Below are positions 1 through 61,330 of a DNA stretch of 61,330 bases, in pieces. The translations under genes were made by a program, and so were the position numbers. Below the pieces are notes generated by a model. It worked only from the letters and a program-made list of their open reading frames with translations. It was not told the DNA's origin and searched no databases. Origin of the DNA: Candidatus Desulfaltia sp. (lineage in GTDB: Bacteria; Desulfobacterota; Desulfobacteria; Desulfobacterales; ETH-SRB1); contig JAUSPN010000053.1 in assembly GCA_030656555.1 (NCBI GenBank), positions 1-61,330 of the forward strand. The letters are read 5' to 3'. Positions within the stretch are counted from its first letter, which is position 1. Each line of letters starts with the position of its first letter.

Positions 1-1235
1 CTTTTTAAAAACGCACTTCCTGCCCCTTGTTCAAAAAAAGATATTTCCTTATATACAGAATATGCAGATACACCGGGCTTGTCCAACAACCGGATAAGAT
101 TGTGGTTCGCTGCGCTCACACAATCTATCCTTATTCGTTCGTGTTGATGCTTCTGAATGTGACTTCCGTTTCCATTGCCGGCTTTTTCGGAGGCATCAGT
201 TGACGAGCTATTTTCAAACCATGTCTTTAATAACTTTTGGAGACCGCTTTTTTCATCTGTTTGTGATTGAAAGGACTTTTGTTTAATCCTGTGCGGAAGG
301 ACTAAACAGGCAGCTTTTTGAATGTCTGCTTCCGTTACTTTCGTATGACCGTGAGAAGCCGCCATTGTTCTGGCTGTTTTAATGATAAAAAGATCGGTAC
401 GATGGCCATCTACACCGAAGTCAAGAGCCATCCGGGCCGAAAGTTTGTACATCTTCTCAGGGCATACTACCTTTGATAATGTTTTAGAGGCATTGAGAAT
501 AGAGTCTCTTAACTGCTTTTCTTTTTCTTTCCATGAGTTGACAAAGGCGCTTGGATCATTCTCAAAATCGAGATACCTTTTGATAACAGAAGTTCTGTGA
601 TCAATGTCATCCAGGCCCTTAACATAAACGCAGAGGCCGAACCGATCCAGAAGTTGTGGGCGCAGTTCCCCTTCTTCTGGGTTCATAGTTCCCACGAGTA
701 TCACCCGTGCCGGATGGCTAAAGGAGATTCCTTCACGTTCGACAATATTAACACCGGATGCCGCAACATCCAGCAATATGTCCACCAGGTGGTCATCAAG
801 CAGGTTCACTTCATCTACGTACAGAATAGCGCGATTAGCCTCAGCCAGAATTCCGGGTTGAAAACGCCTTTCACCCTTCTTGATGGCATATTCTATGTCA
901 AGAGTGCCAATAACCCGATCTTCGGTAGCTCCGAGTGGTAAATCAACAACAGCCATTTTCTGCGTTGTAATCGGCAACTTTTTATCTTTTTCTATTCGCA
1001 CGCGACAGTCATCGCATAGAGAGCCAACGTCTTTCGGGTCACAGTGAAAACGACAGCCCTCTACCACTTCAATTTCCGGCAAGAGAGATGCCAGGCTACG
1101 AATAGCCGTAGATTTAGCCGTGCCCTTTTGGCCGCAAATCAGCACCCCCCTTAAAAGAGGATTAATTACGTTAAGGATTAAAGCCTCCTTCATCTCATCC
1201 TGCCCTACGATAGCCGTAAAAGGAAAAGTAATCAT
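1..1235 (-). CDS. Mg-chelatase subunit I-like AAA+ ATPase (3' end outside window)
   Basis: The frame opens with ATG at 1235 and stays open to the left edge, so about 411 residues of a longer protein are visible. Walker A is GQKGTAKS at residues 35-42, and Walker B (ILYVDEVNLL) follows at about 136-145. Then come GTMNPEEGELRPQLLDRFG and a lid region (VDGHRTDLFIIKTARTMAA) typical of BchI/ChlI. Four cysteines at 61, 65, 74 and 77 form a C-x3-C-x8-C-x2-C insertion after Walker A that could bind a metal. This family drives metal insertion (Mg or Co chelatase) or acts as a MoxR-like chaperone. No large chelatase subunit is visible, so the substrate is unknown. It is transcribed in line with the sigma-54 activator upstream and has its own sigma-54 promoter candidate about 60 bases upstream. 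Confidence 0.85.
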   Translation of the reverse strand, partial: MITFPFTAIVGQDEMKEALILNVINPLLRGVLICGQKGTAKSTAIRSLASLLPEIEVVEGCRFHCDPKDVGSLCDDCRVRIEKDKKLPITTQKMAVVDLPLGATEDRVIGTLDIEYAIKKGERRFQPGILAEANRAILYVDEVNLLDDHLVDILLDVAASGVNIVEREGISFSHPARVILVGTMNPEEGELRPQLLDRFGLCVYVKGLDDIDHRTSVIKRYLDFENDPSAFVNSWKEKEKQLRDSILNASKTLSKVVCPEKMYKLSARMALDFGVDGHRTDLFIIKTARTMAASHGHTKVTEADIQKAACLVLPHRIKQKSFQSQTDEKSGLQKLLKTWFENSSSTDASEKAGNGNGSHIQKHQHERIRIDCVSAANHNLIRLLDKPGVSAYSVYKEISFFEQGAGSAFLK

Positions 1236-1295
1236 ACAGACTCCTCTATTTCAAAAGATGACTCAAAACCATAAGATTTCATTCCTTATAAATAT

Positions 1296-1311
1296 ATCAA
1301 GATGTGTGCCA
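1296..1311 (-). promoter_or_regulatory. candidate sigma-54 promoter of the AAA ATPase gene
   Basis: On the minus strand the bases read TGGCACACATCTTGAT. The -24 element (TGGCAC) is perfect and the GG-to-G spacing is 11, as sigma-54 requires. The -12 element is TTGAT rather than the preferred TTGCA, which weakens the call. Transcription would begin about 50 bases before the ATG at 1235. Support comes from the matching site at 5505-5521, the nearby sigma-54 activators, and the shared upstream motif at 1401-1416. Confidence 0.55.
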
Positions 1312-1380
1312 AGTGTATTATTGAAAGTTTCATGTATATATTTCATATATTAAGGCATATATCCTGAATCGATCCTTATC

Positions 1381-1418
1381 TTGCAAGGTGCATTATTATC
1401 GTTGCATGTAGTTGCAAA
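1381..1418. promoter_or_regulatory. candidate activator-binding site (UAS) with TTGCA repeats
   Basis: The motif GTTGCATGTAGTTGCA lies at 1401-1416, and a further TTGCAAGGTGCA lies at 1381-1392. Nearly the same arrangement (GTTGCA-AGTAA-GTTGCA) occurs at 5609-5625. Both sit about 90 bases upstream of a sigma-54-like promoter on the minus strand. This is the usual distance for enhancer-binding proteins, and two such proteins are encoded beside the sites. That either regulator binds here is inference. Confidence 0.5.
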
Positions 1419-1454
1419 TTGAAATACTTGCTGCGCCAGGGTGGGGGTAGAAGA

Positions 1455-2804
1455 CTATTCGAACGAATCATACGATTTATGCTCCAGGCCGTATTTCTTC
1501 ATCTTTCTCCAGAGGGTGGTTTTGTGGATACCAAGCTCTCTGGCAGTCCAGCCGCGATGACCATAGTACTTTTGCAAAGTCTGTTTTATCAGTTCTGCTT
1601 CGGTTTCCTGCAAAGTTTTTTCGGACAAAGAGGAAGGGGAGGGTGATTTTTCTCTTTGGTAACTTTCCATACTCTTTGGAAGGTGTTTCAACTCTAATAT
1701 ATCTTCACGACAGAGTACAAAAGCATGCTCAATAATATTTTCCAGTTCCCTGATATTGCCTGGAAAGTCATGGTTCATAAACTTTTCCATTACTTCATTT
1801 GACACATTGGAAATCTTTTTTCCGGTAAGCGTATTGAATTTCTTAATAAAGTGGTCAACCAGAAGCGGAATATCATCCATACGCTCCGATAGTAACGGCA
1901 GATCTATCCTTATGACACTAATCCGGTAATACATATCATCTCGAAATCTTTCCTTTCTTATCAGCTCAAGAAGATCACGATTTGTGGCCGTGATAATGCG
2001 CGCATTTGTCCTGAGTGTTATGTTTGACCCTAACGGCTCATAGGTACTATCCTGGAGAACCCGCAGAAGTTTGACCTGGATTGAAGGCGAAATATCTCCA
2101 ATTTCGTCAAGAAAGAGTGTACCTCCATTGGCAAGAGAGAATCGTCCGTACTTGTCCTGCTTGGCGTCGGTGAATGCACCTTTTACGTAACCGAAGAGTT
2201 CACTTTCAAGCAGAGTGTCTGGAAGGGCTCCACAGTTTACGACTACAAAAGGCTTTTTTTTTCTTGGACTCAGGTCGTGAATTGCTCTGGCAAAGAGTTC
2301 CTTGCCGGTACCGCTTGCTCCCTGGATAAGAACCGTTGAGTTGCTCTGGGCAATGTCAGGCAACATTTTGAACAGATCCTGCATCTTGTGATTTTTGCCG
2401 ATTATATCTTTGAAGGTATACTGCTGAGCAATTTCCTTTTTCAGAGACTCTATGGCTGAAAGATCTCGAAACGTCTCTACTCCGCCGATCACCTTGCCCT
2501 GCCAATCTTTCAATACAGCAGTGGAAATACTTACCGGAATTGTCCTGTCCTGCTTGTTCTTGATGTTGATCTTCATGTCAAGGACGCTGCTGTCGGTATT
2601 TATCGTCTTCTTAAGAGCGCAACCTCTTTTGCAAATGCTGGCGTGAAATATTTCCCAACACTTTTTAGCAATCGCTTCCTGTCTGCTGATCCCTGTAATT
2701 TTTTCGGCAGCACGATTAAATGAGGTAATATTCCAATCCTTGTCTACGGTAAAAACTCCTTCGGTTAGACTTTCTAAAACAGTATACAAGAAGGGTGCTT
2801 CCAT
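1455..2804 (-). CDS. PAS-domain sigma-54-dependent transcriptional activator (NtrC family)
   Basis: 449 residues. An N-terminal PAS domain spans about 1-120, the AAA+ domain about 130-370, and a Fis-type helix-turn-helix about 415-440 (RELGIHKTTLWRKMKK). Walker A is GASGTGKE at 162-169 and Walker B ends in FLDEIGD. The sigma-54 contact loop reads GAFTDA (209-214) instead of GAFTGA; the F and T needed for contact remain. Cysteines 49, 58 and 62 in the PAS domain are conserved in the paralogue at 5767-7092, which suggests a redox or metal-sensing role (inference). It starts 66 bases after the TmcB-like gene and may be the last gene of that operon. There is no receiver domain, so the signal is probably sensed directly by PAS. 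Confidence 0.9.
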   Translation of the reverse strand: MEAPFLYTVLESLTEGVFTVDKDWNITSFNRAAEKITGISRQEAIAKKCWEIFHASICKRGCALKKTINTDSSVLDMKINIKNKQDRTIPVSISTAVLKDWQGKVIGGVETFRDLSAIESLKKEIAQQYTFKDIIGKNHKMQDLFKMLPDIAQSNSTVLIQGASGTGKELFARAIHDLSPRKKKPFVVVNCGALPDTLLESELFGYVKGAFTDAKQDKYGRFSLANGGTLFLDEIGDISPSIQVKLLRVLQDSTYEPLGSNITLRTNARIITATNRDLLELIRKERFRDDMYYRISVIRIDLPLLSERMDDIPLLVDHFIKKFNTLTGKKISNVSNEVMEKFMNHDFPGNIRELENIIEHAFVLCREDILELKHLPKSMESYQREKSPSPSSLSEKTLQETEAELIKQTLQKYYGHRGWTARELGIHKTTLWRKMKKYGLEHKSYDSFE

Positions 2805-2870
2805 TTTAAATAAAGGGCTCCTTTTCTCAATCTTACTCGCAAATGACCTTTTACGAGAGCATCGGTGTTT

Positions 2871-4199
2871 TTATACGTCAATCACCACACGCGGTTTTTC
2901 TATACATTCATATAGTATGTCACTCAGAAACCTAACATTCATGCCAAGCTTATAGTGACGGATAACATCCTCAAGCCCACCATAGCAGCTATGGCAGGGA
3001 GCAATAACGGTTTCTACATGTGTGGCTGCCAGCTGCCTGGCTTTAATTTTGCTTCCGTGCATCTGTTTCATCTTCCAGTGTGGGCCGCAGTTTATGACGC
3101 CGGCTCCGGCACAGCAACAGTAGCTGTGCTCACGGTTCGGGTGCATTTCCACAAATTCCTTACATGTGGCATTTATCAAATAACGGGCCATTTTATACAA
3201 AGCACTTCCCTTGTCCACATTGCACGGGTCATGGAGAGTCACGGGTTCTTCAAATTTCTTAGCGATGCTTATCTTTCCATCACGCAGCAGCTCATAATAA
3301 AATTCAATGGAATTGACTATCTCTATTGGATACCATTTCCAGCCAAGCCATTTGTTGCCAACATCGTAAATAGAGTCGCACTCACTCATAAGGATTTTTT
3401 TGACCTTAAGCCTCATAGCAGTCTCAAAATGGGTCTTCTTTACCCGACCCATTATTTCATTATCACCAGTGTACATAGTCATATCGCTGTTATCAGGGCC
3501 GGGCGTGGCAGGCATGGTCCAGTTCACCCCTGCAGTATCCATGATCACAGCCGTTTTATATATAAACTGAGCACGAAACTCTGGCCGAGGACTTATAACT
3601 GAGTACATGATGTCTGCGCCTTCTTTCTCAATAGGGATTCGAAGTGTGGCTATTTCGTTTTGAGCTTCGTCTTCTTGCTGCTGCAGGCTATTGATCCATT
3701 CATCCTCTTTGATCCACATCTGGTTCATGGTGACTGAATAGGAATTTGCTATATCCTGAATATACTGTGGCGTAACGCCCAACATATAGCAAATCCACCG
3801 GACGATAAGGATAATGTCGGCGACATCGATTCCAAATGGACAGTACATGGCACATCTACGACATAGGTCGCATTCTGTTTGGGCTATTTCAGACGCTTTT
3901 TTTATAAACTCGGGGCTTACTTTCCCTTTCTTCTTCAGGATCTCCCAGATTGTTTGCTTTACCTTGACAACAGGAGCATAGTATGGATCTTTATCGTGTG
4001 AAAGGTAGTAATGGCAGGCCTCAGAGCAAAGTCCGCAGCTAACACATGTATCCACATATGCCTTGAGATAGGCACTGGTCTCGCCTTTCAACACACGGCT
4101 TATCACCTGCTGGATCATGTCCGTCGTCAGCCTCGCAGCGCCTTCGTCCAAGCCTATATCTACGAACTTTTTTTCCGGTTTCTTGACAGATTGAGCCAT
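2871..4199 (-). CDS. HdrD/TmcB-like iron-sulfur electron-transfer protein
   Basis: 442 residues, no signal peptide or membrane segment. Two ferredoxin-type motifs bind 4Fe-4S clusters: C52-x2-C55-x2-C58-x3-C62 and C110-x2-C113-x2-C116-x3-C120-P. Two CCG-type cysteine regions follow near the C-terminus (HDPCN with YCCCAGAG, and APCHSCYGG), as in heterodisulfide reductase subunit D, DsrK and TmcB. It sits 12 bases after a tryptophan-rich repeat protein resembling TmcD, and this partner makes TmcB of the Desulfovibrio Tmc complex the closest analogue. Tmc passes electrons between periplasmic cytochrome c3 and the cytoplasm. The membrane cytochrome b (TmcC) and cytochrome c3 (TmcA) are not beside it here, so it may work with partners encoded elsewhere. 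DsrK- or GlcF-like roles are alternatives. Confidence 0.82.
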   Translation of the reverse strand: MAQSVKKPEKKFVDIGLDEGAARLTTDMIQQVISRVLKGETSAYLKAYVDTCVSCGLCSEACHYYLSHDKDPYYAPVVKVKQTIWEILKKKGKVSPEFIKKASEIAQTECDLCRRCAMYCPFGIDVADIILIVRWICYMLGVTPQYIQDIANSYSVTMNQMWIKEDEWINSLQQQEDEAQNEIATLRIPIEKEGADIMYSVISPRPEFRAQFIYKTAVIMDTAGVNWTMPATPGPDNSDMTMYTGDNEIMGRVKKTHFETAMRLKVKKILMSECDSIYDVGNKWLGWKWYPIEIVNSIEFYYELLRDGKISIAKKFEEPVTLHDPCNVDKGSALYKMARYLINATCKEFVEMHPNREHSYCCCAGAGVINCGPHWKMKQMHGSKIKARQLAATHVETVIAPCHSCYGGLEDVIRHYKLGMNVRFLSDILYECIEKPRVVIDV

Positions 4200-4211
4200 G
4201 ACAGATCACCA

Positions 4212-5474
4212 TCAAATCTTTGTTATCGGTAAAACCCTGCGATAATATTTTCCATTTTCGATAGCTCTAATCAGAACCTTATTCCCATTCGGGCTGAAAA
4301 CCGGATTCCATAAAGCTTCGCAATAATGTTTCCATGGCTTACCATTAATGACAATGGTATAATATTCTTTTTTCCCCACCTTAGCTGCAACATTGCGGCT
4401 GTCCGGGCTGAAAACCGGTTGCCATGCCATGTCATAGGTATCTTTCCATGACTGGTCGTCGACAACAATGGTCCATCGCCCTTTATCCCTGCCGGCTGCG
4501 GCCACACTGTTGCCGTCCGGGCTGAAAACAACATCTGTGATAAGGTCGCTAAACGTTGTTATCCAGGGATGTCCGTCCACAGCTATTGTCCATTTGCCGA
4601 ACTTGGGTGCAACAATAGCTGCCAGTTTTGAACCGTCAGGACTATAGATTTGGCCCCATAGCTGAAAAAACTTGCGATCCCATGTCTGTTTTCCGTTTTC
4701 AGCGAGAGTCCACTTGTCCGCCACCCTTACCGGCGCTGCAACTGCTTTATTGTCAGGACTGAACACAGGCGCCCAAACGCAACTAAATGTATCTTGCCAG
4801 AGCGCCCCATCCACCGCCACAGTATAATCATAAAGACTTGTTCTAACTTCGGCTGCCAGCTTCTTGCTGTTTGGGCTAAAAGCCAATCCCCATACATTCA
4901 CAAAATTTCTGTCCCAGGCTTTGCCGTCAGGCGCTGCCGTATAGCATCCCTCCTGAAACTTAAAAATATCACCTTTTCTAAATGCTACGGTTTGAACCAC
5001 GGCCGCTGTCCTTTTGCCATCTGGACTTATCGTAAGGTTATTTATGTCGTAAAACATCTTTTCCCAGGATTCGTCGTTGACGACAACACCATACTGACTG
5101 TCTTGCCTGATGGTCGCAGCGATATTCTCGCCATTTGGGCTAAATATGGTATTCCACACATAATCGAAGCTATTTTTCCAGGCATTGCCGTCCACAGCAA
5201 CCGTCCATTTGCCTTTCTGAGAGACAAGAGCTGTGAGCCGGCCAGCAGGTCCGAACCTGGTGTGCCAAATCCTGTCAAAGTGGTTTCCCCAGATTTTTCC
5301 ATTAACACAGACATTGAATTCGCCTTTCCCAATCTTCACAATAGCTGCTATCTTTTCTCCATCTGGACTGACATTTGGCTCTTCGACCCACTCAAACTTA
5401 GCCTTCCAGTTACCGGTATTCGCGACCAGTCTGGTGCCTGTCTCCCAGTTCCAACAGTTTGAATAGAGCATCAT
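4212..5474 (-). CDS. Tryptophan-rich WD40-like beta-propeller protein, TmcD-like
   Basis: 420 residues built of roughly ten repeats. Each carries an FSPDG/SPNG turn, then KxAA(x)V, a WTVAVDG strand and a W-x5-F/Y-x3-W spacer, so tryptophan is very abundant. There is no signal peptide, so it is probably cytoplasmic. TmcD, the fourth Tmc subunit in Desulfovibrio, is described as a tryptophan-rich protein, and here the gene directly precedes a TmcB-like gene (12-base gap). A scaffold role in the complex is inference. Two ATGs stand in tandem at 5474 and 5471; the GGGAGG Shine-Dalgarno at 5476-5481 fits the second better. A good sigma-54 promoter lies 30-50 bases upstream. Confidence 0.75.
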   Translation of the reverse strand: MMLYSNCWNWETGTRLVANTGNWKAKFEWVEEPNVSPDGEKIAAIVKIGKGEFNVCVNGKIWGNHFDRIWHTRFGPAGRLTALVSQKGKWTVAVDGNAWKNSFDYVWNTIFSPNGENIAATIRQDSQYGVVVNDESWEKMFYDINNLTISPDGKRTAAVVQTVAFRKGDIFKFQEGCYTAAPDGKAWDRNFVNVWGLAFSPNSKKLAAEVRTSLYDYTVAVDGALWQDTFSCVWAPVFSPDNKAVAAPVRVADKWTLAENGKQTWDRKFFQLWGQIYSPDGSKLAAIVAPKFGKWTIAVDGHPWITTFSDLITDVVFSPDGNSVAAAGRDKGRWTIVVDDQSWKDTYDMAWQPVFSPDSRNVAAKVGKKEYYTIVINGKPWKHYCEALWNPVFSPNGNKVLIRAIENGKYYRRVLPITKI

Positions 5475-5504
5475 GCCTCCCTTTATTTATGATACTCTTT
5501 TATC

Positions 5505-5521
5505 AACAAAATTCGTGCCAA
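5505..5521 (-). promoter_or_regulatory. sigma-54 promoter of the TmcD/TmcB-like operon
   Basis: The minus strand reads TTGGCACGAATTTTGTT. The -24 element TGGCACG is perfect, four bases separate it from TTGTT, and the GG-to-G spacing is 11. The start point would fall near 5493, giving a leader of about 20 bases before the TmcD-like gene. A sigma-54 activator gene lies immediately upstream. Confidence 0.68.
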
Positions 5522-5608
5522 ATCTAATTTTGCTGTAATTAGCAATATATTCAACAGTGTAAATACATCATGCAGACGATCAGGATAGTTGGATATAGCA
5601 ATATAATG

Positions 5609-5634
5609 GTTGCAAGTAAGTTGCATTATGCAAC
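5609..5634. promoter_or_regulatory. candidate activator-binding site (UAS)
   Basis: GTTGCA-AGTAA-GTTGCA at 5609-5625 overlaps a perfect palindrome, GTTGCAT-T-ATGCAAC, at 5620-5634. It lies about 90 bases upstream of the sigma-54 promoter at 5505-5521. The same half-site arrangement occurs at 1401-1416, at the same distance from the other sigma-54 candidate. Binding by one or both neighbouring activators is inferred. Confidence 0.55.
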
Positions 5635-5766
5635 ACAAGGATTGCGCAGAAAGAATTACTTAAACTTAGCTCCCTTTGGGTGAATTTTTTTGAAGTTAAT
5701 CAGTTTGCAGGAAATATTTTGTTAAGGTGTGAGGGGGAAAGAGAGAAGAATGAGATGCTTTTACAA

Positions 5767-7092
5767 TCAGGGTTTAAGACCGTATTTTTTTAACTTCCTC
5801 CACAAAGTTGTCTTGTGGACACCCAGCTCTTTTGCTGTTCTGTCACGATGGCCATAGTTTTTTTCCAATATTTTTTTGATCAAAAGCCTTTCAGTTTCTT
5901 CAAGCGTATTATGAGGTAACAAAGCTAAGGCAGAATCTTCCGGCTCCCTGTAATGCAGGCCCCTGGGAAGGTGTCGCAGCCCTATTAGCGGATCTTTGCA
6001 AAGCACGAAAGCATGCTCAATAATATTTTCCAGCTCTCTGACATTACCGGGGTAGTCGTAGTTCATAAGCTTTTCCATGACTTCATCGGATACACCGCTA
6101 ATCTGGTTATCCATGAGAAAGTTAAACTTATTAATGAAGTGCTCAATCAGAAGGGGGATATCGTCACTTCTTTCCCGCAGTAGAGGAAGGTCTATCCTGA
6201 TCACGTTGATCCGGTAATAAATATCTTCACGAAAGGTTCCTTCCTTTATTAGTTCAACAAGGTCACGATTTGTAGCGGTAATAACGCGAGCATCAGCGGT
6301 GACCGTTTTGTTTGAACCCAGGGGCTCATATTGTTTTTGGTGGAGAACCCTAAGGAGTTTTACCTGCACCGAAGGTGATATGTCTCCAATCTCATCAAGA
6401 AAAATAGTGCCCCCTTTTACCAGAGCAAATCGACCCGGCTTATCTGTCTTGGCATCAGTGAAAGCACCTTTTACATATCCAAATAATTCACTTTCAAGCA
6501 AAGTATCAGGCAGGGCGCCGCAATTTATAATCACAAAAGGTTTCCTCTTTCTTGGACTCAGGTCGTGAATCGCTCTGGCAAAGAGTTCCTTGCCGGTACC
6601 GCTTGCTCCCTGGATCAGAACACTCGAATTACTCTGAGCGATGTCGGGAAGCGTTTTAAATATGTCCTGTATTTTGTGATTTTTACTAATTATGTCTTTA
6701 AAGGTATACTGCCTGGCAAGTTCCTTCTTTAAGGATTCAACAGCCGAGATATCTCGAAACGTTTCTACGCCGCCTACAACCTTTCCGTGCTCGTTTTTTA
6801 AAATAGCCGTAGATATACTTACCGGGACAGATTTATCCTCTCGATTTTTGATAGTAATCCTGCAGTCAAGGAGATTTTTCCCTGTAGTAATCGTCTTTTT
6901 CAGAGCACAACCTGTTTTGCAAATACTGGCATGGAAAATATCGGAACACTTTCTTCCCAAGGCCTCTCTGGCGCTTATGCCTGTAATTTTTTCTGCGGCC
7001 CTATTAAATGATGTAATATTCCAGTTTCTATCAATAGTAAAAACACCTTCGGTTATGCTATCCAAAATAGTATGTATAAATTTTTGCTCCAT
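5767..7092 (-). CDS. PAS-domain sigma-54-dependent transcriptional activator, paralogue
   Basis: 441 residues, co-linear and closely similar throughout to the protein at 1455-2804. The PAS domain has cysteines at 49, 58 and 62, followed by the AAA+ domain with GASGTGKE and the variant loop GAFTDA, then a Fis-type helix-turn-helix (KELGVHKTTLWRKLKKYGL) at the C-terminus. It stands alone upstream of the TmcD/TmcB-like operon, separated from it by the UAS and sigma-54 promoter. The recognition helices of the two paralogues are almost the same (HKTTLWRK), so they may bind the same sites. The start at 7092 has no strong Shine-Dalgarno. A tract of 65 bases (6551-6615) is nearly identical to 2263-2327, well above the surrounding divergence. 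Confidence 0.9.
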   Translation of the reverse strand: MEQKFIHTILDSITEGVFTIDRNWNITSFNRAAEKITGISAREALGRKCSDIFHASICKTGCALKKTITTGKNLLDCRITIKNREDKSVPVSISTAILKNEHGKVVGGVETFRDISAVESLKKELARQYTFKDIISKNHKIQDIFKTLPDIAQSNSSVLIQGASGTGKELFARAIHDLSPRKRKPFVIINCGALPDTLLESELFGYVKGAFTDAKTDKPGRFALVKGGTIFLDEIGDISPSVQVKLLRVLHQKQYEPLGSNKTVTADARVITATNRDLVELIKEGTFREDIYYRINVIRIDLPLLRERSDDIPLLIEHFINKFNFLMDNQISGVSDEVMEKLMNYDYPGNVRELENIIEHAFVLCKDPLIGLRHLPRGLHYREPEDSALALLPHNTLEETERLLIKKILEKNYGHRDRTAKELGVHKTTLWRKLKKYGLKP

Positions 7093-7468
7093 ATATGACT
7101 CTGTTAATTTACTCCAATATCAATATTTGTGAAGCTGATTTTAAAAATCGCACATTATACCCTTTGTAAGTATAATCTATAAATTGCAGACAACATGAGA
7201 AATATCAAGCGCTTTCTATACGGATGTTTCCCTTTCCTAAGGTTTTGAAGAAAATGATCCGCTCCCTTAATGTCGGCGCCAAGGTTTGGCGACTGTCTCA
7301 CTCAATGGGTTTGGATTAACGCAACCAGGATAGCAATGTTTTGATAATACCAACTTTTTTCTTGATAATAGAAAAAAAGTTGTTACACTTAATCTCTCTG
7401 AGAAATCTTTATAAAATTAAGCGGTTTAGAGTCAATAAAAATTAAAAACCTAAATAGGTTTACCTGCT
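7093..7468. other. intergenic region between divergent genes
   Basis: No coding region is supported in these 376 bases. Two small structures are visible: CGCCAA-GGT-TTGGCG at 7277-7291, and an AT-rich inverted repeat at 7351-7382 (CAACTTTTTTCT paired with AGAAAAAAAGTTG, one bulge). The promoters of both flanking genes must lie here, but no convincing -35/-10 pair or TGGCAC element was found. Confidence 0.4.
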
Positions 7469-8257
7469 ATGGATAATACTTTTTCTGTATTAACACTCAA
7501 TCTGCGTTTTGGCCTGGCAGATGACGGCCCCAACAACTGGAATCACCGGAAAAAATGCTTTCCCTATCTTTTAAAAAACCATAGCGTAGACTTTATCGGT
7601 TTTCAGGAAGCAAACGATTTCCAAACAGATTTTCTTAAAGATATCCTGCCTGAATTTAACTTTATTGGAAAGAGAAGCCCTGCTCCGTCCTTTTGGCAAA
7701 ATAATATTATTTTCTATAAAAAAACATGGGAATGTATTCATAATGAACACTTTTTCCTGAGCCAAACGCCAATGATACCCAGCCGTTCCCGTGAAAGTCG
7801 TTGGCCCAGGCAATGCACTATTGGAATGTTTAAAAATAAAAACCGGGTTTTGATATATATAAATACCCATTTTGATTTTGATGCCGCAGTCCAGACCAAA
7901 AGCGCCAAGCTGATTATGGAACGGTTATCACACCTGCCGCCTAAACCACCCGTAATTCTCATGGGAGACTTTAATGCGATCCCTTCGTCTCCTTGTTATA
8001 AGATATTAACAGGTCAGAATAAAAAATCAAATTCAACAAACAGGCTCTATTTTAAAAACACCTTCAGAAAACCTTTCCCTGGAACACACCACGGGTTTTC
8101 AGGAAATAAAAACGGGAATCATATTGACTGGATTCTTTATAGCGGCGGAATTATTCCTCAGGAAAGCAAAATAATATACGATATAATTAATGGGATTCAT
8201 CCATCAGATCACTACCCGGTTTATGCAAAATTCAAATGGGAAAGGGATGGAGTCTAA
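7469..8257 (+). CDS. Endonuclease/exonuclease/phosphatase family protein
   Basis: 262 residues with the family signatures in order: TLNLRFG near the N-terminus, GFQEA (metal-binding Glu) at about 48, INTHFDFD near 130, LMGDFNAIPSS at about 165, HIDWIL near 225, and the C-terminal SDHYPV with the catalytic His. Members cleave phosphodiester or phosphomonoester bonds with Mg; this length and motif set resemble the YafD/YbhP-type group. No signal peptide. It is a single gene facing the minus-strand cell-envelope train, with only 10 bases between its stop and the bactofilin stop, so the two are convergent. The substrate cannot be told from the sequence. Confidence 0.85.
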   Translation: MDNTFSVLTLNLRFGLADDGPNNWNHRKKCFPYLLKNHSVDFIGFQEANDFQTDFLKDILPEFNFIGKRSPAPSFWQNNIIFYKKTWECIHNEHFFLSQTPMIPSRSRESRWPRQCTIGMFKNKNRVLIYINTHFDFDAAVQTKSAKLIMERLSHLPPKPPVILMGDFNAIPSSPCYKILTGQNKKSNSTNRLYFKNTFRKPFPGTHHGFSGNKNGNHIDWILYSGGIIPQESKIIYDIINGIHPSDHYPVYAKFKWERDGV

Positions 8258-8267
8258 AAAAATCTCT

Positions 8268-8612
8268 TTATTTTATTGGTTCCTGTTTTGAAATACAATT
8301 TACCTCGGCATTTAACATTCCACCGGCCTCAACCACAAGATTTTTACATACGACCTTGCCGCTGCAGCTTCCTGTTGAAAGTATAATCAGCTCAGTAGAC
8401 GCGTTGAGGTCCCCTTCAAATTTTCCGCCGATTGTTATGCTTGCGACCTTAGTATCAGCGCAAACAACCCCTCCTTCGGCAATAATCAAGGTTTCTCCGA
8501 CAAGGGTTCCTTTCACAGCACCTTTTATTACCAGTTTTCCTTTAACAGAAACCGTACCATCAATTGTCAGCCCCTCATCAATAATAGATATATTATCCGA
8601 TTTGTTCCACAT
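8268..8612 (-). CDS. Bactofilin (polymer-forming cytoskeletal protein, CcmA-like)
   Basis: About 114 residues, nearly all a right-handed beta-helix of short hydrophobic repeats (GKLVIKGAVKGTLVGETLIIAEGG and similar turns), flanked by short tails. This is the bactofilin fold, which self-assembles into filaments that position peptidoglycan enzymes. I place the start at the ATG at 8612 because GGAGAGG lies five bases before it; a longer frame from 8639 lacks such a site. It is the last gene after an M99 carboxypeptidase and a YkuD protein, like the CcmA/Csd partners that set helical shape in Helicobacter. Role in cell curvature is inferred from this context. Confidence 0.85.
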   Translation of the reverse strand: MWNKSDNISIIDEGLTIDGTVSVKGKLVIKGAVKGTLVGETLIIAEGGVVCADTKVASITIGGKFEGDLNASTELIILSTGSCSGKVVCKNLVVEAGGMLNAEVNCISKQEPIK

Positions 8613-8705
8613 GACGCCTCTCCTGAACCATAAAAGCAAGTATATTCCCCATAGTTTGTAGTGGCTACTCTTATAAAAGTACGCTCATACAACATGGCCG
8701 TGTAT

Positions 8706-9614
8706 CTATTGTAAAACAGGCTCTTTCAAATCGACAATCAATTCGCCTACCTGTTTTTCATTGCAGGTAACTACCACCCGATAGGAGATCCCATTTTTGT
8801 TCAGAGAATAGCGTTTCCAGAGATCTCTGGCCGTGTTAATTACATAACCTCTGTCTTCTCCGGTATTATTGCTGGTGTTGCCGACATAGCCTTTAAAATT
8901 CACGATCATATCTGCCGGATTTCCGGGACCACCAATTATATCAACAATTTCAAATCTATCGCCATTGATCAGTTTAACATGATCATTATTTGAAAACATA
9001 TGTTCCTTGTCATTAATTTTTATTTTAAAGGAGTCTATTTGTGGAGTCAAAAGCTGCCTTTTTGTGATTGATACACCTTGAGCTATGTTTTTTTCGCTTT
9101 TATTAATTGCCAGATAAACGCTTCCACATGAAAAGAAATCTTTTTTTACTATAATTCGTGTAGGCCCGGTTATGCTGATTTTCTTTCGCATATCGTGAAG
9201 AGTTCCATAGCCGACAACATCTGCAGAAAGACCTCTCTCGTAATTAGCTTCCATATGCGATATTAAAACAGTATCTCCGGAATTAATATTCAGCGTCTGC
9301 TGGTTTTTAACAACTATCGGCAAAGAATCGTTTACCGAAATAATCAGATAATCAAGCACAGGTTTATCCATGTTCAGGCCCGGCGTTTCAGGAACAATTC
9401 CAAATGTTTCCATAAATGCATTAATTGCAAGATTATGATGCCGCACATTCATCAGCAGAGGCAACGATTTGCTGGCCTCAATCCCAAATGCCGGTATCCC
9501 GCGTTTATACAAAGCATAATAGGTTGCAGATCCGCGTTGCTCCTTATGCAAAGAGGTTTTTTCGATTGTTTTGTGATTGTTGAAAGAAAAGTAATAAGCG
9601 GGATCTTTTATATT
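8706..9614 (-). CDS. C-terminal half of frameshifted Csd4-like (M99) carboxypeptidase
   Basis: This frame is open from 9614 down to the stop at 8706, but its first start-like codon is a TTG at 9551. Upstream of that TTG the frame encodes DPAYYFSFNNH and continues to HKEQRGSATYYA and IPAFGIEASKSLP. These are the end of the M99 catalytic domain, including the likely catalytic Glu in GIEAS. Beta-rich accessory domains follow to the C-terminus. It completes the protein begun at 10240, and a -1 shift at 9608-9617 joins the two. It therefore cannot be a functional protein on its own. The break may be a genuine mutation, a sequencing indel in an A-rich run, or a rare recoding site. Confidence 0.75.
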   Translation of the reverse strand, partial: NIKDPAYYFSFNNHKTIEKTSLHKEQRGSATYYALYKRGIPAFGIEASKSLPLLMNVRHHNLAINAFMETFGIVPETPGLNMDKPVLDYLIISVNDSLPIVVKNQQTLNINSGDTVLISHMEANYERGLSADVVGYGTLHDMRKKISITGPTRIIVKKDFFSCGSVYLAINKSEKNIAQGVSITKRQLLTPQIDSFKIKINDKEHMFSNNDHVKLINGDRFEIVDIIGGPGNPADMIVNFKGYVGNTSNNTGEDRGYVINTARDLWKRYSLNKNGISYRVVVTCNEKQVGELIVDLKEPVLQ

Positions 9615-10240
9615 TTATTGATCTTTGCAACTATCGATCTTGCCATATCACCAAGATGAATGGTCTGCCCTGTTTCAGAACTTACATAAGACTCGCAATC
9701 AGCAATAATTGATTGTCCAAATTTTTTGGGATTTCTTGCAGGCCCCTCCCATTTATCAGAATAGAAACCTGATCCATCATGCAGGTTAAGCATACAATCA
9801 CTTTCATTAATCAATTTTTTTAAAATTTCAACGATCTTAGTTTCATAGTTATGTTTAAGGTCTTCTGCAAACTTCCGATTCATATCATCATTTATTTTCC
9901 GGCGTTTTAAAATAATGGACTGAAAATTAGCTCTTGGCACGACTATCAGATTACCTTTGGCCAGGCTGATATCTGCATAATGGTCAACAGAAAGAAAGCC
10001 TCCTGGTTCATCTCCCTGTATGCCGCCTATAAGCAGAAGCGTTTTGCCGGGAATTTCACCGTAAACATTGTACACATGAAGTTCATGATCCGTGCCCTCA
10101 AAAAATATTGTATGAATTCTTTTTTGTGCTGCGGCGATACCAGGCAGAAAAAAAACAGCAATAATTAAAAACGCAACAATTATGTTTCTGCAGCCCATGT
10201 AAAATCCGGTTTGTTTGTTTTTCTTAAACAATATTTTCAT
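9608..10240 (-). CDS. N-terminal half of frameshifted Csd4-like (M99) D,L-carboxypeptidase
   Basis: 210 residues. A signal peptide (hydrophobic 18-38, cut near AAAQ) leads into the M14/M99 fold. IGGIQGDEPGG holds the atypical zinc ligands Gln and Glu (QxxE in place of HxxE), and LNLHDGSGFY holds the zinc His. Helicobacter Csd4 is known to use this Gln ligand. The frame stops at 9608 in AAT-AAA-ATA-TAA, yet the family continues; the rest is in the -1 frame at 8706-9614. Csd4/Pgp1 trims muropeptide tripeptides to dipeptides in the periplasm and is needed for helical or curved shape. The gene follows the membrane coiled-coil gene after 62 bases. The start has no clear ribosome site; an ATG at 10198 is an alternative. 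Confidence 0.8.
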   Translation of the reverse strand: MKILFKKNKQTGFYMGCRNIIVAFLIIAVFFLPGIAAAQKRIHTIFFEGTDHELHVYNVYGEIPGKTLLLIGGIQGDEPGGFLSVDHYADISLAKGNLIVVPRANFQSIILKRRKINDDMNRKFAEDLKHNYETKIVEILKKLINESDCMLNLHDGSGFYSDKWEGPARNPKKFGQSIIADCESYVSSETGQTIHLGDMARSIVAKINKI

Positions 10241-10302
10241 TATAGTATGTCGAGGGTCTAAAAAAGACTACAACAAGGTAAATGATACTTTTTACGACGC
10301 TA

Positions 10303-11157
10303 TCATGTTTGGTCTGAAACAGTTTCTTTAATCTCTACAGGTAAACTCTTTTCAAACAGCAGTTCACCTGTTTTGGTAAATACAAATACCGTAGCTGTTT
10401 TAAATCGTTTTGGGTCAGATTCATTTCGTGTTTTGAATTCGATAACTCTAAAGCGCGATATTGAAAAATACTGCCCTTTTTTAAACTCGGCTGGTTTACC
10501 TGACACCAGAGATACATATGGAAATGTCAGCCAGCTACTTTGATCATCTTCGTTTTGTTTTAGTATTACAAATACATGTCCTGAAACAGGTTGGTTGTTT
10601 TTAGTTGTTATTTTAAACTGAACATTCAATGTAGCTGTGTCTCGTTCAAATAAAAAACTAAAATCCTCCATAGCGATTCTTCGAATCTTTTCAGGCCCGG
10701 CAAGATCTATTTTTTCTTCGACCTGTTTCTTGTCAGGCAAAGAAGCTGTTTTGTCAATCGCTTTGGAATCTGCGGTTTTAACAAAAGAGTTTGAATCAGG
10801 CGATATATCGGTGTCTCTGTTTTTAATCTTGGATTCAGCCACAACAAGACGCACAACCAGCAGATCCTTTTCATCACGCAAAGACACAACCTCCTTGTGT
10901 GAAATATCCAAAGCATTGCTCAAATTCTTATTATCTTCTCTTGTGCTTTTGAAAATAATTAATAGCCAGGAAAAAGAAACTATAGCAATAACCAGTACAA
11001 TTGCTAACGTAATCCCCAGCCTTTGGGATATTCTTTTCGATATTATCTGCCCATAATCTCCTAAAAACAAAACACTCCAGGAACCAGCCTTTTTTGACAA
11101 TTTTGGTGGTGTGTGTGTTTTTACAATTTTTGCCAGGTTTCTCGAAAGATCTTCCAT
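10303..11157 (-). CDS. Inner-membrane coiled-coil protein of unknown function
   Basis: 284 residues. A basic N-terminal tail (1-45) is followed by one transmembrane helix (about 47-70, GITLAIVLVIAIVSFSWLLI), a short coiled coil with heptads (about 72-112), a polar linker, and a conserved-looking beta-rich C-terminal domain (about 160-284, MEDFSFLFERDTATLNVQF onward). The topology places the C-terminal part in the periplasm. I do not recognise the family. The gene begins 37 bases inside the YkuD gene and precedes the Csd4-like gene, so it is probably co-translated with shape or cell-wall enzymes. It could be a membrane anchor or scaffold for them, as Csd5/Csd7 are in Helicobacter; that is inference. 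Confidence 0.72.
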   Translation of the reverse strand: MEDLSRNLAKIVKTHTPPKLSKKAGSWSVLFLGDYGQIISKRISQRLGITLAIVLVIAIVSFSWLLIIFKSTREDNKNLSNALDISHKEVVSLRDEKDLLVVRLVVAESKIKNRDTDISPDSNSFVKTADSKAIDKTASLPDKKQVEEKIDLAGPEKIRRIAMEDFSFLFERDTATLNVQFKITTKNNQPVSGHVFVILKQNEDDQSSWLTFPYVSLVSGKPAEFKKGQYFSISRFRVIEFKTRNESDPKRFKTATVFVFTKTGELLFEKSLPVEIKETVSDQT

Positions 11158-12491
11158 CTACCTTTTTCCTGTACTAATATAAGTTTTTTTATTCCCTTTG
11201 CTTTGAACGTATTCGACGTATAAGTCTGAATAAATGAAACTGTAATTTTATTTCCTGATTTTTCAATAATCAGATTATCTCTTGCAATACGAATAAAATC
11301 ATATTTACTATTCAATCTATCTTTGTAGTTAAGCCATGCTTTGAGATTCATTCCCTGGAAAAGAAAATCGCTTGAATAACAACTTCCGTATCGCTTAATA
11401 TCCTTTACAGACCATGCCTGCAACCACTCATCAACAAAGTTTGTAATTTCATGTTTATCTTCAACCAGTTTTTGCAGGTTATGGCCTGCTGAAACAAGCA
11501 GATTGCTATTCTTTTGATTTATTGGGGCTCCATGAGATTCTTCGCCGACTATCCTGAAAGAATCTCCCATATTTGCCAGATAAAGTTTTTTGCTTCCTGC
11601 ATGTAATTCCTTGCCTGATGATCTTACAAACTGATCAAACAAGACAACATAAATCCCATTATGCCTTAAAATCGATCTTCCTTTTATTTCAACAGATAGA
11701 TCCAGATTAGATGCGGAATAAATCTTTTTAACTTTGTTCCACTCTGTCCACCAGGAAATATCAGGCAAATATTCAGGAGCATAACACTCCAGATATTCAT
11801 GATAAGTACCGTTCTCAAGCGCATTGTTCCATTGTTTAAGAAAATTAAAGATAGAGTTCTTAATCTTGCCCTTATCATCAAAAGAAGCATACGAAAGCTT
11901 GTCCACAATGACAATGGGGGTTTTATGCAAGACAATATATTTTGCCAGCCTATCAATATCCTGGTTTGCCAGCACAACACACCCGTTTGAATCCCTTGCT
12001 TTTATAGGCTGGTTGGTTCCATGAAGCCAAATTGAATGGCCTTTGCGACCTTCAATTCGATCAAAAAAATTAGGGTAATCTATTGGGAAGGCCATTGTTC
12101 CATATATTAGCGAAAGATCCTTCTTTTTATACTCATTGGTGAAAAAGTAGAGCCCCTCAGGAGTTTTTTTGTCCCCTGATTGGGATTTCCTCCCGACCGC
12201 CTCGCCGGTTGAACATTTAAAGCGATACATTTCCTTAAAGGAATCATCACCATAAGAATAGAAAAGTAATTGCTGAACACCCTTTTCAACCACCATCGCA
12301 TATTTTGCAGAGCTGTCATTATCAAACGAAATAAACACATCCGGTACTTTTGCCGGGCTTGGCTGCTGGCTTGCAACAACCTCCAACCCTGCCTCCTTAT
12401 GCTGTGATGCTGAAACTCCTAAGCTAATTAACGGCAACATAATCAGCGCAAGCCATATATAAAATATCCGCATCTTGATATAACGAGCCAT
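11121..12491 (-). CDS. YkuD-domain L,D-transpeptidase/carboxypeptidase with NTF2-like domains (Csd6-like)
   Basis: 456 residues. Signal peptide at 1-28 (hydrophobic, VSA-S). The YkuD catalytic domain spans about 60-200, with SIWLHGTNQP and SNGCVVL giving the His and Cys nucleophile. Two NTF2/SnoaL-like segments follow (about 220-330 and 345-456, each with a FLKQWNNAL or FVDEWLQAW helix and a terminal KWKIFRETW-type strand). Helicobacter Csd6 and Campylobacter Pgp2 are YkuD proteins with a C-terminal NTF2-like domain that act as L,D-carboxypeptidases on muropeptides. The same architecture next to an M99 enzyme and a bactofilin supports that role here. An ordinary L,D-transpeptidase is the alternative. 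Confidence 0.82.
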   Translation of the reverse strand: MARYIKMRIFYIWLALIMLPLISLGVSASQHKEAGLEVVASQQPSPAKVPDVFISFDNDSSAKYAMVVEKGVQQLLFYSYGDDSFKEMYRFKCSTGEAVGRKSQSGDKKTPEGLYFFTNEYKKKDLSLIYGTMAFPIDYPNFFDRIEGRKGHSIWLHGTNQPIKARDSNGCVVLANQDIDRLAKYIVLHKTPIVIVDKLSYASFDDKGKIKNSIFNFLKQWNNALENGTYHEYLECYAPEYLPDISWWTEWNKVKKIYSASNLDLSVEIKGRSILRHNGIYVVLFDQFVRSSGKELHAGSKKLYLANMGDSFRIVGEESHGAPINQKNSNLLVSAGHNLQKLVEDKHEITNFVDEWLQAWSVKDIKRYGSCYSSDFLFQGMNLKAWLNYKDRLNSKYDFIRIARDNLIIEKSGNKITVSFIQTYTSNTFKAKGIKKLILVQEKGRWKIFRETWQKL

Positions 12492-12510
12492 AACCTTCTC
12501 TAAAAAAAAC

Positions 12511-13320
12511 CTATAAGTTGTTTGATGCCACTGTAACCGTATCCCACCTGTCGGCCATAAAATAGCGCCTTGCGTTGCCGCAATTTACAGCTATTTCAAG
12601 ATATCCTCTGCTGCCGATAATAGCAAGAGGGCTTTGTGGCAATACGTTTTCATACGTTTTTGATAATCCAATAATTTTCTTTTTGCCTATCCTGAATTCC
12701 AGTTTTTCTTTTTTGCAGAACTTGCAAAAATTATCAAGGCTCTTTTCATCTATATTCGTAATCAGGTTGCCGAATCCGTCAATAAATACAACGGCCCCCA
12801 CAAGTTCGCCGCTGTTTGAAATAGAGGCTTGCTCGATAAACAGCTTTTTTAAATCTATTTTATCTGTTGGAACACCTAATGCTTTAATTTCAACCCCGTT
12901 AGACAGGTGAGCGGCAACAGGAGCAAAAACATCTCTTCCATGAAAAGTTCGGCTCACAGATTCTAAAAAATAACGCGGGTCCTCAACACGAACAATCGAG
13001 CCGATATTAGGTTCATCCATTAAAAAGGTTAAAACTCCATTATCCGGTGCGAGAAAAATATGGCCTGTTACTTCAATGGCGATTATTGCACGCTCACTCC
13101 CAACTCCAGGGTCTATAACGACAACATGAACCGTTCCTTCAGGAAAAAATTTGAAAGAATGTTTTATTACATATGCGGCCTGGATTAAATCCTGAGGCTT
13201 GATATGGTGAGTAATATCAACGATAATAGCGGCAGGGTTAATGGAAAGGATAACGCCCTTCATGACCCCGACATACTCATCATCAACACCGAAATCGGTA
13301 ATTAGAGTAATTATTGACAT
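12511..13320 (-). CDS. S-adenosyl-L-methionine hydrolase (adenosine-forming), DUF62 family
   Basis: 269 residues, full length for the SAM hydroxide adenosyltransferase family. The N-terminal LITDFGVDDEYVGVMKG, VDITHHI, HVVVIDPGVGSER, LAPDNGVLTFL, FHGRDVFAPVAAHL and GAVVFIDGFGNLITNI motifs match the family in order. These enzymes use water to split SAM into adenosine and methionine in the cytoplasm. The gene lies between ruvB (61 bases) and the Csd6-like gene (19 bases) on the same strand and is probably part of the same transcript. No functional link with its neighbours is evident. Confidence 0.9.
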   Translation of the reverse strand: MSIITLITDFGVDDEYVGVMKGVILSINPAAIIVDITHHIKPQDLIQAAYVIKHSFKFFPEGTVHVVVIDPGVGSERAIIAIEVTGHIFLAPDNGVLTFLMDEPNIGSIVRVEDPRYFLESVSRTFHGRDVFAPVAAHLSNGVEIKALGVPTDKIDLKKLFIEQASISNSGELVGAVVFIDGFGNLITNIDEKSLDNFCKFCKKEKLEFRIGKKKIIGLSKTYENVLPQSPLAIIGSRGYLEIAVNCGNARRYFMADRWDTVTVASNNL

Positions 13321-13381
13321 AGCTCGTTGCTGGTTACTATTTGCTCGTTGTTTTCAGCTTGGCCTTTTGAGTCTTGAGCTT

Positions 13382-14428
13382 TCACCTTTGAGCTTCTCGT
13401 TTCTGAACACTAAAACCAAGGTGTCTGTATGCGGATTCAGTAGCCTTTCTTCCTGAAGGGGTCCTTATAATCAGACCGATTTTAAGAAGATACGGCTCAA
13501 CAACGTCAACGAGCGTATCCGCCTCTTCCTGAAGTGTTGCAGAAATTGCTTCGATGCCGACCGGACCGCCATGATAAAACTCGATTACTGTTTTAATGTA
13601 TCGGCGATCAAGATGGGTCAGCCCTTTTTTATCAACTCCTTCCAGGGCCAGAGCCTCTTCAACTGTTTTCTTTGTAATCTTTCCATCTGCCCTGACCTGG
13701 ACATAATCCCTTACACGTTTAAGAAGCCTGTTTGTAATTCTTGGAGTTCCTCTGGATCTCTTTGCAAGCTCAATTGCGCCTTTATCATCAATACTAACTT
13801 TAAGTAATTCTGCGGAACGTCTGCCGATTTTCACAAGATCCTCTTCTCCATAAAAATCAAGGCTTCTTAATATGCCGAATCGATCCCGCAAAGGAGCCGA
13901 TAACAGCCCAACACGAGTAGTTGCGCCAACAAGGGTAAAAGTGTTTAGACGGTATCTATGACTACGGGCATATGCCCCCTTATCAAACATAAAATCAACG
14001 GCAAAATCCTCCATTGCAGAATATAGAAACTCTTCCACGGTCTTTGGCATTCTATGAATCTCATCTACAAACAGGACATCCCCTTCTTCAAGGTGGGTCA
14101 GAATTCCTATCAGATCTCCGGCTTTTTCAAGCGCCGGCCCTGAAGTCACGGTAATATTGCTCCCCATTTCCTTGGCAATAATATAGGCCAGGGTGGTTTT
14201 CCCAAGGCCGGGAGGCCCATGGAAAAGGACATGATCTATAGGTTCCTTACGCTGCATAGCGGCTTCTATCGCTATTTTAAGGGTTTCAACAAGCTCTGTC
14301 TGGCCAACATATTCGAAAAGGCTTTGCGGACGCAATGACATGATTTCCGGTTCCTGATCAACAGGCAAACTTGATTTAGAAAGGATGCTGTTTTTATCAG
14401 AAGAATGTATCAGTATATTGTCTGCCAT
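13382..14428 (-). CDS. ruvB: Holliday junction branch-migration helicase RuvB
   Basis: 348 residues, normal length. Walker [10 protein letters not shown] near 70, Walker [10 protein letters not shown] near 120, sensor [19 protein letters not shown], and the C-terminal winged helix ([16 protein letters not shown], then a conserved RTPSGRKAT). RuvB forms hexameric rings that pull DNA through the RuvA-bound junction. The gene is third in ruvC-ruvA-ruvB, but 126 bases separate it from ruvA, and this gap carries a copy of the AACCGTGAACGGTT repeat. The N-terminus has a 28-residue extension before the conserved [11 protein letters not shown]. Confidence 0.96.
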
Positions 14429-14530
14429 AATTTTTACTATCTAAAGTGATCGGTTTCAGGTTCAGAGTTCAAGGTTCAAAGGTTATAGTCTACTGATATT
14501 CTTTTTGTTAACAGCCAGTTAGAAATCTTC

Positions 14531-14546
14531 AACCGTGAACGGTTAC
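14531..14546. repeat. extragenic palindromic repeat copy
   Basis: AACCGT-GA-ACGGTT followed by AC. The same core occurs at 33146-33161, and variants occur at 38104, 39045, 39300 and 41169. It lies in the ruvA-ruvB gap beside GTTCAGAGTTCAAGGTTCAAAGG-type sequence, which also recurs at 33115-33185. Confidence 0.6.
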
Positions 14547-14554
14547 GGTATTTA

Positions 14555-15175
14555 TTAGTTTTTTTCGCCGTGATATACTTCTTCAATAAGTTCTTCAGGG
14601 CTTGATATGTTTATATTGCGTTTCATGGCTTCAGAAATCATCCGTTTGGCATCACCAGCCCTGTAACCCAGCTGACCAACAAGCACATCAAACACCTGCC
14701 TTGAAAAGTCCTCCGCAACAGGCGTCTTTTCCCGCTCCTTTTCTGTTTCGCGGATTAATGCGAACTTATTCATCTTGCCTTCAAGTGTTGCAATTATTTT
14801 CTGGGCTGTCCTGTTCCCGATACCTTTTAATTGCTTAAGCCTGGCAACATCTTTTGATTCAATAGCCTTGGCTATCTCACGAACCGTAAGGCTCAGGGCT
14901 TTAACCGCTTTCATGGGACCTATATCTTCAACAGAGATAAAATATTGAAAAAATTCTCTCTCTACCTCGAGATTAAAACCGATCAATACAGGCTTTGGTT
15001 GCCGTTCGGTTTGCTGGTAATAAATATACAGAGAAACCTCATCACCGATCATCTTTGACTTAAAACTGTCCATCACAAATGCAGGAAGCAAAACCTCATA
15101 TCCTACCTGACCGGCAAGAAGCAGTATTCGCTCATCCTCTTTTTTCAGCAGTTTCCCTTCAATATAACCTATCAT
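14555..15175 (-). CDS. ruvA: Holliday junction DNA-binding protein RuvA
   Basis: 206 residues. The N-terminal OB fold (MIGYIEGKLLKKEDE, VGYEV) is followed by two helix-hairpin-helix motifs (ISVEDIGPMKAVKAL and LKGIGNRTAQKIIATLEGK), then a flexible linker and a C-terminal RuvB-binding three-helix domain (QVFDVLVGQLGYRAGDAKRMI). RuvA tetramers hold the four-way junction and load RuvB. The start codon follows the ruvC stop directly, so translation is probably coupled. Confidence 0.95.
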   Translation of the reverse strand: MIGYIEGKLLKKEDERILLLAGQVGYEVLLPAFVMDSFKSKMIGDEVSLYIYYQQTERQPKPVLIGFNLEVEREFFQYFISVEDIGPMKAVKALSLTVREIAKAIESKDVARLKQLKGIGNRTAQKIIATLEGKMNKFALIRETEKEREKTPVAEDFSRQVFDVLVGQLGYRAGDAKRMISEAMKRNINISSPEELIEEVYHGEKN

Positions 15176-15691
15176 TTATTTGTCTTGTGAAATTTTATCG
15201 TTTGAGTTTTTTAAGCCGTCATGGTATCGAAAAAGACCTATAATGGCTAAACCAATTGCATCAGAAGCATGGTACGGCCTAATCGGTGTCGTCAAATTTA
15301 AAAAATGTCTGACTGCCCTTTCAAGCTGCATTTTACTGGCATTGCCGTTGCCCGTCAAAATCTGCTTGGCTTCACGCACCTGTACTTCAATAACAGGCAA
15401 ATCAAGCTGGCTCCCTGCAAGAAGAATTACACCTGTTACCTTACCAAGAGTTATACCAGACTTTGGATATTTTTGAAGAGAAAATATATCCTCTACAACC
15501 ATAAGATCCGGTTTTTCATCTTTTAAAATAATAAGAAGTTTTGAAAAGATTTTGTTGAGTCGACTTGGCAATGGAATGTTTTTTGAAGTAGTTATGCTGC
15601 CATAGGAATAAGCTTCAACCTTAAGCTCCGTCCCTGTAACAATACCGATACCAGTTGATTCCAACCCTGGATCTATGCCGATGGCCTTAAT
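15176..15691 (-). CDS. ruvC: Holliday junction resolvase RuvC, non-canonical start
   Basis: The protein has the four catalytic acids of RuvC: D in IGIDPG at the N-terminus, E in VVEDIF, and the C-terminal H-x2-D pair region in HASDAIGLA. However, the only ATG/GTG/TTG in frame near the N-terminus is a TTG at 15664, which falls after IGIDPG and would remove the first catalytic Asp. The frame is open upstream to about 15708 and reads ATA-AAA-AAT-ACG-GCG-ATT-AAG-GCC-ATC-GGC. I therefore place the start at the ATT at 15691, though the ATA at 15706 is also possible. GGGG lies upstream (15712-15715). The start region abuts the cpoB stop (15703-15705). Length from ATT is 171 residues, normal for RuvC. 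Confidence 0.88.
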   Translation of the reverse strand: MKAIGIDPGLESTGIGIVTGTELKVEAYSYGSITTSKNIPLPSRLNKIFSKLLIILKDEKPDLMVVEDIFSLQKYPKSGITLGKVTGVILLAGSQLDLPVIEVQVREAKQILTGNGNASKMQLERAVRHFLNLTTPIRPYHASDAIGLAIIGLFRYHDGLKNSNDKISQDK

Positions 15692-15702
15692 CGCCGTATT
15701 TT

Positions 15703-16566
15703 TTATTTAAACCCCTTTAATTTCTTCTTTGCTATATCTGCTTCATTTGATTTCGGATATTTTAGGATCAATTCCTCTAAAATAAGACGAGCGTTTGCCT
15801 TTTCTCCAAGATTTAAAAAGGCAAGCCCCTGTTTCAAAAATGAAGCCGGCGCCTTATTGCCTTTCGGATATTTTTCTATCACCTTCTGGTATTCCAATAT
15901 TGCTTTTTCGTACCATTTTTCACGATAGTATATTTCACCGATCCAAAATTGTGCATTATCGGCATGCTGTGACTTTGGATATTGCTTTATTATTCTTTGA
16001 AACTCCTCACGAGCGGCCTCAAGATCACCATGATCAAATGCCTGTTTAGCTGATGCGTAAATTTCATCTTCCGATCCGCCAGAGCGCTTTGGCGGATCGG
16101 TTTTGCCCACAGCCTTGGTTTTTGAATCAGAGCCTGGAGGCTCTAAATTAAGATATTTCTGTATATTTACAATGTAATCATAATTTAAAGCCGATCTTTC
16201 TTCAACTTTACCTAAAACATCTTTCCTCTTTGCTCCCACATCTTCAAGAACCGCTATTTTCCGTTTTAACAGGTATTCGGCCTCTTCAAGTTTTCCATTT
16301 AATATCCGTATTTCCTCTCTGAGTCCGTCTAACATGACATGAATATCTGCAGACCTGGTTCTATAGTAATGCTCCTTTTCTTCCTGCTTTTTTATGGATT
16401 CCTGCGTCAGGGATTTAAGCTGAGCCTCATCCTTCTCCAGCTCAATATTGCGCTGTTCAAGAACAGCTATACGATCATAGAGCGCTATAACATCCTGCTG
16501 CATGGCGCATCCGCATAAAACAGCGATACAGGCAGTAAATAAAATAATAATTTTCATAGCAAGCAT
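15703..16566 (-). CDS. cpoB: Tol-Pal system lipoprotein/coordinator CpoB (YbgF)
   Basis: 287 residues. A lipoprotein-type signal (MKIIILFTACIAVLCGC, Cys after LCG) suggests a membrane anchor, unlike soluble E. coli CpoB. A long coiled coil spans about 25-120, a polar linker follows, and three TPR repeats occupy about 165-287 (AKQAFDHGDLEAAREEFQR, AQFWIGEIYY and later copies). CpoB couples outer-membrane constriction by Tol-Pal with peptidoglycan synthesis. It is last in the tolQRAB-pal-cpoB series. A perfect 18-bp hairpin covers the gap to pal and includes the AGGA ribosome site seven bases before the ATG at 16566. A second ATG at 16557 could also serve. Confidence 0.9.
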   Translation of the reverse strand: MLAMKIIILFTACIAVLCGCAMQQDVIALYDRIAVLEQRNIELEKDEAQLKSLTQESIKKQEEKEHYYRTRSADIHVMLDGLREEIRILNGKLEEAEYLLKRKIAVLEDVGAKRKDVLGKVEERSALNYDYIVNIQKYLNLEPPGSDSKTKAVGKTDPPKRSGGSEDEIYASAKQAFDHGDLEAAREEFQRIIKQYPKSQHADNAQFWIGEIYYREKWYEKAILEYQKVIEKYPKGNKAPASFLKQGLAFLNLGEKANARLILEELILKYPKSNEADIAKKKLKGFK

Positions 16567-16567
16567 T

Positions 16568-16607
16568 TTAAAATCCTAATTGAGCCAAAGCTCAATTAGG
16601 ATTTTAA
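16568..16607 (-). promoter_or_regulatory. perfect 18-bp stem-loop in the pal-cpoB gap
   Basis: TTAAAATCCTAATTGAGC (16568-16585) and its exact reverse complement (16590-16607) flank a four-base loop. On the transcript the 3' arm contains AGGA, the likely Shine-Dalgarno of cpoB, and ends one base before its ATG. It may lower cpoB translation, protect the pal mRNA 3' end, or act as a partial terminator; the T-run after the stem is short. Confidence 0.6.
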
Positions 16608-16608
16608 T

Positions 16609-17178
16609 CTATTTTATTTCAAAATGGGCTCGCCTGTTTTTTGCCCAGGCAAATTCATTATGACCGGAATTTACAGGACGTTCCTCACCATAGCTTACAG
16701 TTGTCAATCGAGAACCGGCAATGCCGATATTGATAAGGTAGTCCCTTGCGCTTTCGGCCCGCCTGTCTCCAAGGGCAAGGTTGTACTCATTGGTGCCACG
16801 TTCATCACAATGCCCCTCAATAATCACGGAGACATCGGGATTATTCACCAGCCATTCAGCTTTTTTCTGTAAAATCTGCTGGGCCGCAGGAAGAATATTA
16901 TACTTGTCAAAGTCAAAATAAATATCTTCATCAATAAACATATTCCTGGCGGCCATCTTCTCAAGCGTCGCCTGCTCCTCAATAGCCCGCTGCCTTGCCA
17001 GCTCTTCCTGCTCTGCTTTTTTAACTGCTTCGGCGGCAGCCTTTCTTGCCGCTTCATCCTCGGCTGATAAAACCCCGGCAGAATCGGACTTAACAGCCTT
17101 TTTAGCGCATGAAGCAACACACAGTAATCCTGGGATTACCAGCAATAAAACCAAACTTATCCATAATTTTTTTCGCAT
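16609..17178 (-). CDS. pal: Peptidoglycan-associated lipoprotein Pal
   Basis: 189 residues. Lipoprotein signal with the lipidated Cys in CVASCAKK at about 24, an Ala/Glu-rich helical linker (about 40-75), and an OmpA-like domain (about 80-189). The domain carries [30 protein letters not shown] and the terminal NRRAHFEIK, the residues that bind diaminopimelate in peptidoglycan. It sits in the outer membrane facing the periplasm and partners TolB. It lies 33 bases after tolB, with a TTTCCTCC ribosome site before the ATG. Confidence 0.96.
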
Positions 17179-17211
17179 TTTTTCCTCCTTATATTATAAA
17201 TATGCCACATT

Positions 17212-18540
17212 TTAATTGCTTACTGTGCCTGGCGACCATCTCGGATTTGTCTGCTCACCAGGCAGGGTAAGCAAACATCTCTGATCTGTCCCATAAGCAC
17301 TCATAACATAAATTTTATAAGAACCTCCTCTGTTAGAGCTAAAAACAATGAGGCTTCCATCCGGAGACCATGAAGGAGACTCATTGTTTCCCTCATTAAA
17401 GGTCAATTGAAGCGAATCATTGCCATCAGCACCAATTAAATAAATATTAAACACCCCGTCTTCCGCGCTGCAATAGGCTATCTTGTCTCCATTTGGAGAC
17501 CAACTTGGTGATGTATTATATCGACCATGGAAAGTCAATCTTTCTACCTTTTCAGAATCAATGTCCTTAATATAAATCTGTGGCGTTCCAGACCTGTTTG
17601 ATACAAAGGCCATTTTTTTACCATCCGGAGACCATGAAGGGGATACATCGATTCCCAGGTTGCTGGTCAATTTCTTAATAATTTTACCGGTTCCGGTCAA
17701 CATATAAATTTCCGGGTCACCTGAAAATGAAAGTGTCGCAGCCAATGCAAATTTACCCGGAACCCAGGCCGGTGTAATATTAATGCCTTTTTTTTCAACC
17801 ACAAAGCCGCGTTTTTCCTTTAAATGCTCTATATAAAGATCAGGCTTGCCCTTTTTGTAAGAAGTGTAAGCAATCCATTTCCCGTCACACGACCATGCCG
17901 GAGAAAGGGTAATGTTTTTATTATGAGTTTTTTGGATCGGATTGTAACCGTCAAATTCGCATATATATATCTCTTTATTCCCTGATCCTGTTGAGACAAA
18001 AGCTATTTTACTGTCAAAAATACCCTTTTTGCCGGTTAAGCAATAAATAACATCGCTGCAAAAACGATGTATCATTTCCCGTTGATTATTTACCAACCCC
18101 TTGTATCTTTTACCAATAAGCAATTTTGATTTAAAAGTATCATATAATCTGAGCTCTATGACAACTATATCATCCTTAACCTGAAGATATCCGGTTATCA
18201 AAAGTTCGGCGCCGATACTTGTCCAGTTTTGAAAATTAATGTTTAAAGGAATTATATCCGATTTTTCAGGATCAACAAGAAATGCATCCCTGTCAATCAT
18301 TTTGAAATAACCTGTAAATTCCAAAGTTTCAGAGAGCAGATTAGAAGCCTCGACAGACAAGCGTTTTTCAGACAGGCTTTTATCCATAGTCTTAAATAAT
18401 GGAATCGCAACCGGTATCTTTTTCAGGAAAGGATTATTTATATCAATATAATCATACTCAGCACGGCAAAAAGCTGGATTAGTCAAAAAGCATACCATTG
18501 CAAGCAAGAAAATCATATAAGCAGGGCATGACCGCAACAT
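17212..18540 (-). CDS. tolB: Tol-Pal system beta-propeller protein TolB
   Basis: About 442 residues from the chosen start. The N-terminal domain (about 30-160, PVAIPLFK and ELLITGYL) is followed by a six-bladed propeller with repeated NxxPSWSPDGxKIAF strings, ending LLTLPGEQTNPRWSPG. TolB is periplasmic and binds Pal. The frame is open from 18636, but the first 32 residues are cysteine-rich and not signal-like. Starting at the ATG at 18540 gives a clean signal peptide (MLRSCPAYMIFLLAMVCFL) and has AGGG nine bases upstream. Confidence 0.93.
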   Translation of the reverse strand: MLRSCPAYMIFLLAMVCFLTNPAFCRAEYDYIDINNPFLKKIPVAIPLFKTMDKSLSEKRLSVEASNLLSETLEFTGYFKMIDRDAFLVDPEKSDIIPLNINFQNWTSIGAELLITGYLQVKDDIVVIELRLYDTFKSKLLIGKRYKGLVNNQREMIHRFCSDVIYCLTGKKGIFDSKIAFVSTGSGNKEIYICEFDGYNPIQKTHNKNITLSPAWSCDGKWIAYTSYKKGKPDLYIEHLKEKRGFVVEKKGINITPAWVPGKFALAATLSFSGDPEIYMLTGTGKIIKKLTSNLGIDVSPSWSPDGKKMAFVSNRSGTPQIYIKDIDSEKVERLTFHGRYNTSPSWSPNGDKIAYCSAEDGVFNIYLIGADGNDSLQLTFNEGNNESPSWSPDGSLIVFSSNRGGSYKIYVMSAYGTDQRCLLTLPGEQTNPRWSPGTVSN

Positions 18541-18654
18541 GTTAACAAACCCTGATAACATACAGGTCTTACAGCATTTTAAATAGAATGTTAAATTAAG
18601 CATAGGCATTGGACAACCATTAATATCAACTATCATATGTCTATAAACAAGCTG

Positions 18655-19542
18655 TTAACGTAAACCCGATGGAGTAAAAACCAGACCAAGATTATAATGC
18701 GGATGCAAATATGCTTTTGGAAGCATGGGAAGCGGATTCGATTTCATAACAGCCTTATAGGCAGACTCATCAAAATATGTATTGCCTGACTTTTTTTCAA
18801 ACCAGACATCTTTAATTTCACCGTTTCCCATAATCCTAATAACCACCACAACCGCCAAATCAGTATGCTGTCCGGCTAACTGTTTTGAAAAAGCCCAGTT
18901 TTTTTCAATATAATATGAAATTTGTGCTCTATATATATCCATTAGTTCGAGCTCTCTTTTCCCGACAGCGCCGTAGCCACCCTGTACCCCGTTAGAAGGT
19001 GACGTAACTCCGGTTCCTGTTTGAGATTCTTGAGTGCCTGTCGCTACTTTGTTTTTTAAGCGGTCAATTGCTTCGGCAATAGAATTAGGCCTTGACGTTT
19101 CAATCTTCTTTTCGATCCGCTCAATAGCGTTTTTTACAACCATGGAAGATTTAAAGGTCTCTTTCTTGAGCGATTTTTTCAGCCTCCTTCTATTAGGGGC
19201 TACAGAAACAGCTTCTGAGGTGTCTTGATCCGCTTTTGCGGCTATTTTAGATGAAATCTTGGGAACCTGCTCCTTTTCGGGCTGTGCAATTTTCTTTTCC
19301 AACTCAAAACCGGTTGGTCTGTCGTTGCCCGGCGCCTTTTCCAGGCCAGGCAATGTAACCATGCTGACATTTATAACAGAAGGTAAAAAATGTTTATATG
19401 GCTTTGGGCCGGGTACAAAAATCAAAGCCGCAAAAAAGATCGTATGTAATATTGCGGAAACAGCAAACGTAAAAAACAGGGCGCGCGGCTCTTCTTCCAT
19501 CATATAAAGCAAATAAGCAGGACGGTTTAAATTTTCTTTCAT
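18655..19542 (-). CDS. tolA: TolA/TonB-family energy-transducing protein
   Basis: 295 residues. A short cytoplasmic N-terminus leads to one transmembrane helix (about 22-44, FFTFAVSAILHTIFFAALIFV), a polar Lys/Glu/Pro linker (about 70-190), and a TonB-type C-terminal domain (about 205-295, ISYYIEKNWAF, VVVVIRIMGNGEIKDVWFEKKSGN, FDESAYKAVMKSNPLPMLP). The His in the membrane helix matches the SHLS-type contact with TolQ/TolR only loosely. Its place between tolR (4-base overlap) and tolB makes TolA the best name. It spans the periplasm and links the proton-driven TolQR motor to TolB/Pal. Confidence 0.88.
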   Translation of the reverse strand: MKENLNRPAYLLYMMEEEPRALFFTFAVSAILHTIFFAALIFVPGPKPYKHFLPSVINVSMVTLPGLEKAPGNDRPTGFELEKKIAQPEKEQVPKISSKIAAKADQDTSEAVSVAPNRRRLKKSLKKETFKSSMVVKNAIERIEKKIETSRPNSIAEAIDRLKNKVATGTQESQTGTGVTSPSNGVQGGYGAVGKRELELMDIYRAQISYYIEKNWAFSKQLAGQHTDLAVVVVIRIMGNGEIKDVWFEKKSGNTYFDESAYKAVMKSNPLPMLPKAYLHPHYNLGLVFTPSGLR

Positions 19543-19970
19543 TTGCCATTAGCTTTTTTTTTGTTCCCATCAACAATCGGCTCTGTAACCATACCTACCT
19601 TATCAATCCCCGCCTCTTTTATCTCCGACATAACACGAACTACTACCCCATAAGTAATCCCTTTGTCAGCCCTAAGATATATTTCACGGTCGGTACGGCC
19701 CTCAAAAATTTTTATAAGTTTTTCTTTAAGAAAATCAAGCGTTACGTGGTAATCATTAATATATACCTGGTTGTTGCTGTCAATAGTAATAACAATGTGA
19801 TCTTCTTTAGGAGAAAGGGGTTCTGAAGTTGTTTTCGGCAAAGAAACATCTACTCCCTGCATCATCATCGGTGCGGTTACCATAAAAATGATCAATAGCA
19901 CGAGCATAACATCAACAAACGGTGTCACATTTATATCGGACATGAGCTTGTTGTGGTCGCCGGATGTCAT
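19539..19970 (-). CDS. tolR: TolR/ExbD biopolymer transport protein
   Basis: 143 residues. SDINVTPFVDVMLVLLIIFMV gives the single transmembrane helix with the conserved proton-path Asp (about residue 20). A periplasmic domain follows (LPKTTSEPL, ITIDSNNQVYIND, LRADKGITYGVVVRVMSEIKEAGI). It overlaps tolQ by four bases (ATGA) and tolA by four bases, so the three are translationally coupled. Confidence 0.94.
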   Translation of the reverse strand: MTSGDHNKLMSDINVTPFVDVMLVLLIIFMVTAPMMMQGVDVSLPKTTSEPLSPKEDHIVITIDSNNQVYINDYHVTLDFLKEKLIKIFEGRTDREIYLRADKGITYGVVVRVMSEIKEAGIDKVGMVTEPIVDGNKKKANGK

Positions 19971-20701
19971 TTGCCACTCTCCTTTTCACTTAATATGTCC
20001 CGCTCAATAATATTAAGAAAATCTGCGGAAAAACTTTGCAGTTCGGTTTCAATAATTCTTATTTTCTGCATAAAGTAATTAAAAGCAATAACAGCAGGAA
20101 TTGCCACAGCCAAACCTGCCGCTGTTGCAATAAGAGCCTCGGAAATTCCAGGAGCTACAACAGCCAGGCTGGCTGAACCTTTAAGCCCGATACCATGAAA
20201 AGCATTCATGATGCCCCACACTGTGCCGAACAAACCAATAAAGGGGGTTGTATTCCCTGTTGTGGCAAGGAAAGGAACAAGATGGGTCATTCGGGTTGTT
20301 TCTGTATTAATTGCCCGTCGCAAAGCTCTCTTGAGATTATCTATGCCTGCGAACCTGGCGTTTAATGATGGGGTTTCAGCATTAGATGTTTGTTGAGATT
20401 GAGGTGTTACTGAAACACCTGACTGGCTTAGTTTTTTAAGCTCAGAATATCCTACACGAAAGATGCTTGCAACAGGACTTTCTCGAAGATGTTTGGCCTT
20501 CTCAAAAGCATCGGAAAGATCCCTGCTTTTCCAGAAAAAATCTGTGAAATATGCCGACTCTTTAAACAACTTCCTGATATATCGATATTTAACTATTATA
20601 ATAGTCCATGATGTAATGGAAAAAAAAAGCAGGACAAGCAACACAAACTGCACCATAAGACAGGCATTAAATATCATGTGGATCAAATCAGTCTGAATCA
20701 T
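19967..20701 (-). CDS. tolQ: TolQ/ExbB proton-channel subunit
   Basis: 244 residues with three transmembrane helices: one at about 12-35 (VQFVLLVLLFFSITSWTIII) and two later (about 150-175 and 190-215). The family strings ATTGNTTPFIGLFGTVWGIMNAF and ISEALIATAAGLAVAIPAVIAFNYF mark the channel helices. TolQ forms the pentameric channel around TolR. It is the first gene of the tol series, divergent from sdhC with 192 bases between. Upstream AGCTCC-type ribosome sequence precedes the ATG. Confidence 0.95.
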   Translation of the reverse strand: MIQTDLIHMIFNACLMVQFVLLVLLFFSITSWTIIIVKYRYIRKLFKESAYFTDFFWKSRDLSDAFEKAKHLRESPVASIFRVGYSELKKLSQSGVSVTPQSQQTSNAETPSLNARFAGIDNLKRALRRAINTETTRMTHLVPFLATTGNTTPFIGLFGTVWGIMNAFHGIGLKGSASLAVVAPGISEALIATAAGLAVAIPAVIAFNYFMQKIRIIETELQSFSADFLNIIERDILSEKESGK

Positions 20702-20820
20702 AAAAATAGCTCCGTTTAATATAAATTATAGTAATTTTAATTTTATAAAAGTAATATAAATCAGGCTGCAGTGTCAAGGAATTTGAATGGTTTGTTGTTT
20801 ATGGTGGCTCGAAAATTATA

Positions 20821-20849
20821 TTGACAGATCAGACGGAACTGCTTAGAAA
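20821..20849 (+). promoter_or_regulatory. candidate sigma-70 promoter of sdhCAB
   Basis: TTGACA at 20821-20826, 17 bases, then TAGAAA at 20844-20849. The -35 is consensus and the -10 matches four of six. It would start transcription about 40 bases before the sdhC ATG at 20894. Confidence 0.5.
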
Positions 20850-20893
20850 AACAACGGGTTCAAATCAAAATTATTTCGCAATGGAAAGAAAAT

Positions 20894-21532
20894 ATGAGCT
20901 GGTTTATAAAGACTTTTCAAACTTCCATAGGCAAAAAATTGATAATGGCTGTAACAGGGCTGAGCTTTATCTGCTTTCTTATGGCACATCTCGCCGGCAA
21001 CCTTATTCTTTACGGCGGCGAAAACGCCTTCAACTCTTATGCCGAACGTCTTCATGCATTTGGGCCAATTATAACCATAGTAGAACTTGGACTTTTGTTT
21101 TTGATAATTATGCATGTTTTAATCGGATCTGTTCTGTTTTATCAAAACACTCTCGCCAGACCTATCAGATACAAGGTTTATAAAAGCGCGGGCGGGCGCA
21201 GTTTGGGCTCGGCAACCATGCCGTACAGTGGCTTTATTATTCTCGCATTTGTCGTTTTTCACCTTATCAATTTTCATTTTGCGGATAAAACAGGCACCAC
21301 TATTTTTCAAATAGTTGCCAAAGCCTTTGAAAACCCTTTATATGTCGTCATATACATTGCCGCAATGATTGTTTTAGCGATCCATATAAGCCACGCTTTT
21401 TGGAGTTTATTCCAAACCACAGGTATTAATCATCCTAAATACACGCCCATTATAAAAATAACCGGCATTGTAATCAGTCTGGTTTTCGGTGTGGGATTTG
21501 GTTTTCTACCGGTCTATGTTTTGCTTATTTAA
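20894..21532 (+). CDS. sdhC: Succinate dehydrogenase/fumarate reductase cytochrome b subunit
   Basis: 212 residues with five transmembrane helices, the single-subunit diheme (type B) anchor found in Wolinella, Bacillus and sulfate reducers. Candidate haem ligands sit in MAHLAGN, ERLHAFG, IIMHVLIG, FHLINFHF and AIHISHAF. It carries electrons between the quinone pool and SdhB in the inner membrane. The ATG at 20894 follows GGAAAG. A longer intergenic stretch (124 bases) separates it from sdhA. Confidence 0.93.
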   Translation: MSWFIKTFQTSIGKKLIMAVTGLSFICFLMAHLAGNLILYGGENAFNSYAERLHAFGPIITIVELGLLFLIIMHVLIGSVLFYQNTLARPIRYKVYKSAGGRSLGSATMPYSGFIILAFVVFHLINFHFADKTGTTIFQIVAKAFENPLYVVIYIAAMIVLAIHISHAFWSLFQTTGINHPKYTPIIKITGIVISLVFGVGFGFLPVYVLLI

Positions 21533-21656
21533 CTACATTATATGAAAATCTTGCCGGTTAAAATTATCAAAAAAGGGTACTGATTGTCTTTTTAAGTGTG
21601 TAAAAAGAATGATGCTTTAATCTTGGTGCCTGCATAGTTACAAAGGATTAAAAAAT

Positions 21657-23570
21657 ATGCAACTTGATGCAAAAATTCCAGGAGGCCCGCTGACAGAGAA
21701 ATGGGATAAATACCATTTCGATATGAAGCTTGTCAGCCCTGCAAATAAAAAAAAGCTTGATATTATTGTGATTGGAACCGGCCTTGCCGGAGCTTCCGCC
21801 TCTGCCACGCTTGCCGAACTCGGCTATAACATAAAAAGTTTTTGCTTGCAGGATAGCCCTCGCCGCGCCCACAGCATAGCTGCCCAGGGTGGAATTAACG
21901 CTGCCAAAAATTATTCAAATGACGGCGACAGTATATGGCGCCTGTTTTATGACACTATAAAAGGAGGCGACTTCCGGTCAAGAGAAGCCAATGTTTACCG
22001 CCTAGCCCAGATAAGCAATAATATTATTGATCATTGTGTTGCTCAAGGAGTGCCTTTTGCACGCGACTATGGAGGCCTGCTTGCAAATCGCTCTTTTGGC
22101 GGCGCGCAGGTATCCAGAACCTTCTACTCACGCGGCCAGACAGGTCAGCAGCTTCTGCTCGGAGCGTATGGCGGATTAATGCGCCAGGTTGCAGACGGCA
22201 AAATAAAAATGTTTCCCCGCCGGGAAATATTGGATTTTGTATTGGTAAACAATAAGGCAAGAGGAATTGTTGTAAGAAACCTGATCACCGGTAAAATCGA
22301 AACTCATGCTGCGGATGCCATTGTTTTGGGTGCAGGCGGCTACATCAATACTTTTTTTCTTTCAACAAACGCCATGACATCTAATGTTACCGCTGCTTTC
22401 AGAGCTTATGAAAAAGGCGCCTGTTTTGCAAACCCGTGCTTTACGCAAATTCATCCCACATGCATACCTGTGCACGGAACCCATCAATCCAAGCTTACAC
22501 TTATGAGTGAAAGCCTGAGAAACGACGGCCGCGTATGGGTCCCAAAAACCCCTGGAGACAAAAGGTCTCTGAATCAAATCCCGGAATCAGAAAGGGATTA
22601 TTATCTTGAAAACAGGTATCCTGCTTTCGGCAACCTTGTTCCACGAGATGTGGCCTCACGGAACGCTAAAATGCAATGTGACATGGGCAAGGGGGTTGGT
22701 AAAACAGGGCTTGCCGTATGCCTTGACTTTGATGATGCAATTAAAAGGGATGGCAAGGATGTTATTAGAAAAAAATACGGCAATCTTTTTCAGATGTACG
22801 AAAAAATTACAGGCGATAATCCTTATGAAAGTCCCATGATGATCTATCCCGCTGCTCACTACGCTATGGGCGGATTATGGGTTGATTACAATCTGATGTC
22901 TACTATTCCCGGTCTTTTTGTAATCGGCGAAGCCAACTTTTCGGATCATGGAGCAAACCGACTTGGAGCAAGCGCTCTGATGCAGGGGCTTGGTGATGGA
23001 TATTTTATATTGCCGTACACAATAGGCGGATATCTTGCAGGAACCAGCATGCAGAAAGTAACAGCCGACGACCCTGAATTTAAAGATGCTGCAAAAAAAT
23101 CCGAATCACGCATAAACAGTCTCCTGTCAATAAATGGAAAGCGCACTGTTGATGATTTTCATAAAGAACTGGGCTCAATTTTATGGGAACACTGCGGCAT
23201 GTCAAGAAATAACGAGAAACTGTTAAGGGCGCAAAACCTCATTCGCGAACTAAGAGAAGAATTCTGGAAAAATGTTATTGTCCCTGGATCAGGCAAAGAA
23301 TTCAATCAGAGCTTGGAACGAGCCGGCCGCGTCGCCGATTTTCTTGAATTCGGAGAGCTGATTGTAATTGATGCGCTGGCGCGTAAAGAATCATGCGGGA
23401 GCCACTTTAACGAAGCATACCAAACAGAAGAAAACGAGGCAAAACGTAATGATAAAGACTTCTGCCATGTTGCCGCATGGGAATTCGCAGGAGAGAATAA
23501 AGAGCCTGTATTCCACAAGGAACCTCTTGCCTTTGAGAATGTAGAGTTAAGTCAAAGGAGTTATAAGTGA
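21657..23570 (+). CDS. sdhA: Succinate dehydrogenase/fumarate reductase flavoprotein subunit
   Basis: 637 residues. The FAD-binding Rossmann motif is [21 protein letters not shown] (about 36-56), and the flavinylated His is in [11 protein letters not shown]. Substrate-site strings QIHPTCIP and [12 protein letters not shown] and the FAD site [14 protein letters not shown] follow. It catalyses succinate/fumarate interconversion in the cytoplasm. In sulfate reducers that oxidise acetate this usually runs as succinate dehydrogenase; direction cannot be read from sequence. It overlaps sdhB by four bases. Confidence 0.96.
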
Positions 23571-24334
23571 TATCAACAACAGATAAAAAAAACATAAATT
23601 TAACGTTAAAAATCTGGCGGCAAAAAGGACCGGATAATAAGGGCAACCTTGAAACATATCATGCAAACGATATATCAACCGACATGTCGTTTCTTGAGAT
23701 GATCGATGTAATAAACGAACGGCTTACGCTTGAAGGGAAAGACCCTGTTGCATTTGACCATGACTGCAGGGAAGGAATATGCGGGATGTGCGGAGCTATG
23801 ATAAACGGCCGTGCTCATGGGCCGGAAAAAGGCACAACACTTTGCCAGCTCCACATGAGACATTTTGCAGATGGCGATACCATTGTAATTGAGCCATGGC
23901 GATCAAGGGCATTTAAGATAATCAAAGACCTGGCCGTGGATCGCAGCCCTCTGGATAAAATCATTCAGGCAGGCGGTTATATTTCCGTAAACGCCGGCCA
24001 GGCGCCGGACGCAAACGCCATTCCTATCCCCCAGGAAACAGCCGAAACAGCCATGGATGCAGCCGAATGCATAGGATGCGGCGCATGCGTTGCTTCATGT
24101 CCGAATGCATCCGCAATGCTTTTTGTTGGTGCCAGGATTTCTCATCTTGCATTGCTGCCACAGGGAAAGCCTGAAGCAGCAAAACGTGTTCAGGTTATGA
24201 TTAATGAAATGGACGAGCTACTTTTTGGAAACTGCTCAAACCACAGAGAATGTGAAGCAGAATGCCCAAAGGAAATTTCAATAACAAATATTGCCCGCTT
24301 AAACCGCGAATTTATAAAGTCAGGCTTTTTTTAA
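23567..24334 (+). CDS. sdhB: Succinate dehydrogenase/fumarate reductase iron-sulfur subunit
   Basis: 255 residues. The plant-ferredoxin 2Fe-2S motif is in [15 protein letters not shown] with a later Cys in TTLCQLHM. The 4Fe-4S and 3Fe-4S sites are in [14 protein letters not shown] and [15 protein letters not shown]. It passes electrons from the SdhA flavin to the SdhC haems. The start is GTG at 23567, inside the sdhA stop, with AAGGAG upstream. It ends six bases from the convergent ppsR stop. Confidence 0.96.
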
Positions 24335-24340
24335 ACCGCA

Positions 24341-25153
24341 TTAATATTTAAGTCGCTGTAATCCCGTTTCCGCCAGGATCTTGGCGGAAATTTCTTCAAC
24401 CGAAAAACGCGTACTGTTAACAAATGGAATCTTTTCTCTTCTATACAGGTTTTCTGTTTCTTTGAGTTCCATTTGACATTGCTTAAGCGAAGCATAACGG
24501 CTGTTTGATCGTCGTTCGGAGCGGATCTGATGCAATAGTTTCGCGTCTATAGTCAAACCAAACAGCTTTTCCTTGTGTGCATGCAATACATCAGGCAATT
24601 TCAGTTCATCGACCATGTCGTCTTCAGTAAACGGGTAATTAGCTGCCTTAATACCGTATTGCAGAGCCAGATATAAACTGGTTGGCGTTTTACCCGAACG
24701 GGAAACGCCGATTAGAATAATATCAGCTTCACCATAGTTTTTAAGATTGGCGCCATCATCGTTGGCCATGGCAAAGTTAACGGCTTCGATTCGAATGTTA
24801 TAGGTTCGTTCGTGAATACTATGAGTACGATGTTTTTCCGGCTTAGCCTTGATACCAAGCTCTTTTTCAAGCGTAGCGACAAACTGGTCTAAAAAGCTGT
24901 AACTTATTCCTGCGCTTGAAGAAATAATTTCTTTTATTTGAGCATTTACTATTGTGTGAAACACTAAAGGACGCATACCGCTGTCTTGAAAACTTTTTTC
25001 AATTTGTTTGTTAATTAGCTGTGCTCTTTTAATGGTTTCGACAAATGGAATAGTAACATGATTAAACTCTTCCGGGAATAATGAAAGCAGGGCGTGGCCA
25101 AACACCTCGGCGGTTATTGCGGTACTATCAGAGACATAAAATGCGCTTCTCAT
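24341..25153 (-). CDS. ppsR: Pyruvate,phosphate dikinase/PEP synthase regulatory protein
   Basis: 270 residues, full length for the DUF299 family. N-terminal FYVSDSTAITAEVFGHALL, P-loop IGVSRSGKTPTSLYLA near 155, and KLFGLTIDAKLLHQIRSERR are diagnostic. These enzymes phosphorylate (with ADP) and dephosphorylate pyruvate,phosphate dikinase or PEP synthase, switching gluconeogenic flux. No dikinase gene is in the window. AAGGA lies five bases before the ATG. The leader carries a terminator-like hairpin. Confidence 0.93.
   Translation of the reverse strand: MRSAFYVSDSTAITAEVFGHALLSLFPEEFNHVTIPFVETIKRAQLINKQIEKSFQDSGMRPLVFHTIVNAQIKEIISSSAGISYSFLDQFVATLEKELGIKAKPEKHRTHSIHERTYNIRIEAVNFAMANDDGANLKNYGEADIILIGVSRSGKTPTSLYLALQYGIKAANYPFTEDDMVDELKLPDVLHAHKEKLFGLTIDAKLLHQIRSERRSNSRYASLKQCQMELKETENLYRREKIPFVNSTRFSVEEISAKILAETGLQRLKY
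24367..24394 (+). terminator. candidate terminator of sdhCAB inside the ppsR 3' end
   Basis: TTTCCGCCA and TGGCGGAAA form a perfect 9-bp stem with a 6-base loop, followed by TTTCTTC. It starts 33 bases after the sdhB stop and lies within the coding end of convergent ppsR. Confidence 0.45.
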
Positions 25154-25178
25154 AATATCCTTTTAATATTGGTTTTAT

Positions 25179-25214
25179 AAAAAGGGTTCTTCTCCAATTT
25201 GGTTGGAGATAACC
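25179..25214 (-). promoter_or_regulatory. terminator-like hairpin in the ppsR leader
   Basis: On the minus strand GGGTTATCTCCAA pairs with TTGGAGAAGAACCC (7-bp and 5-bp stems with an internal mismatch), followed by TTTTTAT. It ends about 25 bases before the ppsR ATG. This is the form of a transcription attenuator or of the terminator of a lost upstream gene. Confidence 0.42.
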
Positions 25215-25494
25215 CGCTTGTTTTGCCTTAATCAACTACAACTAATCGGGAGATAATACTAACATTTTATTAAGCTGTCAGGTTATTCTAACATAAAATA
25301 ATAGCATAAATCGGTCGATTAATAAATACCCGCGCGCTTTTTAATCAAAGAATACTGATAACCCATCGAAAGGATAAGAAATTAAGGTTGACTTATATAT
25401 TCATTTGGCACAAAATGTCTTGGATTTATTTTGGTATGTTTTTTGAACCTCAAACAGGAGGATCATGTGACCAATAATTGCATTACAAACAAAT
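25215..25494. other. intergenic region with a strong ribosome site on a start-stop codon pair
   Basis: No gene of normal size is supported. At 25389 TTGACT is followed 17 bases later by CAAAAT, a weak promoter candidate. AGGAGG at 25456-25461 precedes ATGTGA at 25464-25469, that is an ATG followed at once by a stop. A GTG one base into it would encode only nine residues. The terminator at 25495-25534 follows. It may be a short leader transcript or the remnant of a gene lost beside the integron. Confidence 0.3.
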
Positions 25495-25534
25495 AAAGCC
25501 CCATTTCTTCATTACATATGAAGGATGGGGCTTT
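25495..25534 (-). terminator. intrinsic terminator downstream of intI
   Basis: AAAGCCCCATTTCTTCAT pairs with ATGAAGGATGGGGCTTT across a short loop, leaving one internal mismatch. On the minus strand it is followed by ATTTGTTTGT. It lies 55 bases after the intI stop and could also end plus-strand transcription from the left. Confidence 0.6.
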
Positions 25535-25589
25535 CATTAATTCCGGAATCCACTCCAGAAACTATTTATCTGCTTCGATTCACAAGGGT

Positions 25590-26579
25590 TTAGATTTCCA
25601 AGTCGTCAAGAGGGCTGGCCACCCCATGGCCGCCCTGCTGAAGGACATGAGTATATATCATAGTTGTGGAAACATCTGAGTGTCCCAAGAGGGCCTGTAT
25701 GGTACGGATATCGGTGCCGCGCTGAAGAAGATGCGTAGCAAAACTGTGCCTGAACGTGTGCGCACTGATGCGCTTAGTCAGGCCGCTCTTCCGAACGGCA
25801 ACTTTAATGGCCTTGTTAATGACACTTGGATCTATATGATGCCTACGGATCACACCACTGCGTGGATCAGTTGAGAGATCACGACCAGGGAAAATGTACT
25901 GCCAACCCCATTCACACGCTGCCTTTGGATATTTACGGGCCAGCGCATGGGGCATATATACTTCACCATAGCCCCTTTCAAGATCAGATTCATGGATTGC
26001 TTTCACCTTAGCCAAATGGTTTTGCAGAAAAGGTATTATAGAGGATGGAAATGTCGTTATGCGATCCTTGCCACCTTTCCCTGAGCGGACAGTAACCGTT
26101 TTCATATTATAATCAATATCTTGAACCCGTAAACGGATCGCCTCAGATATCCGTAATCCGCTTCCATACATAAGCTTTGCCGTGACCTGGGGCGTTCCTT
26201 CCATCATTTTAATAACTATTGAGGTTTCTTCCCGGGTCATCACCACGGGAACGTGTATTTTCTTATTAGCGCGTACGGCGTTTATTTCCTCATCCAAAGT
26301 ATTTTTTAAAACCTTCTTGTATAGGAACACTAAAGCATTCATAGCCTGGTTCTGGGTTGACGGGGCCACATTTTTATTTACCGCAAGATGGGTTAGAAAG
26401 GCTTCGATCTTCTTTTCACCATCCTTTAAATCATCGCGTGAATTCATGCCGTGAAAACGCACGTATTTTTTTATCCATTCGCAATATGTCCTCTCTGTAT
26501 GTATTGAATAGTGATGCAACCGCATCACATCCCTTACTTCATCCAGTATCTTGCGACTTTTTGTCGGCGGTAAAATCAT
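25590..26579 (-). CDS. intI: Integron integrase IntI
   Basis: 329 residues, a tyrosine recombinase with an N-terminal SAM-like domain (about 10-95) and catalytic R (YGSGLRISEAIRL), H-x2-R (HTFRHSFATHLL) and Y (STTMIYTHV). Between R and HxxR it has the insertion found only in integron integrases (HALARKYPKAACEWGWQYIFPG, about 215-235), which separates it from XerC/D and phage integrases. It recombines attC with attI and folded attC with attC to capture or shuffle cassettes. It looks intact. A terminator follows at 25495-25534. Start at the ATG at 26579; the 247 bases upstream hold attI and its own promoter. Confidence 0.95.
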   Translation of the reverse strand: MILPPTKSRKILDEVRDVMRLHHYSIHTERTYCEWIKKYVRFHGMNSRDDLKDGEKKIEAFLTHLAVNKNVAPSTQNQAMNALVFLYKKVLKNTLDEEINAVRANKKIHVPVVMTREETSIVIKMMEGTPQVTAKLMYGSGLRISEAIRLRVQDIDYNMKTVTVRSGKGGKDRITTFPSSIIPFLQNHLAKVKAIHESDLERGYGEVYMPHALARKYPKAACEWGWQYIFPGRDLSTDPRSGVIRRHHIDPSVINKAIKVAVRKSGLTKRISAHTFRHSFATHLLQRGTDIRTIQALLGHSDVSTTMIYTHVLQQGGHGVASPLDDLEI

Positions 26580-26696
26580 TGTTTTCCTTTATTCGTGAAA
26601 CTCCGACTCCGATAACCTAAAGGTCACAGGTAAACGGTATAAGTTCGTTTCGATTATCTTTTTTATTGATAATCTCCTTTTTTTGCTTTATAAATC

Positions 26697-26794
26697 AAAG
26701 TTGATATTGGCACAAGGCACAAGGCAAATTTGCCCGAAAACTACCTTAATATCAACTTATCAGGGCAAATATACCTGATAATCAATGGTTATGT
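26697..26794 (+). other. attI recombination site region
   Basis: The first cassette joins at GTTATGT (26788-26794), identical to the R' box of the first attC, with the cut after the G at 26788. Upstream, GTTGATATT (26700) and AATATCAAC (26748) form an inverted repeat, and GGCACAAGGCACAAGGC is a short direct repeat. Both could be IntI-binding sites. The left limit is approximate. Confidence 0.6.
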
Positions 26795-26826
26795 GAAACG
26801 AAGCCAAAAAAACAAGGAGGAGTCCC

Positions 26827-27267
26827 ATGAAAAAAACAATCGTGTATTTATCAGTTTTGTTGATTCTTATGCTCCCGGTTCTTTGTTTAGGAGAGGATCT
26901 TGGGAATCTTAGTTCAAATCCTTATGCCCCTAAGTCCTCAAGCAATCCATACGGTGCGGGAAGCCCTTATAATTCAAACAGCATCAATAATCAGTACGGA
27001 ACTTATGGAAGCCCTTACAGCAACAAATCTGCTACAAATCCATACGCAACGGATGCACCAAAGTTATATGATAGTCAAGGGAACTATAGAGGAAAATTGA
27101 GCAACAATCCTTATGACCCTGAATCAGTATCAAATCCTTACGGTAAATATGGGAGCCCATATTCACCAGACAGCATTAACAATCCATACGGTGCGGGAAG
27201 CCCTTATAAATCTGATAGCCCCAATAATCCTTATGGCACCGGTTTGAAAATAAAAGGTTCTAAATAA
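26827..27267 (+). CDS. Secreted NPYG-repeat protein (cassette 1)
   Basis: 146 residues. A signal peptide (hydrophobic 4-20, cut near CLGED) leads into a low-complexity repeat of NPYG/NPYA/NPYD and GSPY units, rich in Asn, Pro, Tyr, Ser and Gly. AAGGAGG lies before the ATG. It fills cassette 1 between the attI core and attC1. I know no function for this repeat; it could be an adhesin-like or structural surface protein. A repeated NSNSINN/PDSINNPYGAGSPY block suggests internal duplication. Confidence 0.72.
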   Translation: MKKTIVYLSVLLILMLPVLCLGEDLGNLSSNPYAPKSSSNPYGAGSPYNSNSINNQYGTYGSPYSNKSATNPYATDAPKLYDSQGNYRGKLSNNPYDPESVSNPYGKYGSPYSPDSINNPYGAGSPYKSDSPNNPYGTGLKIKGSK

Positions 27268-27299
27268 GACGTCAGTCATTTTAACATACGGACAGGGGC

Positions 27300-27388
27300 A
27301 CATAACAACAGGGTCAACCAGACGGCGAGAACTGCGGCGGTCTTACGGGCAAGCTCATCGGCGCCGCTGGTTACCCTGGGCGTTATGT
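27300..27388 (+). other. attC site 1
   Basis: The outer boxes ACATAAC (27300-27306) and GTTATGT (27382-27388) are exact reverse complements. Inside, CAGGGT-C-AACCAG pairs with CTGGTT-ACCCTG, leaving one extra-helical C, as integron folding requires. CGGCG and CGCCG extend the stem around a variable loop. The total of 89 bases is in the usual attC range. Confidence 0.8.
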
Positions 27389-27404
27389 TTTGGAGGAGGA
27401 AAAA

Positions 27405-27686
27405 ATGAAAATTGTACAATCCTTACTTTTTGTTTTCGTGATGCTATTTTTTGTTACTTCAAATGCCAATGCATGGGACGGCTATGATTATGAGAAAGGG
27501 GCATATGTTGAAATTGAGGAAGGAAACCTCGTTCGAGAAGGAGAAACAATAGAAATATATGACTACGATGACGGAGAATATAAAGATGTTGATGTAGAAA
27601 GCATAGAGAATTATGGCTCTACCGTTGAAGTTGAAGTCTATGACTCTGAAACAGGTGAGACCAGAATTCTTGAAATGGAAGATTGA
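27405..27686 (+). CDS. Small secreted acidic protein, DUF5334-like (cassette 2)
   Basis: 93 residues from the ATG at 27405, which has GGAGGA six bases upstream; a frame from TTG at 27390 is less likely because it overlaps that site. Signal peptide at 1-22 (cut near NANA-W). The mature part is very acidic, with paired strings WDGYDYEKGAYVEIE, EIYDYDDGEYKDVDVESI and a VEVEVYDSETGE strand that suggest a small SH3-like beta barrel. It resembles the DUF5334 family, known from delta- and gammaproteobacteria; function unknown. It begins 17 bases after attC1. Confidence 0.72.
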   Translation: MKIVQSLLFVFVMLFFVTSNANAWDGYDYEKGAYVEIEEGNLVREGETIEIYDYDDGEYKDVDVESIENYGSTVEVEVYDSETGETRILEMED

Positions 27687-27691
27687 ATTTT

Positions 27692-27708
27692 CATAACCAA
27701 TTGTTGTG
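27692..27708 (+). other. possible collapsed attC remnant
   Basis: CATAAC (27692-27697) and GTTGTG (27703-27708) are near-complementary and only five bases apart, between the DUF5334-like gene and the membrane-protein gene. They look like the outer ends of an attC whose middle has been deleted. The match is short and may be chance. Confidence 0.25.
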
Positions 27709-27722
27709 CGTAAGGAGGAAGT

Positions 27723-28154
27723 ATGTCACCTGAGAACATAAAGCATTTGGAATTTATTCAAAATGTGATTACCAGAATGAATACAAACTCTTTCCAAATC
27801 AAGGGGTGGAGTATTATTATTGCATCTGCATTATTAGCTATTTACGCTTCCACAAAAAACAACTATTTCTTTCTTGCGGCTGTATTTCCGACTATCATAT
27901 ATTGGTTTTTGGATGCGTATTACCTAAATCAAGAGAGAAAGTTTAGAGGTCTATATAATGATGTTGCTGGCGTAACAGATGAGCCAAAAGAAATTAAGCT
28001 TTTTGCAATGAGGCCTGATTTATATGTAGGTGGAAAATATTCATACTGGAGTGCATTTTTTTCCATTACGATTTTAAAAATGTATCTATCAATGATAGTT
28101 ATTTTAATAGGTATTTTTTCATATTTTGAGTTTTGCATTAACAAAGGAGGATGA
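27723..28154 (+). CDS. Membrane protein paired with a TIR-like gene (cassette 2)
   Basis: 143 residues. A soluble N-terminal helix (1-25, IKHLEFIQNVITRMNTNSF) is followed by two close transmembrane helices (about 28-44 and 48-66), a cytoplasmic segment (67-108, YLNQERKFRGLYNDVAG) and a third helix (about 112-135). The layout recalls small SLATT-like pore effectors of nucleotide-signalling immune systems, though I cannot assign a named family. AAGGAGG lies before the ATG. The TIR-like gene starts four bases after its stop, so the two are surely co-expressed. I infer it is the membrane-disrupting partner. Confidence 0.72.
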   Translation: MSPENIKHLEFIQNVITRMNTNSFQIKGWSIIIASALLAIYASTKNNYFFLAAVFPTIIYWFLDAYYLNQERKFRGLYNDVAGVTDEPKEIKLFAMRPDLYVGGKYSYWSAFFSITILKMYLSMIVILIGIFSYFEFCINKGG

Positions 28155-28157
28155 GTT

Positions 28158-28598
28158 ATGGCGAGAAGAGCATTTTTTAGCTTCAAGTATAAAGACGTTT
28201 CAAGGGCTATGGTTGTAAGAAATAGCTGGGTAACACAAGGCAAAGAAGCCGCAGGGTTTATTGACGCCGCAGACTTTGAGGAAATAAAACGAAAAGGTGA
28301 TCCAGCCATCAAAGCTTGGATAGATAGCCAGTTAAAAGGAACATCTGTAACAGTTGTTTTGGTAGGCGAAAAAACCTGTAGTAGTCGATGGGTAAAATAT
28401 GAAATTGAAAAAAGCATAGAAATCGGCAATGGGCTTTTAGGGATTGATGTTAGCAAAATCAAAGACCTTCAAGGAAATACATCCGACCGATGTGGAAAAA
28501 TACCAAATGGCTACAATTTTTATCTCTGGAACAACGATGAAGGATTTAAGAATATGGGAGACTGGATCGAAAAAGCAGCGAAGGATGCCGGCAGATGA
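28158..28598 (+). CDS. ThsB-like TIR-domain protein (DUF1863), candidate anti-phage sensor
   Basis: 146 residues, all one TIR-like domain. RAFFSFKYKDVSRAMVVRNSW is the first strand and helix typical of the DUF1863/MTH538 group that includes Thoeris ThsB. TSVTVVLVGEKTCSSRWVKYEI and GLLGIDVSKIKD follow in the same order as in that family. ThsB-type proteins make a cyclic nucleotide signal from NAD after phage infection and activate a partner effector. Here the adjacent gene is a small membrane protein instead of ThsA. AGGAGG precedes the ATG. The gene ends four bases before attC2. Defence function is inference from family and location. Confidence 0.82.
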   Translation: MARRAFFSFKYKDVSRAMVVRNSWVTQGKEAAGFIDAADFEEIKRKGDPAIKAWIDSQLKGTSVTVVLVGEKTCSSRWVKYEIEKSIEIGNGLLGIDVSKIKDLQGNTSDRCGKIPNGYNFYLWNNDEGFKNMGDWIEKAAKDAGR

Positions 28599-28601
28599 TA
28601 C

Positions 28602-28673
28602 ACATAACAAATCACTACACTGGATTTTCACTCCGCTGCGCTCCGTAAAAACCAGTGAGTTCAGCCGTTAGCA
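28602..28673 (+). other. attC site 2
   Basis: The outer boxes are ACATAAC (28602-28608) and GTTAGCA (28667-28673). The stem pairs ACTGG-A-TTTT with AAAACCAGT, leaving one extra-helical A, around the loop stem CTCCGCTGCGCTCCG. Length is 72 bases. The cut after G at 28667 closes cassette 2. Confidence 0.78.
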
Positions 28674-28702
28674 TAACAACCTAAAAAAAAGGAGATTAAC
28701 TA

Positions 28703-29002
28703 ATGGCCAAAACAGCGCAAGAAGCATACAACGAGATTCTGGCTCACATTCAAAAACAAGGTGGATCGTTTTCATCGTGGTACTGTGGAATAACTGAAGA
28801 TATCGCAAGCAGATTGCACAACGACCACAAAGTACCTGAAAAAGATCATTGGTTTATACAAAGGCAATGCACAAACAGCACCGCCGCCAGAAATGTTGAA
28901 AAAGCCCTTCTGGACAAAGGTTGCGATGGTGGGACTGGAGGCGGTGACGATAATGCAATTTATGCTTATGCATACCTTAAGACTTCGGTGACGGAGCCTT
29001 AG
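28703..29002 (+). CDS. GIY-YIG-like small protein (cassette 3)
   Basis: 99 residues. The N-terminal helix is followed by SSWYCGITEDIASRLHNDHKV, which resembles the first strand-helix unit of GIY-YIG nucleases with the signature degraded to WYCGITED. A later AARNVEKALLDKGCDGGTGGGDD glycine-rich turn and IYAYAYLKT strand complete it. A full catalytic set (Tyr, Arg, Glu, Asn) is not evident, so nuclease activity is doubtful. AAGGAG lies before the ATG, 30 bases after attC2. Its 3' end overlaps the minus-strand gene at 28977. Confidence 0.65.
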   Translation: MAKTAQEAYNEILAHIQKQGGSFSSWYCGITEDIASRLHNDHKVPEKDHWFIQRQCTNSTAARNVEKALLDKGCDGGTGGGDDNAIYAYAYLKTSVTEP

Positions 29003-29135
29003 AATCTGCACCAACTATAATCGGCAGTGTTATGGTTAAGGTACGATTACTAATAGTTATTTTTAACTCATTGTTCATTATGGTTAAGCGTGCGTCTTTT
29101 CCTAAAAAATCATTAATTTGTTTTATTAAAGTCAT
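28977..29135 (-). CDS. Small hypothetical protein, antisense end of cassette 3
   Basis: 52 residues from the ATG at 29135, which is preceded by GAGG five bases upstream; the frame opens further up at 29174 without such a site. The protein has a helix (TLIKQINDFLG) and three short strands (ARLTIMNNELKITISNRTLTITLPI), a compact pattern that looks real. It overlaps the GIY-YIG-like gene tail to tail by 26 bases. No known family recognised. Cassette genes opposite to the array direction usually carry their own promoter, as toxin-antitoxin cassettes do. Confidence 0.4.
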   Translation of the reverse strand: MTLIKQINDFLGKDARLTIMNNELKITISNRTLTITLPIIVGADSKAPSPKS

Positions 29136-29164
29136 GTTTACCTCATAAAATAATAGAGAATTAA

Positions 29165-29257
29165 ATGAACTCACTAAACAAAGTCCAAAAGAAAATTCTT
29201 ATTGCTGGCATTATTATTGTCCTCGTTTGTTGTTTACGTAAAGGGGGACGGGGTTGA
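29165..29257 (+). CDS. Short membrane peptide, probably a truncated cassette gene
   Basis: 30 residues: MNSLNKVQKKILIAGIII then VLVCCLRKGGRG. It has a basic start and one transmembrane helix. The N-terminus resembles that of small single-helix proteins often met in integron cassettes, but the sequence after the helix is lost. The ribosome site is weak (GAGA). It may be a remnant. Confidence 0.3.
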   Translation: MNSLNKVQKKILIAGIIIVLVCCLRKGGRG

Positions 29258-29282
29258 ATTTAGGCGTTTCTTTTTTCATTTG

Positions 29283-29326
29283 TTTGAACAACTTTGGTGC
29301 CAAAACTTGACGGGCTGTTGCTCAAA
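29283..29326. repeat. inverted repeat at the right end of the cassette region
   Basis: TTTGAACAAC (29283-29292) and GTTGCTCAAA (29317-29326) pair in nine of ten positions, enclosing the palindrome TTTGG-TG-CCAAA (29293-29304). The AAC/GTT ends recall attC, but the outer boxes do not fit and the length (44) is short. Confidence 0.3.
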
Positions 29327-29404
29327 TCCAAATTTAGTGAAAATTAGTTCAAATAATGACATCAGGTAAACAGGGTGACATAGTTAATCTGCTAAAGGAC
29401 AGTC

Positions 29405-29702
29405 ATGAAAAGGGAGAATAGTGGATTCTCGAAAGAGAAAAAAAATGAGCTGCCGGCTGGGATCAGCAGGAGGGAGTTTTTAAAGTATTCCGGTGCTGCC
29501 GGAGGTTCTTTAATAATGAGTTTACATGGAGGTGTGGCATTGGCTAACTCCAAAAGCCGGGTTGCGTTTTTAAAAACAGATTGCCAGGGCGGTTGAGATC
29601 GGCCTGGGGGCTGCCTCTCCCTTGGAAATCGAAGTGGTTTCCGTCGATAACCAAAGCCTTGAATATCGGAACCGGGTAGTGGAGATATTAAATAAAGGCT
29701 GA
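29405..29702 (+). pseudogene. DUF362-family protein with large internal deletion
   Basis: The first 58 residues hold a Tat signal (ISRREFLKYSGAAGG) and the start of a DUF362-type domain (SRVAFLKTD). The frame then ends in CQGG at 29596. The next frame continues at once with RAVEIGLGAASPLEIEVVSVD and ends at 29702 (VVEILNKG), which looks like the C-terminal end of the same family. The central domain of about 250 residues and its cysteines are missing, and the join is out of frame. DUF362 proteins are exported iron-sulfur proteins common in this group. The gene is dead. Confidence 0.6.
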
Positions 29703-29730
29703 TCTTGCCGTATACTGCTTCAATATGGGT

Positions 29731-31383
29731 TTAATTGTCTAATTCAGGGAAGTAAAGAGAGGCTTTTTCCCTGAATTTATATTTCTGAATCTTACCGCTG
29801 GCCGTCATCGGAAAAGCGTCTACGATGGCAACATACTTGGGAATCTTGAATCGGCTGATCTTGCCGCGGCAGAAATCACGGATATCTTCCGGAGCCACCT
29901 CCTGGCCGTCTTTCAATATGACGAACGCGCTTACCTCTTCGCCGTATTTGCGGCTGGGAATACCAACAACCTGAACGTCCTTGATCTCCTTCATATTATA
30001 GAGAAACTCCTCGATTTCCCTGGGATAGATATTTTCGCCGCCGCGAATGATCATGTCCTTGATGCGACCGGTGATCGCAATGTAGCCGTCCTCGTCCATA
30101 ACTCCCAGATCTCCCGAATGCAGCCATCCGTCAGCATCGATCGCTTCTGCTGTAGCTTCGGGCATGTTATAGTAGCCCTTCATCACGTTATAACCGCGGC
30201 AGCAGATTTCGCCGGTTTCGCCGATACCGGCATCATTACCGGTTTCATAGGAGACCATCTTGACTTCGATCCCCTGCATGGGGCGTCCGACGGTTTCCAC
30301 CCGTTTTTTGATATCGTCATGGGCACGGGTCTGGGTAATGCCCGGAGAAGCCTCCGTCAGGCCGTAAACGATGGTAACCTCATTCATGTACATTTTCTCA
30401 ATCACCTGTTCCATAACTTTGATGGGACAGGTCGAGCCTGCCATGATGCCGGTTCGCAGAGACCTGAAATCAAATTTATTGAAAAGCTTGTGATCCAGGA
30501 TAGCGATGAACATGGTTGGAACGCCGTAAATGGCGGTGCATTTTTCCTGTTCGACGGATGTCATCGCATTAACCGGATTAAAAGTTTCCAAAACCACCAT
30601 GGTGCTGGCGTGGGTAACGCATGCTATGACAGCCAAAACGCATCCGAAACAGTGAAAAAGGGGTACTGTCAGGCAGAGGCGGTCCTTGTAAGTAAAGTTC
30701 TGGTTTTCGCCGATCCAGAATCCGTTTGTAACAACATTTTCGTGGGACAGCATGACGCCCTTGGGAAATCCAGTGGTGCCTGATGTATACTGCATATTAA
30801 CGACATCAGAGGGGTTCAGATCGGCCTGCCGAGCCTGGTAGGCTTCCTCGCTGGTCATTGCGGCCATTGCCTTGACTTCGGGTATGGAGTACATACCGCG
30901 GTGCTTTTCATGCCCCAGAAAAAAGACCCGCTTGAGATGCGAATATCTGGAACTATTCAGATAGCCCCGCTGATTGGTTTTCAATTCCGGCACCAGTTCG
31001 TTGATAATGTTGACGTAGTCGCTGTCCTGATATCCGTCTATCACAAAAATATTTTCGGTTTCAGACTGTTTCAGTATATAATCGAGTTCAGCGCTTTTGT
31101 AATTGGTATTGATGGTCAGCAAAATAGCGCCGATCTTAGCAGTGGCGAACTGCATGGTTATCCAGTAGGGAATGTTGGTGGACCAGATGGCGACTTTTTC
31201 GCCTTTCTGAATACCCAGCGCCATCAGCCCTCTGGCTACGCGATCCACAGTTTGTCCAAATTCCCTGTAGGTCATTCTGAAATCGCGGTCTACATAAATA
31301 ATGGCTTCATTGTCGGGATGATTTTCAACTGCCCGGCTTAGAATCTGCCCCATGGTAAGGTTTTGTTTAAAGTTTGCTTCCAT
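29731..31383 (-). CDS. AMP-forming acyl-CoA synthetase
   Basis: 550 residues of the ANL superfamily. P-loop YTSGTTGFPKGVMLSHENV near 200, YGLTEASPG near 345, GWLHSGDLGVMDEDGYIAITGRIKDMIIRGGENI near 425-460, and the catalytic Lys in ASGKIQKYKF near the C-terminus. It activates a carboxylic acid with ATP and joins it to CoA in the cytoplasm; similarity is to medium/long-chain fatty acyl enzymes. It lies 45 bases after a helix-turn-helix/cupin regulator on the same strand, a pairing frequent in sulfate reducers. Confidence 0.92.
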   Translation of the reverse strand: MEANFKQNLTMGQILSRAVENHPDNEAIIYVDRDFRMTYREFGQTVDRVARGLMALGIQKGEKVAIWSTNIPYWITMQFATAKIGAILLTINTNYKSAELDYILKQSETENIFVIDGYQDSDYVNIINELVPELKTNQRGYLNSSRYSHLKRVFFLGHEKHRGMYSIPEVKAMAAMTSEEAYQARQADLNPSDVVNMQYTSGTTGFPKGVMLSHENVVTNGFWIGENQNFTYKDRLCLTVPLFHCFGCVLAVIACVTHASTMVVLETFNPVNAMTSVEQEKCTAIYGVPTMFIAILDHKLFNKFDFRSLRTGIMAGSTCPIKVMEQVIEKMYMNEVTIVYGLTEASPGITQTRAHDDIKKRVETVGRPMQGIEVKMVSYETGNDAGIGETGEICCRGYNVMKGYYNMPEATAEAIDADGWLHSGDLGVMDEDGYIAITGRIKDMIIRGGENIYPREIEEFLYNMKEIKDVQVVGIPSRKYGEEVSAFVILKDGQEVAPEDIRDFCRGKISRFKIPKYVAIVDAFPMTASGKIQKYKFREKASLYFPELDN

Positions 31384-31428
31384 TAATTCCTCCAGACTCC
31401 TTTATTGCATATTACCTTTGGGTTGATT

Positions 31429-32001
31429 CTATTCTGGAATATACAAAACAGCATAGATCGTGGCCTTGTCATTTGAGGCGCAACTGACGTAGTGGGGCAC
31501 GACCGAATTGTAATAGATGCTGTCGCCGGCCTTCAGACGATGAACTTCCTTGCCGTAAATAACCTCGATTTCACCGGAAGTCACCACGATGAACTCCTCG
31601 CCTTCGTGCGCGGAGAGCTTCTTGTCTTTTGCTGATTCAGGAAAAACTTCACCAAAAAACGGTTCCATGTGGCGGTCGGTTTTCCCCCTGCCCAGCGAAA
31701 ACAAGTTGAGTGTGGCGGACTTTTCCTCGTTGGGAAGCATCGGCAAGCCTTCTTTCAGTTCATCACAGCGGATGACCAGCGGGTCCTTGCTGACTTGATC
31801 ATCGAGAAGTGTTCCCAGACGGATGCCCAGCGCGCGGGAGATTTTCAATAAAGGCCCGAGAGATGGTTCTATATCTTTTTGCTTCTGGAGCAGATCCAGA
31901 AAATCCCTGTTAAGGCCCGTGCGGTTTTCAAGTTCATCAATACTGATATTTTGTTCCCGCATGATCTTATTGATGCGACTGCTTACTTTTCCGACATTCA
32001 T
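31429..32001 (-). CDS. XRE-family regulator with C-terminal cupin domain
   Basis: 190 residues from the ATG at 32001, preceded by AAGGAG six bases upstream; an earlier in-frame start at 32067 lacks one. Helix-turn-helix at about 8-60 (RINKIMREQNISIDELENRTGLNRDFL), and a cupin barrel at about 110-190 (HEGEEFIVVTSGEIEVIYGKE, LKAGDSIYYNSVVPHYVS). Such regulators sense a small molecule in the cupin pocket; here probably an acyl compound or acyl-CoA used by the ligase downstream (inference). Confidence 0.88.
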   Translation of the reverse strand: MNVGKVSSRINKIMREQNISIDELENRTGLNRDFLDLLQKQKDIEPSLGPLLKISRALGIRLGTLLDDQVSKDPLVIRCDELKEGLPMLPNEEKSATLNLFSLGRGKTDRHMEPFFGEVFPESAKDKKLSAHEGEEFIVVTSGEIEVIYGKEVHRLKAGDSIYYNSVVPHYVSCASNDKATIYAVLYIPE

Positions 32002-32233
32002 ATTCAACTCCTTACCTGATAGTTTTTTAAAGTTTTTGTGCTTATTATATAAAAGTGTATTTTGCAAATAAAAATTTGGTGAAGTGGTTTTTGATTTGAT
32101 AAGGATCTATCTGTTGTCTGTTGATCTGCGAGGATGGCATGAACATGCAAGTTTATTTACGGCTGGAGTCGGCTCGCGCCCTTGATAAGCGGAGCGCGAA
32201 CGACGCCTGAAAGGGTGTGAAAGCCCGCAGGGC

Positions 32234-33091
32234 TTAACTGCCGGAGCTAAGCTCCTTTGAGCGGTTGGCGGCCGCGGCTATTGCCTCGATTATGCTTTGT
32301 TTGACCTGGTTTTTGTCCAGCACTTTAAAAGCTGCTTCAGTTGTGCCTCCGGGAGAGGTTACTTTCCGGCGAAGAAGTTCCGGAGATTCATTCATTTCTT
32401 CCATGAGCTTAACAGCTCCTTTAAAGGTCGCAATGGTCAGGGTTGCGGCATCATTCGGTTCAAGACCGACACAGATGCCTCCTTCTATCATGGATTCTAT
32501 AAAATAAAAAATATAGGCCGGCCCGGAACCTGACAGGGCGGTTACAGCATCCATATCTTCTTCATTAAATTCGATTACTTTGCCCATTGCTTGAAGAATG
32601 GACTTGACGATGTTGATATCCTCTTCTGAAGCGTGTCTGTTTGGGCTTATCCCGGCCATTCCGGCTAAAACAAGAGCCGGTGTATTCGGCATCACCCGTA
32701 TTACAGGAAGCTTAATCCTGGATTTTTCATCAAGCGGAGCATAAAGAATATCTTCAATTTTTCGCAAGGGGATTCCTGCCGCAATGGAAACAACCAGTTT
32801 TGGGTTATGAATTTCATAGCTCTTTTGCCCGGTGATTTGCGAGAGCACCTGATCTATATGCTGTGGTTTTACGGCAAGCACAATGATATCACATATTGAA
32901 AAGAGTTTAACATTGTCGCTTAAAACAGATATGCCGTAAGATGAGCGCAAAACATTCAGGCGATCTTTATTTATATCGCTGACATATATCATTGAAGGAG
33001 ATAATATATGAGATTTTATAATAGCTCCGACAAAGGCTTCTCCCATATTGCCGGCTCCAATAAAACCGATTTTCTTGTTAATCTCAGACAT
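32234..33091 (-). CDS. proC: Pyrroline-5-carboxylate reductase
   Basis: 285 residues from the ATG at 33091, which has GGAGG four bases before it; the frame is open to 33115. Rossmann motif KIGFIGAGNMGEAFVGA at the N-terminus, VLAVKPQ near 75, VRVMPNTPALV near 130, and the C-terminal signature ALSGSGPAYIFYFIESM with TSPGGTTEAAFKVL. It catalyses the last step of proline synthesis. The stop overlaps a small hairpin AAGCCC-GCA-GGGCTT (32221-32235), a weak terminator. Confidence 0.95.
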   Translation of the reverse strand: MSEINKKIGFIGAGNMGEAFVGAIIKSHILSPSMIYVSDINKDRLNVLRSSYGISVLSDNVKLFSICDIIVLAVKPQHIDQVLSQITGQKSYEIHNPKLVVSIAAGIPLRKIEDILYAPLDEKSRIKLPVIRVMPNTPALVLAGMAGISPNRHASEEDINIVKSILQAMGKVIEFNEEDMDAVTALSGSGPAYIFYFIESMIEGGICVGLEPNDAATLTIATFKGAVKLMEEMNESPELLRRKVTSPGGTTEAAFKVLDKNQVKQSIIEAIAAAANRSKELSSGS

Positions 33092-33145
33092 GCCGCCTCC
33101 ATGTATAAAGTTCATGGTTCAGGGTTTCCTGTTCAGAGTTTTTTC

Positions 33146-33161
33146 AACCGTGAACGGTTAC
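33146..33161. repeat. extragenic palindromic repeat copy
   Basis: AACCGT-GA-ACGGTT plus AC, identical to 14531-14546. It is flanked by GTTCATGGTTCAGGGTTT and GAACCTTTGAACCCTGAAC (33115-33180), which themselves form an inverted repeat, upstream of proC. Confidence 0.6.
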
Positions 33162-33337
33162 GAACCTTTGAACCCTGAACATATTTAAACATATAAATAG
33201 CGGTTGAACATATGACATGTCAATGATTTTACTTGAAACATCTTGACTTATAGTTTAGAAATATTTAGTTATTTTATCATTGTTTTATAATCACAACCAG
33301 TGGCTGGAACAAAAAAAAATAAAATATAAGGTTTCTT

Positions 33338-33637
33338 ATGTATGTAGTTGGTTATCTTTTAATGGCTGTAGCAAAGGTCATCGATATTGCTTTGCTTTGC
33401 TTTATGTGGATTGTTGTAGCGCGGGCTGTCTTGTCATGGGTTAATCCTGATCCTTATAATCCTATTGTGCGTTTTATTCATAATACTACGGAACCGGTTC
33501 TATATCGCGTACGCCAATTCATTCCCTTTAACTTCGGAGGCTTTGATCTTTCTCCGATTGTTGTTTTTTTGGTAATTATCTTTCTTCGCACATTTATTGT
33601 CAGCAGCCTATTCAGATTGTCTGGAACCTTGTTATAA
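33338..33637 (+). CDS. YggT family membrane protein
   Basis: 99 residues with two transmembrane regions (about 5-30 and 68-95). The first ends in the YggT string VVARAVLSWVNPDPYNPIVRF, the next part is TEPVLYRVRQFIPFNFGGFDLSPIVVFLVI. The family is linked with cell division or osmotic shock; here it precedes divIVA, as in many bacteria. A TATAAT at 33286-33291 could be its -10 element, but the -35 is poor. Confidence 0.9.
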   Translation: MYVVGYLLMAVAKVIDIALLCFMWIVVARAVLSWVNPDPYNPIVRFIHNTTEPVLYRVRQFIPFNFGGFDLSPIVVFLVIIFLRTFIVSSLFRLSGTLL

Positions 33638-33662
33638 TTAATTAAAAAACAGGTGATATATC

Positions 33663-34166
33663 ATGAAAATCATGCCAATTGAAATTCAACAACAACAGTT
33701 TAAAGTAAGATTCAGAGGATTTGACGTCAAAGAAGTTGATAACTTCCTTGAACAGTTAGCTGATACCTTTGGATTGTTACAGCAGGAAAACAAGAACGCA
33801 CAAAATGAAATTCAAAGAATAAAGCTTGAAACCCAAGGTTATAAAGAACGTGAAGAAATATTCAAGCGTGCCATGCTCAACTCCCAAAAAGTATTGGATC
33901 AGATGCAGGAAAATGCTCAAAAATCAGCTGAATTAATTATTGCCAATGCGGAAATAAATGCGGAAAAAATCTTAAACAGAACCCATAAAAGACTCTCTCA
34001 GTTGCATGATGATATCGCAGAGTTGAAACGACAGCGGATACAAATCGAAGTTCAGATCCGTTCAATAATTGAATCGCACACTAAACTGCTTGAAATCGGC
34101 AATGAGGGGATTAAGGCTATAGATGAAGAAGACGCAAAATTAAAGTTTTTACAGCGCCAGGCATAG
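33663..34166 (+). CDS. DivIVA-domain coiled-coil protein
   Basis: 167 residues. The N-terminal DivIVA membrane-binding motif is PIEIQQQQFKVRFRGFDVKEVDNFLEQL, where the RGFDxxEVDxFL signature is clear. A nearly continuous coiled coil follows to about 150. DivIVA-type proteins bind curved membranes at poles or division sites and recruit partners. The gene sits between yggT and pilT with short gaps, suggesting polar targeting of the type IV pilus motors (inference). Confidence 0.9.
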   Translation: MKIMPIEIQQQQFKVRFRGFDVKEVDNFLEQLADTFGLLQQENKNAQNEIQRIKLETQGYKEREEIFKRAMLNSQKVLDQMQENAQKSAELIIANAEINAEKILNRTHKRLSQLHDDIAELKRQRIQIEVQIRSIIESHTKLLEIGNEGIKAIDEEDAKLKFLQRQA

Positions 34167-34175
34167 GAGCAGCAA

Positions 34176-35258
34176 GTGGCAAAAATAGATGCTTTTTTTA
34201 AATTAATGCATGACCAGGGTGCTTCGGATCTTCATCTTGTATCAGGGCAACCTCCTGTTCTCAGGATAAGAGGCGATATGGAGAGGGTCAAATATAAGGT
34301 GCTTGAAAATGATGAGCTTAAGGCCATGCTTTATGAAATTGCGCCCGAAGAAAAGGTAAAAGTCTTCGAGGAAACAGGGGATGTTGATTTTGGATATGAA
34401 ATACCCGGGCTTGCAAGGTACAGGGCAAATTTCTTTATGCAGAAATATGGCGCTGCCGCTGTTTTCAGAGAAATCCCGGCAGAGATAATGACAGCCGAAC
34501 AGCTCGGCCTTCCACCGGTTATAACAAAGCTGGCTTCACTTCCAAGAGGCTTGGTTCTGGTGACAGGGCCGACCGGAAGCGGAAAGTCGACAACACTTGC
34601 GGCAATAATTGATGAGGCAAACAGAACACGCAAGGATCATATAATCACCGTCGAAGACCCAGTTGAATTTGTTCATAAAAGCCAGAGCTGTATAGTTAAC
34701 CATCGTGAAGTGGGCCTTCATACAAAAACATTCAGCACTGCCCTGCGAGGCGCTTTGCGCGAGGATCCGGATATTATTCTGGTCGGTGAATTAAGAGACC
34801 TGGAAACAATATCGCTTGCCGTAGAAGCTGCATCTACAGGGCATCTTGTTTTTGGCACACTTCATACTTCCAGCGCTGCCAAGACTGTTGACCGTATTGT
34901 AGAGGTTTTTCCGTCAGAGCAACAGCCACAGATACGTTCAACACTATCTGATGGATTAAGAGCCGTAATAGCACAGGTGTTGTTTAAAAGGATTGATAAA
35001 AAAGGGCGGTGCCCTGCGCTGGAAATACTGATAGCAAACCCGGCTGTTCGGAATCTTATTAGAGAAGGAAAAACCTATCAAATACCTTCAATGATTCAGA
35101 CCGGCAGGAAATACGGAATGCAGCTTTTGGATGATGCTATTATGGAGCTGTATAAAAAGGGGTGGATAAGCGCTGACGAAGCTTATATGAAATCGAATGA
35201 TAAAGCCAAATTCAGACCCTTTTTAAAGACTCCGCCGGTAGATTTTACTGAAGCATAA
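34176..35258 (+). CDS. pilT: Type IV pilus retraction ATPase PilT
   Basis: 360 residues. N-terminal PAS-like domain (LMHDQGASDLHLVSGQPPVLRI), Walker A GPTGSGKSTT near 133, Asp box and Walker B REDPDIILVGELRD, His box GHLVFGTLHTSSAAKTVDRI, and the retraction motif region at the C-terminus (LLDDAIMELYKKGWISADEA). It depolymerises pili for twitching. The start at GTG or ATG is near AGGAGCAGCAAGTGGCA; GTG at 34176 has a good site. A second PilT-like gene follows after a repeat element. Confidence 0.93.
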   Translation: MAKIDAFFKLMHDQGASDLHLVSGQPPVLRIRGDMERVKYKVLENDELKAMLYEIAPEEKVKVFEETGDVDFGYEIPGLARYRANFFMQKYGAAAVFREIPAEIMTAEQLGLPPVITKLASLPRGLVLVTGPTGSGKSTTLAAIIDEANRTRKDHIITVEDPVEFVHKSQSCIVNHREVGLHTKTFSTALRGALREDPDIILVGELRDLETISLAVEAASTGHLVFGTLHTSSAAKTVDRIVEVFPSEQQPQIRSTLSDGLRAVIAQVLFKRIDKKGRCPALEILIANPAVRNLIREGKTYQIPSMIQTGRKYGMQLLDDAIMELYKKGWISADEAYMKSNDKAKFRPFLKTPPVDFTEA

Positions 35259-35261
35259 TAT

Positions 35262-35425
35262 TGATGGCGTCGTAAAAAGTCTCATCTACTGCGTTGCATT
35301 AATTTTTCAGACTCTCAACATACTATATGTATGCCTTCGAGCCCGAAAAATCACTACGCCTTGTATATGAAACTTTTTACTTAGCCATCTAAAGTAACAT
35401 CTTGGACTTTTTACGAGTTCGTCAA
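35262..35425. repeat. MITE-like element with terminal inverted repeats
   Basis: TGATGGCGTCGTAAAAAGTC (35262-35281) and GACTTTTTACGAGTTCGTCA (35405-35424) form imperfect terminal inverted repeats around about 125 bases. The interior has smaller palindromes (ATACTATATGTAT) and no reading frame. It lies in the gap between the two pilT-like genes. I recall repeats with these ends from other Desulfobacterales genomes; that memory needs a search to confirm. Confidence 0.6.
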
Positions 35426-35446
35426 TATTTAATCGGAGATTATATC

Positions 35447-36616
35447 ATGAGAAAGCAGGAAATTGATTACATATTAACAAAGATGCTTGAGGCTGGTAAT
35501 AATATTTCCGATCTTAATATAACTGTCGGCAAACCGTTTCAGGTAGAGAGTTCCGGCGAGCTTATCCCTGTTGAAACAGATCCTCCTTTTCACAAACTCA
35601 CACCATTTCAAACCGAAATCTTTGCTCTTAATCTGATTAATCAGGATCATCGTCTTGCTGAAACACTTCTAAGGGAAGGTTCGTGCGATTTGTCATACGA
35701 ACTTCCCGGCAAGGCTCGTTTCAGGGTAAATATTTTTTCTCAGATGAGTAATTATTCGATTATTCTGCGAAAACTGGAATCTAAGGTTCCCACACTTCAG
35801 GAACTGAAGCTTCCCACGTCGTTTGAAAAGATGGCCCTGGAGAAAAACGGAATTGTTCTGGTTACAGGCGCGACAGGGTCCGGTAAAACAACCTCTCTTG
35901 CAGCGATTCTCAATGAGATCAATGAAACTAAATCGGTTCATGTAGTGACACTTGAAGATCCCGTTGAATACGAGCATCCGCAAAAAAAATCTACCTTTAA
36001 CCAGCGGGAGATGGGCAATGATTTTAACACATTTGCCAGTGGTTTAAGGGCAGCCCTTCGCCAGGCTCCAAAGGTAATTCTGGTCGGCGAAATGCGTGAC
36101 AGAGAAACAGTCGAAATCGGGCTTAACGCCGCTGAAACAGGCCACCTGGTATTAAGCACTCTTCATACCGTGGATGCAGGGCAGACAATCAACCGTATCC
36201 TTGGCATGTTCAACACAGAAGAGGAAAATCAGATCCGCATACGGCTTGCCGACGCTGTACGCTGGATCGTATGCCAGAGACTTCTTCCAAAGATTGGCGG
36301 AGGCCGTGTGGCTGCTTTTGAAATTATGGGGACCAACCTGCGTATAAAGGATACGATCCTGCAAGGTGAATCAGAGGGAAAAACCTTTTATGAAATAATT
36401 AGCGCTGGAAAAGCCTTTGGCATGACAACTTTTGACGACTATATCGTGGAACTGTACGAAAAAGGCCTGATCACCGAAGAAACAGCTATAGCCTATGCTT
36501 CCCGCAAAGGAATTGTTGGTCGTGAAATTGATTCAATTAAAAGCAGCCGCGGAGAGGCTACCACAGATATCGAAGGCCTGCAGGTTGACAATGATTACGG
36601 AAAAACGAGGAAATAA
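35447..36616 (+). CDS. PilT/PilU-like type IV pilus ATPase
   Basis: 389 residues from the ATG at 35447, preceded by GGAG; the frame is open from 35402, but that part lies in the repeat element. Walker A GATGSGKTTS near 140, Walker B RQAPKVILVGEMRD, His box GHLVLSTLHTVDAGQTINRI. It diverges from the PilT upstream and carries a C-terminal extension (about 350-389, SIKSSRGEATTDIEGLQ). By analogy with PilU it may assist PilT in retraction. It may be co-transcribed with the following zinc-ribbon gene (2-base gap). Confidence 0.88.
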   Translation: MRKQEIDYILTKMLEAGNNISDLNITVGKPFQVESSGELIPVETDPPFHKLTPFQTEIFALNLINQDHRLAETLLREGSCDLSYELPGKARFRVNIFSQMSNYSIILRKLESKVPTLQELKLPTSFEKMALEKNGIVLVTGATGSGKTTSLAAILNEINETKSVHVVTLEDPVEYEHPQKKSTFNQREMGNDFNTFASGLRAALRQAPKVILVGEMRDRETVEIGLNAAETGHLVLSTLHTVDAGQTINRILGMFNTEEENQIRIRLADAVRWIVCQRLLPKIGGGRVAAFEIMGTNLRIKDTILQGESEGKTFYEIISAGKAFGMTTFDDYIVELYEKGLITEETAIAYASRKGIVGREIDSIKSSRGEATTDIEGLQVDNDYGKTRK

Positions 36617-36618
36617 TA

Positions 36619-37311
36619 ATGGATATTGTTTGCAAAGAATGCGAAAGCAAGTTTAAAATTCCGGACGAAAAGGTGCCCAAAAGTCAGCTTTTCACACTTT
36701 CATGTCCAAAATGCAAAAACAAAATTTCCATTGACACACGCCTGGACGTTTCTTCGTCATTTGAAGAGAAACCTCAGCCATCAGCTACAGCAGAAACTGT
36801 CATAAAAAAGACCATTATCGACGAAGTAGACTCCGGCGCTTATGATGCCTCGGAAAAACCTTTTGATTTTCTGGAAGAGGGATCAAAGACAGCCCTTCTA
36901 TGTGAGCCGGATTCGACTGTTAGAGGCAAAATCAGGTCCGCCATGGAAAACCTGGGATATAATGTCACTGAACCGGCGTCTGATAGAGATGCCCTCAAAC
37001 AGATGCGCTTTCATGTCTTTGATATGGTGGTATTAAGCGAAGTGTTTAGTTCCACAGATCCGGACGAAAATAATGTCATGAAGTATCTGGAACGGCTTTC
37101 TATGACCATACGACGGAAAATCTTTGTGGTTCTTGTTACCAGCCGATTCCGCACAACAGATAACATGGCAGCCTTTAACAAGAGCGTCAACATTGTTGTC
37201 AATACGAAAAACATAGATGAAATAGAAAAAATTATTAAAAGTGGGCTGTCCGACAATGCTGTTTTTTACCGCGTTTTCAAGGATGCCCTTGTAAAAACCG
37301 GCAAGGTGTAA
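36619..37311 (+). CDS. Zinc-ribbon protein with degenerate receiver domain
   Basis: 230 residues. An MJ0042-type zinc ribbon is at 1-40 (CKECESKFKIPDEKVP and CPKCKNKISI give C-x2-C and C-x2-C). A linker leads to a response-regulator-like domain at about 90-215 (TALLCEPDSTVRGKIRSAMENLGY onward). At the phosphorylation site the sequence is FDMVVLSEVF, with Ser where Asp is expected, so it is probably a pseudo-receiver. It follows the pilT-like gene by two bases and may regulate or localise the motors; partner and output are unknown. Confidence 0.8.
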   Translation: MDIVCKECESKFKIPDEKVPKSQLFTLSCPKCKNKISIDTRLDVSSSFEEKPQPSATAETVIKKTIIDEVDSGAYDASEKPFDFLEEGSKTALLCEPDSTVRGKIRSAMENLGYNVTEPASDRDALKQMRFHVFDMVVLSEVFSSTDPDENNVMKYLERLSMTIRRKIFVVLVTSRFRTTDNMAAFNKSVNIVVNTKNIDEIEKIIKSGLSDNAVFYRVFKDALVKTGKV

Positions 37312-37325
37312 TCAGCCGGAAAGCT

Positions 37326-38099
37326 TTATTGAGTGTCTCTTATTTTTTCATAGATGATGCGCAATCCTTCCAGGGTCAGGGAAGTATCTACCAGGTCTAT
37401 GCTCTCGCAAACTTCTGCCATGATTTTGGCCAGCCCTCCTGTGGCAATTATTTTGGGGTTGTTTCCGATCTCTGTTTTCATCCGCCTGACAATTCCATCC
37501 ACAAGGCCGGCATATCCATAAATAATCCCTGACTTCATGCTGCTCGCGGTATCTTTACCGATTACTCTTTCAGGAGGCTTGAAAATTTCCACTCTTGGCA
37601 GTTTGGATGTTTTTTCAAACAGAGCCTCAGAAGAAATCATAATTCCGGGACTGATTGCACCGCCAAGATACTCGCCCTTTGTCGAGATGGCATCAAAAGT
37701 TGTGGCTGTGCCGAAATCCACTACAATAAGGCTGGTTTTATATTTGTGAAAACCTGCAACAGCATTTACAATCCTATCTGCCCCAACCTCTGCTGGATTG
37801 GTGTAAAGAATTGGTATTCCAGCGGTTGATGCATCTACCCAGTATGGAACATGTCCTAAGTATTTATGGCAGAATGAATCCAGAATAGCCGCCATTGGCG
37901 GAACCACGCAGGAGATTATTGTGTCATCTATTTTATTAATGTCAATATTGCTTCCCGTAAAAAGATTAGATACAAGAAGGTTGAACTCATCTTCCGTAAT
38001 ATTTTTTTCTGAACGGATCCGCCAGTCTTTTAGAAGATGAGCGCCATCATAAACACCCATTACAATGTTTGTATTTCCAATATCTATAACTAAAAGCAT
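37326..38099 (-). CDS. coaX: Type III pantothenate kinase
   Basis: 257 residues. N-terminal LLVIDIGNTNIVMGVYDG, then GADRIVNAVAGFHKY, VVDFGTATTFDAIS, GGAISPGIMIS and IATGGLAKIMAE, the complete ASKHA-fold set of CoaX. It phosphorylates pantothenate at the start of CoA synthesis and needs a monovalent cation. The ATG at 38099 lies four bases after the folP stop, so the two genes are coupled. Confidence 0.95.
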   Translation of the reverse strand: MLLVIDIGNTNIVMGVYDGAHLLKDWRIRSEKNITEDEFNLLVSNLFTGSNIDINKIDDTIISCVVPPMAAILDSFCHKYLGHVPYWVDASTAGIPILYTNPAEVGADRIVNAVAGFHKYKTSLIVVDFGTATTFDAISTKGEYLGGAISPGIMISSEALFEKTSKLPRVEIFKPPERVIGKDTASSMKSGIIYGYAGLVDGIVRRMKTEIGNNPKIIATGGLAKIMAEVCESIDLVDTSLTLEGLRIIYEKIRDTQ

Positions 38100-38102
38100 A
38101 TA

Positions 38103-39038
38103 TTAACCGTTTACGGTTGTCGGTTCACAGTTTTTGCAACCTTGAACCGTGGAACTGTGAACCTGTTTAATAGCATCAACAATTTTTATTGTCTTATATG
38201 TTCCGGCAACATCATGGACACGCACAATGGCGGCTCCATGTAAAACTGCAGCAGCAACCGCTGCCTGGGTGCCGGTTTCCACCGCAGGCATATCATTCTT
38301 GATATCCCTGTCCTTGATATCCCCGGCTGGTTTGTTAAACAGGATGTTTCTAATAAATGATTTTCTTGAAGGTCCTATAAGAATAGGCACATCCAGGCTT
38401 GTAAATTCATGTAACTGATTAATTAAAAGAAGATTATGTTCAACTGTCTTACCAAAACCGATTCCAGGATCGATAATGATTTTTGATCTTGAAATCCCGT
38501 TTTTTTCAGCCATGATGATTACATTTTCAAGAAACTCTTTAACTTCACTGATAACATCATTATAAAACGGTTTTAACTGCATTGTTTCAGGGGTTCCTTT
38601 CATATGCATCAAAATGACCGGCACCCCGTATTGGGCAGCAACAGCCGCCATTTTATTATCAGAACGCAACGCACTTATATCGTTTATTATGGAAGCGCCG
38701 GCTAAAATAGCCTGTCTTGCCACTTCTGACTTTTTCGTATCAATGGAAATCGGTATTGAAATATGTTTTGCCAGATTTTCTATTACAGGAAGAACACGCC
38801 TGCACTCCTCCTCAACAGAAACCGCTTTTGAAAAAGGGCGGGAAGATTCACCTCCAACATCAATTATGTCTGCTCCGTCTTCAACAAGTTTTTTCCCATG
38901 AGCAAAAGCAGCGCTGGTTGAAAAAAATTTACCCCCGTCAGAAAATGAATCAGGAGTTACATTTAAAACACCCATAATCAGGGTGCGGGTGCCAAATGAC
39001 AGAGTATGCCTTCCGCACAAAATATCATATGTTTTCAT
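38103..39038 (-). CDS. folP: Dihydropteroate synthase
   Basis: 311 residues from the ATG at 39038; a GTG at 39068 lies inside a repeat and is unlikely. MGVLNVTPDSFSDGG, DVGGESSRPF, SIDTKKSEVARQAILAGASIINDISALR, IIIDPGIGFGKTVEHN and IGPSRKSFI are the family motifs for binding pterin and p-aminobenzoate. The last 20 residues (after VDAIK, beginning QVHSSTVQG) are encoded by a copy of the extragenic repeat, so the native C-terminus was replaced or extended. It forms a pair with coaX downstream and follows ftsH and tilS. Confidence 0.94.
   Translation of the reverse strand: MKTYDILCGRHTLSFGTRTLIMGVLNVTPDSFSDGGKFFSTSAAFAHGKKLVEDGADIIDVGGESSRPFSKAVSVEEECRRVLPVIENLAKHISIPISIDTKKSEVARQAILAGASIINDISALRSDNKMAAVAAQYGVPVILMHMKGTPETMQLKPFYNDVISEVKEFLENVIIMAEKNGISRSKIIIDPGIGFGKTVEHNLLLINQLHEFTSLDVPILIGPSRKSFIRNILFNKPAGDIKDRDIKNDMPAVETGTQAAVAAAVLHGAAIVRVHDVAGTYKTIKIVDAIKQVHSSTVQGCKNCEPTTVNG
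38104..38166. repeat. extragenic palindromic repeat copy overlapping the folP 3' end
   Basis: AACCGT-TT-ACGGTT at 38105-38118, followed by GTCGGTTCACAGTT, then CTTGAACCGTGGAACTGTGAACC, which pairs back with GGTTCACAG. The copy encodes the folP tail and stop. Confidence 0.6.
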
Positions 39039-39040
39039 TT

Positions 39041-39316
39041 TTGTAACCGTTGACGGTTGTCGGTTCACAGTTGACAGTTTATTGAAGAACCCTGGAGCAA
39101 TCTACAGGAAATGCGCTCGCTATTGCGGTTCAATGAACTATGCAACGCTTGAAGCATTTTGGATATTGATTTCAACTCTTGAATTAATTCTTTTGCATCT
39201 ACAAATCAGAAAATATATTAACCTCACTTCTAACTCTTCAAAAGAGGACCACATAATTTTCCTCTACCTTCTGTTTTTCTCAACTGTGAACCGATAACTG
39301 TAAACCGTGAACGGTT
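39041..39316. repeat. inverted pair of extragenic repeats between ftsH and folP
   Basis: The left copy GTAACCGTTGACGGTT...CGGTTCACAGTTGA (39043-39075) and the right copy (39280-39315), read in reverse complement as GTAACCGTTCACGGTT...CGGTTCACAGTTGA, are arranged head to head around about 200 bases. On the plus strand the interior reads STLELILLHLQIRKYI, which faintly resembles the small four-helix-bundle proteins (23S intervening-sequence type), so this may be the relic of a small mobile unit. No intact gene is present. Confidence 0.5.
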
Positions 39317-39318
39317 AC

Positions 39319-41151
39319 TCATTTTTTTTTATCTTTAGACTCTTCGGGCGGCAACCCAAACTCCGGTTTCATGGAGTGTATAAGTTCATCAAGCTCTTTT
39401 CCTTTGACGGTCTCCTTTTCAAGAAGAAGCTGCGCAAGTTTATGAAGAATATCTACATTTTCCTTTAATACATTTTCGGCCTGGGCGTATGCTTTGTTGA
39501 TAAAAGAATTTATTTCCTGATCTATTATTTTCGCTGTTTCTTCAGAGTAATCCCTGTGCTGAGATATTTCACGGCCAAGAAAAATCTGTTCTTCATTCTT
39601 TGCATAAGAAAGAGGGCCAAGCTTTTTACTCATACCCCAGGAACGCACCATCCGCTGGGCAAGGTCAGTTGCCTGTTTGATGTCATTTACCGCACCGGTG
39701 GTGATTCTGTTAAAAACAATTTCTTCGGCTACCCGGCCTCCAAAGGCAACTGAAAGCTCATTTTCAAGCTGATCTTTAAATCTGAAATCCCTTTCTTCAG
39801 GCAAGAACCATGTAACACCTGCCGCGCGGCCTCTTGGTATAATGGTTATCTTGTTAATCGGATCTGTATTGGGCAACAAACGGGCAACAAGGGCGTGTCC
39901 TCCTTCGTGATATGCTGTTATTTTTCTATCCTCTTCCTTGACGACTTTTGACTTGCGTTCCAGCCCCATGTAAACTTTATCTTTTGCATCTTCCAGGTCG
40001 GACATATCAATTTTTTCTTTGTTTCTTTTGGCGCCAAGAAGTGCTGCTTCATTAACCAGGTTTTCCAGGTCTGCGCCGGAAAAACCTGGCGTTCCCTTTG
40101 CCAAAACCAGTGAATCGACATCAGGCGCAATAGGCGTTTTTTTCATGTGAACGTTAAGAATTTTTTCACGGCCCTGTATGTCGGGAAGTGAAACAACCAC
40201 CTGGCGGTCGAAACGGCCGGGACGCATAAGAGCAGGATCAAGCACATCCGGCCGGTTTGTTGCGGATATCAGTATAACACCTTCATTTGATTCAAATCCG
40301 TCCATTTCAACAAGAAGCTGGTTTAATGTCTGTTCTCTTTCGTCATGTCCCCCTCCGAGACCAGCCCCCCTATGCCTTCCTACAGCATCGAGTTCATCAA
40401 TAAATATGATACAGGGAGCGTTCTTTTTGCCCTGAACAAAAAGGTCTCTTACACGTGATGCTCCTACGCCGACAAACATTTCTACAAAATCTGAGCCGCT
40501 GATGCTAAAGAAAGGAACCCCTGCTTCGCCTGCAATAGCGCGTGCAAGAAGAGTTTTTCCTGTACCCGGAGGCCCCATCAGAAGAACCCCTTTGGGTATT
40601 CGTCCTCCAAGACGTGTAAACTTTTTAGGCTCTTTCAGAAAATCAACAATTTCACCAAGTTCTTCCTTTGCCTCCTCGATTCCCGCAACATCGTCAAATG
40701 TTACTTTTTTTGACTGGTCGGATTGCAGTCGCGCGCGACTCTTACCGAATGAAAGCGCCTTGCCACCTCCAGACTGCATTTGACGCATAAAAAATATCCA
40801 TATCCCTACGAGAACAATCATGGGAAGCCATGAAACAAGAATGGATATATACCATGGCGACTGGGCTGGGGGTTTTGCGTTAATAGATACACCCTTTTGC
40901 CTGAGAATCTTGATAAGATCGGCATCCTGGGGCGCAAATACCTTGAAATGATTCTGGCTTGTATCAGTAACCAGAAGCTCCTGACCCCGTATAACCACAT
41001 CAGCTACCCTTTCGCTTTCTACCATGGCAAGAAAATCGGTGTAATTGATATTAGATTCAGGCATGCGCTGCTGGCTGAAAAGATTATATAGCATTATCAT
41101 CACCAAAGTGATGACTATCCATAAAGCAAGATTTTTATAAAATTGGTTCAA
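39319..41151 (-). CDS. ftsH: ATP-dependent zinc metalloprotease FtsH
   Basis: 610 residues. Two N-terminal transmembrane helices (about 8-25 and 104-123) flank a small periplasmic domain. AAA+ motifs: [17 protein letters not shown] near 193, [11 protein letters not shown] near 250, and the second region of homology [20 protein letters not shown]. The zinc site is HEGGH (commonly HEAGH) with a downstream Asp in [11 protein letters not shown]. It degrades misfolded membrane proteins and short-lived regulators. It lies 136 bases after tilS, the usual tilS-ftsH order, with repeats in both gaps. Confidence 0.96.
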
Positions 41152-41168
41152 AAGATAGTACCTCCATT

Positions 41169-41262
41169 TACGGTTGTCGGTTCACGGTTTTTTTACTGAT
41201 TGCTTTTATGTTTTGATCAACAGTTAACTGTAAACTGATAACTGTGAACTGTGAACCGTTTT
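41169..41262. repeat. extragenic palindromic repeat copies upstream of ftsH
   Basis: TTACGGTTGTCGGTTCACGG at 41169 and, inverted, CAGTTAACTGTAAACTG... to GTGAACTGTGAACCGTTTT at 41221-41262. This is the same family as at 38104 and 39041. Confidence 0.55.
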
Positions 41263-41287
41263 CATAAATATTAATCATTATTATTAA

Positions 41288-42757
41288 TTAGGCAAGTATA
41301 AGCTCGGCCTTTAGTACAATTCTTGTTGATGGTTTAATTTTGACTGAATCATCAATTCTTAGACCAACAACCCAGATAATTTTCCCTTTGCTAAGCAGGA
41401 TCGGATATCTTAATCGTTTGGGCTTTGGGATTTTGTTGTTTATAAAAAAAATTTTTACCTTTTGGGCACCTGCCATGCCAAGCGGCTGGAAATAATCACC
41501 AGACCTAAATGACCTGAGAACTAAAGGAAAAACAATATCAGCCATATCAAAAAAAGCAATATTTTGTCCAGCACAATGGATATCAGGCAGATTTTCGATA
41601 TTGATTTTAGAAAATTTCAGATTTAGATTTATTTCTTTTATATATACTGATTCAGTCTTGGAGTCTGGTTTTACGATATTGTATTTAAAAGAAACAGGCT
41701 CAATATCATCGGCTTTTGTATTAATGTCCCTCAACCTCTTTTTTTCTTTTGAAAAGCAGAGAAGATCTTTGTTCCGCTCAATCCTGATACGATCGGGAAG
41801 ATCGATGCTGGCAATAGGCCGTCCGCTTTTCAAAAGACTAATCGCCGAGTCTATATGAGAAAATGTAATGCGTCTTAAATCCCCCTTTACCTCGGCAATT
41901 GCTTTTCTTATTACCCTTCTTTGCGCTGCCGGATCTATTTCGTCAATTCCGGTCGCTGAAAGAATAATCTTATCATTTCCGATGGATATAGTAAATTTTT
42001 TGAATATTGAATTTATATTGCTTTCAATCCATTTTTCTTCACATCTTATAATTAAAGAAAGGCGGTTAAGGTTTTCGACTATCCTTGGGTTGTACGATTC
42101 TTTTAGCAAAGGGATTAATTGATGACGCACTCTATTTCTAAGGTATCTCATATCGTTGTTGGATTTATCGGAAACATACCTTAATCCTTTTGTTTCTAAA
42201 AAATCAATAATTTCGGATCGTTTCACGCTTATCATGGGCCTAACAATCTGCCAGTTGCCATTTTTGCAGTTTCTCACTGGAGGTATCCCGCTAATACCGA
42301 GCGGGCCGCTTCCTCTAAGCAAATACATCAATACAAGTTCCGCATTATCATCAGAATGATGGCCGATAGCAATTTTGTTGAATCCGTTTTTTTCAGCAAC
42401 CTGATCATAAAAAGCATAGCGAACACTTCTGGCTGCTTCTTCCAGAGAAAGTTTATGCTCCTTCTGATATTTACGAACATCCTTTTTCTTAATATAACAA
42501 GGCAGATCAAGCTGTTTGGCAAGGGATGCAACAAATTCAGCATCATTATCCGAATCTTTTTTGCGGAGGCAGTGATTAAGGTGAGCAACACCCATCGTGC
42601 ATGAAAACTCGGGAGCTAATGAAAGCAATATGTGGAGAAGAGCGACGGAATCAGGCCCTCCTGAAACACATATCAGTACAGAATCACCAGGTTGAAACAT
42701 CCTGTATGCTGTGATAGCCTGTTTTACAGCAGAAAATATCTTATGAGACCTTTGCAA
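41288..42757 (-). CDS. tilS: tRNA(Ile)-lysidine synthase
   Basis: 489 residues. PP-loop ICVSGGPDSVALLHILL near 30, HLNHCLRKKDSDNDAEFV near 60, GHHSDDNAELVLMYLLRGSG near 130, and the C-terminal TilS domain (FRSGDYFQPLGMAGAQKVKIFFINNKIPK). It converts C34 of the tRNA-Ile CAU anticodon to lysidine so that it reads AUA, an essential step. It is somewhat longer than the E. coli protein. The gene precedes ftsH, as in many bacteria. Confidence 0.95.
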   Translation of the reverse strand: MQRSHKIFSAVKQAITAYRMFQPGDSVLICVSGGPDSVALLHILLSLAPEFSCTMGVAHLNHCLRKKDSDNDAEFVASLAKQLDLPCYIKKKDVRKYQKEHKLSLEEAARSVRYAFYDQVAEKNGFNKIAIGHHSDDNAELVLMYLLRGSGPLGISGIPPVRNCKNGNWQIVRPMISVKRSEIIDFLETKGLRYVSDKSNNDMRYLRNRVRHQLIPLLKESYNPRIVENLNRLSLIIRCEEKWIESNINSIFKKFTISIGNDKIILSATGIDEIDPAAQRRVIRKAIAEVKGDLRRITFSHIDSAISLLKSGRPIASIDLPDRIRIERNKDLLCFSKEKKRLRDINTKADDIEPVSFKYNIVKPDSKTESVYIKEINLNLKFSKINIENLPDIHCAGQNIAFFDMADIVFPLVLRSFRSGDYFQPLGMAGAQKVKIFFINNKIPKPKRLRYPILLSKGKIIWVVGLRIDDSVKIKPSTRIVLKAELILA

Positions 42758-42784
42758 AACGCCCCCTTTTCAAAAGTCTCCTTA

Positions 42785-43174
42785 TTATAGCTTTTGAGCG
42801 ATGCCGGCATGAATCAACTCGGATCTTTTTTTGTTCCATACGCCTACAATGCCGGAACGGACGGAAACCTCGGTAATCTTGTCTGTTATCATAGCAATTT
42901 TTATTTTAACCGGTGTTTTGTCGGAGCATCTGCCTTCAATTGTTGCGGTAATACCGGGCGGTGTTTTTTCTGTAATAGTTATTTTAAGGCTTTTTAAAGC
43001 CGCAGTGCAGGCAATGATTGTTTTATCAAGAGACGCCTGATACGATTTTTTTAATTCGCCTTGCTTATAAGTATAAACTGTCGCGCCGGTGCCGACTCCG
43101 GCAACAAAAAATGCACAACTGGTGGTTATAAGACAGCAGGCTAATAATATCGGCGTCAAAATTTTTTTTAACAT
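42785..43174 (-). CDS. DUF3568-like lipoprotein
   Basis: 129 residues from the ATG at 43174; the frame opens at 43231 but the signal begins at MLKKILTPILLACCLITTSC, with lipidation at the last Cys. The mature part starts AFFVAGVGTGATVYTYKQGELK, typical of the DUF3568 family, followed by a small alpha/beta domain (KTIIACTAALKSLKITI, ATIEGRCSDKTPVKIKI). Such proteins are frequent in delta-proteobacteria and of unknown function. It ends 27 bases... upstream of tilS on the same strand, so co-transcription with tilS is possible. Confidence 0.72.
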   Translation of the reverse strand: MLKKILTPILLACCLITTSCAFFVAGVGTGATVYTYKQGELKKSYQASLDKTIIACTAALKSLKITITEKTPPGITATIEGRCSDKTPVKIKIAMITDKITEVSVRSGIVGVWNKKRSELIHAGIAQKL

Positions 43175-43285
43175 AAATTTATTATTAATTATTTTGCAAA
43201 AATCAGCAAGAAATAATTTAAATAAAACCATATCAATTTTTTATCTTGAAAAAATAATATTATGAATTATAAGTAGTATATGGTT

Positions 43286-43492
43286 GTGCTAGGCGGGGAG
43301 CTAGCGGTGCCCTTTTCCCGAAATCCGCTTTATGCGGGGCTGAATTCCCTCTAGAGGGTTTTTATTAAGAAAAATTGTAAGTCATCCCGATCGGACACTG
43401 CGCAACAGACGGTCGTGAACCTCGTCAGATCCGGAAGGAAGCAGCGATAAACGATGCGGTCTGTGTCGCGGATCGATCCCGGTCAATTTTTT
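43286..43492 (+). ncRNA. ffs: Signal recognition particle RNA, large form
   Basis: The S-domain core CGTCAGATCCGGAAGGAAGC (43423-43442) is the universal SRP RNA tetraloop region. The arms CTGCGCAACAGAC and GTCTGTGTCGCGG pair around it. The 5' part GTGCTAGGCGGGGAGCTAGC with CCGCTTTATGCGGGG matches the Alu-like 5' domain of the large Bacillus-type SRP RNA, which many delta-proteobacteria have. The RNA scaffolds Ffh for membrane targeting. Ends are approximate; T6 at 43487-43492 may terminate it. Confidence 0.88.
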
Positions 43493-43602
43493 GGCTTATA
43501 TTTTTCTGAAAAAGATTCGATAGTGGGTGCGCAACCATTTTTTTAAATGTCCCGCCTTCAAGCAATTATTTTTCATAAACCAATTCCTGCACTTACTGCC
43601 TT

Positions 43603-43785
43603 GGAGACTATCCGAGAATGGCTATTTTTCACAATCTCTGCGTCAAACTCAGATTTTGGCACGCAGTGAAGCTTTAGCGCTATCCTCAAAATACTCAATG
43701 TATTCCTGCGATTCAAACCTTCGTCTTCCTTGACCTTGCAAAAAATTTCTCATTATCGGACAGCAGCCTTGACAATATTACAAAT
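43603..43785. repeat. second MITE-like inverted-repeat element
   Basis: CTATCCGAGAATG near 43608 pairs imperfectly with the reverse complement of the region near 43755-43766 (CATTATCGGACAG). The adjoining ATTTTT/AAAAAT parts extend the match to about 25 bases. The interior contains ATACTCAATGTAT and CTTCGTCTTCCTTGACCTTGC and no gene. The layout is like that of 35262-35425 but the termini differ. Confidence 0.4.
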
Positions 43786-43879
43786 AGTATTATTTTTTCG
43801 TACAATAGTTTTGATTATCTTTACGATAACCCTAAAACATCGAGACCTTTAAAAATAGAACAGGAGCACATAACCGCTG

Positions 43880-44488
43880 ATGTCTGACGAAAAAAAGAAA
43901 ATAGCTATTGAAACCGAAAAAGTTGATTCAGTAGAAAAAGAGTCAAAAAAAACCGGCATAGCGATTAAGCATAAAAAAAAACATGATGATTTAATTAAGG
44001 AAATAGAATCCAAACTAAAAACTGCAAAAGAAGAATCCATAGAAAATTATGATCGTTTTTTAAGGATTTCAGCCGAGTTTGAAAATTACAAAAAGCGGTC
44101 GGCTCGAGAAATGGGTGAATTCAGAAAATTTGCAAATGAATCCTTAATTAAAGATATGCTTTCTGTTGTTGATAATCTTGAACGAGCTGTAGATTCTTCA
44201 AGCACCGACAACAAGGCAAGTTCCGCTTTGGTTGAAGGGGTTTATATGACCCTGAAGGAGATACTGAAAATTTTTGAAAAATTCAACGTGACCCCTTTGG
44301 AATCATTGAAAAAACCTTTTGATCCAAATTTCCATCAGGCTGTAATAAGCGAGGAATCAGATGATTATGATGAAAACACTGTTATAAATGAGTTCCAAAA
44401 GGGATACATGATACATGAAAGACTGCTGCGACCGGCTATGGTTGTTGTTTCCAGGCCAAAAGCCAGGGCAGCTAATGAAAAAAAATAA
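43880..44488 (+). CDS. grpE: Nucleotide exchange factor GrpE
   Basis: 202 residues. A charged N-terminal tail leads to a long coiled coil (about 40-95), the GrpE string DRFLRISAEFENYKKRSARE, then the beta domain with VTPLESLKKPFDPNFHQAVI and ending GYMIHERLLRPAMVVVSR. It releases ADP from DnaK. It precedes dnaK by 34 bases. No hrcA, CIRCE element or dnaJ is present here, unlike many grpE-dnaK loci. Confidence 0.95.
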   Translation: MSDEKKKIAIETEKVDSVEKESKKTGIAIKHKKKHDDLIKEIESKLKTAKEESIENYDRFLRISAEFENYKKRSAREMGEFRKFANESLIKDMLSVVDNLERAVDSSSTDNKASSALVEGVYMTLKEILKIFEKFNVTPLESLKKPFDPNFHQAVISEESDDYDENTVINEFQKGYMIHERLLRPAMVVVSRPKARAANEKK

Positions 44489-44522
44489 AAAAATAGATTT
44501 GATATAAAGATTAAGGAGGCAA

Positions 44523-46454
44523 ATGATGGGTAAAATAATTGGAATCGATCTTGGCACTACAAATTCATGTGTAGCCATAATGGAGGGAAACGAAGCAAAA
44601 GTCATTACAAATCCTGAAGGAGGCCGCACAACGCCATCGGTAGTTGCTACAACCGAAAAGGGAGAGAGACTGGTCGGCCAGATTGCAAAAAGGCAGGCCA
44701 TCACGAATCCTGAAAACACGGTTTTTGCTGTTAAAAGACTTATAGGCCGGAAATATTCATCACCTACTGTTCAAAGTGATATCAAGATACTTCCTTATAA
44801 GATGGAACAGGCGAGCAATGGAGATATACGCATAAACCTTCGCGGCAAACTTCACAGCCCAGCAGAGATATCATCATTTATACTGGCAAATATCAAGAAA
44901 ACAGCAGAGGAATATCTTGGCGAAAAAATTACTGATGCAATAATCACTGTGCCGGCCTATTTTAACGACAGCCAACGTCAGGCCACCAAAGACGCTGGAA
45001 AGATTGCGGGCCTTAATGTTTTAAGAATTATTAATGAACCGACTGCTGCGGCTCTTGCTTACGGCATGGACAAGAAAAAAGAAGAAAAGGTCGTTGTGTT
45101 TGATCTTGGTGGAGGCACATTTGATGTGTCCATACTTGAAATCGGCGAAGGTGTATTTGAGGTAAAATCTACAAACGGCGACACCCATCTTGGAGGGGAA
45201 GATTTTGATCTCAGGCTGATCGATTATCTTGCAGATGAATTTAAAAAGGATCAGGGAATTGATATCAGAACCGACAAAATGGCCCTGCAAAGGCTTAAGG
45301 AAGCGGCTGAAAAAGCAAAGATGGAATTATCCACCTCCATGGAGACAGATATTAATCTTCCCTTTATAACTGCTGATGCCAGCGGCCCCAAGCACCTTAA
45401 TATTAAAATAACCAGAGCTAAACTGGAAGCCCTTACAGCCAGTTTGTTAGATAAACTTGAAAACCCCTGCCGTATTGCGCTCAAGGATTCAGGACTGGCT
45501 GCCGGAGAGATAAATGAGGTTATCCTGGTTGGAGGAATGACACGTATGCCGGCTGTTCAGGAAAGGGTCAAGAAGATATTCGGCAAAGAAGTGAACAAGG
45601 GAGTTAATCCTGATGAAGTTGTTGCTATCGGCGCTGCTATTCAGGGGGGTGTTTTAAAGGGTGATGTAAAGGATGTTCTGCTTCTTGATGTTACACCCCT
45701 TTCGCTTGGCATTGAAACCTTAGGCGGTATAATGACAAGGCTTATTGAAAAGAATACAACTATTCCTACAAAAAAAAGCCAGATTTTTTCAACCGCTGCA
45801 GATAGCCAGCCGGCTGTTTCAATTCATGTGCTCCAAGGTGAGCGTGAAATGGCGGGAGGCAATAAGACACTCGGTCGTTTTGAACTGGTGGGCATACCAC
45901 CTGCACCGAGAGGCGTACCTCAGATAGAGGTGACATTTGATATAGACGCCAATGGCATTGTAAACGTGTCTGCAAAGGATCAGGCTACCAGCAAGGAACA
46001 GTCGATTCAAATCACGGCTTCTTCCGGCCTGTCAAAGGAAGAAATAGATAAACTGATTAAAGACGCGGAGCTTCATTCTGATGAAGATAAAAAGAAAAAA
46101 GAGCTGGTAGAAGCGCGCAACACTGCTGACGCTCTTATTTATTCAACCGAGAAATCTATAAAGGATCTTGGAAATAAGGTAGACAGTGCAACTAAAAGTA
46201 AAATTGACGAAAACATTACCAGCCTTAAAAAGGCTATAGAAGGTGATGACAAGGAAGAAATCAAACGCATGAGCGAGGAGTTGACACAGTCTTCCCACAA
46301 GCTTGCAGAAGCTATGTATAAGCAGGCATCACAAAAAGGGGAACAGCAGGCTGAAGCTGATGCGCAAGGCGGTGCTCAGCCAGGAGCTTCTACTCCTGAT
46401 GACGATGTTGTAGACGCCGATTTCGAGGAAGTAAAGAACGATGATAAAAAATAG
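44523..46454 (+). CDS. dnaK: Chaperone DnaK (Hsp70)
   Basis: 643 residues. [17 protein letters not shown] at the start, [31 protein letters not shown], the DnaK substrate-binding domain and a C-terminal tail rich in Gln/Gly/Asp ending [17 protein letters not shown] precedes two tandem ATGs (44523 and 44526). Together with GrpE it folds and refolds proteins; DnaJ must be encoded elsewhere. A strong terminator follows 25 bases after the stop. Confidence 0.97.
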
Positions 46455-46478
46455 CAACAAAATAAAAGTCGCTTAATT

Positions 46479-46516
46479 AAAATCCCGCTCGCAATATGCG
46501 CAGCGGGATTTTTTTT
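46479..46516 (+). terminator. intrinsic terminator after dnaK
   Basis: AAAATCCCGCT and AGCGGGATTTT form a perfect 11-bp stem around a 12-base loop, followed by eight T in all. It ends the grpE-dnaK transcript. Confidence 0.9.
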
Positions 46517-46539
46517 AACTTAGGTTAAAGGACAAAAAT

Positions 46540-48099
46540 ATGCTTATAACCGGGATATTAGAAAAAAACGCTGCTGATTACGGCAAGGAAATTGCTCTTA
46601 TTGAAAGAGAACCCGCTAAAAATATACGCAGGCACATTACCTGGGATGAATTCAACAGCCAGGCAAACAGCATCGCCAATTCACTGATCGCCATGGGAAT
46701 TAAAAAGGAGGATAAAGTTATACAGCTTATGATGAACTGTATTGAATGGCTTCCTGTTTATTTAGGCATACTTCGTTCAGGCGCCTGGGCTGTTCCGTTG
46801 AATTTCAGGCTGTCGGCAGATGATATTATGATGTGCACGGAAACGGCGCAGGCAAAAGTTTTTATCTTTGGAGAAGAATTTATCGACAGGATAAATTCAA
46901 TTAAAGTCTGTTTAGATAAAAACGTTGCCGCTTATATATTTGTCGGCAGAGATGATAAATGCCCGGAGTATGCCATGCGATACAAAGATGTTTTTTTATC
47001 CAGCTCCATTATAAATCCAAAGGTTGAAATTAAACCCTCTGATGGCGCAGCGCTGTATTTTACTTCAGGGACTACCGGCAGGCCAAAGCCCGTGCTTTTG
47101 ACTCATGGAAATCTTGAATTCGCATGCTTGGTTGAACGTAATCATCATAAACAGACACATAAAGACAACTTTTTGTGCATACCTCCTCTTTACCATACTG
47201 GGGCAAAGATGCACTGGTTCGGCAATTTTATTGTCGGGGCAAAATCCGTTATCCTGAAAGGGGTTAGTCCAAAATGGATATTGGAAACCATTTCCGAAGA
47301 AAGAGCAACTATTGTATGGCTTCTTGTTCCCTGGGCACACGATATACTTGTCGCCATTGAAAATAAGGATATAAACTTAAGCGACTACAAGCTTGATCAA
47401 TGGCGATTAATGCATATCGGCGCTCAGCCGGTTCCTCCAAGCCTTATTAAAAAATGGAAAAAGGTCTTTCCTGATCATGATTACGACACCAATTGTGGCC
47501 TTACAGAAACTACAGGCCCGGGGTGCGTGCATCTTGGAACGCAAAATCTTCATAAGGTCGGTGCAATAGGGCTTCCCGGGTTTGAGTGGGAATGCATGAT
47601 TGTTGATAGCAATATGAAAGCCCTGCCCAAAGGAAAATCTGGCGAGCTTTTGGTAAGAGGGCCAGGGGTTATGAAGGAATACTATGAAAATCCCGAAGCA
47701 ACTGCTGAAACATTGATTGATGGGTGGCTGCTTACAGGGGATATTGCCCGCATGGATGATGACGGTTTTATATGGCTGGTTGATCGGAAAAAGGATGTTA
47801 TAATATCAGGCGGCGAGAATGTTTTTCCTGTTGAAATCGAAAACTTTTTAATGGATAATAACAAAATTCATGATGTAGGAGTAATCGGCGTGCCTGATGA
47901 GCGTCTTGGGGAGGTTGTTACAGCAGTGATAAAGCTCAAGCCCGGATTAAGTATGAGCAAAGAAGATGTGTTCAAGTTTTGCGAAGAGCTTCCAAGATAT
48001 AAAAGGCCGAGAAAAATATTTTTTGACGATGTCCCAAGAAACCCCACCGGCAAGATAGAAAAACCAAGGATGAGAAAAAAGTTCGGTTGTATCTTTTAA
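46540..48099 (+). CDS. AMP-forming acyl-CoA ligase
   Basis: 519 residues of the ANL superfamily. P-loop YFTSGTTGRPKPVLLTHGN near 170, GLTETTGPG near 325, WLLTGDIARMDDDGFIWLVDRKKDVIISGGENVF near 395-430, and the catalytic Lys in NPTGKIEKPRM. It differs clearly from the ligase at 29731-31383 (Ala/Gly in the P-loop, HTGAKMHW acid-binding segment), so the two probably act on different acids; the true substrate is unknown. AAAGGA lies before the ATG. It begins 24 bases after the dnaK terminator and so should have its own promoter. Confidence 0.9.
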   Translation: MLITGILEKNAADYGKEIALIEREPAKNIRRHITWDEFNSQANSIANSLIAMGIKKEDKVIQLMMNCIEWLPVYLGILRSGAWAVPLNFRLSADDIMMCTETAQAKVFIFGEEFIDRINSIKVCLDKNVAAYIFVGRDDKCPEYAMRYKDVFLSSSIINPKVEIKPSDGAALYFTSGTTGRPKPVLLTHGNLEFACLVERNHHKQTHKDNFLCIPPLYHTGAKMHWFGNFIVGAKSVILKGVSPKWILETISEERATIVWLLVPWAHDILVAIENKDINLSDYKLDQWRLMHIGAQPVPPSLIKKWKKVFPDHDYDTNCGLTETTGPGCVHLGTQNLHKVGAIGLPGFEWECMIVDSNMKALPKGKSGELLVRGPGVMKEYYENPEATAETLIDGWLLTGDIARMDDDGFIWLVDRKKDVIISGGENVFPVEIENFLMDNNKIHDVGVIGVPDERLGEVVTAVIKLKPGLSMSKEDVFKFCEELPRYKRPRKIFFDDVPRNPTGKIEKPRMRKKFGCIF

Positions 48100-48127
48100 T
48101 CCAGCCCCTTGAAAAGCTACACCTTTC

Positions 48128-48156
48128 TTGGTGGATTTAGCCCCACCAACTTGCTT
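48128..48156 (+). terminator. candidate terminator after the acyl-CoA ligase
   Basis: TTGGTGG (48128-48134) and CCACCAA (48143-48149) form a 7-bp stem with an 8-base loop, followed after CTTGC by TTTTT. Weak to moderate. Confidence 0.35.
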
Positions 48157-48187
48157 TTTATATAATATATGATTATAGTTTCAAATT

Positions 48188-49954
48188 ATGAAAAAATGTA
48201 ATGAAAAAATACCGGAGCCCAAAGAGATTGAAAAAGAAATAAGTGAATTTCTGGCTAAAAAGTTCGGAGATAATGTTAAAATTATATCTCCAATAGTTGT
48301 TCCTCAGGCAGTCACACTGGAAAACGAAGGAAAAGAGCCGAAAAAGAAAAAAAGGCCGGCGTTTAATTTAAAACCTGAAGATCTTATCTCCCACCTTGAC
48401 CAATATATCGTTAAGCAGGATAAAGCCAAGGCCATTCTATCTACAAAAATTTGCACCCACTTCAATCGCATCAAACATGCAAAAGCTTTCCCGGAAAGCG
48501 TCAACGAAATAGTCGGCGGCATCAAGAACAATGTTCTTATGATCGGGCCTACCGGTGTCGGCAAAACGTACATGATTAAACTTATCGCAAAAAAAATCGG
48601 AGTTCCTTTTGTAAAGGGAGACGCAACAAAATTCAGCGAAACAGGTTATGTTGGAGGGGATGTAGAGGATCTGGTTCGAGATCTGGTCAGAGAGGCTGAC
48701 GACGATATTGAACTCGCTCAATATGGCATAATATATATAGATGAAGTCGACAAAATTGCATCAAGCCGCAACCTGATAGGGGCTGATGTGTCAAGAACAG
48801 GCGTGCAGCGTGCTCTGCTAAAACCAATGGAAGAAACCGATATAGATTTAAAGGTTCCGCACGATCCTATTTCGATGCTTCAGGAAATCGAACGATATCG
48901 CAAAACAGGCAAGCGTGACAAGCGTACTATAAACACCCAAAATATTCTCTTTGTCATGAGCGGGGCGTTCACCGATCTGGCCGAGCTAATTAAAAAGCGT
49001 GTGTCCGAGAAGGGAATCGGTTTTGGAGCTTATATTACAAGCCCCAGGGAACAAACCGAGTTTCTGCAACAGGTAACTCCGGAAGATCTGACAAAATACG
49101 GGTTTGAATCCGAATTCGTAGGACGTTTGCCTATAAAGGCTGTTTTTGAAAGATTAACCGAAGAAGACCTTTATGAAATTTTAAAAAACCCAAACAACCC
49201 CATAATTCTTGGGAAAAAACTTGATTTTGCAGCATATGGCATTAAGGTTAAGTTCGAAGATGAAGCGCTTCGCATCTTATCAAAACGGGCATTTAATGAA
49301 AACACAGGTGCGAGAGGCCTGATAAGCGTCTTTGAAATGGCCCTGCTTTTGTTTGAAAAGAAATTGCCGTCGACCGATCTTAAAAAATTCCCTGTAACCG
49401 CTTTTGTTGTTAAGGAACCTGAAAAAGCTCTTGAAACTCTTTTATCACCTTTAAACAAAGAAAATTTAACTGCGAGCTTTAACGATCTGGCGAGCAAGGA
49501 AAAAGAATTTATTAAGGAATATGTGCAAAAAAACAGGGAAAGGTTGCGTGAAAGATACAATCTGACCATGACCCCGTCACGTATAGATATAGTTGGGTCT
49601 TTTTACTGTAAACATATAATGGATGTTGAACGCAGCGTTGAAAAGATAAAAACCTTTTATGATGAAATTAAAAAGATAGAACTATTCTTTTTCCAAAACC
49701 ATGATATTAATATAGTTATGGAAGAAGATGCTATTGATTTTATTATTAAACAGTTTATTGATTCCGGCATTAAACTTGAAGAATTCTACCAGCAGCTAAT
49801 AATCGATTTTGAACTCGGGTTTAAACTCATTAAAGAAAAAACAGGGGAAAACCGTTTTTTCATTACAAAACAGGCGCTTTTAGGGCCGGAATCTTTTATA
49901 AGCAATCTCATTAAAAATGAACTTAAAAACAACAATCCACCAGAAAAGGCCTGA
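48188..49954 (+). CDS. ClpX-like AAA+ ATPase without zinc domain, C-terminally extended
   Basis: 588 residues, against about 420 for ClpX. The N-terminal zinc-binding dimer domain is absent; instead there is a Lys/Glu-rich head (1-60). The AAA+ core follows: HLDQYIVKQDKAKAIL, Walker A GPTGVGKTYM near 120, pore loop ETGYVGGDVEDLVRDL, Walker B IIYIDEVDKIA, and GFESEFVGRLPIKAVFERL. A GIGFGA string corresponds to the IGF loop with which ClpX docks on ClpP. Beyond the usual end a helical extension of about 150 residues (from about 435) has no known family. The ATG at 48188 has no Shine-Dalgarno. The ahbC gene starts eight bases after the stop. Confidence 0.85.
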   Translation: MKKCNEKIPEPKEIEKEISEFLAKKFGDNVKIISPIVVPQAVTLENEGKEPKKKKRPAFNLKPEDLISHLDQYIVKQDKAKAILSTKICTHFNRIKHAKAFPESVNEIVGGIKNNVLMIGPTGVGKTYMIKLIAKKIGVPFVKGDATKFSETGYVGGDVEDLVRDLVREADDDIELAQYGIIYIDEVDKIASSRNLIGADVSRTGVQRALLKPMEETDIDLKVPHDPISMLQEIERYRKTGKRDKRTINTQNILFVMSGAFTDLAELIKKRVSEKGIGFGAYITSPREQTEFLQQVTPEDLTKYGFESEFVGRLPIKAVFERLTEEDLYEILKNPNNPIILGKKLDFAAYGIKVKFEDEALRILSKRAFNENTGARGLISVFEMALLLFEKKLPSTDLKKFPVTAFVVKEPEKALETLLSPLNKENLTASFNDLASKEKEFIKEYVQKNRERLRERYNLTMTPSRIDIVGSFYCKHIMDVERSVEKIKTFYDEIKKIELFFFQNHDINIVMEEDAIDFIIKQFIDSGIKLEEFYQQLIIDFELGFKLIKEKTGENRFFITKQALLGPESFISNLIKNELKNNNPPEKA

Positions 49955-49962
49955 AAAATTTT

Positions 49963-51138
49963 ATGATTGGGATATCAAAACTTTACTGCGGAACAGTTGA
50001 ACCGTCGGACGCACTTCGTTATGGACGTATGTCATCGAAACTACCTTCCCATCTCCTGCAATTTTCCAAAGATAAACGACCGGTAGTTGTATGGAACATT
50101 ACAAGGCGATGCAATTTAAAATGTGTGCACTGCTATGCGCAAGCAAAGGATATCTCCTTCAAGAACGAACTTTCCACAAAAGAGGGAAAAATTCTGCTGG
50201 ATGATCTTGCGCAATTCGGCGCGCCTGTAATCTTATTTTCAGGCGGAGAACCGACAATCAGAAAGGATCTGCCTGAGCTTGCAGCCTATGCTGTCAGCAA
50301 AGGGATGCGGGCCGTAATATCCACAAACGGCACTCTTATATCGCAGAAAATGGCGCGTATACTAAAGGATATCGGCCTTTCATACGTAGGCATCAGTATG
50401 GACGGAATGGAAGATATTAACGATCGTTTTAGAGGAGTTAAAGGCGCTTTCAAGGGTGCTTTAGAAGGAATTAAAAATTGTAAAGATGCTGGAATTAAGG
50501 TGGGGCTCCGTTTTACAATTAACAAGTTTAATGTAGATGAAATCCCAAAAATATTCGAGCTGCTTGAAGATATGGATATTCCAAGGGCTTGCTTTTATCA
50601 TCTGGTTTATGCGGGACGTGGAACAGATCTTATTAAAGATGATTTATCCCATGATGAAACAAGATCAAGCGTTGATTTAATAATGGATCTTACAAAAAGG
50701 TTGCATGACAGTGGAAAGCCAAAAGAAATATTAACCGTTGATAATCATGCTGATGGTCCATACCTGTATTTAAGGCTTCTTAAGGAAAATCCCAAGCGGG
50801 CCAAGAATGTCCTTGAACTTCTCAAAATGAATCAAGGAAACAGCTCAGGCATAGGAATCGGGTGTATTAGCTGGGATGGCGAAGTCTATGCCGATCAATT
50901 CTGGCGTTATTACAGTTTCGGAAATGTCAAGGATCGTCCTTTTTCAAAAATATGGACAGACACCTCGGAACCGCTTATGAAAAAGCTTAAAGAAAAGAAA
51001 AAACATGTAACAGGCAGATGCGCAACCTGTCGCTGGCTGGATATTTGCGCAGGAAATTTCAGGGTTCGTGCCGAAGCCACAGGAGATCTTTGGGCACCTG
51101 ATCCTGCATGCTATCTTAGAGATGAAGAAATCTACTAA
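49963..51138 (+). CDS. ahbC: 12,18-didecarboxysiroheme deacetylase AhbC (radical SAM)
   Basis: 391 residues. The radical-SAM cysteines are in RRCNLKCVHCYAQ (C-x3-C-x2-C), followed by FSGGEPTIRKDL. A C-terminal cluster (CATCRWLDICAGN with an earlier GIGCISWDGEVYADQ) binds a second 4Fe-4S. In sulfate reducers and methanogens AhbC removes two acetate side chains from didecarboxysiroheme to give iron-coproporphyrin III. The neighbour hemB and a second radical-SAM gene (ahbD) fix the pathway. ahbA/ahbB and the siroheme genes are not in the window. Confidence 0.88.
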   Translation: MIGISKLYCGTVEPSDALRYGRMSSKLPSHLLQFSKDKRPVVVWNITRRCNLKCVHCYAQAKDISFKNELSTKEGKILLDDLAQFGAPVILFSGGEPTIRKDLPELAAYAVSKGMRAVISTNGTLISQKMARILKDIGLSYVGISMDGMEDINDRFRGVKGAFKGALEGIKNCKDAGIKVGLRFTINKFNVDEIPKIFELLEDMDIPRACFYHLVYAGRGTDLIKDDLSHDETRSSVDLIMDLTKRLHDSGKPKEILTVDNHADGPYLYLRLLKENPKRAKNVLELLKMNQGNSSGIGIGCISWDGEVYADQFWRYYSFGNVKDRPFSKIWTDTSEPLMKKLKEKKKHVTGRCATCRWLDICAGNFRVRAEATGDLWAPDPACYLRDEEIY

Positions 51139-51155
51139 ATAAAAAGGAATGACAT

Positions 51156-52133
51156 ATGATATTCCCTGAATACAGACCAAGACGTTTGCGGCAAAACGAA
51201 GCGTTTCGCCGAATGGTGCGCGAAACCGTCCTTTCAGTAGACAACCTTATCTTGCCACTCTTTGTTATTGACGGTACAGGAGTTAAAAACCCCATACAAT
51301 CAATGCCCGGTCATTATCAGTTATCAATAGACAATCTGGTCCAAACCGCTAATAATGCATATAAGCTCGGCATACCTGCTATTATGCTTTTTGGAATCCC
51401 GAAAAGTAAAGACCCTCTTGCAACAAGCGCTTATGCAAAAGACGGAATCGTCCAGAAAGCAGTAAAAACGCTAAAAAACAAAATACCGGAACTTATTGTA
51501 ATAACCGATGTCTGTCTCTGTCAATACACAGATCATGGTCACTGCGGTATTGTGAACGGCCAGATAATAGATAATGATGCCACACTGGATCTTCTTGCGC
51601 GAACAGCCCTCTCCCATGCAAAGGCAGGAGCAGATATGGTGGCTCCTTCAGATATGATGGACGGCCGCGTTGCTGAAATCCGAGATATCCTGGATGAAAA
51701 CAGTCTCAGCAATATCCCAATAATGTCATACTCAGCCAAGTATTGCTCGGCTTTCTACGGGCCGTTTCGTCACGCAGCCGACTCAGCCCCTAAATTCGGG
51801 GATCGCAGAACATATCAGATGGATCCTGCAAATGCTATTGAAGCTATCAGGGAAGTTACAATGGATATTGAAGAAGGGGCGGATATAATAATGATAAAGC
51901 CGGCCCTTCCTTATCTGGATATTATCTACCGCATCCGGAATGAAATTGATCTCCCTGTTGCCGCATATAATGTCAGCGGCGAGTATGCAATGATAAAGGC
52001 TGCCGATAAAATGGGATGGATAGACGGCAAAAAAGTTATGATGGAGACACTCACCTCAATCAAGAGAGCCGGCGCCGACATGATACTGACTTATTTTGCC
52101 ATTGAAGCTGCAAAAGACCTGAACGGACATTAG
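51156..52133 (+). CDS. hemB: Porphobilinogen synthase
   Basis: 325 residues. The zinc-type cysteine loop DVCLCQYTDHGHCGI near 125, the Schiff-base Lys strings SAKYCSAFYGPFR and IMIKPALPYLDII, and AYNVSGEYAMIKAA are complete. It condenses two 5-aminolevulinate molecules to porphobilinogen, the first common step for siroheme, haem and cobalamin. AAAAGGAATGACAT lies before the ATG. It is packed between ahbC (17 bases) and ahbD (2 bases). Confidence 0.96.
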   Translation: MIFPEYRPRRLRQNEAFRRMVRETVLSVDNLILPLFVIDGTGVKNPIQSMPGHYQLSIDNLVQTANNAYKLGIPAIMLFGIPKSKDPLATSAYAKDGIVQKAVKTLKNKIPELIVITDVCLCQYTDHGHCGIVNGQIIDNDATLDLLARTALSHAKAGADMVAPSDMMDGRVAEIRDILDENSLSNIPIMSYSAKYCSAFYGPFRHAADSAPKFGDRRTYQMDPANAIEAIREVTMDIEEGADIIMIKPALPYLDIIYRIRNEIDLPVAAYNVSGEYAMIKAADKMGWIDGKKVMMETLTSIKRAGADMILTYFAIEAAKDLNGH

Positions 52134-52135
52134 TC

Positions 52136-53230
52136 ATGACCCCAAAGCTCCATCAACATGATGAAAACGAAGAAGCATCTCTTAGGCTTGTCGCATGGGA
52201 AACTACGCGCAACTGCAACCTTTCCTGCAAGCACTGCCGAGCATCTGCAACTAAAGGCCCATATACCGGAGAACTCGATACGCAGGCTTCTATCCGGCTT
52301 CTGGATCAAATAGCATTGCTTGGGAAGCCGATAGTTATTCTTACCGGCGGTGAACCTCTTTTACGTCCCGATATATTTGAACTTGCAAGTTATGGTACGA
52401 ATAAAGGGCTCAGGATGGTTATGGCCCCGAATGGAACCCTGATAACGAAATCCAATGCAAAACAAATGGTCGATTCAGGCATTAAACGGATAAGTATCAG
52501 TATAGACGGCGCTACAAAAGAAAGTCATGACAGCTTCAGAGGAGTAAGCGGGGCTTTTGAAGGAGCTCTTAACGGTATAGAGCTTGTCAAGGAAGCAGGT
52601 GTGGAATTTCAGATAAACACCACTATTACACAAAGCAACCTTGACCAGATCGCCAGGATCCAGGAGCTTGCCGTAAAGCTTGGCGCGGTTGCCCACCATA
52701 TTTTTCTTCTGGTTCCAACAGGCCGCGGCAAATATATTTTAGACCAGGAAATAAGCGCTAAAGAATACGAACATACCCTGAACTGGTTTTATGATCAAAG
52801 AGAAAAAACTCCTCTGCAACTGAAAGCCACATGCGCTCCCCATTACTACCGCATACTCAGGCAAAGGGCAAAAAAAGAAGGAAACACGGTCACATTTAAA
52901 ACTCACGGCCTGGATGCCGTTACCAGGGGGTGCCTTGGAGGTACAGGCTTTTGTTTTATTTCGCACAAAGGAATTGTGCAGCCGTGCGGTTTTCTCCAGC
53001 TTAACTGTGGGGATATTACAAAAACATCTTTCGCGGATATCTGGAAGAATTCAGAACCCTTTAAATTGTTGCGTGATGCAAATAATTTAAAGGGCAAATG
53101 CGGAAAATGTGAGTTCAAAAAGGTATGCGGAGGCTGCAGAGCAAGAGCTTATGAAGCAACCAACGACTTTCTGGCGGAAGAGCCTCTTTGCAGTTATCAG
53201 CCCGGCTCTCATAAGCGCCAAGTTGTTTAA
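52136..53230 (+). CDS. ahbD: Haem synthase AhbD (radical SAM)
   Basis: 364 residues. Radical-SAM motif TTRNCNLSCKHCRASA, then ILTGGEPLLRPDIF. The C-terminal SPASM-type cluster reads GKCGKCEFKKVCGGCRARAYE, with an upstream Cys in GCLGGTGFCFISHKGIVQPCG. AhbD oxidatively decarboxylates two propionates of iron-coproporphyrin III to vinyls, giving haem b. It follows hemB after two bases, so ahbC-hemB-ahbD is one operon. Paralogous radical-SAM maturases with this C-terminal cluster are the alternative, made unlikely by context. Confidence 0.88.
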   Translation: MTPKLHQHDENEEASLRLVAWETTRNCNLSCKHCRASATKGPYTGELDTQASIRLLDQIALLGKPIVILTGGEPLLRPDIFELASYGTNKGLRMVMAPNGTLITKSNAKQMVDSGIKRISISIDGATKESHDSFRGVSGAFEGALNGIELVKEAGVEFQINTTITQSNLDQIARIQELAVKLGAVAHHIFLLVPTGRGKYILDQEISAKEYEHTLNWFYDQREKTPLQLKATCAPHYYRILRQRAKKEGNTVTFKTHGLDAVTRGCLGGTGFCFISHKGIVQPCGFLQLNCGDITKTSFADIWKNSEPFKLLRDANNLKGKCGKCEFKKVCGGCRARAYEATNDFLAEEPLCSYQPGSHKRQVV

Positions 53231-53329
53231 TCCCCCCCTTTAGAAAAAGTCGAAGACCCGCATTAGGGTGGAGCGGGACAAACAAGGGAACCCAATCATT
53301 ATAGCTGCTGCAAGGATGCTTTTCTAAAA

Positions 53330-53374
53330 AAGTAAGAAACAGGCCTTGACAATTTCTTACTTCCAGTGTAGTCT
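53330..53374 (+). promoter_or_regulatory. promoter and operator-like inverted repeat of the vapBC pair
   Basis: AAGTAAGAAA (53330-53339) and TTTCTTACTT (53353-53362) form a perfect 10-bp inverted repeat. TTGACA at 53346-53351 lies between and is followed 17 bases later by TAGTCT (53369-53374). Such an overlap of -35 and operator is what an autoregulated antitoxin needs. The 53231-53329 stretch before it holds nothing recognisable. Confidence 0.5.
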
Positions 53375-53491
53375 TATTTATGTCGGCAGGGTTGTCAGCC
53401 ATGCGTAGAGCTAACCACCCTTTCGGCTGAGGTGGCTTCAGTGCCATTCAGCTCGATGGAATTTGATTTTATAATCGATGAGGAGACATAA

Positions 53492-53767
53492 ATGCAAGCT
53501 GCACAATCAAGGGTTACGTCCAAAGGGCAGGTAGTCATTCCTAAGAGAATAAGGGTAAAATACGGAATACACCCTTCCACATCTATTCGTTGGATCGAAA
53601 AAGAAGGGGGTATTTTGATGGTACCGGATTCAGAAGACCCCATTAAGGCTGCACGTGGGATGTTTTCGGGGTCTGGTATTTTGAAGGCTTATCTTCAGGA
53701 AAAAAAGCGTGAAAAAGAAAGGGAAAACAAAAGGGTTGGCTATGGCAAAAAGATTCGTACTCGATAG
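53492..53767 (+). CDS. AbrB/MazE-type antitoxin (VapB)
   Basis: 91 residues. The SpoVT-AbrB fold is at about 5-50 (SRVTSKGQVVIPKRIRVKYGI, IRWIEKEGGILMV); the C-terminal basic tail (LKAYLQEKKREKERENKRV) should wrap the toxin. GAGGAG lies before the ATG. It overlaps the PIN toxin by 26 bases. It should bind the inverted repeat upstream and repress its own transcription. Confidence 0.85.
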   Translation: MQAAQSRVTSKGQVVIPKRIRVKYGIHPSTSIRWIEKEGGILMVPDSEDPIKAARGMFSGSGILKAYLQEKKREKERENKRVGYGKKIRTR

Positions 53768-54155
53768 TTATGCCTTAATCGGCTATCTTGAAAATGAACC
53801 CTTTTCCGAACGAATAGAGAGACTTCTCAACCAGGCGCGTAAAGGCGATTGTCGGCTTTATTTACATGCAATTCAACTTGGAGAAATTTATTATATCACA
53901 CTTAGAGAACAAGGGCAGAATTCAGCAGACTTGGCCTATTCTAGAATCAAGGCATTTCCTTTGACTTTTGTCGATCACATTAATGAAAATCTCCTTATAA
54001 CGGCTGGTACACTCAAGGCAAACTACCCGATTTCTTATGCAGATTCATTTGCTGCAGCTTTGGCCAAAATCCACGAATGCTTTCTGCTTTCGGGAGACCC
54101 TGAGTTCAAAGTGCTTGAAAAAGAAGAGATAATTCAAGTCGAATGGCTGAGCTAA
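53742..54155 (+). CDS. PIN-domain ribonuclease toxin (VapC)
   Basis: 137 residues from the ATG at 53742 inside the antitoxin gene; a start at 53709 is less likely because MAKRFVLDSYALIGYLENEP is the natural PIN N-terminus. The acidic residues of the active site are in LDSYALI, QLGEIYY and YADSFAAALA, with a final GDPEF. PIN toxins cleave RNA (often tRNA or rRNA). Second, independent PIN gene at 60800-61207. Confidence 0.87.
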   Translation: MAKRFVLDSYALIGYLENEPFSERIERLLNQARKGDCRLYLHAIQLGEIYYITLREQGQNSADLAYSRIKAFPLTFVDHINENLLITAGTLKANYPISYADSFAAALAKIHECFLLSGDPEFKVLEKEEIIQVEWLS

Positions 54156-54239
54156 TGAATTTAGCATCCCTTCAAATACTGAATATCCCGTTTCGCGGTT
54201 TTCTCCGATGCATTTTGCTTTCATAGCGCGAAGCAGGTG

Positions 54240-54256
54240 GTTTAATCAGATTAAAC
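54240..54256. repeat. 17-bp perfect palindrome
   Basis: GTTTAATC-A-GATTAAAC lies in the gap between vapC and the transposase relic. It may be a protein-binding site or part of an old mobile-element end; there is no T-run. Confidence 0.35.
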
Positions 54257-54333
54257 GTCTCGGAAATTATATAACTTATTGAATGAAGTTTCCGGGAATT
54301 TCCGGGGTCAGCCCTTGACGATGATATTTGCGC

Positions 54334-54474
54334 TCAAAGTTTTCCAGGTCGATTTAAAAAATTATCCCTATCGACACCATTTGTAAATATCCTTTTGCGT
54401 TCTATACCTCTGGCAACAATATGATGAAGCGCACCCGGCGCATCTATTCTTTTCTTGATTGGCGTGGCATGCAA
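54334..54474 (-). pseudogene. REP-associated tyrosine transposase (RAYT) N-terminal relic
   Basis: The frame reads KKRIDAPGALHHIVARGIER and then FTNGVDRDNFLNR before it diverges to PGKL and stops at 54334. RIDAPGALHHIIxRGIER is the start of Y1-type RAYT/IS200-like transposases, which are about 200-300 residues long. The catalytic His pair and Tyr of the later part are missing. Upstream the frame (to 54612) is not transposase-like. Only a fragment remains. Confidence 0.65.
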
Positions 54475-54703
54475 ACCATCATAGTTCAAGTACCCTGTTA
54501 ACTTATAAACTAATGTCCCCCTTTTCCGTCCCAAAGAAAAGAATTTAATAAACCAGAGAAAATATATGTCTGCGATCTCCGCAAAAGACCAAAAATAAAA
54601 TGAGAAACGCATAAAATCCTAGGCTTCCAGCTGCACCTAAAATCATGGTCCCGCTGTATCATGGGCGTCCCGTTGTACCAATCAGTTGTCCAACTTATTG
54701 AGA

Positions 54704-55780
54704 TCAGAGATGAAAATACCAAGTGCCATCAATTTTAATTAACTTATGGTATTTTTTACTTTTTTTATTATTTACATCTACTTCTATCATTACCAATGCT
54801 TCGCTTTTCTTCCCGGTTGGCAAAATTTCACCAATATTTACACTTTTGATTTTGACGTTGCTTAATTCATTTTTGAATTGCTGATATTCTTTATCGTTAT
54901 CTTTAATATTGAATAAATTCTTTGCTTTCTCTAAAGAAAGATTCTCTGAATCTTTTAAAAATTCTGATAGTTCATTAACTTTATCTATAATGGCTTGTTT
55001 ATCTTTTTCTGGAACTGGCACAATAAAAGGATAGGCTTTTTTATCTGTATCGGGGTGAATTTTCTCTGACATCATACCTTTATATACACCAACCAAGCAA
55101 TAAACTCCCGGCTCTTTCTTTATTGATCTTAATAAAATTTGCTCTTCGCCAATTCTTTGCTTTTTATCTTCAATAAAACCATTATAATCATATTTAATCC
55201 CCCACTCGTAATAGTATCTTTCAATAAGCCAATTTGTATCTTTTAATCTTAATCGAGCAAAACGGATAGGCTCAAGGTTAGTATCTATAAACTGAATAAT
55301 ATCTGATTTAACAACAAAAGATTTAGGGATGTCTGGTCTGTTAATATAATACTGCGTATAATTTTTATTTTTATGTTTAAATTCAATTTTCTGTATTTGT
55401 AGAGGATTTAATGCTATAAGCTTATTCCCATCTAAGAAATAAATTCCTTTTTCTTTTGGAATTGGATACATCATGATAGTTTCAGCAGGAAAGAGAGCCA
55501 TATTTGATATATTTAGTTCTAATTTATGAGAAGTGTAATCATCTTTAGAGAAAATTATTGTGAAAGAGCCAGGAGCATAATCAATAAGATACTTTCCTTC
55601 TTCATCAGTAAGAGTTGAAAAAGTGCTCTTTTCTATTTTTACTGAAACACCCTTCAATTCGTTACCACCCGAATCGACAACCTGACCAGTTACACCTTTT
55701 TTGCCGCAACCGGAAAATACAAACGAAGCAATAACCAAAAATAATAACGATGTAATTAAATGCCGCTTTGTTTTCATCAT
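54704..55780 (-). CDS. Lipoprotein with carboxypeptidase-regulatory-like domain
   Basis: 358 residues from the ATG at 55780, which has GAGAGG upstream; the frame opens at 55822. Lipoprotein signal MKTKRHLITSLLFLV... ending FSGC. An Ig-like carboxypeptidase-regulatory domain spans about 20-95 (GVTGQVVDSGGNELKGVSVKIEKSTFSTLTDEEGKYLI). A unique alpha/beta region follows (about 100-358). I recognise no family for that part. It stands alone between a transposase relic and the FlgO-like gene; the DNA is AT-rich, which may point to recent gain. Confidence 0.72.
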   Translation of the reverse strand: MMKTKRHLITSLLFLVIASFVFSGCGKKGVTGQVVDSGGNELKGVSVKIEKSTFSTLTDEEGKYLIDYAPGSFTIIFSKDDYTSHKLELNISNMALFPAETIMMYPIPKEKGIYFLDGNKLIALNPLQIQKIEFKHKNKNYTQYYINRPDIPKSFVVKSDIIQFIDTNLEPIRFARLRLKDTNWLIERYYYEWGIKYDYNGFIEDKKQRIGEEQILLRSIKKEPGVYCLVGVYKGMMSEKIHPDTDKKAYPFIVPVPEKDKQAIIDKVNELSEFLKDSENLSLEKAKNLFNIKDNDKEYQQFKNELSNVKIKSVNIGEILPTGKKSEALVMIEVDVNNKKSKKYHKLIKIDGTWYFHL

Positions 55781-56040
55781 AATGTCCTCTCTGTTTTTTA
55801 ATAAAAAGGTCTTTTTTACCATAACCGCACAACGTACTACACTGAAAATAATTTTCTTGAAATGTTTGTAGTATTAATGCAGACTGTTAAAAAATGAGTT
55901 CTTCTCGTTATGTTTTATCAAAAAACGCCATTCTAATCACGCCTAACTTAGTATCTAACTGCGGGTAACATCAGATTCATATGTTTTCGCGCAGTTAGAA
56001 TTTAACATGCTTAATTGAAAGTGCTCCTTAAATTTGCCTC

Positions 56041-57009
56041 TTATTTCGTTATAGGGATATTTCTGACTGCCACTGATTTTTTAAATTGTTTTATACCTAT
56101 AGCTGCAGTCATATGGGTCGCATCCGATTTTACTCCATCAGCTATAAAGCTTACGTTAACAGGTAGCTGGGAAATAAATTTTTGTTCAACATACATGGAA
56201 GTTGTACATTCTAATTTGGCGATTTGGTGTCCAATTTGAACAAACACGGGGTATTGGTTGCCATGATTGTCATATAAATAACTCCTACTCTGGCCTCGGC
56301 TGTAGAGTTGTAAATCTCTCTCTTCATTTCCATTGTTTATAAAAGAGACTGTGCATACCACCTTTTCTCCAGTCCTCTTGCATCCTACCGGCCTAAAGAT
56401 AAATCCCTCCGCTTCAACCGTTTTCCCTGCCGAAGGCGGAGCAGACCGCATTGCTATCGGTCTTCCTCCAGAAGCTGTGGCCACCTCTATTCCTCTTGCC
56501 AGCAGTTCCTCAATAGCCTTTGTCCTGGCAATATTTCCGCTGGAAGCACTGATCATTTTTGCTGTTTCGGTGTCTAATACTTTTACAGAAAGTCTTATGC
56601 TGTCTCCAAAAGGCGTTATTGTTCCAGTAATAAGAGCCTCTACCCCTGCAATTTTCCCCAATTTTCTTGCAGTTTGAGGATCTATTAAACCGGTTGCAGA
56701 AAGCTTGTGCTCAGTAATGATACTCTTTAAATGAGTTCGATCTACGACTTCAAATCCTTTTCCCGAACCAGCAAGGGCAACAGAAAATTCCTCTGCCAAA
56801 AACCTGCCGAGTTCGGTGACATTTCCTTGAAGATCTGTAAAATCAACTACAGCTACTGTTTTTTTACCGGCATTGGCGATATTTACCGTCATTACAGAGG
56901 ATAGATCTTTTATTTCGTTTTCGTAAGCTATTGAGTATTGAAAACCAGAAAAGAAAAAAATGGTAGAAAGAACGCAAACAATAATGAATCTTCTGAATTT
57001 TTTCATCAC
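56041..57009 (-). CDS. FlgO/CsgG-like secreted protein
   Basis: 322 residues. Signal peptide at 1-27. A CsgG/FlgO-type domain at about 45-190 (KKTVAVVDFTDLQGNVTELGRFLAEEFSVAL, FEVVDRTHLKSIITEHKLSATGLIDPQTARKLGKIAGVEALITGTI), then a beta-rich C-terminal domain (about 215-322) with two Cys in PVGCKRTGEKVVCTV. There is no lipobox, so it is probably periplasmic. It is third in the row after the Slam-like and cargo-like genes (94-base gap). A GTG at 57009 and an ATG at 57006 are alternative starts after AGGAG. Confidence 0.78.
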   Translation of the reverse strand: MMKKFRRFIIVCVLSTIFFFSGFQYSIAYENEIKDLSSVMTVNIANAGKKTVAVVDFTDLQGNVTELGRFLAEEFSVALAGSGKGFEVVDRTHLKSIITEHKLSATGLIDPQTARKLGKIAGVEALITGTITPFGDSIRLSVKVLDTETAKMISASSGNIARTKAIEELLARGIEVATASGGRPIAMRSAPPSAGKTVEAEGFIFRPVGCKRTGEKVVCTVSFINNGNEERDLQLYSRGQSRSYLYDNHGNQYPVFVQIGHQIAKLECTTSMYVEQKFISQLPVNVSFIADGVKSDATHMTAAIGIKQFKKSVAVRNIPITK

Positions 57010-57103
57010 AATGGTCTCCTTTCAAGGTTCAGTATCATAAAGGGTTCTCTATAAATTTTGGCATAAGAATAAGGCAGCAGGTATTCATATACAGTTTATC
57101 CGA

Positions 57104-58645
57104 TTACCTGGTGCCTTGAAATATCCCTATCACAACACCTGTCGTATCTACAGTCTGACCCATGCCAAATCCGCCCACAACTGCTTTGCCGGTTGGCCCA
57201 CATACTACCCCTCTCAAGTCTTTCGATGAAGATGATCCAAGTGTTGCTCCGTCAATTTTCCATTGTCCATCTGAGTTGCCAATAAATGTACTGGATGATC
57301 CGGAAGATGTTGCCGTAGCGCCACTGATTGATGCGCTATGTCCACCGCCAGAAATGGATATATTAATGTCATTTAGAGATCTTGAAGCAAAACTAACGTT
57401 TGCGTTAAACGTGCCTGACATATTTGTACCACCTGTATTTGTCCAATATGTTCCATTCGCAGTGCCTGTATATGTTCCTGAATTATTATGAGCGCTAAGA
57501 TTGGTCATCTGCGCATTTGTTGTGGGATCCCCTGTTAAATAATAGCCTCTGTTATCAACAGAATAGTTAGTGCCACCTGCTTGCATGATATTGTTTTGTA
57601 ACCAATACCCCCATGTCGCGTAAGAATTATTGCCTAATTCATACATGTCGATGGACACGGGTATTCCAACGGTGACGGCGCCAGTAGAGGTTTCTAAAGC
57701 GGTGATTTGTGGGGGACTGGAGGTGCCATTCATTGTCATGTCCCTACTGCTACGGTAACTTGGTATACTAATATTGGATGAGGCAAGATTCGTGGGTCCA
57801 AGTGTGCTGTAGATATCTTCTAACGTTCCGCTTTTTGTCAACATTAATGCAATATGCCCCCAGTAATTCCCTCCCGAAGTAAAGGTAGGATTATTATCAA
57901 CACCTTCTGTTGTCTGGTCCTGGGCTACTGTAACGGCATCATCCCAAGAGTCGCTTGCGCCATAAAATGTTGTCGGGGCTAGGGCTGTTGGAATCTTAAT
58001 TGTATTTTCTAACACCCGCTCAGTATAACCAGCAAGTTTATCCAGCAAATTGCTGCATGTCTTAAGAAACTTTATCTGCCCATCCATTGGGGCATCTGAG
58101 GGCCACTCTTTTATTAACTTTGAAGTTTCTTTCCAAGAATCAGATATAGCTGACAAAGCAGTAAAACCTTCTGCTACTACACCCCCTACAACTGCATTCT
58201 TCACCGATTTCAAATAAAATGGAAATGTATACTCATCTATTATGTGATATCTTCCCAATGTAACTTTCCCCAGCACTCCATCAGGTTCAAAAGCTCCTTT
58301 CTCTTTCATATGTTTTGTTATGACGTCAATTGCTGCGTCATAAAGAGCGCCTGCGGATAGCTTGATACCTCCTTTGATGGCAAGAGCTTTTGTTAGTTCC
58401 ATGTCCTTTTTAACAATCCCTTCACTAACTAATTTCAAATATTTAAACGTAGAATATACCTTAGCGGGCGTTGGAGTTATCGCGCCAGTTAGAACTTGCT
58501 TGGTATCTTCATACAGTTGTTTCATGTTTTCCTCAGGATGTGGTTTGATACCGAAATTCTGCGCAAATAAAGGCGGTGCATATAAATTGATAGAAGCAAA
58601 AAATATTAAAGCGATTATCATAAAAACGGATTTATGTATTTTCAT
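57104..58645 (-). CDS. Secreted protein with C-terminal beta-barrel-like domain, candidate Slam/T11SS cargo
   Basis: 513 residues. Signal peptide at 1-29 (LFAQN cut). The helical N-terminal part (30-200, LYEDTKQVLTGAITPTPAKVYS) is unknown. A middle part is Ser/Thr/Gly-rich. The last about 130 residues alternate short glycine-rich strands (GTYTGTANGTYW, MSGTFNANVSF, ISISGGGHSASISGATAT, DGQWKIDGATLG) and end GVVCGPTGKAVVGGFGMG. This is the layout of the TbpB-type small barrel (GxFxGPxAxxxGGxF) recognised by Slam translocons. The Slam-like gene lies 23 bases upstream. No lipobox, so it would be a soluble cargo. AAGGA lies before the ATG. Confidence 0.62.
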   Translation of the reverse strand: MKIHKSVFMIIALIFFASINLYAPPLFAQNFGIKPHPEENMKQLYEDTKQVLTGAITPTPAKVYSTFKYLKLVSEGIVKKDMELTKALAIKGGIKLSAGALYDAAIDVITKHMKEKGAFEPDGVLGKVTLGRYHIIDEYTFPFYLKSVKNAVVGGVVAEGFTALSAISDSWKETSKLIKEWPSDAPMDGQIKFLKTCSNLLDKLAGYTERVLENTIKIPTALAPTTFYGASDSWDDAVTVAQDQTTEGVDNNPTFTSGGNYWGHIALMLTKSGTLEDIYSTLGPTNLASSNISIPSYRSSRDMTMNGTSSPPQITALETSTGAVTVGIPVSIDMYELGNNSYATWGYWLQNNIMQAGGTNYSVDNRGYYLTGDPTTNAQMTNLSAHNNSGTYTGTANGTYWTNTGGTNMSGTFNANVSFASRSLNDINISISGGGHSASISGATATSSGSSSTFIGNSDGQWKIDGATLGSSSSKDLRGVVCGPTGKAVVGGFGMGQTVDTTGVVIGIFQGTR

Positions 58646-58668
58646 TGTGTATCCTTCTCATTCATCTG

Positions 58669-60114
58669 TTAAAACTTACACCCCACATTGATGGTATGTG
58701 TCTTCTGGTTAAATTCGTAAAGACCTGCATTCGAATCATTCTTTGTATAGTTAAAGGTATAGGACGCGAAGAAGTATTTGTAAAATTCCTGGCTTAACAC
58801 GGCAGTGACGCTGTGTTGTCTATCCACACGTTCATCACTATATAGGAGCGGCGGGTCTTTATAACTTTTTTCGGTCCATTGATACTTTGCAAAGCACTCC
58901 GTCTTGGTCGGAAATCTCATAAAATAGGAAGCTCCAAAATAGGGAGCGGTATAGGTGTATCTTCTCGCATCGGCATCGTTATTTGTATAGCCCGATGTCA
59001 GGGCAATAATATGCTGACGGTTAAAGAGGTAAATGGAGGGCACAATCTCGTATGATCTGGTCACATTGTTCAGGTCCGAGTTGCTTTCAAAATAGTAGTT
59101 TTCTTTACTATAGGAAAACCGCCCACGGAGGCTGAAATATTGACTGAAGAAATGCTCATAGCTGGGATCTATGTGGAAAGTATTAGAAAGATGATCGCTG
59201 CCGTATCTCTTTTCCGTGTATCCCACGGGGACCTTCGCAACGTCTTGGCGGGAAGTCCACCAGGGGCCGGTCGTTACATCCACCGAGGCAAAGTTGAATT
59301 TGGAATATTCAAAGTAATTCTTATAATAAATGTCGGCAGTGGTGTTCCACATGAGCCCCCATTTCTTTGTATCATAGAGAACATTGCCGGAAAAACTGGT
59401 CACTGAGGCTTCATCACGAAGTTTGACCGACTCATTGTCAAGGGTCAGGGTGCCACCGATGACGGCAAGATCTCTGTCACTTGGACCGCCATTAACGTTG
59501 TCATCCCACATTAATCCCTCAGAAAAGCGGAGATTCCAGGAAACCTTTTTTGTTCTCTCCTCTATAGTGGCAAGAAGCTGATCTATATTTTTTTGAACAG
59601 CTTCAGGTGGAGCGGCTGCCTTTACGGTTTCGAGCTCTCGACGCGCTTCGTCATATTTGCCAGTGGTGAAGTAGGCAACAGCCAGTTCCAGCCTGGCCCT
59701 GTGCAGCTTGGGGTCGATGTCTAACATTTTCTTGAATTTCTGGATGGCCAACTGGATCTCGCCGACTTTCATGGCGCTGGTACCGAGCCAGAACATGATG
59801 TCCATGGTCTCAACCTGGTTTGCGATTTCCTTGAAAATAGGCAAAGCCTGACCGAACTTCCTGTCATAGTAAAGGGTCAAAGCCTCTTCGAGCTTTTTGC
59901 CGAGAGCTTCGAGTTCTTCTGGTGACATCCTGAAAAGTTTGCTGATAGCTTCCTTGTCTGCCTCTGTGAAATCCACTCCTCCTGTGGTTTCTTTTTTGTC
60001 TACTGGAGAGATGGAAGATGGATTTTGCGCTTGAGCAAAAACAGGGAAGATTAGAAAAAAGGAGAAAACCAGAAATATAATGATTGAAAAATTCCACTGG
60101 AACCTGCAATGCAT
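58669..60114 (-). CDS. TPR plus outer-membrane beta-barrel protein, Slam-like (DUF560)
   Basis: 481 residues from the ATG at 60114, which has AGGAG six bases before it; the frame opens at 60144. Signal peptide at 1-30. TPR repeats at about 70-190 (ALTLYYDRKFGQALPIFKEI, AVAYFTTGKYDEARREL), then a barrel of about 14 amphipathic strands beginning WNLRFSEGLMWDDNVNGGPSD and ending in INVGCKF with a terminal Phe, the outer-membrane assembly signal. Slam (surface lipoprotein assembly modulator, type XI secretion) has just this TPR+barrel layout with a YDDNVN-like first strand. The candidate cargo gene follows. A general TPR porin is the alternative. Confidence 0.72.
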   Translation of the reverse strand: MHCRFQWNFSIIIFLVFSFFLIFPVFAQAQNPSSISPVDKKETTGGVDFTEADKEAISKLFRMSPEELEALGKKLEEALTLYYDRKFGQALPIFKEIANQVETMDIMFWLGTSAMKVGEIQLAIQKFKKMLDIDPKLHRARLELAVAYFTTGKYDEARRELETVKAAAPPEAVQKNIDQLLATIEERTKKVSWNLRFSEGLMWDDNVNGGPSDRDLAVIGGTLTLDNESVKLRDEASVTSFSGNVLYDTKKWGLMWNTTADIYYKNYFEYSKFNFASVDVTTGPWWTSRQDVAKVPVGYTEKRYGSDHLSNTFHIDPSYEHFFSQYFSLRGRFSYSKENYYFESNSDLNNVTRSYEIVPSIYLFNRQHIIALTSGYTNNDADARRYTYTAPYFGASYFMRFPTKTECFAKYQWTEKSYKDPPLLYSDERVDRQHSVTAVLSQEFYKYFFASYTFNYTKNDSNAGLYEFNQKTHTINVGCKF

Positions 60115-60354
60115 AACCACTCCTTTCGATTTGACGGGAAACACTTATAGCGAGACCCTTGAATTTTGAGGAGTGTCAACGACAAGAAATCTTAATGATT
60201 CACGTATGTTAAGATTTCTCCCTACGGTCGAGATGACAGATAATGATAGTTATTCAAAGCTCTCATAGTGTCACAAAAAGGTGGATGAATTAGAAACTTA
60301 AACAGGAGTTTTTTAACTATAACTAAGTGGATTTGTCAAGTATATAAAATATTA

Positions 60355-60407
60355 GACTATTAGTCCCTGTAACTTTGCCCCATAAAAATGTAGAAATTAT
60401 TAGGGAC
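60355..60407 (+). promoter_or_regulatory. operator-like palindromes upstream of the XRE gene
   Basis: GACTA-T-TAGTC is a perfect palindrome at 60355-60365. GTCCCT (60363-60368) also pairs with AGGGAC (60402-60407). They lie just before the ribosome site and may be an autoregulatory site for the XRE repressor. Confidence 0.35.
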
Positions 60408-60418
60408 AAGGAGTGGAT

Positions 60419-60760
60419 ATGGCAAAGTTACAGAAACTTTTGGGAGCAAGAGTTTATGAGCTGAGGAGAAGGGTTAACCTCACACAGGCACAGTTTGCCG
60501 AGAGAGTCGGTGTCAGTAATGATACTATAAGCCGCATAGAACGCGGGATAAGGAGCCCCTCGTTTGATGTCCTTGAGCGCCTTGCCAAAGCCCTTGATGT
60601 AGAAGTTCGTGAGTTGTTTAATTTCTCAAACAGAAAATTCATTGAGGCCAAATGCCGCCTTGAGCTCATTGACCTGCTGAATTATCTTCAAGACAAAAAT
60701 CCAGATGAAATAGCAATAATATATAAAATTTCACGATTGATCTTTGAGGATCATAAATAA
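60419..60760 (+). CDS. XRE-family transcriptional regulator
   Basis: 113 residues from the ATG at 60419, which has AAGGAG five bases upstream. The helix-turn-helix spans about 5-60 (ARVYELRRRVNLTQAQFAERVGVSNDTISRIERGIRSPSFDVLERLAKAL), then a short helical C-terminus (RLELIDLLNYLQDKNPDEIAIIYKISRLIF). No cupin or other sensor domain. Phage-repressor-like. It lies between the Slam-like gene (divergent) and a convergent PIN toxin; its target may be its own promoter. Confidence 0.88.
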   Translation: MAKLQKLLGARVYELRRRVNLTQAQFAERVGVSNDTISRIERGIRSPSFDVLERLAKALDVEVRELFNFSNRKFIEAKCRLELIDLLNYLQDKNPDEIAIIYKISRLIFEDHK

Positions 60761-60799
60761 GGGGATAAATAATAAGCCTTGATTGCTTCTCGCCTGAAC

Positions 60800-61207
60800 T
60801 TACTTGGAATATATTTTGAGAAAGCTATCAGGGGTTATTATTTGAATATTTCGGAAAGGGTTTAGAACAAGCAAGTCTTCATCGCCGGAAATGATAAAAT
60901 CCGCTTTGCCGCAAACAGCAAGTTCCAGAAACTTATTATCTTTCGGGTCTCGGCATTCTGAGATTGTTTCATTGGTTTCAATAGGTGTGGAGTGAAGAAT
61001 CAAGCTGGTTAAAAACTGCTTTCGTTCTTCGTGAGAGATGTACCGGTCAAATTTATTTCGCCACAAAACTTCTTCTAATTCAGCAAGAGTGGGTGAAGAA
61101 AAGAGAAAAGCTCCTTGACTTATGCCTATATCAAAAGCTTTTGATGGTTTTGAACCCTCAAAAAGCAAGGCGCTTATAATAATATTTGTATCAAAAACTA
61201 AACGCAA
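60800..61207 (-). CDS. PIN-domain toxin
   Basis: 135 residues. N-terminal RLVFDTNIIISALLF holds the first catalytic Asp, TLAELEEVLW the Glu, and ECRDPKDNKFLELAVCGKADFIISGDEDLL the rest, a complete PIN active site of the PIN_3 group. Start is TTG at 61207, 13 bases after the stop of the partial antitoxin gene. Different branch from VapC at 53742. Confidence 0.85.
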   Translation of the reverse strand: MRLVFDTNIIISALLFEGSKPSKAFDIGISQGAFLFSSPTLAELEEVLWRNKFDRYISHEERKQFLTSLILHSTPIETNETISECRDPKDNKFLELAVCGKADFIISGDEDLLVLNPFRNIQIITPDSFLKIYSK

Positions 61208-61220
61208 TTATAATATACCG

Positions 61221-61330
61221 TTACAGAATGTGCTTGATCTTTTCACCAAGAATATTTTCCAGAATATCTGGTGTTATACCACGGGTTTTGGCCTTACCGC
61301 TTATTTCAGACATTATTTTTTGAAGTGACT
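61221..61330 (-). CDS. Antitoxin of the PIN pair (5' end outside window)
   Basis: Only the last about 35 residues are seen: LQKIMSEISGKAKTRGITPD, then ILENILGEKIKHIL and the stop at 61221. The string KAKxRGxTPxxLExxL is common at the C-terminal end of antitoxins placed before PIN_3 toxins. The DNA-binding part is beyond the right edge. It lies directly before the toxin gene on the same strand. Confidence 0.6.
   Translation of the reverse strand, partial: SLQKIMSEISGKAKTRGITPDILENILGEKIKHIL

Follow-up and report, generated by a model that had tools for sequence, protein, structure and literature searches.

Enzymes of the YkuD and M99 families act in the helical cell shape of Helicobacter and Campylobacter (PMC10151779, PMC3310797). 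Csd6 and Pgp2 combine a YkuD domain with one NTF2 domain, and Pgp2 is described as producing the substrate of Pgp1 (PMC10151779). Csd4 and Pgp1 belong to peptidase family M99, for which a Gln-Glu-His metal motif has been reported (PMC4220969). Bd1075 of Bdellovibrio bacteriovorus (PDB 7o21) carries a YkuD domain with a His/Cys active site and one NTF2 domain, with Y274 and W303 as convex-face targeting residues; its authors call the mechanism of such one-sided enzyme placement unknown, and the available part of their report names no cytoskeletal partner (PMC8938487).

Bactofilins are described as having several morphogenetic roles (PMC10945521). LmdC of Hyphomonas and Rhodospirillum, encoded beside a bactofilin, consists of a cytoplasmic hairpin, one transmembrane helix, a coiled coil and a terminal M23 peptidase, and its conserved hairpin is reported to be critical for bactofilin binding (PMC10945521). 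Csd5 of Helicobacter pylori passes the membrane once, binds bactofilin with a short cytoplasmic part and exposes a non-enzymatic SH3 domain to the periplasm, whereas Csd7 is a multi-transmembrane protein (PMC9448923). In this study, we describe an operon in which both enzyme families stand together with a bactofilin and a membrane coiled-coil protein (referred to as CC). We consider that it probably encodes a transenvelope peptidoglycan-trimming machine that is organised by bactofilin, with CC as the adaptor, and that would most likely set cell curvature.

Results

Gene row and conserved neighbours

The analysed DNA, a stretch of 61,330 nt (the window) from a sulfate-reducing bacterium, contains all four families on its minus strand in the order YkuD, CC, M99, bactofilin between positions 8268 and 12491 (Table 1), as the first-pass annotation had described. 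The CC gene begins before the YkuD gene ends, so that the two have 37 bases in common. The four genes are part of a more extended conserved row; its first genes are those that we take to be ruvCAB, together with a SAM hydroxide adenosyltransferase gene. In the open-licence literature on bactofilins, on Csd4/Pgp1 in deltaproteobacteria and on Desulfovibrio curvature, no title or beginning of an abstract described such an operon.

Table 1 Features of the locus in window coordinates
Feature	Position	Strand	Basis or remark
Bactofilin, CcmA-type cytoskeletal protein, 114 aa	8268..8612	-	PF04519
C-terminal half of interrupted M99 gene, other frame	8706..9551	-	Separate ORF
N-terminal half of interrupted M99 DL-carboxypeptidase-type gene	9608..10240	-	Pfam M99, separate ORF
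CC: hairpin, one TM helix, coiled coil, disordered linker, Ig-like domain	10303..11157	-	AlphaFold2, fold comparison
Predicted periplasmic Ig-like beta-sandwich of CC, residues 157-279	10321..10689	-	AlphaFold2, fold comparison
Predicted cytoplasmic beta-hairpin of CC, residues 28-42	11032..11076	-	AlphaFold2, modest confidence
YkuD LD-carboxypeptidase-type protein, two NTF2-like domains (Bd1075/Csd6/Pgp2 kind)	11121..12491	-	Pfam, solved-structure comparison
Terminal NTF2-like domain, Bd1075 type, with Y274 and W303 equivalents	11124..11465	-	
First NTF2-like domain, matching the single NTF2 domain of Csd6, Pgp2 and Bd1075 in position	11538..11858	-	
SAM hydroxide adenosyltransferase gene	12511..13320	-	Upstream neighbour, conserved
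ruvB (name presumed)	13382..14428	-	Upstream neighbour, conserved; recognised from sequence

The YkuD protein

The YkuD protein of the window scored above the Pfam cut-offs for both YkuD (PF03734, 69.2 bits) and the Cds6_C NTF2 domain (91 bits). Residues H157, G158, S168, G170 and C171 were invariant in an alignment of 20 YkuD proteins, with the conserved His and Cys present. The closest solved structure was that of Bd1075 (E = 3e-44), followed by those of Csd6 (E = 1.2e-19) and Pgp2 (E = 3.5e-15), and the AlphaFold2 model matched 7o21 with a Z score of 25.9. The combination of YkuD and NTF2 domains had been assigned to the Csd6/Pgp2 type; the combination is present, but the protein is nearer to Bd1075 and has two NTF2 domains, whereas Bd1075, Csd6 and Pgp2 have one. 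Two such domains were found in 40 of 41 order-level proteins but in just 17 of 29 phylum-level YkuD ORFs. The gene also differs from that for Bd1075 in adjoining those for CC, M99 and bactofilin.

The residues that target Bd1075 to the convex face have equivalents in the YkuD proteins of the module. The W303 equivalent in the terminal NTF2 domain, which is of the extended form, is Trp in the window protein, as it is in 31/41 and 22/28 proteins of the two sets compared, and the Y274 equivalent is Tyr in 40/41 and 24/28. Both the LD-carboxypeptidase activity of the protein and its effect on shape are putative.

The interrupted M99 gene

The N-terminal half of the M99 gene exceeded the Pfam cut-off for M99 (93.9 versus 27 bits) and also passed that for the related AstE_AspA_cat model (34.5 versus 25). 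It contains the motif GGIQGDEPGG, and the Gln ligand is therefore present; the Q, E and H of the QxxE...H motif were conserved in at least 90% of 20 aligned rows, and the region of Glu222 is conserved as well. The sequence aligned to the solved structures 4q6m and 4wck, which we take to be Csd4, and the M99 profile reached an E value of 0.001 only with presumed Csd4 entries. Together with the nearest solved structures of the YkuD protein, this gives no sign that the enzymes are nearer to homologues without a role in shape. The M99 proteins of the module nevertheless form a divergent branch, scoring 94–162 bits in the phylum sample, in which Csd4-like copies reached 205–305 bits. Their DL-carboxypeptidase activity is putative.

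A frameshift near 9.6 kb splits the window gene into two ORFs of different frames. The first-pass annotation of an M99 carboxypeptidase with a Gln zinc ligand is thus retained with respect to the family and the Gln residue, but not as a single intact gene. Alignment to a congener by blastn showed a single gap in 401 columns, and congeners hold intact M99 copies in one open frame; a programmed frameshift is disfavoured because relatives keep this single frame. An apparent fusion of M99 with bactofilin in the Olavius Delta 4 symbiont was not counted, given that the stretch between them looks like a read-through spacer and that the bactofilin retains its start codon.

The module might be decaying in this organism, with M99 a recent pseudogene and the CC–bactofilin–YkuD part working alone, a possibility that we regard as somewhat doubtful and that is compatible with the adaptor model. 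In addition to the frameshift, M99 was not found in a genome of the same genus (G006), in which bactofilin lies directly downstream of CC. Both M99 halves are, however, still constrained much as their neighbours are (dN/dS of 0.23–0.38), as would be expected if the frameshift arose very recently or is an error of sequencing or assembly, and the source genome is an assembly of 107 contigs. Given that M99 is broken here and was not found in G006, the full gene set appears not to be always needed by the proposed machine.

Bactofilin

The designation of the last gene as a CcmA-type bactofilin was confirmed by its PF04519 core, which scored 71.9 bits against a cut-off of 27.9. The gene starts with an ATG at 8612 that is preceded by a good ribosome-binding site, and it encodes the only bactofilin found in the source genome. 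Adjacency of bactofilin and M23 genes is absent here, with the three M23 genes found in the genome all located on other contigs.

Gene order and co-occurrence in relatives

The proposal of a compact module is upheld by its order in relatives, with CC as a genuine new member. Gene order is conserved in other Desulfobacterota: YkuD-CC-M99-bactofilin was complete at 27 of 60 order-level CC loci, and a bactofilin lay downstream of CC at 45 of the 60. YkuD was missing upstream of CC at 19/60 loci and M99 downstream at 25/60, some of these cases being contig ends. Six of the 60 had no downstream bactofilin even though the contig continued, two of them corresponding to TPR proteins that have only the Ig-like domain in common with CC.

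Across the phylum sample, CC lay just upstream of 40 of the 53 M99 genes scoring 90–170 bits. Locus-by-locus reading of the other 13 added three, for a total of 43/53; of the remaining ten, five lay behind YkuD without a CC match and five had neither gene alongside. By comparison, CC was upstream of none of 17 Csd4-like M99 genes (>200 bits) and none of five weak ones. Bactofilin was present in 69 of 71 genomes with CC and in 175 of 324 other genomes (Fisher P = 4e-14, a value inflated by species relatedness). Similarly, among 58 relatives, CC matches were found in 38 of 46 genomes with bactofilin and in one of 12 without (Fisher P = 3e-6, likewise inflated by relatedness). Operon-type bactofilins without CC were also encountered (L160 and L163–L166).

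These distributions bear on whether the module serves peptidoglycan trimming in general, in cell width, division, recycling or wall maturation, with bactofilin simply gathering the enzymes. Complete or partial forms of the module are common across the order, which includes many non-curved members; one or other enzyme gene is often missing beside CC, as detailed above; and the several roles of bactofilins would also suit such a function. We nevertheless judge it rather unlikely, given that, for both enzymes, the nearest relatives of solved structure are proteins that determine cell shape and that the Bd1075 targeting residues are conserved. A role in curvature remains our preferred reading.

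Structure and relationships of CC

AlphaFold2 predicted that CC passes the membrane once, with a short cytoplasmic N-terminus. The model contains a hairpin (residues 28–32 and 38–42, with a pLDDT of just ~53–72), a helix (45–115) and a beta domain (161–279). Comparison with solved folds indicated that the beta domain is Ig-like, with beta-sandwiches at Z scores of 7.6–9.7 among the matches listed; an SH3 domain and Csd4 were not among these matches, which by itself carries no weight. The window protein matched no Pfam or NCBIfam family above cut-off, and other CC members gave scattered weak matches. Against solved sequences, the best E value was 0.025, with coiled-coil proteins leading. CC appears to represent a previously undescribed membrane protein linked to bactofilin, for which no Pfam or NCBIfam model was found.

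Two candidate relationships were rejected. A Foldseek search returned 46 matches at E ≤ 0.001, headed by ammonia/methane monooxygenase subunits and GH3 domains, but the TM-scores were all low and we did not take them as kinship. DUF6776, presumably a coiled-coil family neighbouring bactofilin in Pseudomonas, matched one of 34 members (E = 0.017) and none of 30 at E = 0.1, and none of 89 genomes scored above the Pfam cut-off.

CC resembles LmdC in its predicted cytoplasmic hairpin, single transmembrane helix and coiled coil as well as in the position of its gene beside bactofilin. The two proteins differ in that CC has the Ig-like sandwich where LmdC has its M23 peptidase, with no M23 match to CC among the families shown. 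The N-termini of CC proteins across the phylum were related in profile comparison to those of M23 peptidases of the order that are LmdC-like by layout, not by LmdC sequence (probability 96.6, E = 5.7e-10), whereas the MreC, PBP2 and AtpF controls gave probabilities of at most 13.2. An HMM of the CC N-terminus retrieved 23 of 28 LmdC-like M23 proteins among 5,751 ORFs. The coiled coil contributes to this signal, given that a coiled-coil lipoprotein (E = 4e-5 and 9e-5) ranked ahead of many M23 proteins (8.5e-8 to 0.016). Csd5 is likened to CC by layout, with its SH3 domain in place of the predicted Ig-like domain, and Csd7 differs from CC in that a single membrane helix is predicted for the latter. 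In three genomes (G073, G147 and G228), the Ig-like domain of CC is fused to YkuD-NTF2 (domain E values of 4e-26 to 1e-28).

The LmdC-like M23 hairpin is also present in a genome in which no bactofilin was detected (G014), and the hairpin alone is therefore no proof of bactofilin binding. This genome, together with the CC genes that have no bactofilin nearby, would suit an arrangement in which the hairpin docks elsewhere, for example on the elongation machinery, as that of the LmdC-like M23 proteins may do, while bactofilin acts separately. We consider this arrangement unlikely: CC and bactofilin co-occur almost exclusively and are often adjacent, and the cytoplasmic peptide of LmdC is reported to bind bactofilin (PMC10945521). 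Binding of bactofilin by CC is the reading that we carry forward.

Discussion

In the proposed machine, bactofilin would polymerise beneath the inner membrane and be bound by the single-pass CC via an LmdC-like beta-hairpin on its cytoplasmic side. CC would extend into the periplasm with its coiled coil and Ig-like domain and there recruit or hold the YkuD-NTF2-NTF2 LD-carboxypeptidase, which would convert tetrapeptides to tripeptides, and, if encoded, the M99 DL-carboxypeptidase, which would convert tripeptides to dipeptides. Trimming would thereby be limited to one zone of the wall, most likely setting curvature. More tentatively, CC may be the missing link between a cytoplasmic bactofilin filament and periplasmic LD- and DL-carboxypeptidases, with a single operon encoding an inside-to-outside relay that trims one side of the wall. 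In such a relay, the contact would probably lie between the terminal NTF2 domain of the YkuD protein and CC's Ig-like domain.

The operon may offer an example of how one-sided trimming of the wall makes a cell bend. If the relay reading is correct, it would supply a mechanism for the one-sided placement of enzymes, and an operon with enzymes, bactofilin and a bitopic adaptor would offer a concrete and testable answer to the question left by the Bd1075 study. It would also widen the idea of bactofilin clients, such as PbpC and LmdC, to carboxypeptidases. The W303 targeting feature, which had been reported as specific to Bdellovibrio, was found here in another phylum. Even if curvature should prove to be wrong, CC would remain a bactofilin-linked family with no Pfam or NCBIfam model found in the searches made here.

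With regard to origin, the first-pass annotation had left the module as either ancestral or transferred. We favour the former on sequence grounds, because the distances of the module genes track those of RuvB and because the module is spread over numerous families in the phylum sample. Transfer of the set from Campylobacterota, which the shared helical-shape enzymes might suggest, is highly improbable, given that the gene order is also present in other orders of the phylum and that, within the order, the distances of all four module genes correlated with those of RuvB, which is encoded nearby (Mantel r of 0.60–0.91).

Gene row and interrupted M99 gene

The module of the window comprises genes for a YkuD protein, a membrane coiled-coil protein (CC), a peptidase of the M99 family (Csd4/Pgp1-type DL-carboxypeptidases) and a bactofilin. 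The CC gene starts inside the 3' end of the YkuD gene, with an overlap of 31–62 bases, mostly 37, in mapped pairs of the order after exclusion of two rows for the second pieces of split CC genes. The bactofilin is the sole one detected in its genome, and three M23 peptidase genes were detected there, all on other contigs. A gene of the endonuclease/exonuclease/phosphatase family, encoded on the opposite strand, lies close to the bactofilin or CC end at 15 of 41 mapped loci, and a separate gene encodes a 420-residue protein with repeated beta-propeller-like (WD40-like) units.

Features of the window around the module
Feature	Position	Strand	Place in direction of transcription
SAM hydroxide adenosyltransferase gene	13320-12511	minus	first
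YkuD protein	12491-11121	minus	second
CC, membrane coiled-coil protein	11157-10303	minus	third
M99 gene, two frames	10240-9608 and 9551-8706	minus	fourth
Bactofilin	8612-8268	minus	last
Endonuclease/exonuclease/phosphatase-family gene	7469-8257	opposite
WD40-like repeat protein	4212-5474

The N-terminal half of M99 scored 93.9 bits (cut-off, 27) and carries the motif in which Gln replaces the usual His, and the C-terminal half gave an M99 match under the cut-off. The halves lie in different frames, and a blastn alignment with a congener contained one gap in 401 columns. The dN/dS values against three congeners were 0.23–0.38 for the M99 halves, 0.37–0.41 for YkuD, 0.42–0.49 for CC and 0.17–0.36 for bactofilin; both halves are under constraint comparable to that of their neighbours, which agrees with an error of sequencing or assembly or with a very recent origin of the interruption. 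Open frames of 450–515 residues with M99 matches were present in five congeners (G001–G005); M99 was not found in a sixth, G006, by the M99 search and locus map.

Gene order and descent within the order

The relatives are, by name, mostly Desulfobacterales or Desulfobacteraceae MAGs; the names include Eth-SRB1, Candidatus Desulfatibia vada, a Desulfobacula and Olavius symbionts. Matches to CC, M99 and bactofilin were obtained in 39, 23 and 46, respectively, of 58 genomes searched, with that of the window counted among them. We mapped 41 loci (the window and 40 other stretches) and 30 named loci, and removal of 11 named loci duplicating the first set left 60 CC loci. All four module genes were present at 27 of these, YkuD, CC and bactofilin at 7, CC and bactofilin at 8, CC, M99 and bactofilin at 3, YkuD, CC and M99 at 5, and YkuD and CC at 2, with CC standing without any module partner at the other 8. 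Fifteen CC loci had no downstream bactofilin: seven lie within 1.5 kb of a stretch end, L075 (the same as L108) has bactofilin in one open frame with M99, L094 has it upstream, and six (L068, L071, L080, L088, L090 and L091) lack it despite ample contig. L068 (9082-10443) and L090 (8144-10375) encode TPR-bearing proteins away from the operon that share only the Ig-like domain with CC. Recurrent upstream of the module are the SAM hydroxide adenosyltransferase gene and genes that we take, from recognition of their sequences, to be ruvC-ruvA-ruvB.

Among genomes with bactofilin and no CC match, a divergent CC precedes the bactofilin of G025, YkuD stands immediately before bactofilin in G031 and G038, operon-type bactofilins occur without YkuD or CC in G051, G053 and G021, and only bactofilins of other kinds were found in G046 and G052. 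Judging from the make-up of these loci, bactofilin looks like the most constant member in the order, followed by CC and then YkuD, with M99 most often missing.

Distances within the order correlated with those of RuvB for YkuD (r = 0.83, 27 loci), CC (0.77, 39), M99 (0.91, 23) and bactofilin (0.60, 29), all with p = 0.001, and with those of CC for YkuD (0.87, 40), M99 (0.88, 32) and bactofilin (0.80, 43). These sequence distances favour joint vertical descent of the module genes.

In the Olavius algarvensis Delta 4 symbiont (L075/L108, 10056-12239), M99 and bactofilin share a 728-residue open frame, probably by read-through of the spacer, given that bactofilin keeps its own start codon. A second bactofilin class (L161, L167, L172, L173, L174 and L177) follows what we presume to be mreB-mreC-mreD-mrdA-rodA-like genes and precedes a presumed atpF-like gene, both recognised from sequence. 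At L213 and L214, bactofilin-YkuD genes adjoin genes presumed on the same ground to be parA/parB-like.

The membrane coiled-coil protein

No Pfam or NCBIfam model exceeded its cut-off for the CC of the window, and CC members in two alignments gave only weak, scattered matches (34 of A1 against Pfam; 30 of A4 against Pfam and NCBIfam). For two members of A4 there was a match to the model of the MXAN_5187 family (E, 3.6e-5 at best). An AlphaFold2 model from 29 sequences predicted strands at residues 28–32 and 38–42, a helix at 45–115, a disordered linker at 117–157 and a confident beta domain at 161–279, with pLDDT of about 53–72 for the hairpin blocks and about 87–94 for the beta domain. Among the best 50 matches listed, the beta domain (about 157–280) resembled Ig-like sandwiches of the GH2/transglutaminase kind (Z, 7.6–9.7), a common fold that is uninformative on function.

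LmdC is described in the excerpt of PMC10945521 as an M23 peptidase of bitopic topology, in which a short cytoplasmic segment is joined by a transmembrane helix and a coiled coil; its conserved cytoplasmic hairpin was critical for bactofilin binding in Rhodospirillum, and binding of the peptide was shown in Hyphomonas. An M23 protein of the order (L097 and relatives) matches this layout. Comparison of N-terminus profiles with 28 such LmdC-like M23 proteins gave, with E-values per single pair, a probability of 96.6 (E, 5.7e-10) for phylum-wide CC and 72.8 (E, 3.2e-5) for order-level CC, versus at most 13.2 for the control profiles MreC, PBP2 and AtpF. The CC N-terminus HMM recovered 23 of the 28 M23 proteins among 5,751 open reading frames (E, 8.5e-8 to 0.016), the sole further matches being one divergent CC, MreC (domain E, 0.25) and a coiled-coil lipoprotein, which was present in two overlapping stretches and outscored many M23 proteins (E, 4e-5 and 9e-5). 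The lipoprotein match indicates that the coiled coil adds to the signal; with that protein set aside, M23 proteins account for the match. Genome G014 has an LmdC-like M23 protein (L141) and no detected bactofilin, which counts against an exclusive link between hairpin and bactofilin.

Co-occurrence with bactofilin

In the phylum sample of 395 genomes, the first CC profile, built from the order alone, matched 53 genomes and the CC profile matched 98 at E 1e-5, an upper figure in that some weaker matches confined to the N-terminus are probably LmdC-like M23 proteins. M99 matched 72 genomes (70 over the cut-off) and bactofilin 244. Bactofilin was present in 69 of 71 CC genomes (best E ≤ 3e-10) versus 175 of 324 others (Fisher, 4e-14), and among the 58 relatives CC matched in 38 of 46 genomes with bactofilin versus 1 of 12 without (Fisher, 3e-6), in tests that ignore relatedness and include other bactofilin classes. 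At the CC threshold of 1e-5 the phylum counts were 93 of 98 versus 151 of 297. The two CC genomes without bactofilin, G099 and G172, have completeness values of 67 and 78%, and in the one such relative, G011, the contig ends shortly past the M99 start (L066). The 38 include G015, for which the CC match is to a TPR protein, and exclude G025 with its divergent CC.

YkuD protein and proposed relay

Three YkuD-NTF2 proteins of the phylum carry the Ig-like domain of CC at their C-terminus, at the place of the second NTF2 domain (domain E, 1e-28 in G228, 1e-28 in G147 and 4e-26 in G073). The fused gene lies between bactofilin and M99 without a separate CC in G228 and G073, and is followed by a separate CC in G147. 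Domain fusions of this sort are usually a sign of partner proteins.

The closest solved relative of the YkuD protein is Bd1075 (E, 3e-44; profile, 4e-73), followed by Csd6 and Pgp2. The model superposed on Bd1075 with Z 25.9 over residues 47–322, with a second NTF2 domain at 341–456; in sequence comparison, it is the terminal NTF2 domain that resembles that of Bd1075 (i-Evalue, 1e-24), and Csd6 aligns via the first. YkuD frames with two recognised NTF2 domains numbered 40 of 41 at order level and 17 of 29 at phylum level. According to the excerpt of PMC8938487, placement of Bd1075 at the convex face requires a complete NTF2 domain including W303, a residue absent from other LD-carboxypeptidases, and Y274A causes partial mislocalisation. 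With numbering verified against C156, H141 and A142 of that excerpt and aligned chain positions, Trp occupies the position of W303 in 31 of 41 YkuD proteins at order level and 22 of 28 at phylum level, and Tyr occupies that of Y274 in 40 of the 41 and 24 of the 28.

The most likely arrangement is a relay from bactofilin through CC and the LD-carboxypeptidase to M99, in which binding, placement, activity and effect on shape are all proposals. Bactofilin filaments beneath the membrane would bind the CC hairpin; CC would span the membrane and hold the LD-carboxypeptidase via its terminal NTF2 domain or nearby; and M99 would work next, on the LD-carboxypeptidase product. In the corresponding steps given in the excerpt of PMC10151779, Pgp2 trims tetra- to tripeptides, making the substrate of Pgp1, which trims tri- to dipeptides. 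Nearest to CC in working principle, with no kinship implied, is the Helicobacter protein Csd5, which crosses the membrane once, binds CcmA on the inner side and attaches to the wall on the outer side by an SH3 domain (PMC9448923). PbpC is another bactofilin client, binding through its cytoplasmic tail according to the excerpt of PMC12448750.

M99 classes and their position

A Gln-Glu-His metal motif is present in at least 90% of 20 aligned M99 rows, two of which are the halves from the window. Only three PDB sequences, which we take to be Csd4, reached E 0.001 with the M99 profile. The same motif is described for Csd4 in the excerpt of PMC4220969. Pgp1/Csd4 homologues were already noted in curved delta-proteobacteria (PMC3310789 and PMC3310797), and the presence of M99 here is therefore not new. 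Descriptions of the operon and of CC were not found in the open-licence literature searched (titles and abstract openings on bactofilin, Csd4/Pgp1 and Desulfovibrio curvature).

By score, M99 of the phylum sample fell into a Csd4-like class (17 places, 205–305 bits), a lower class (53 places, 94–162 bits) and 5 weak matches. With CC places typed in 85 of the 98 genomes, and with second segments and CC matches at E 1e-7 or worse excluded except for three that were kept, CC stood directly upstream on the same strand at 40 of 53 lower-class, 0 of 17 Csd4-like and 0 of 5 weak places. Reading of the other 13 lower-class loci located CC in 3, YkuD directly before M99 with no CC found in 5, and neither in 5; no CC was seen beside M99 at the three Csd4-like loci read (L243, L245 and L246). 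The 17 high-scoring Csd4-like places, including those in G133, G166, G245, G264 and G348, lie outside the operon, as do Csd4-like copies among the relatives in G024, G030 and G048. Both kinds of M99 occur together in G264 and G348 of the phylum sample and in G024 and G030 of the relatives.
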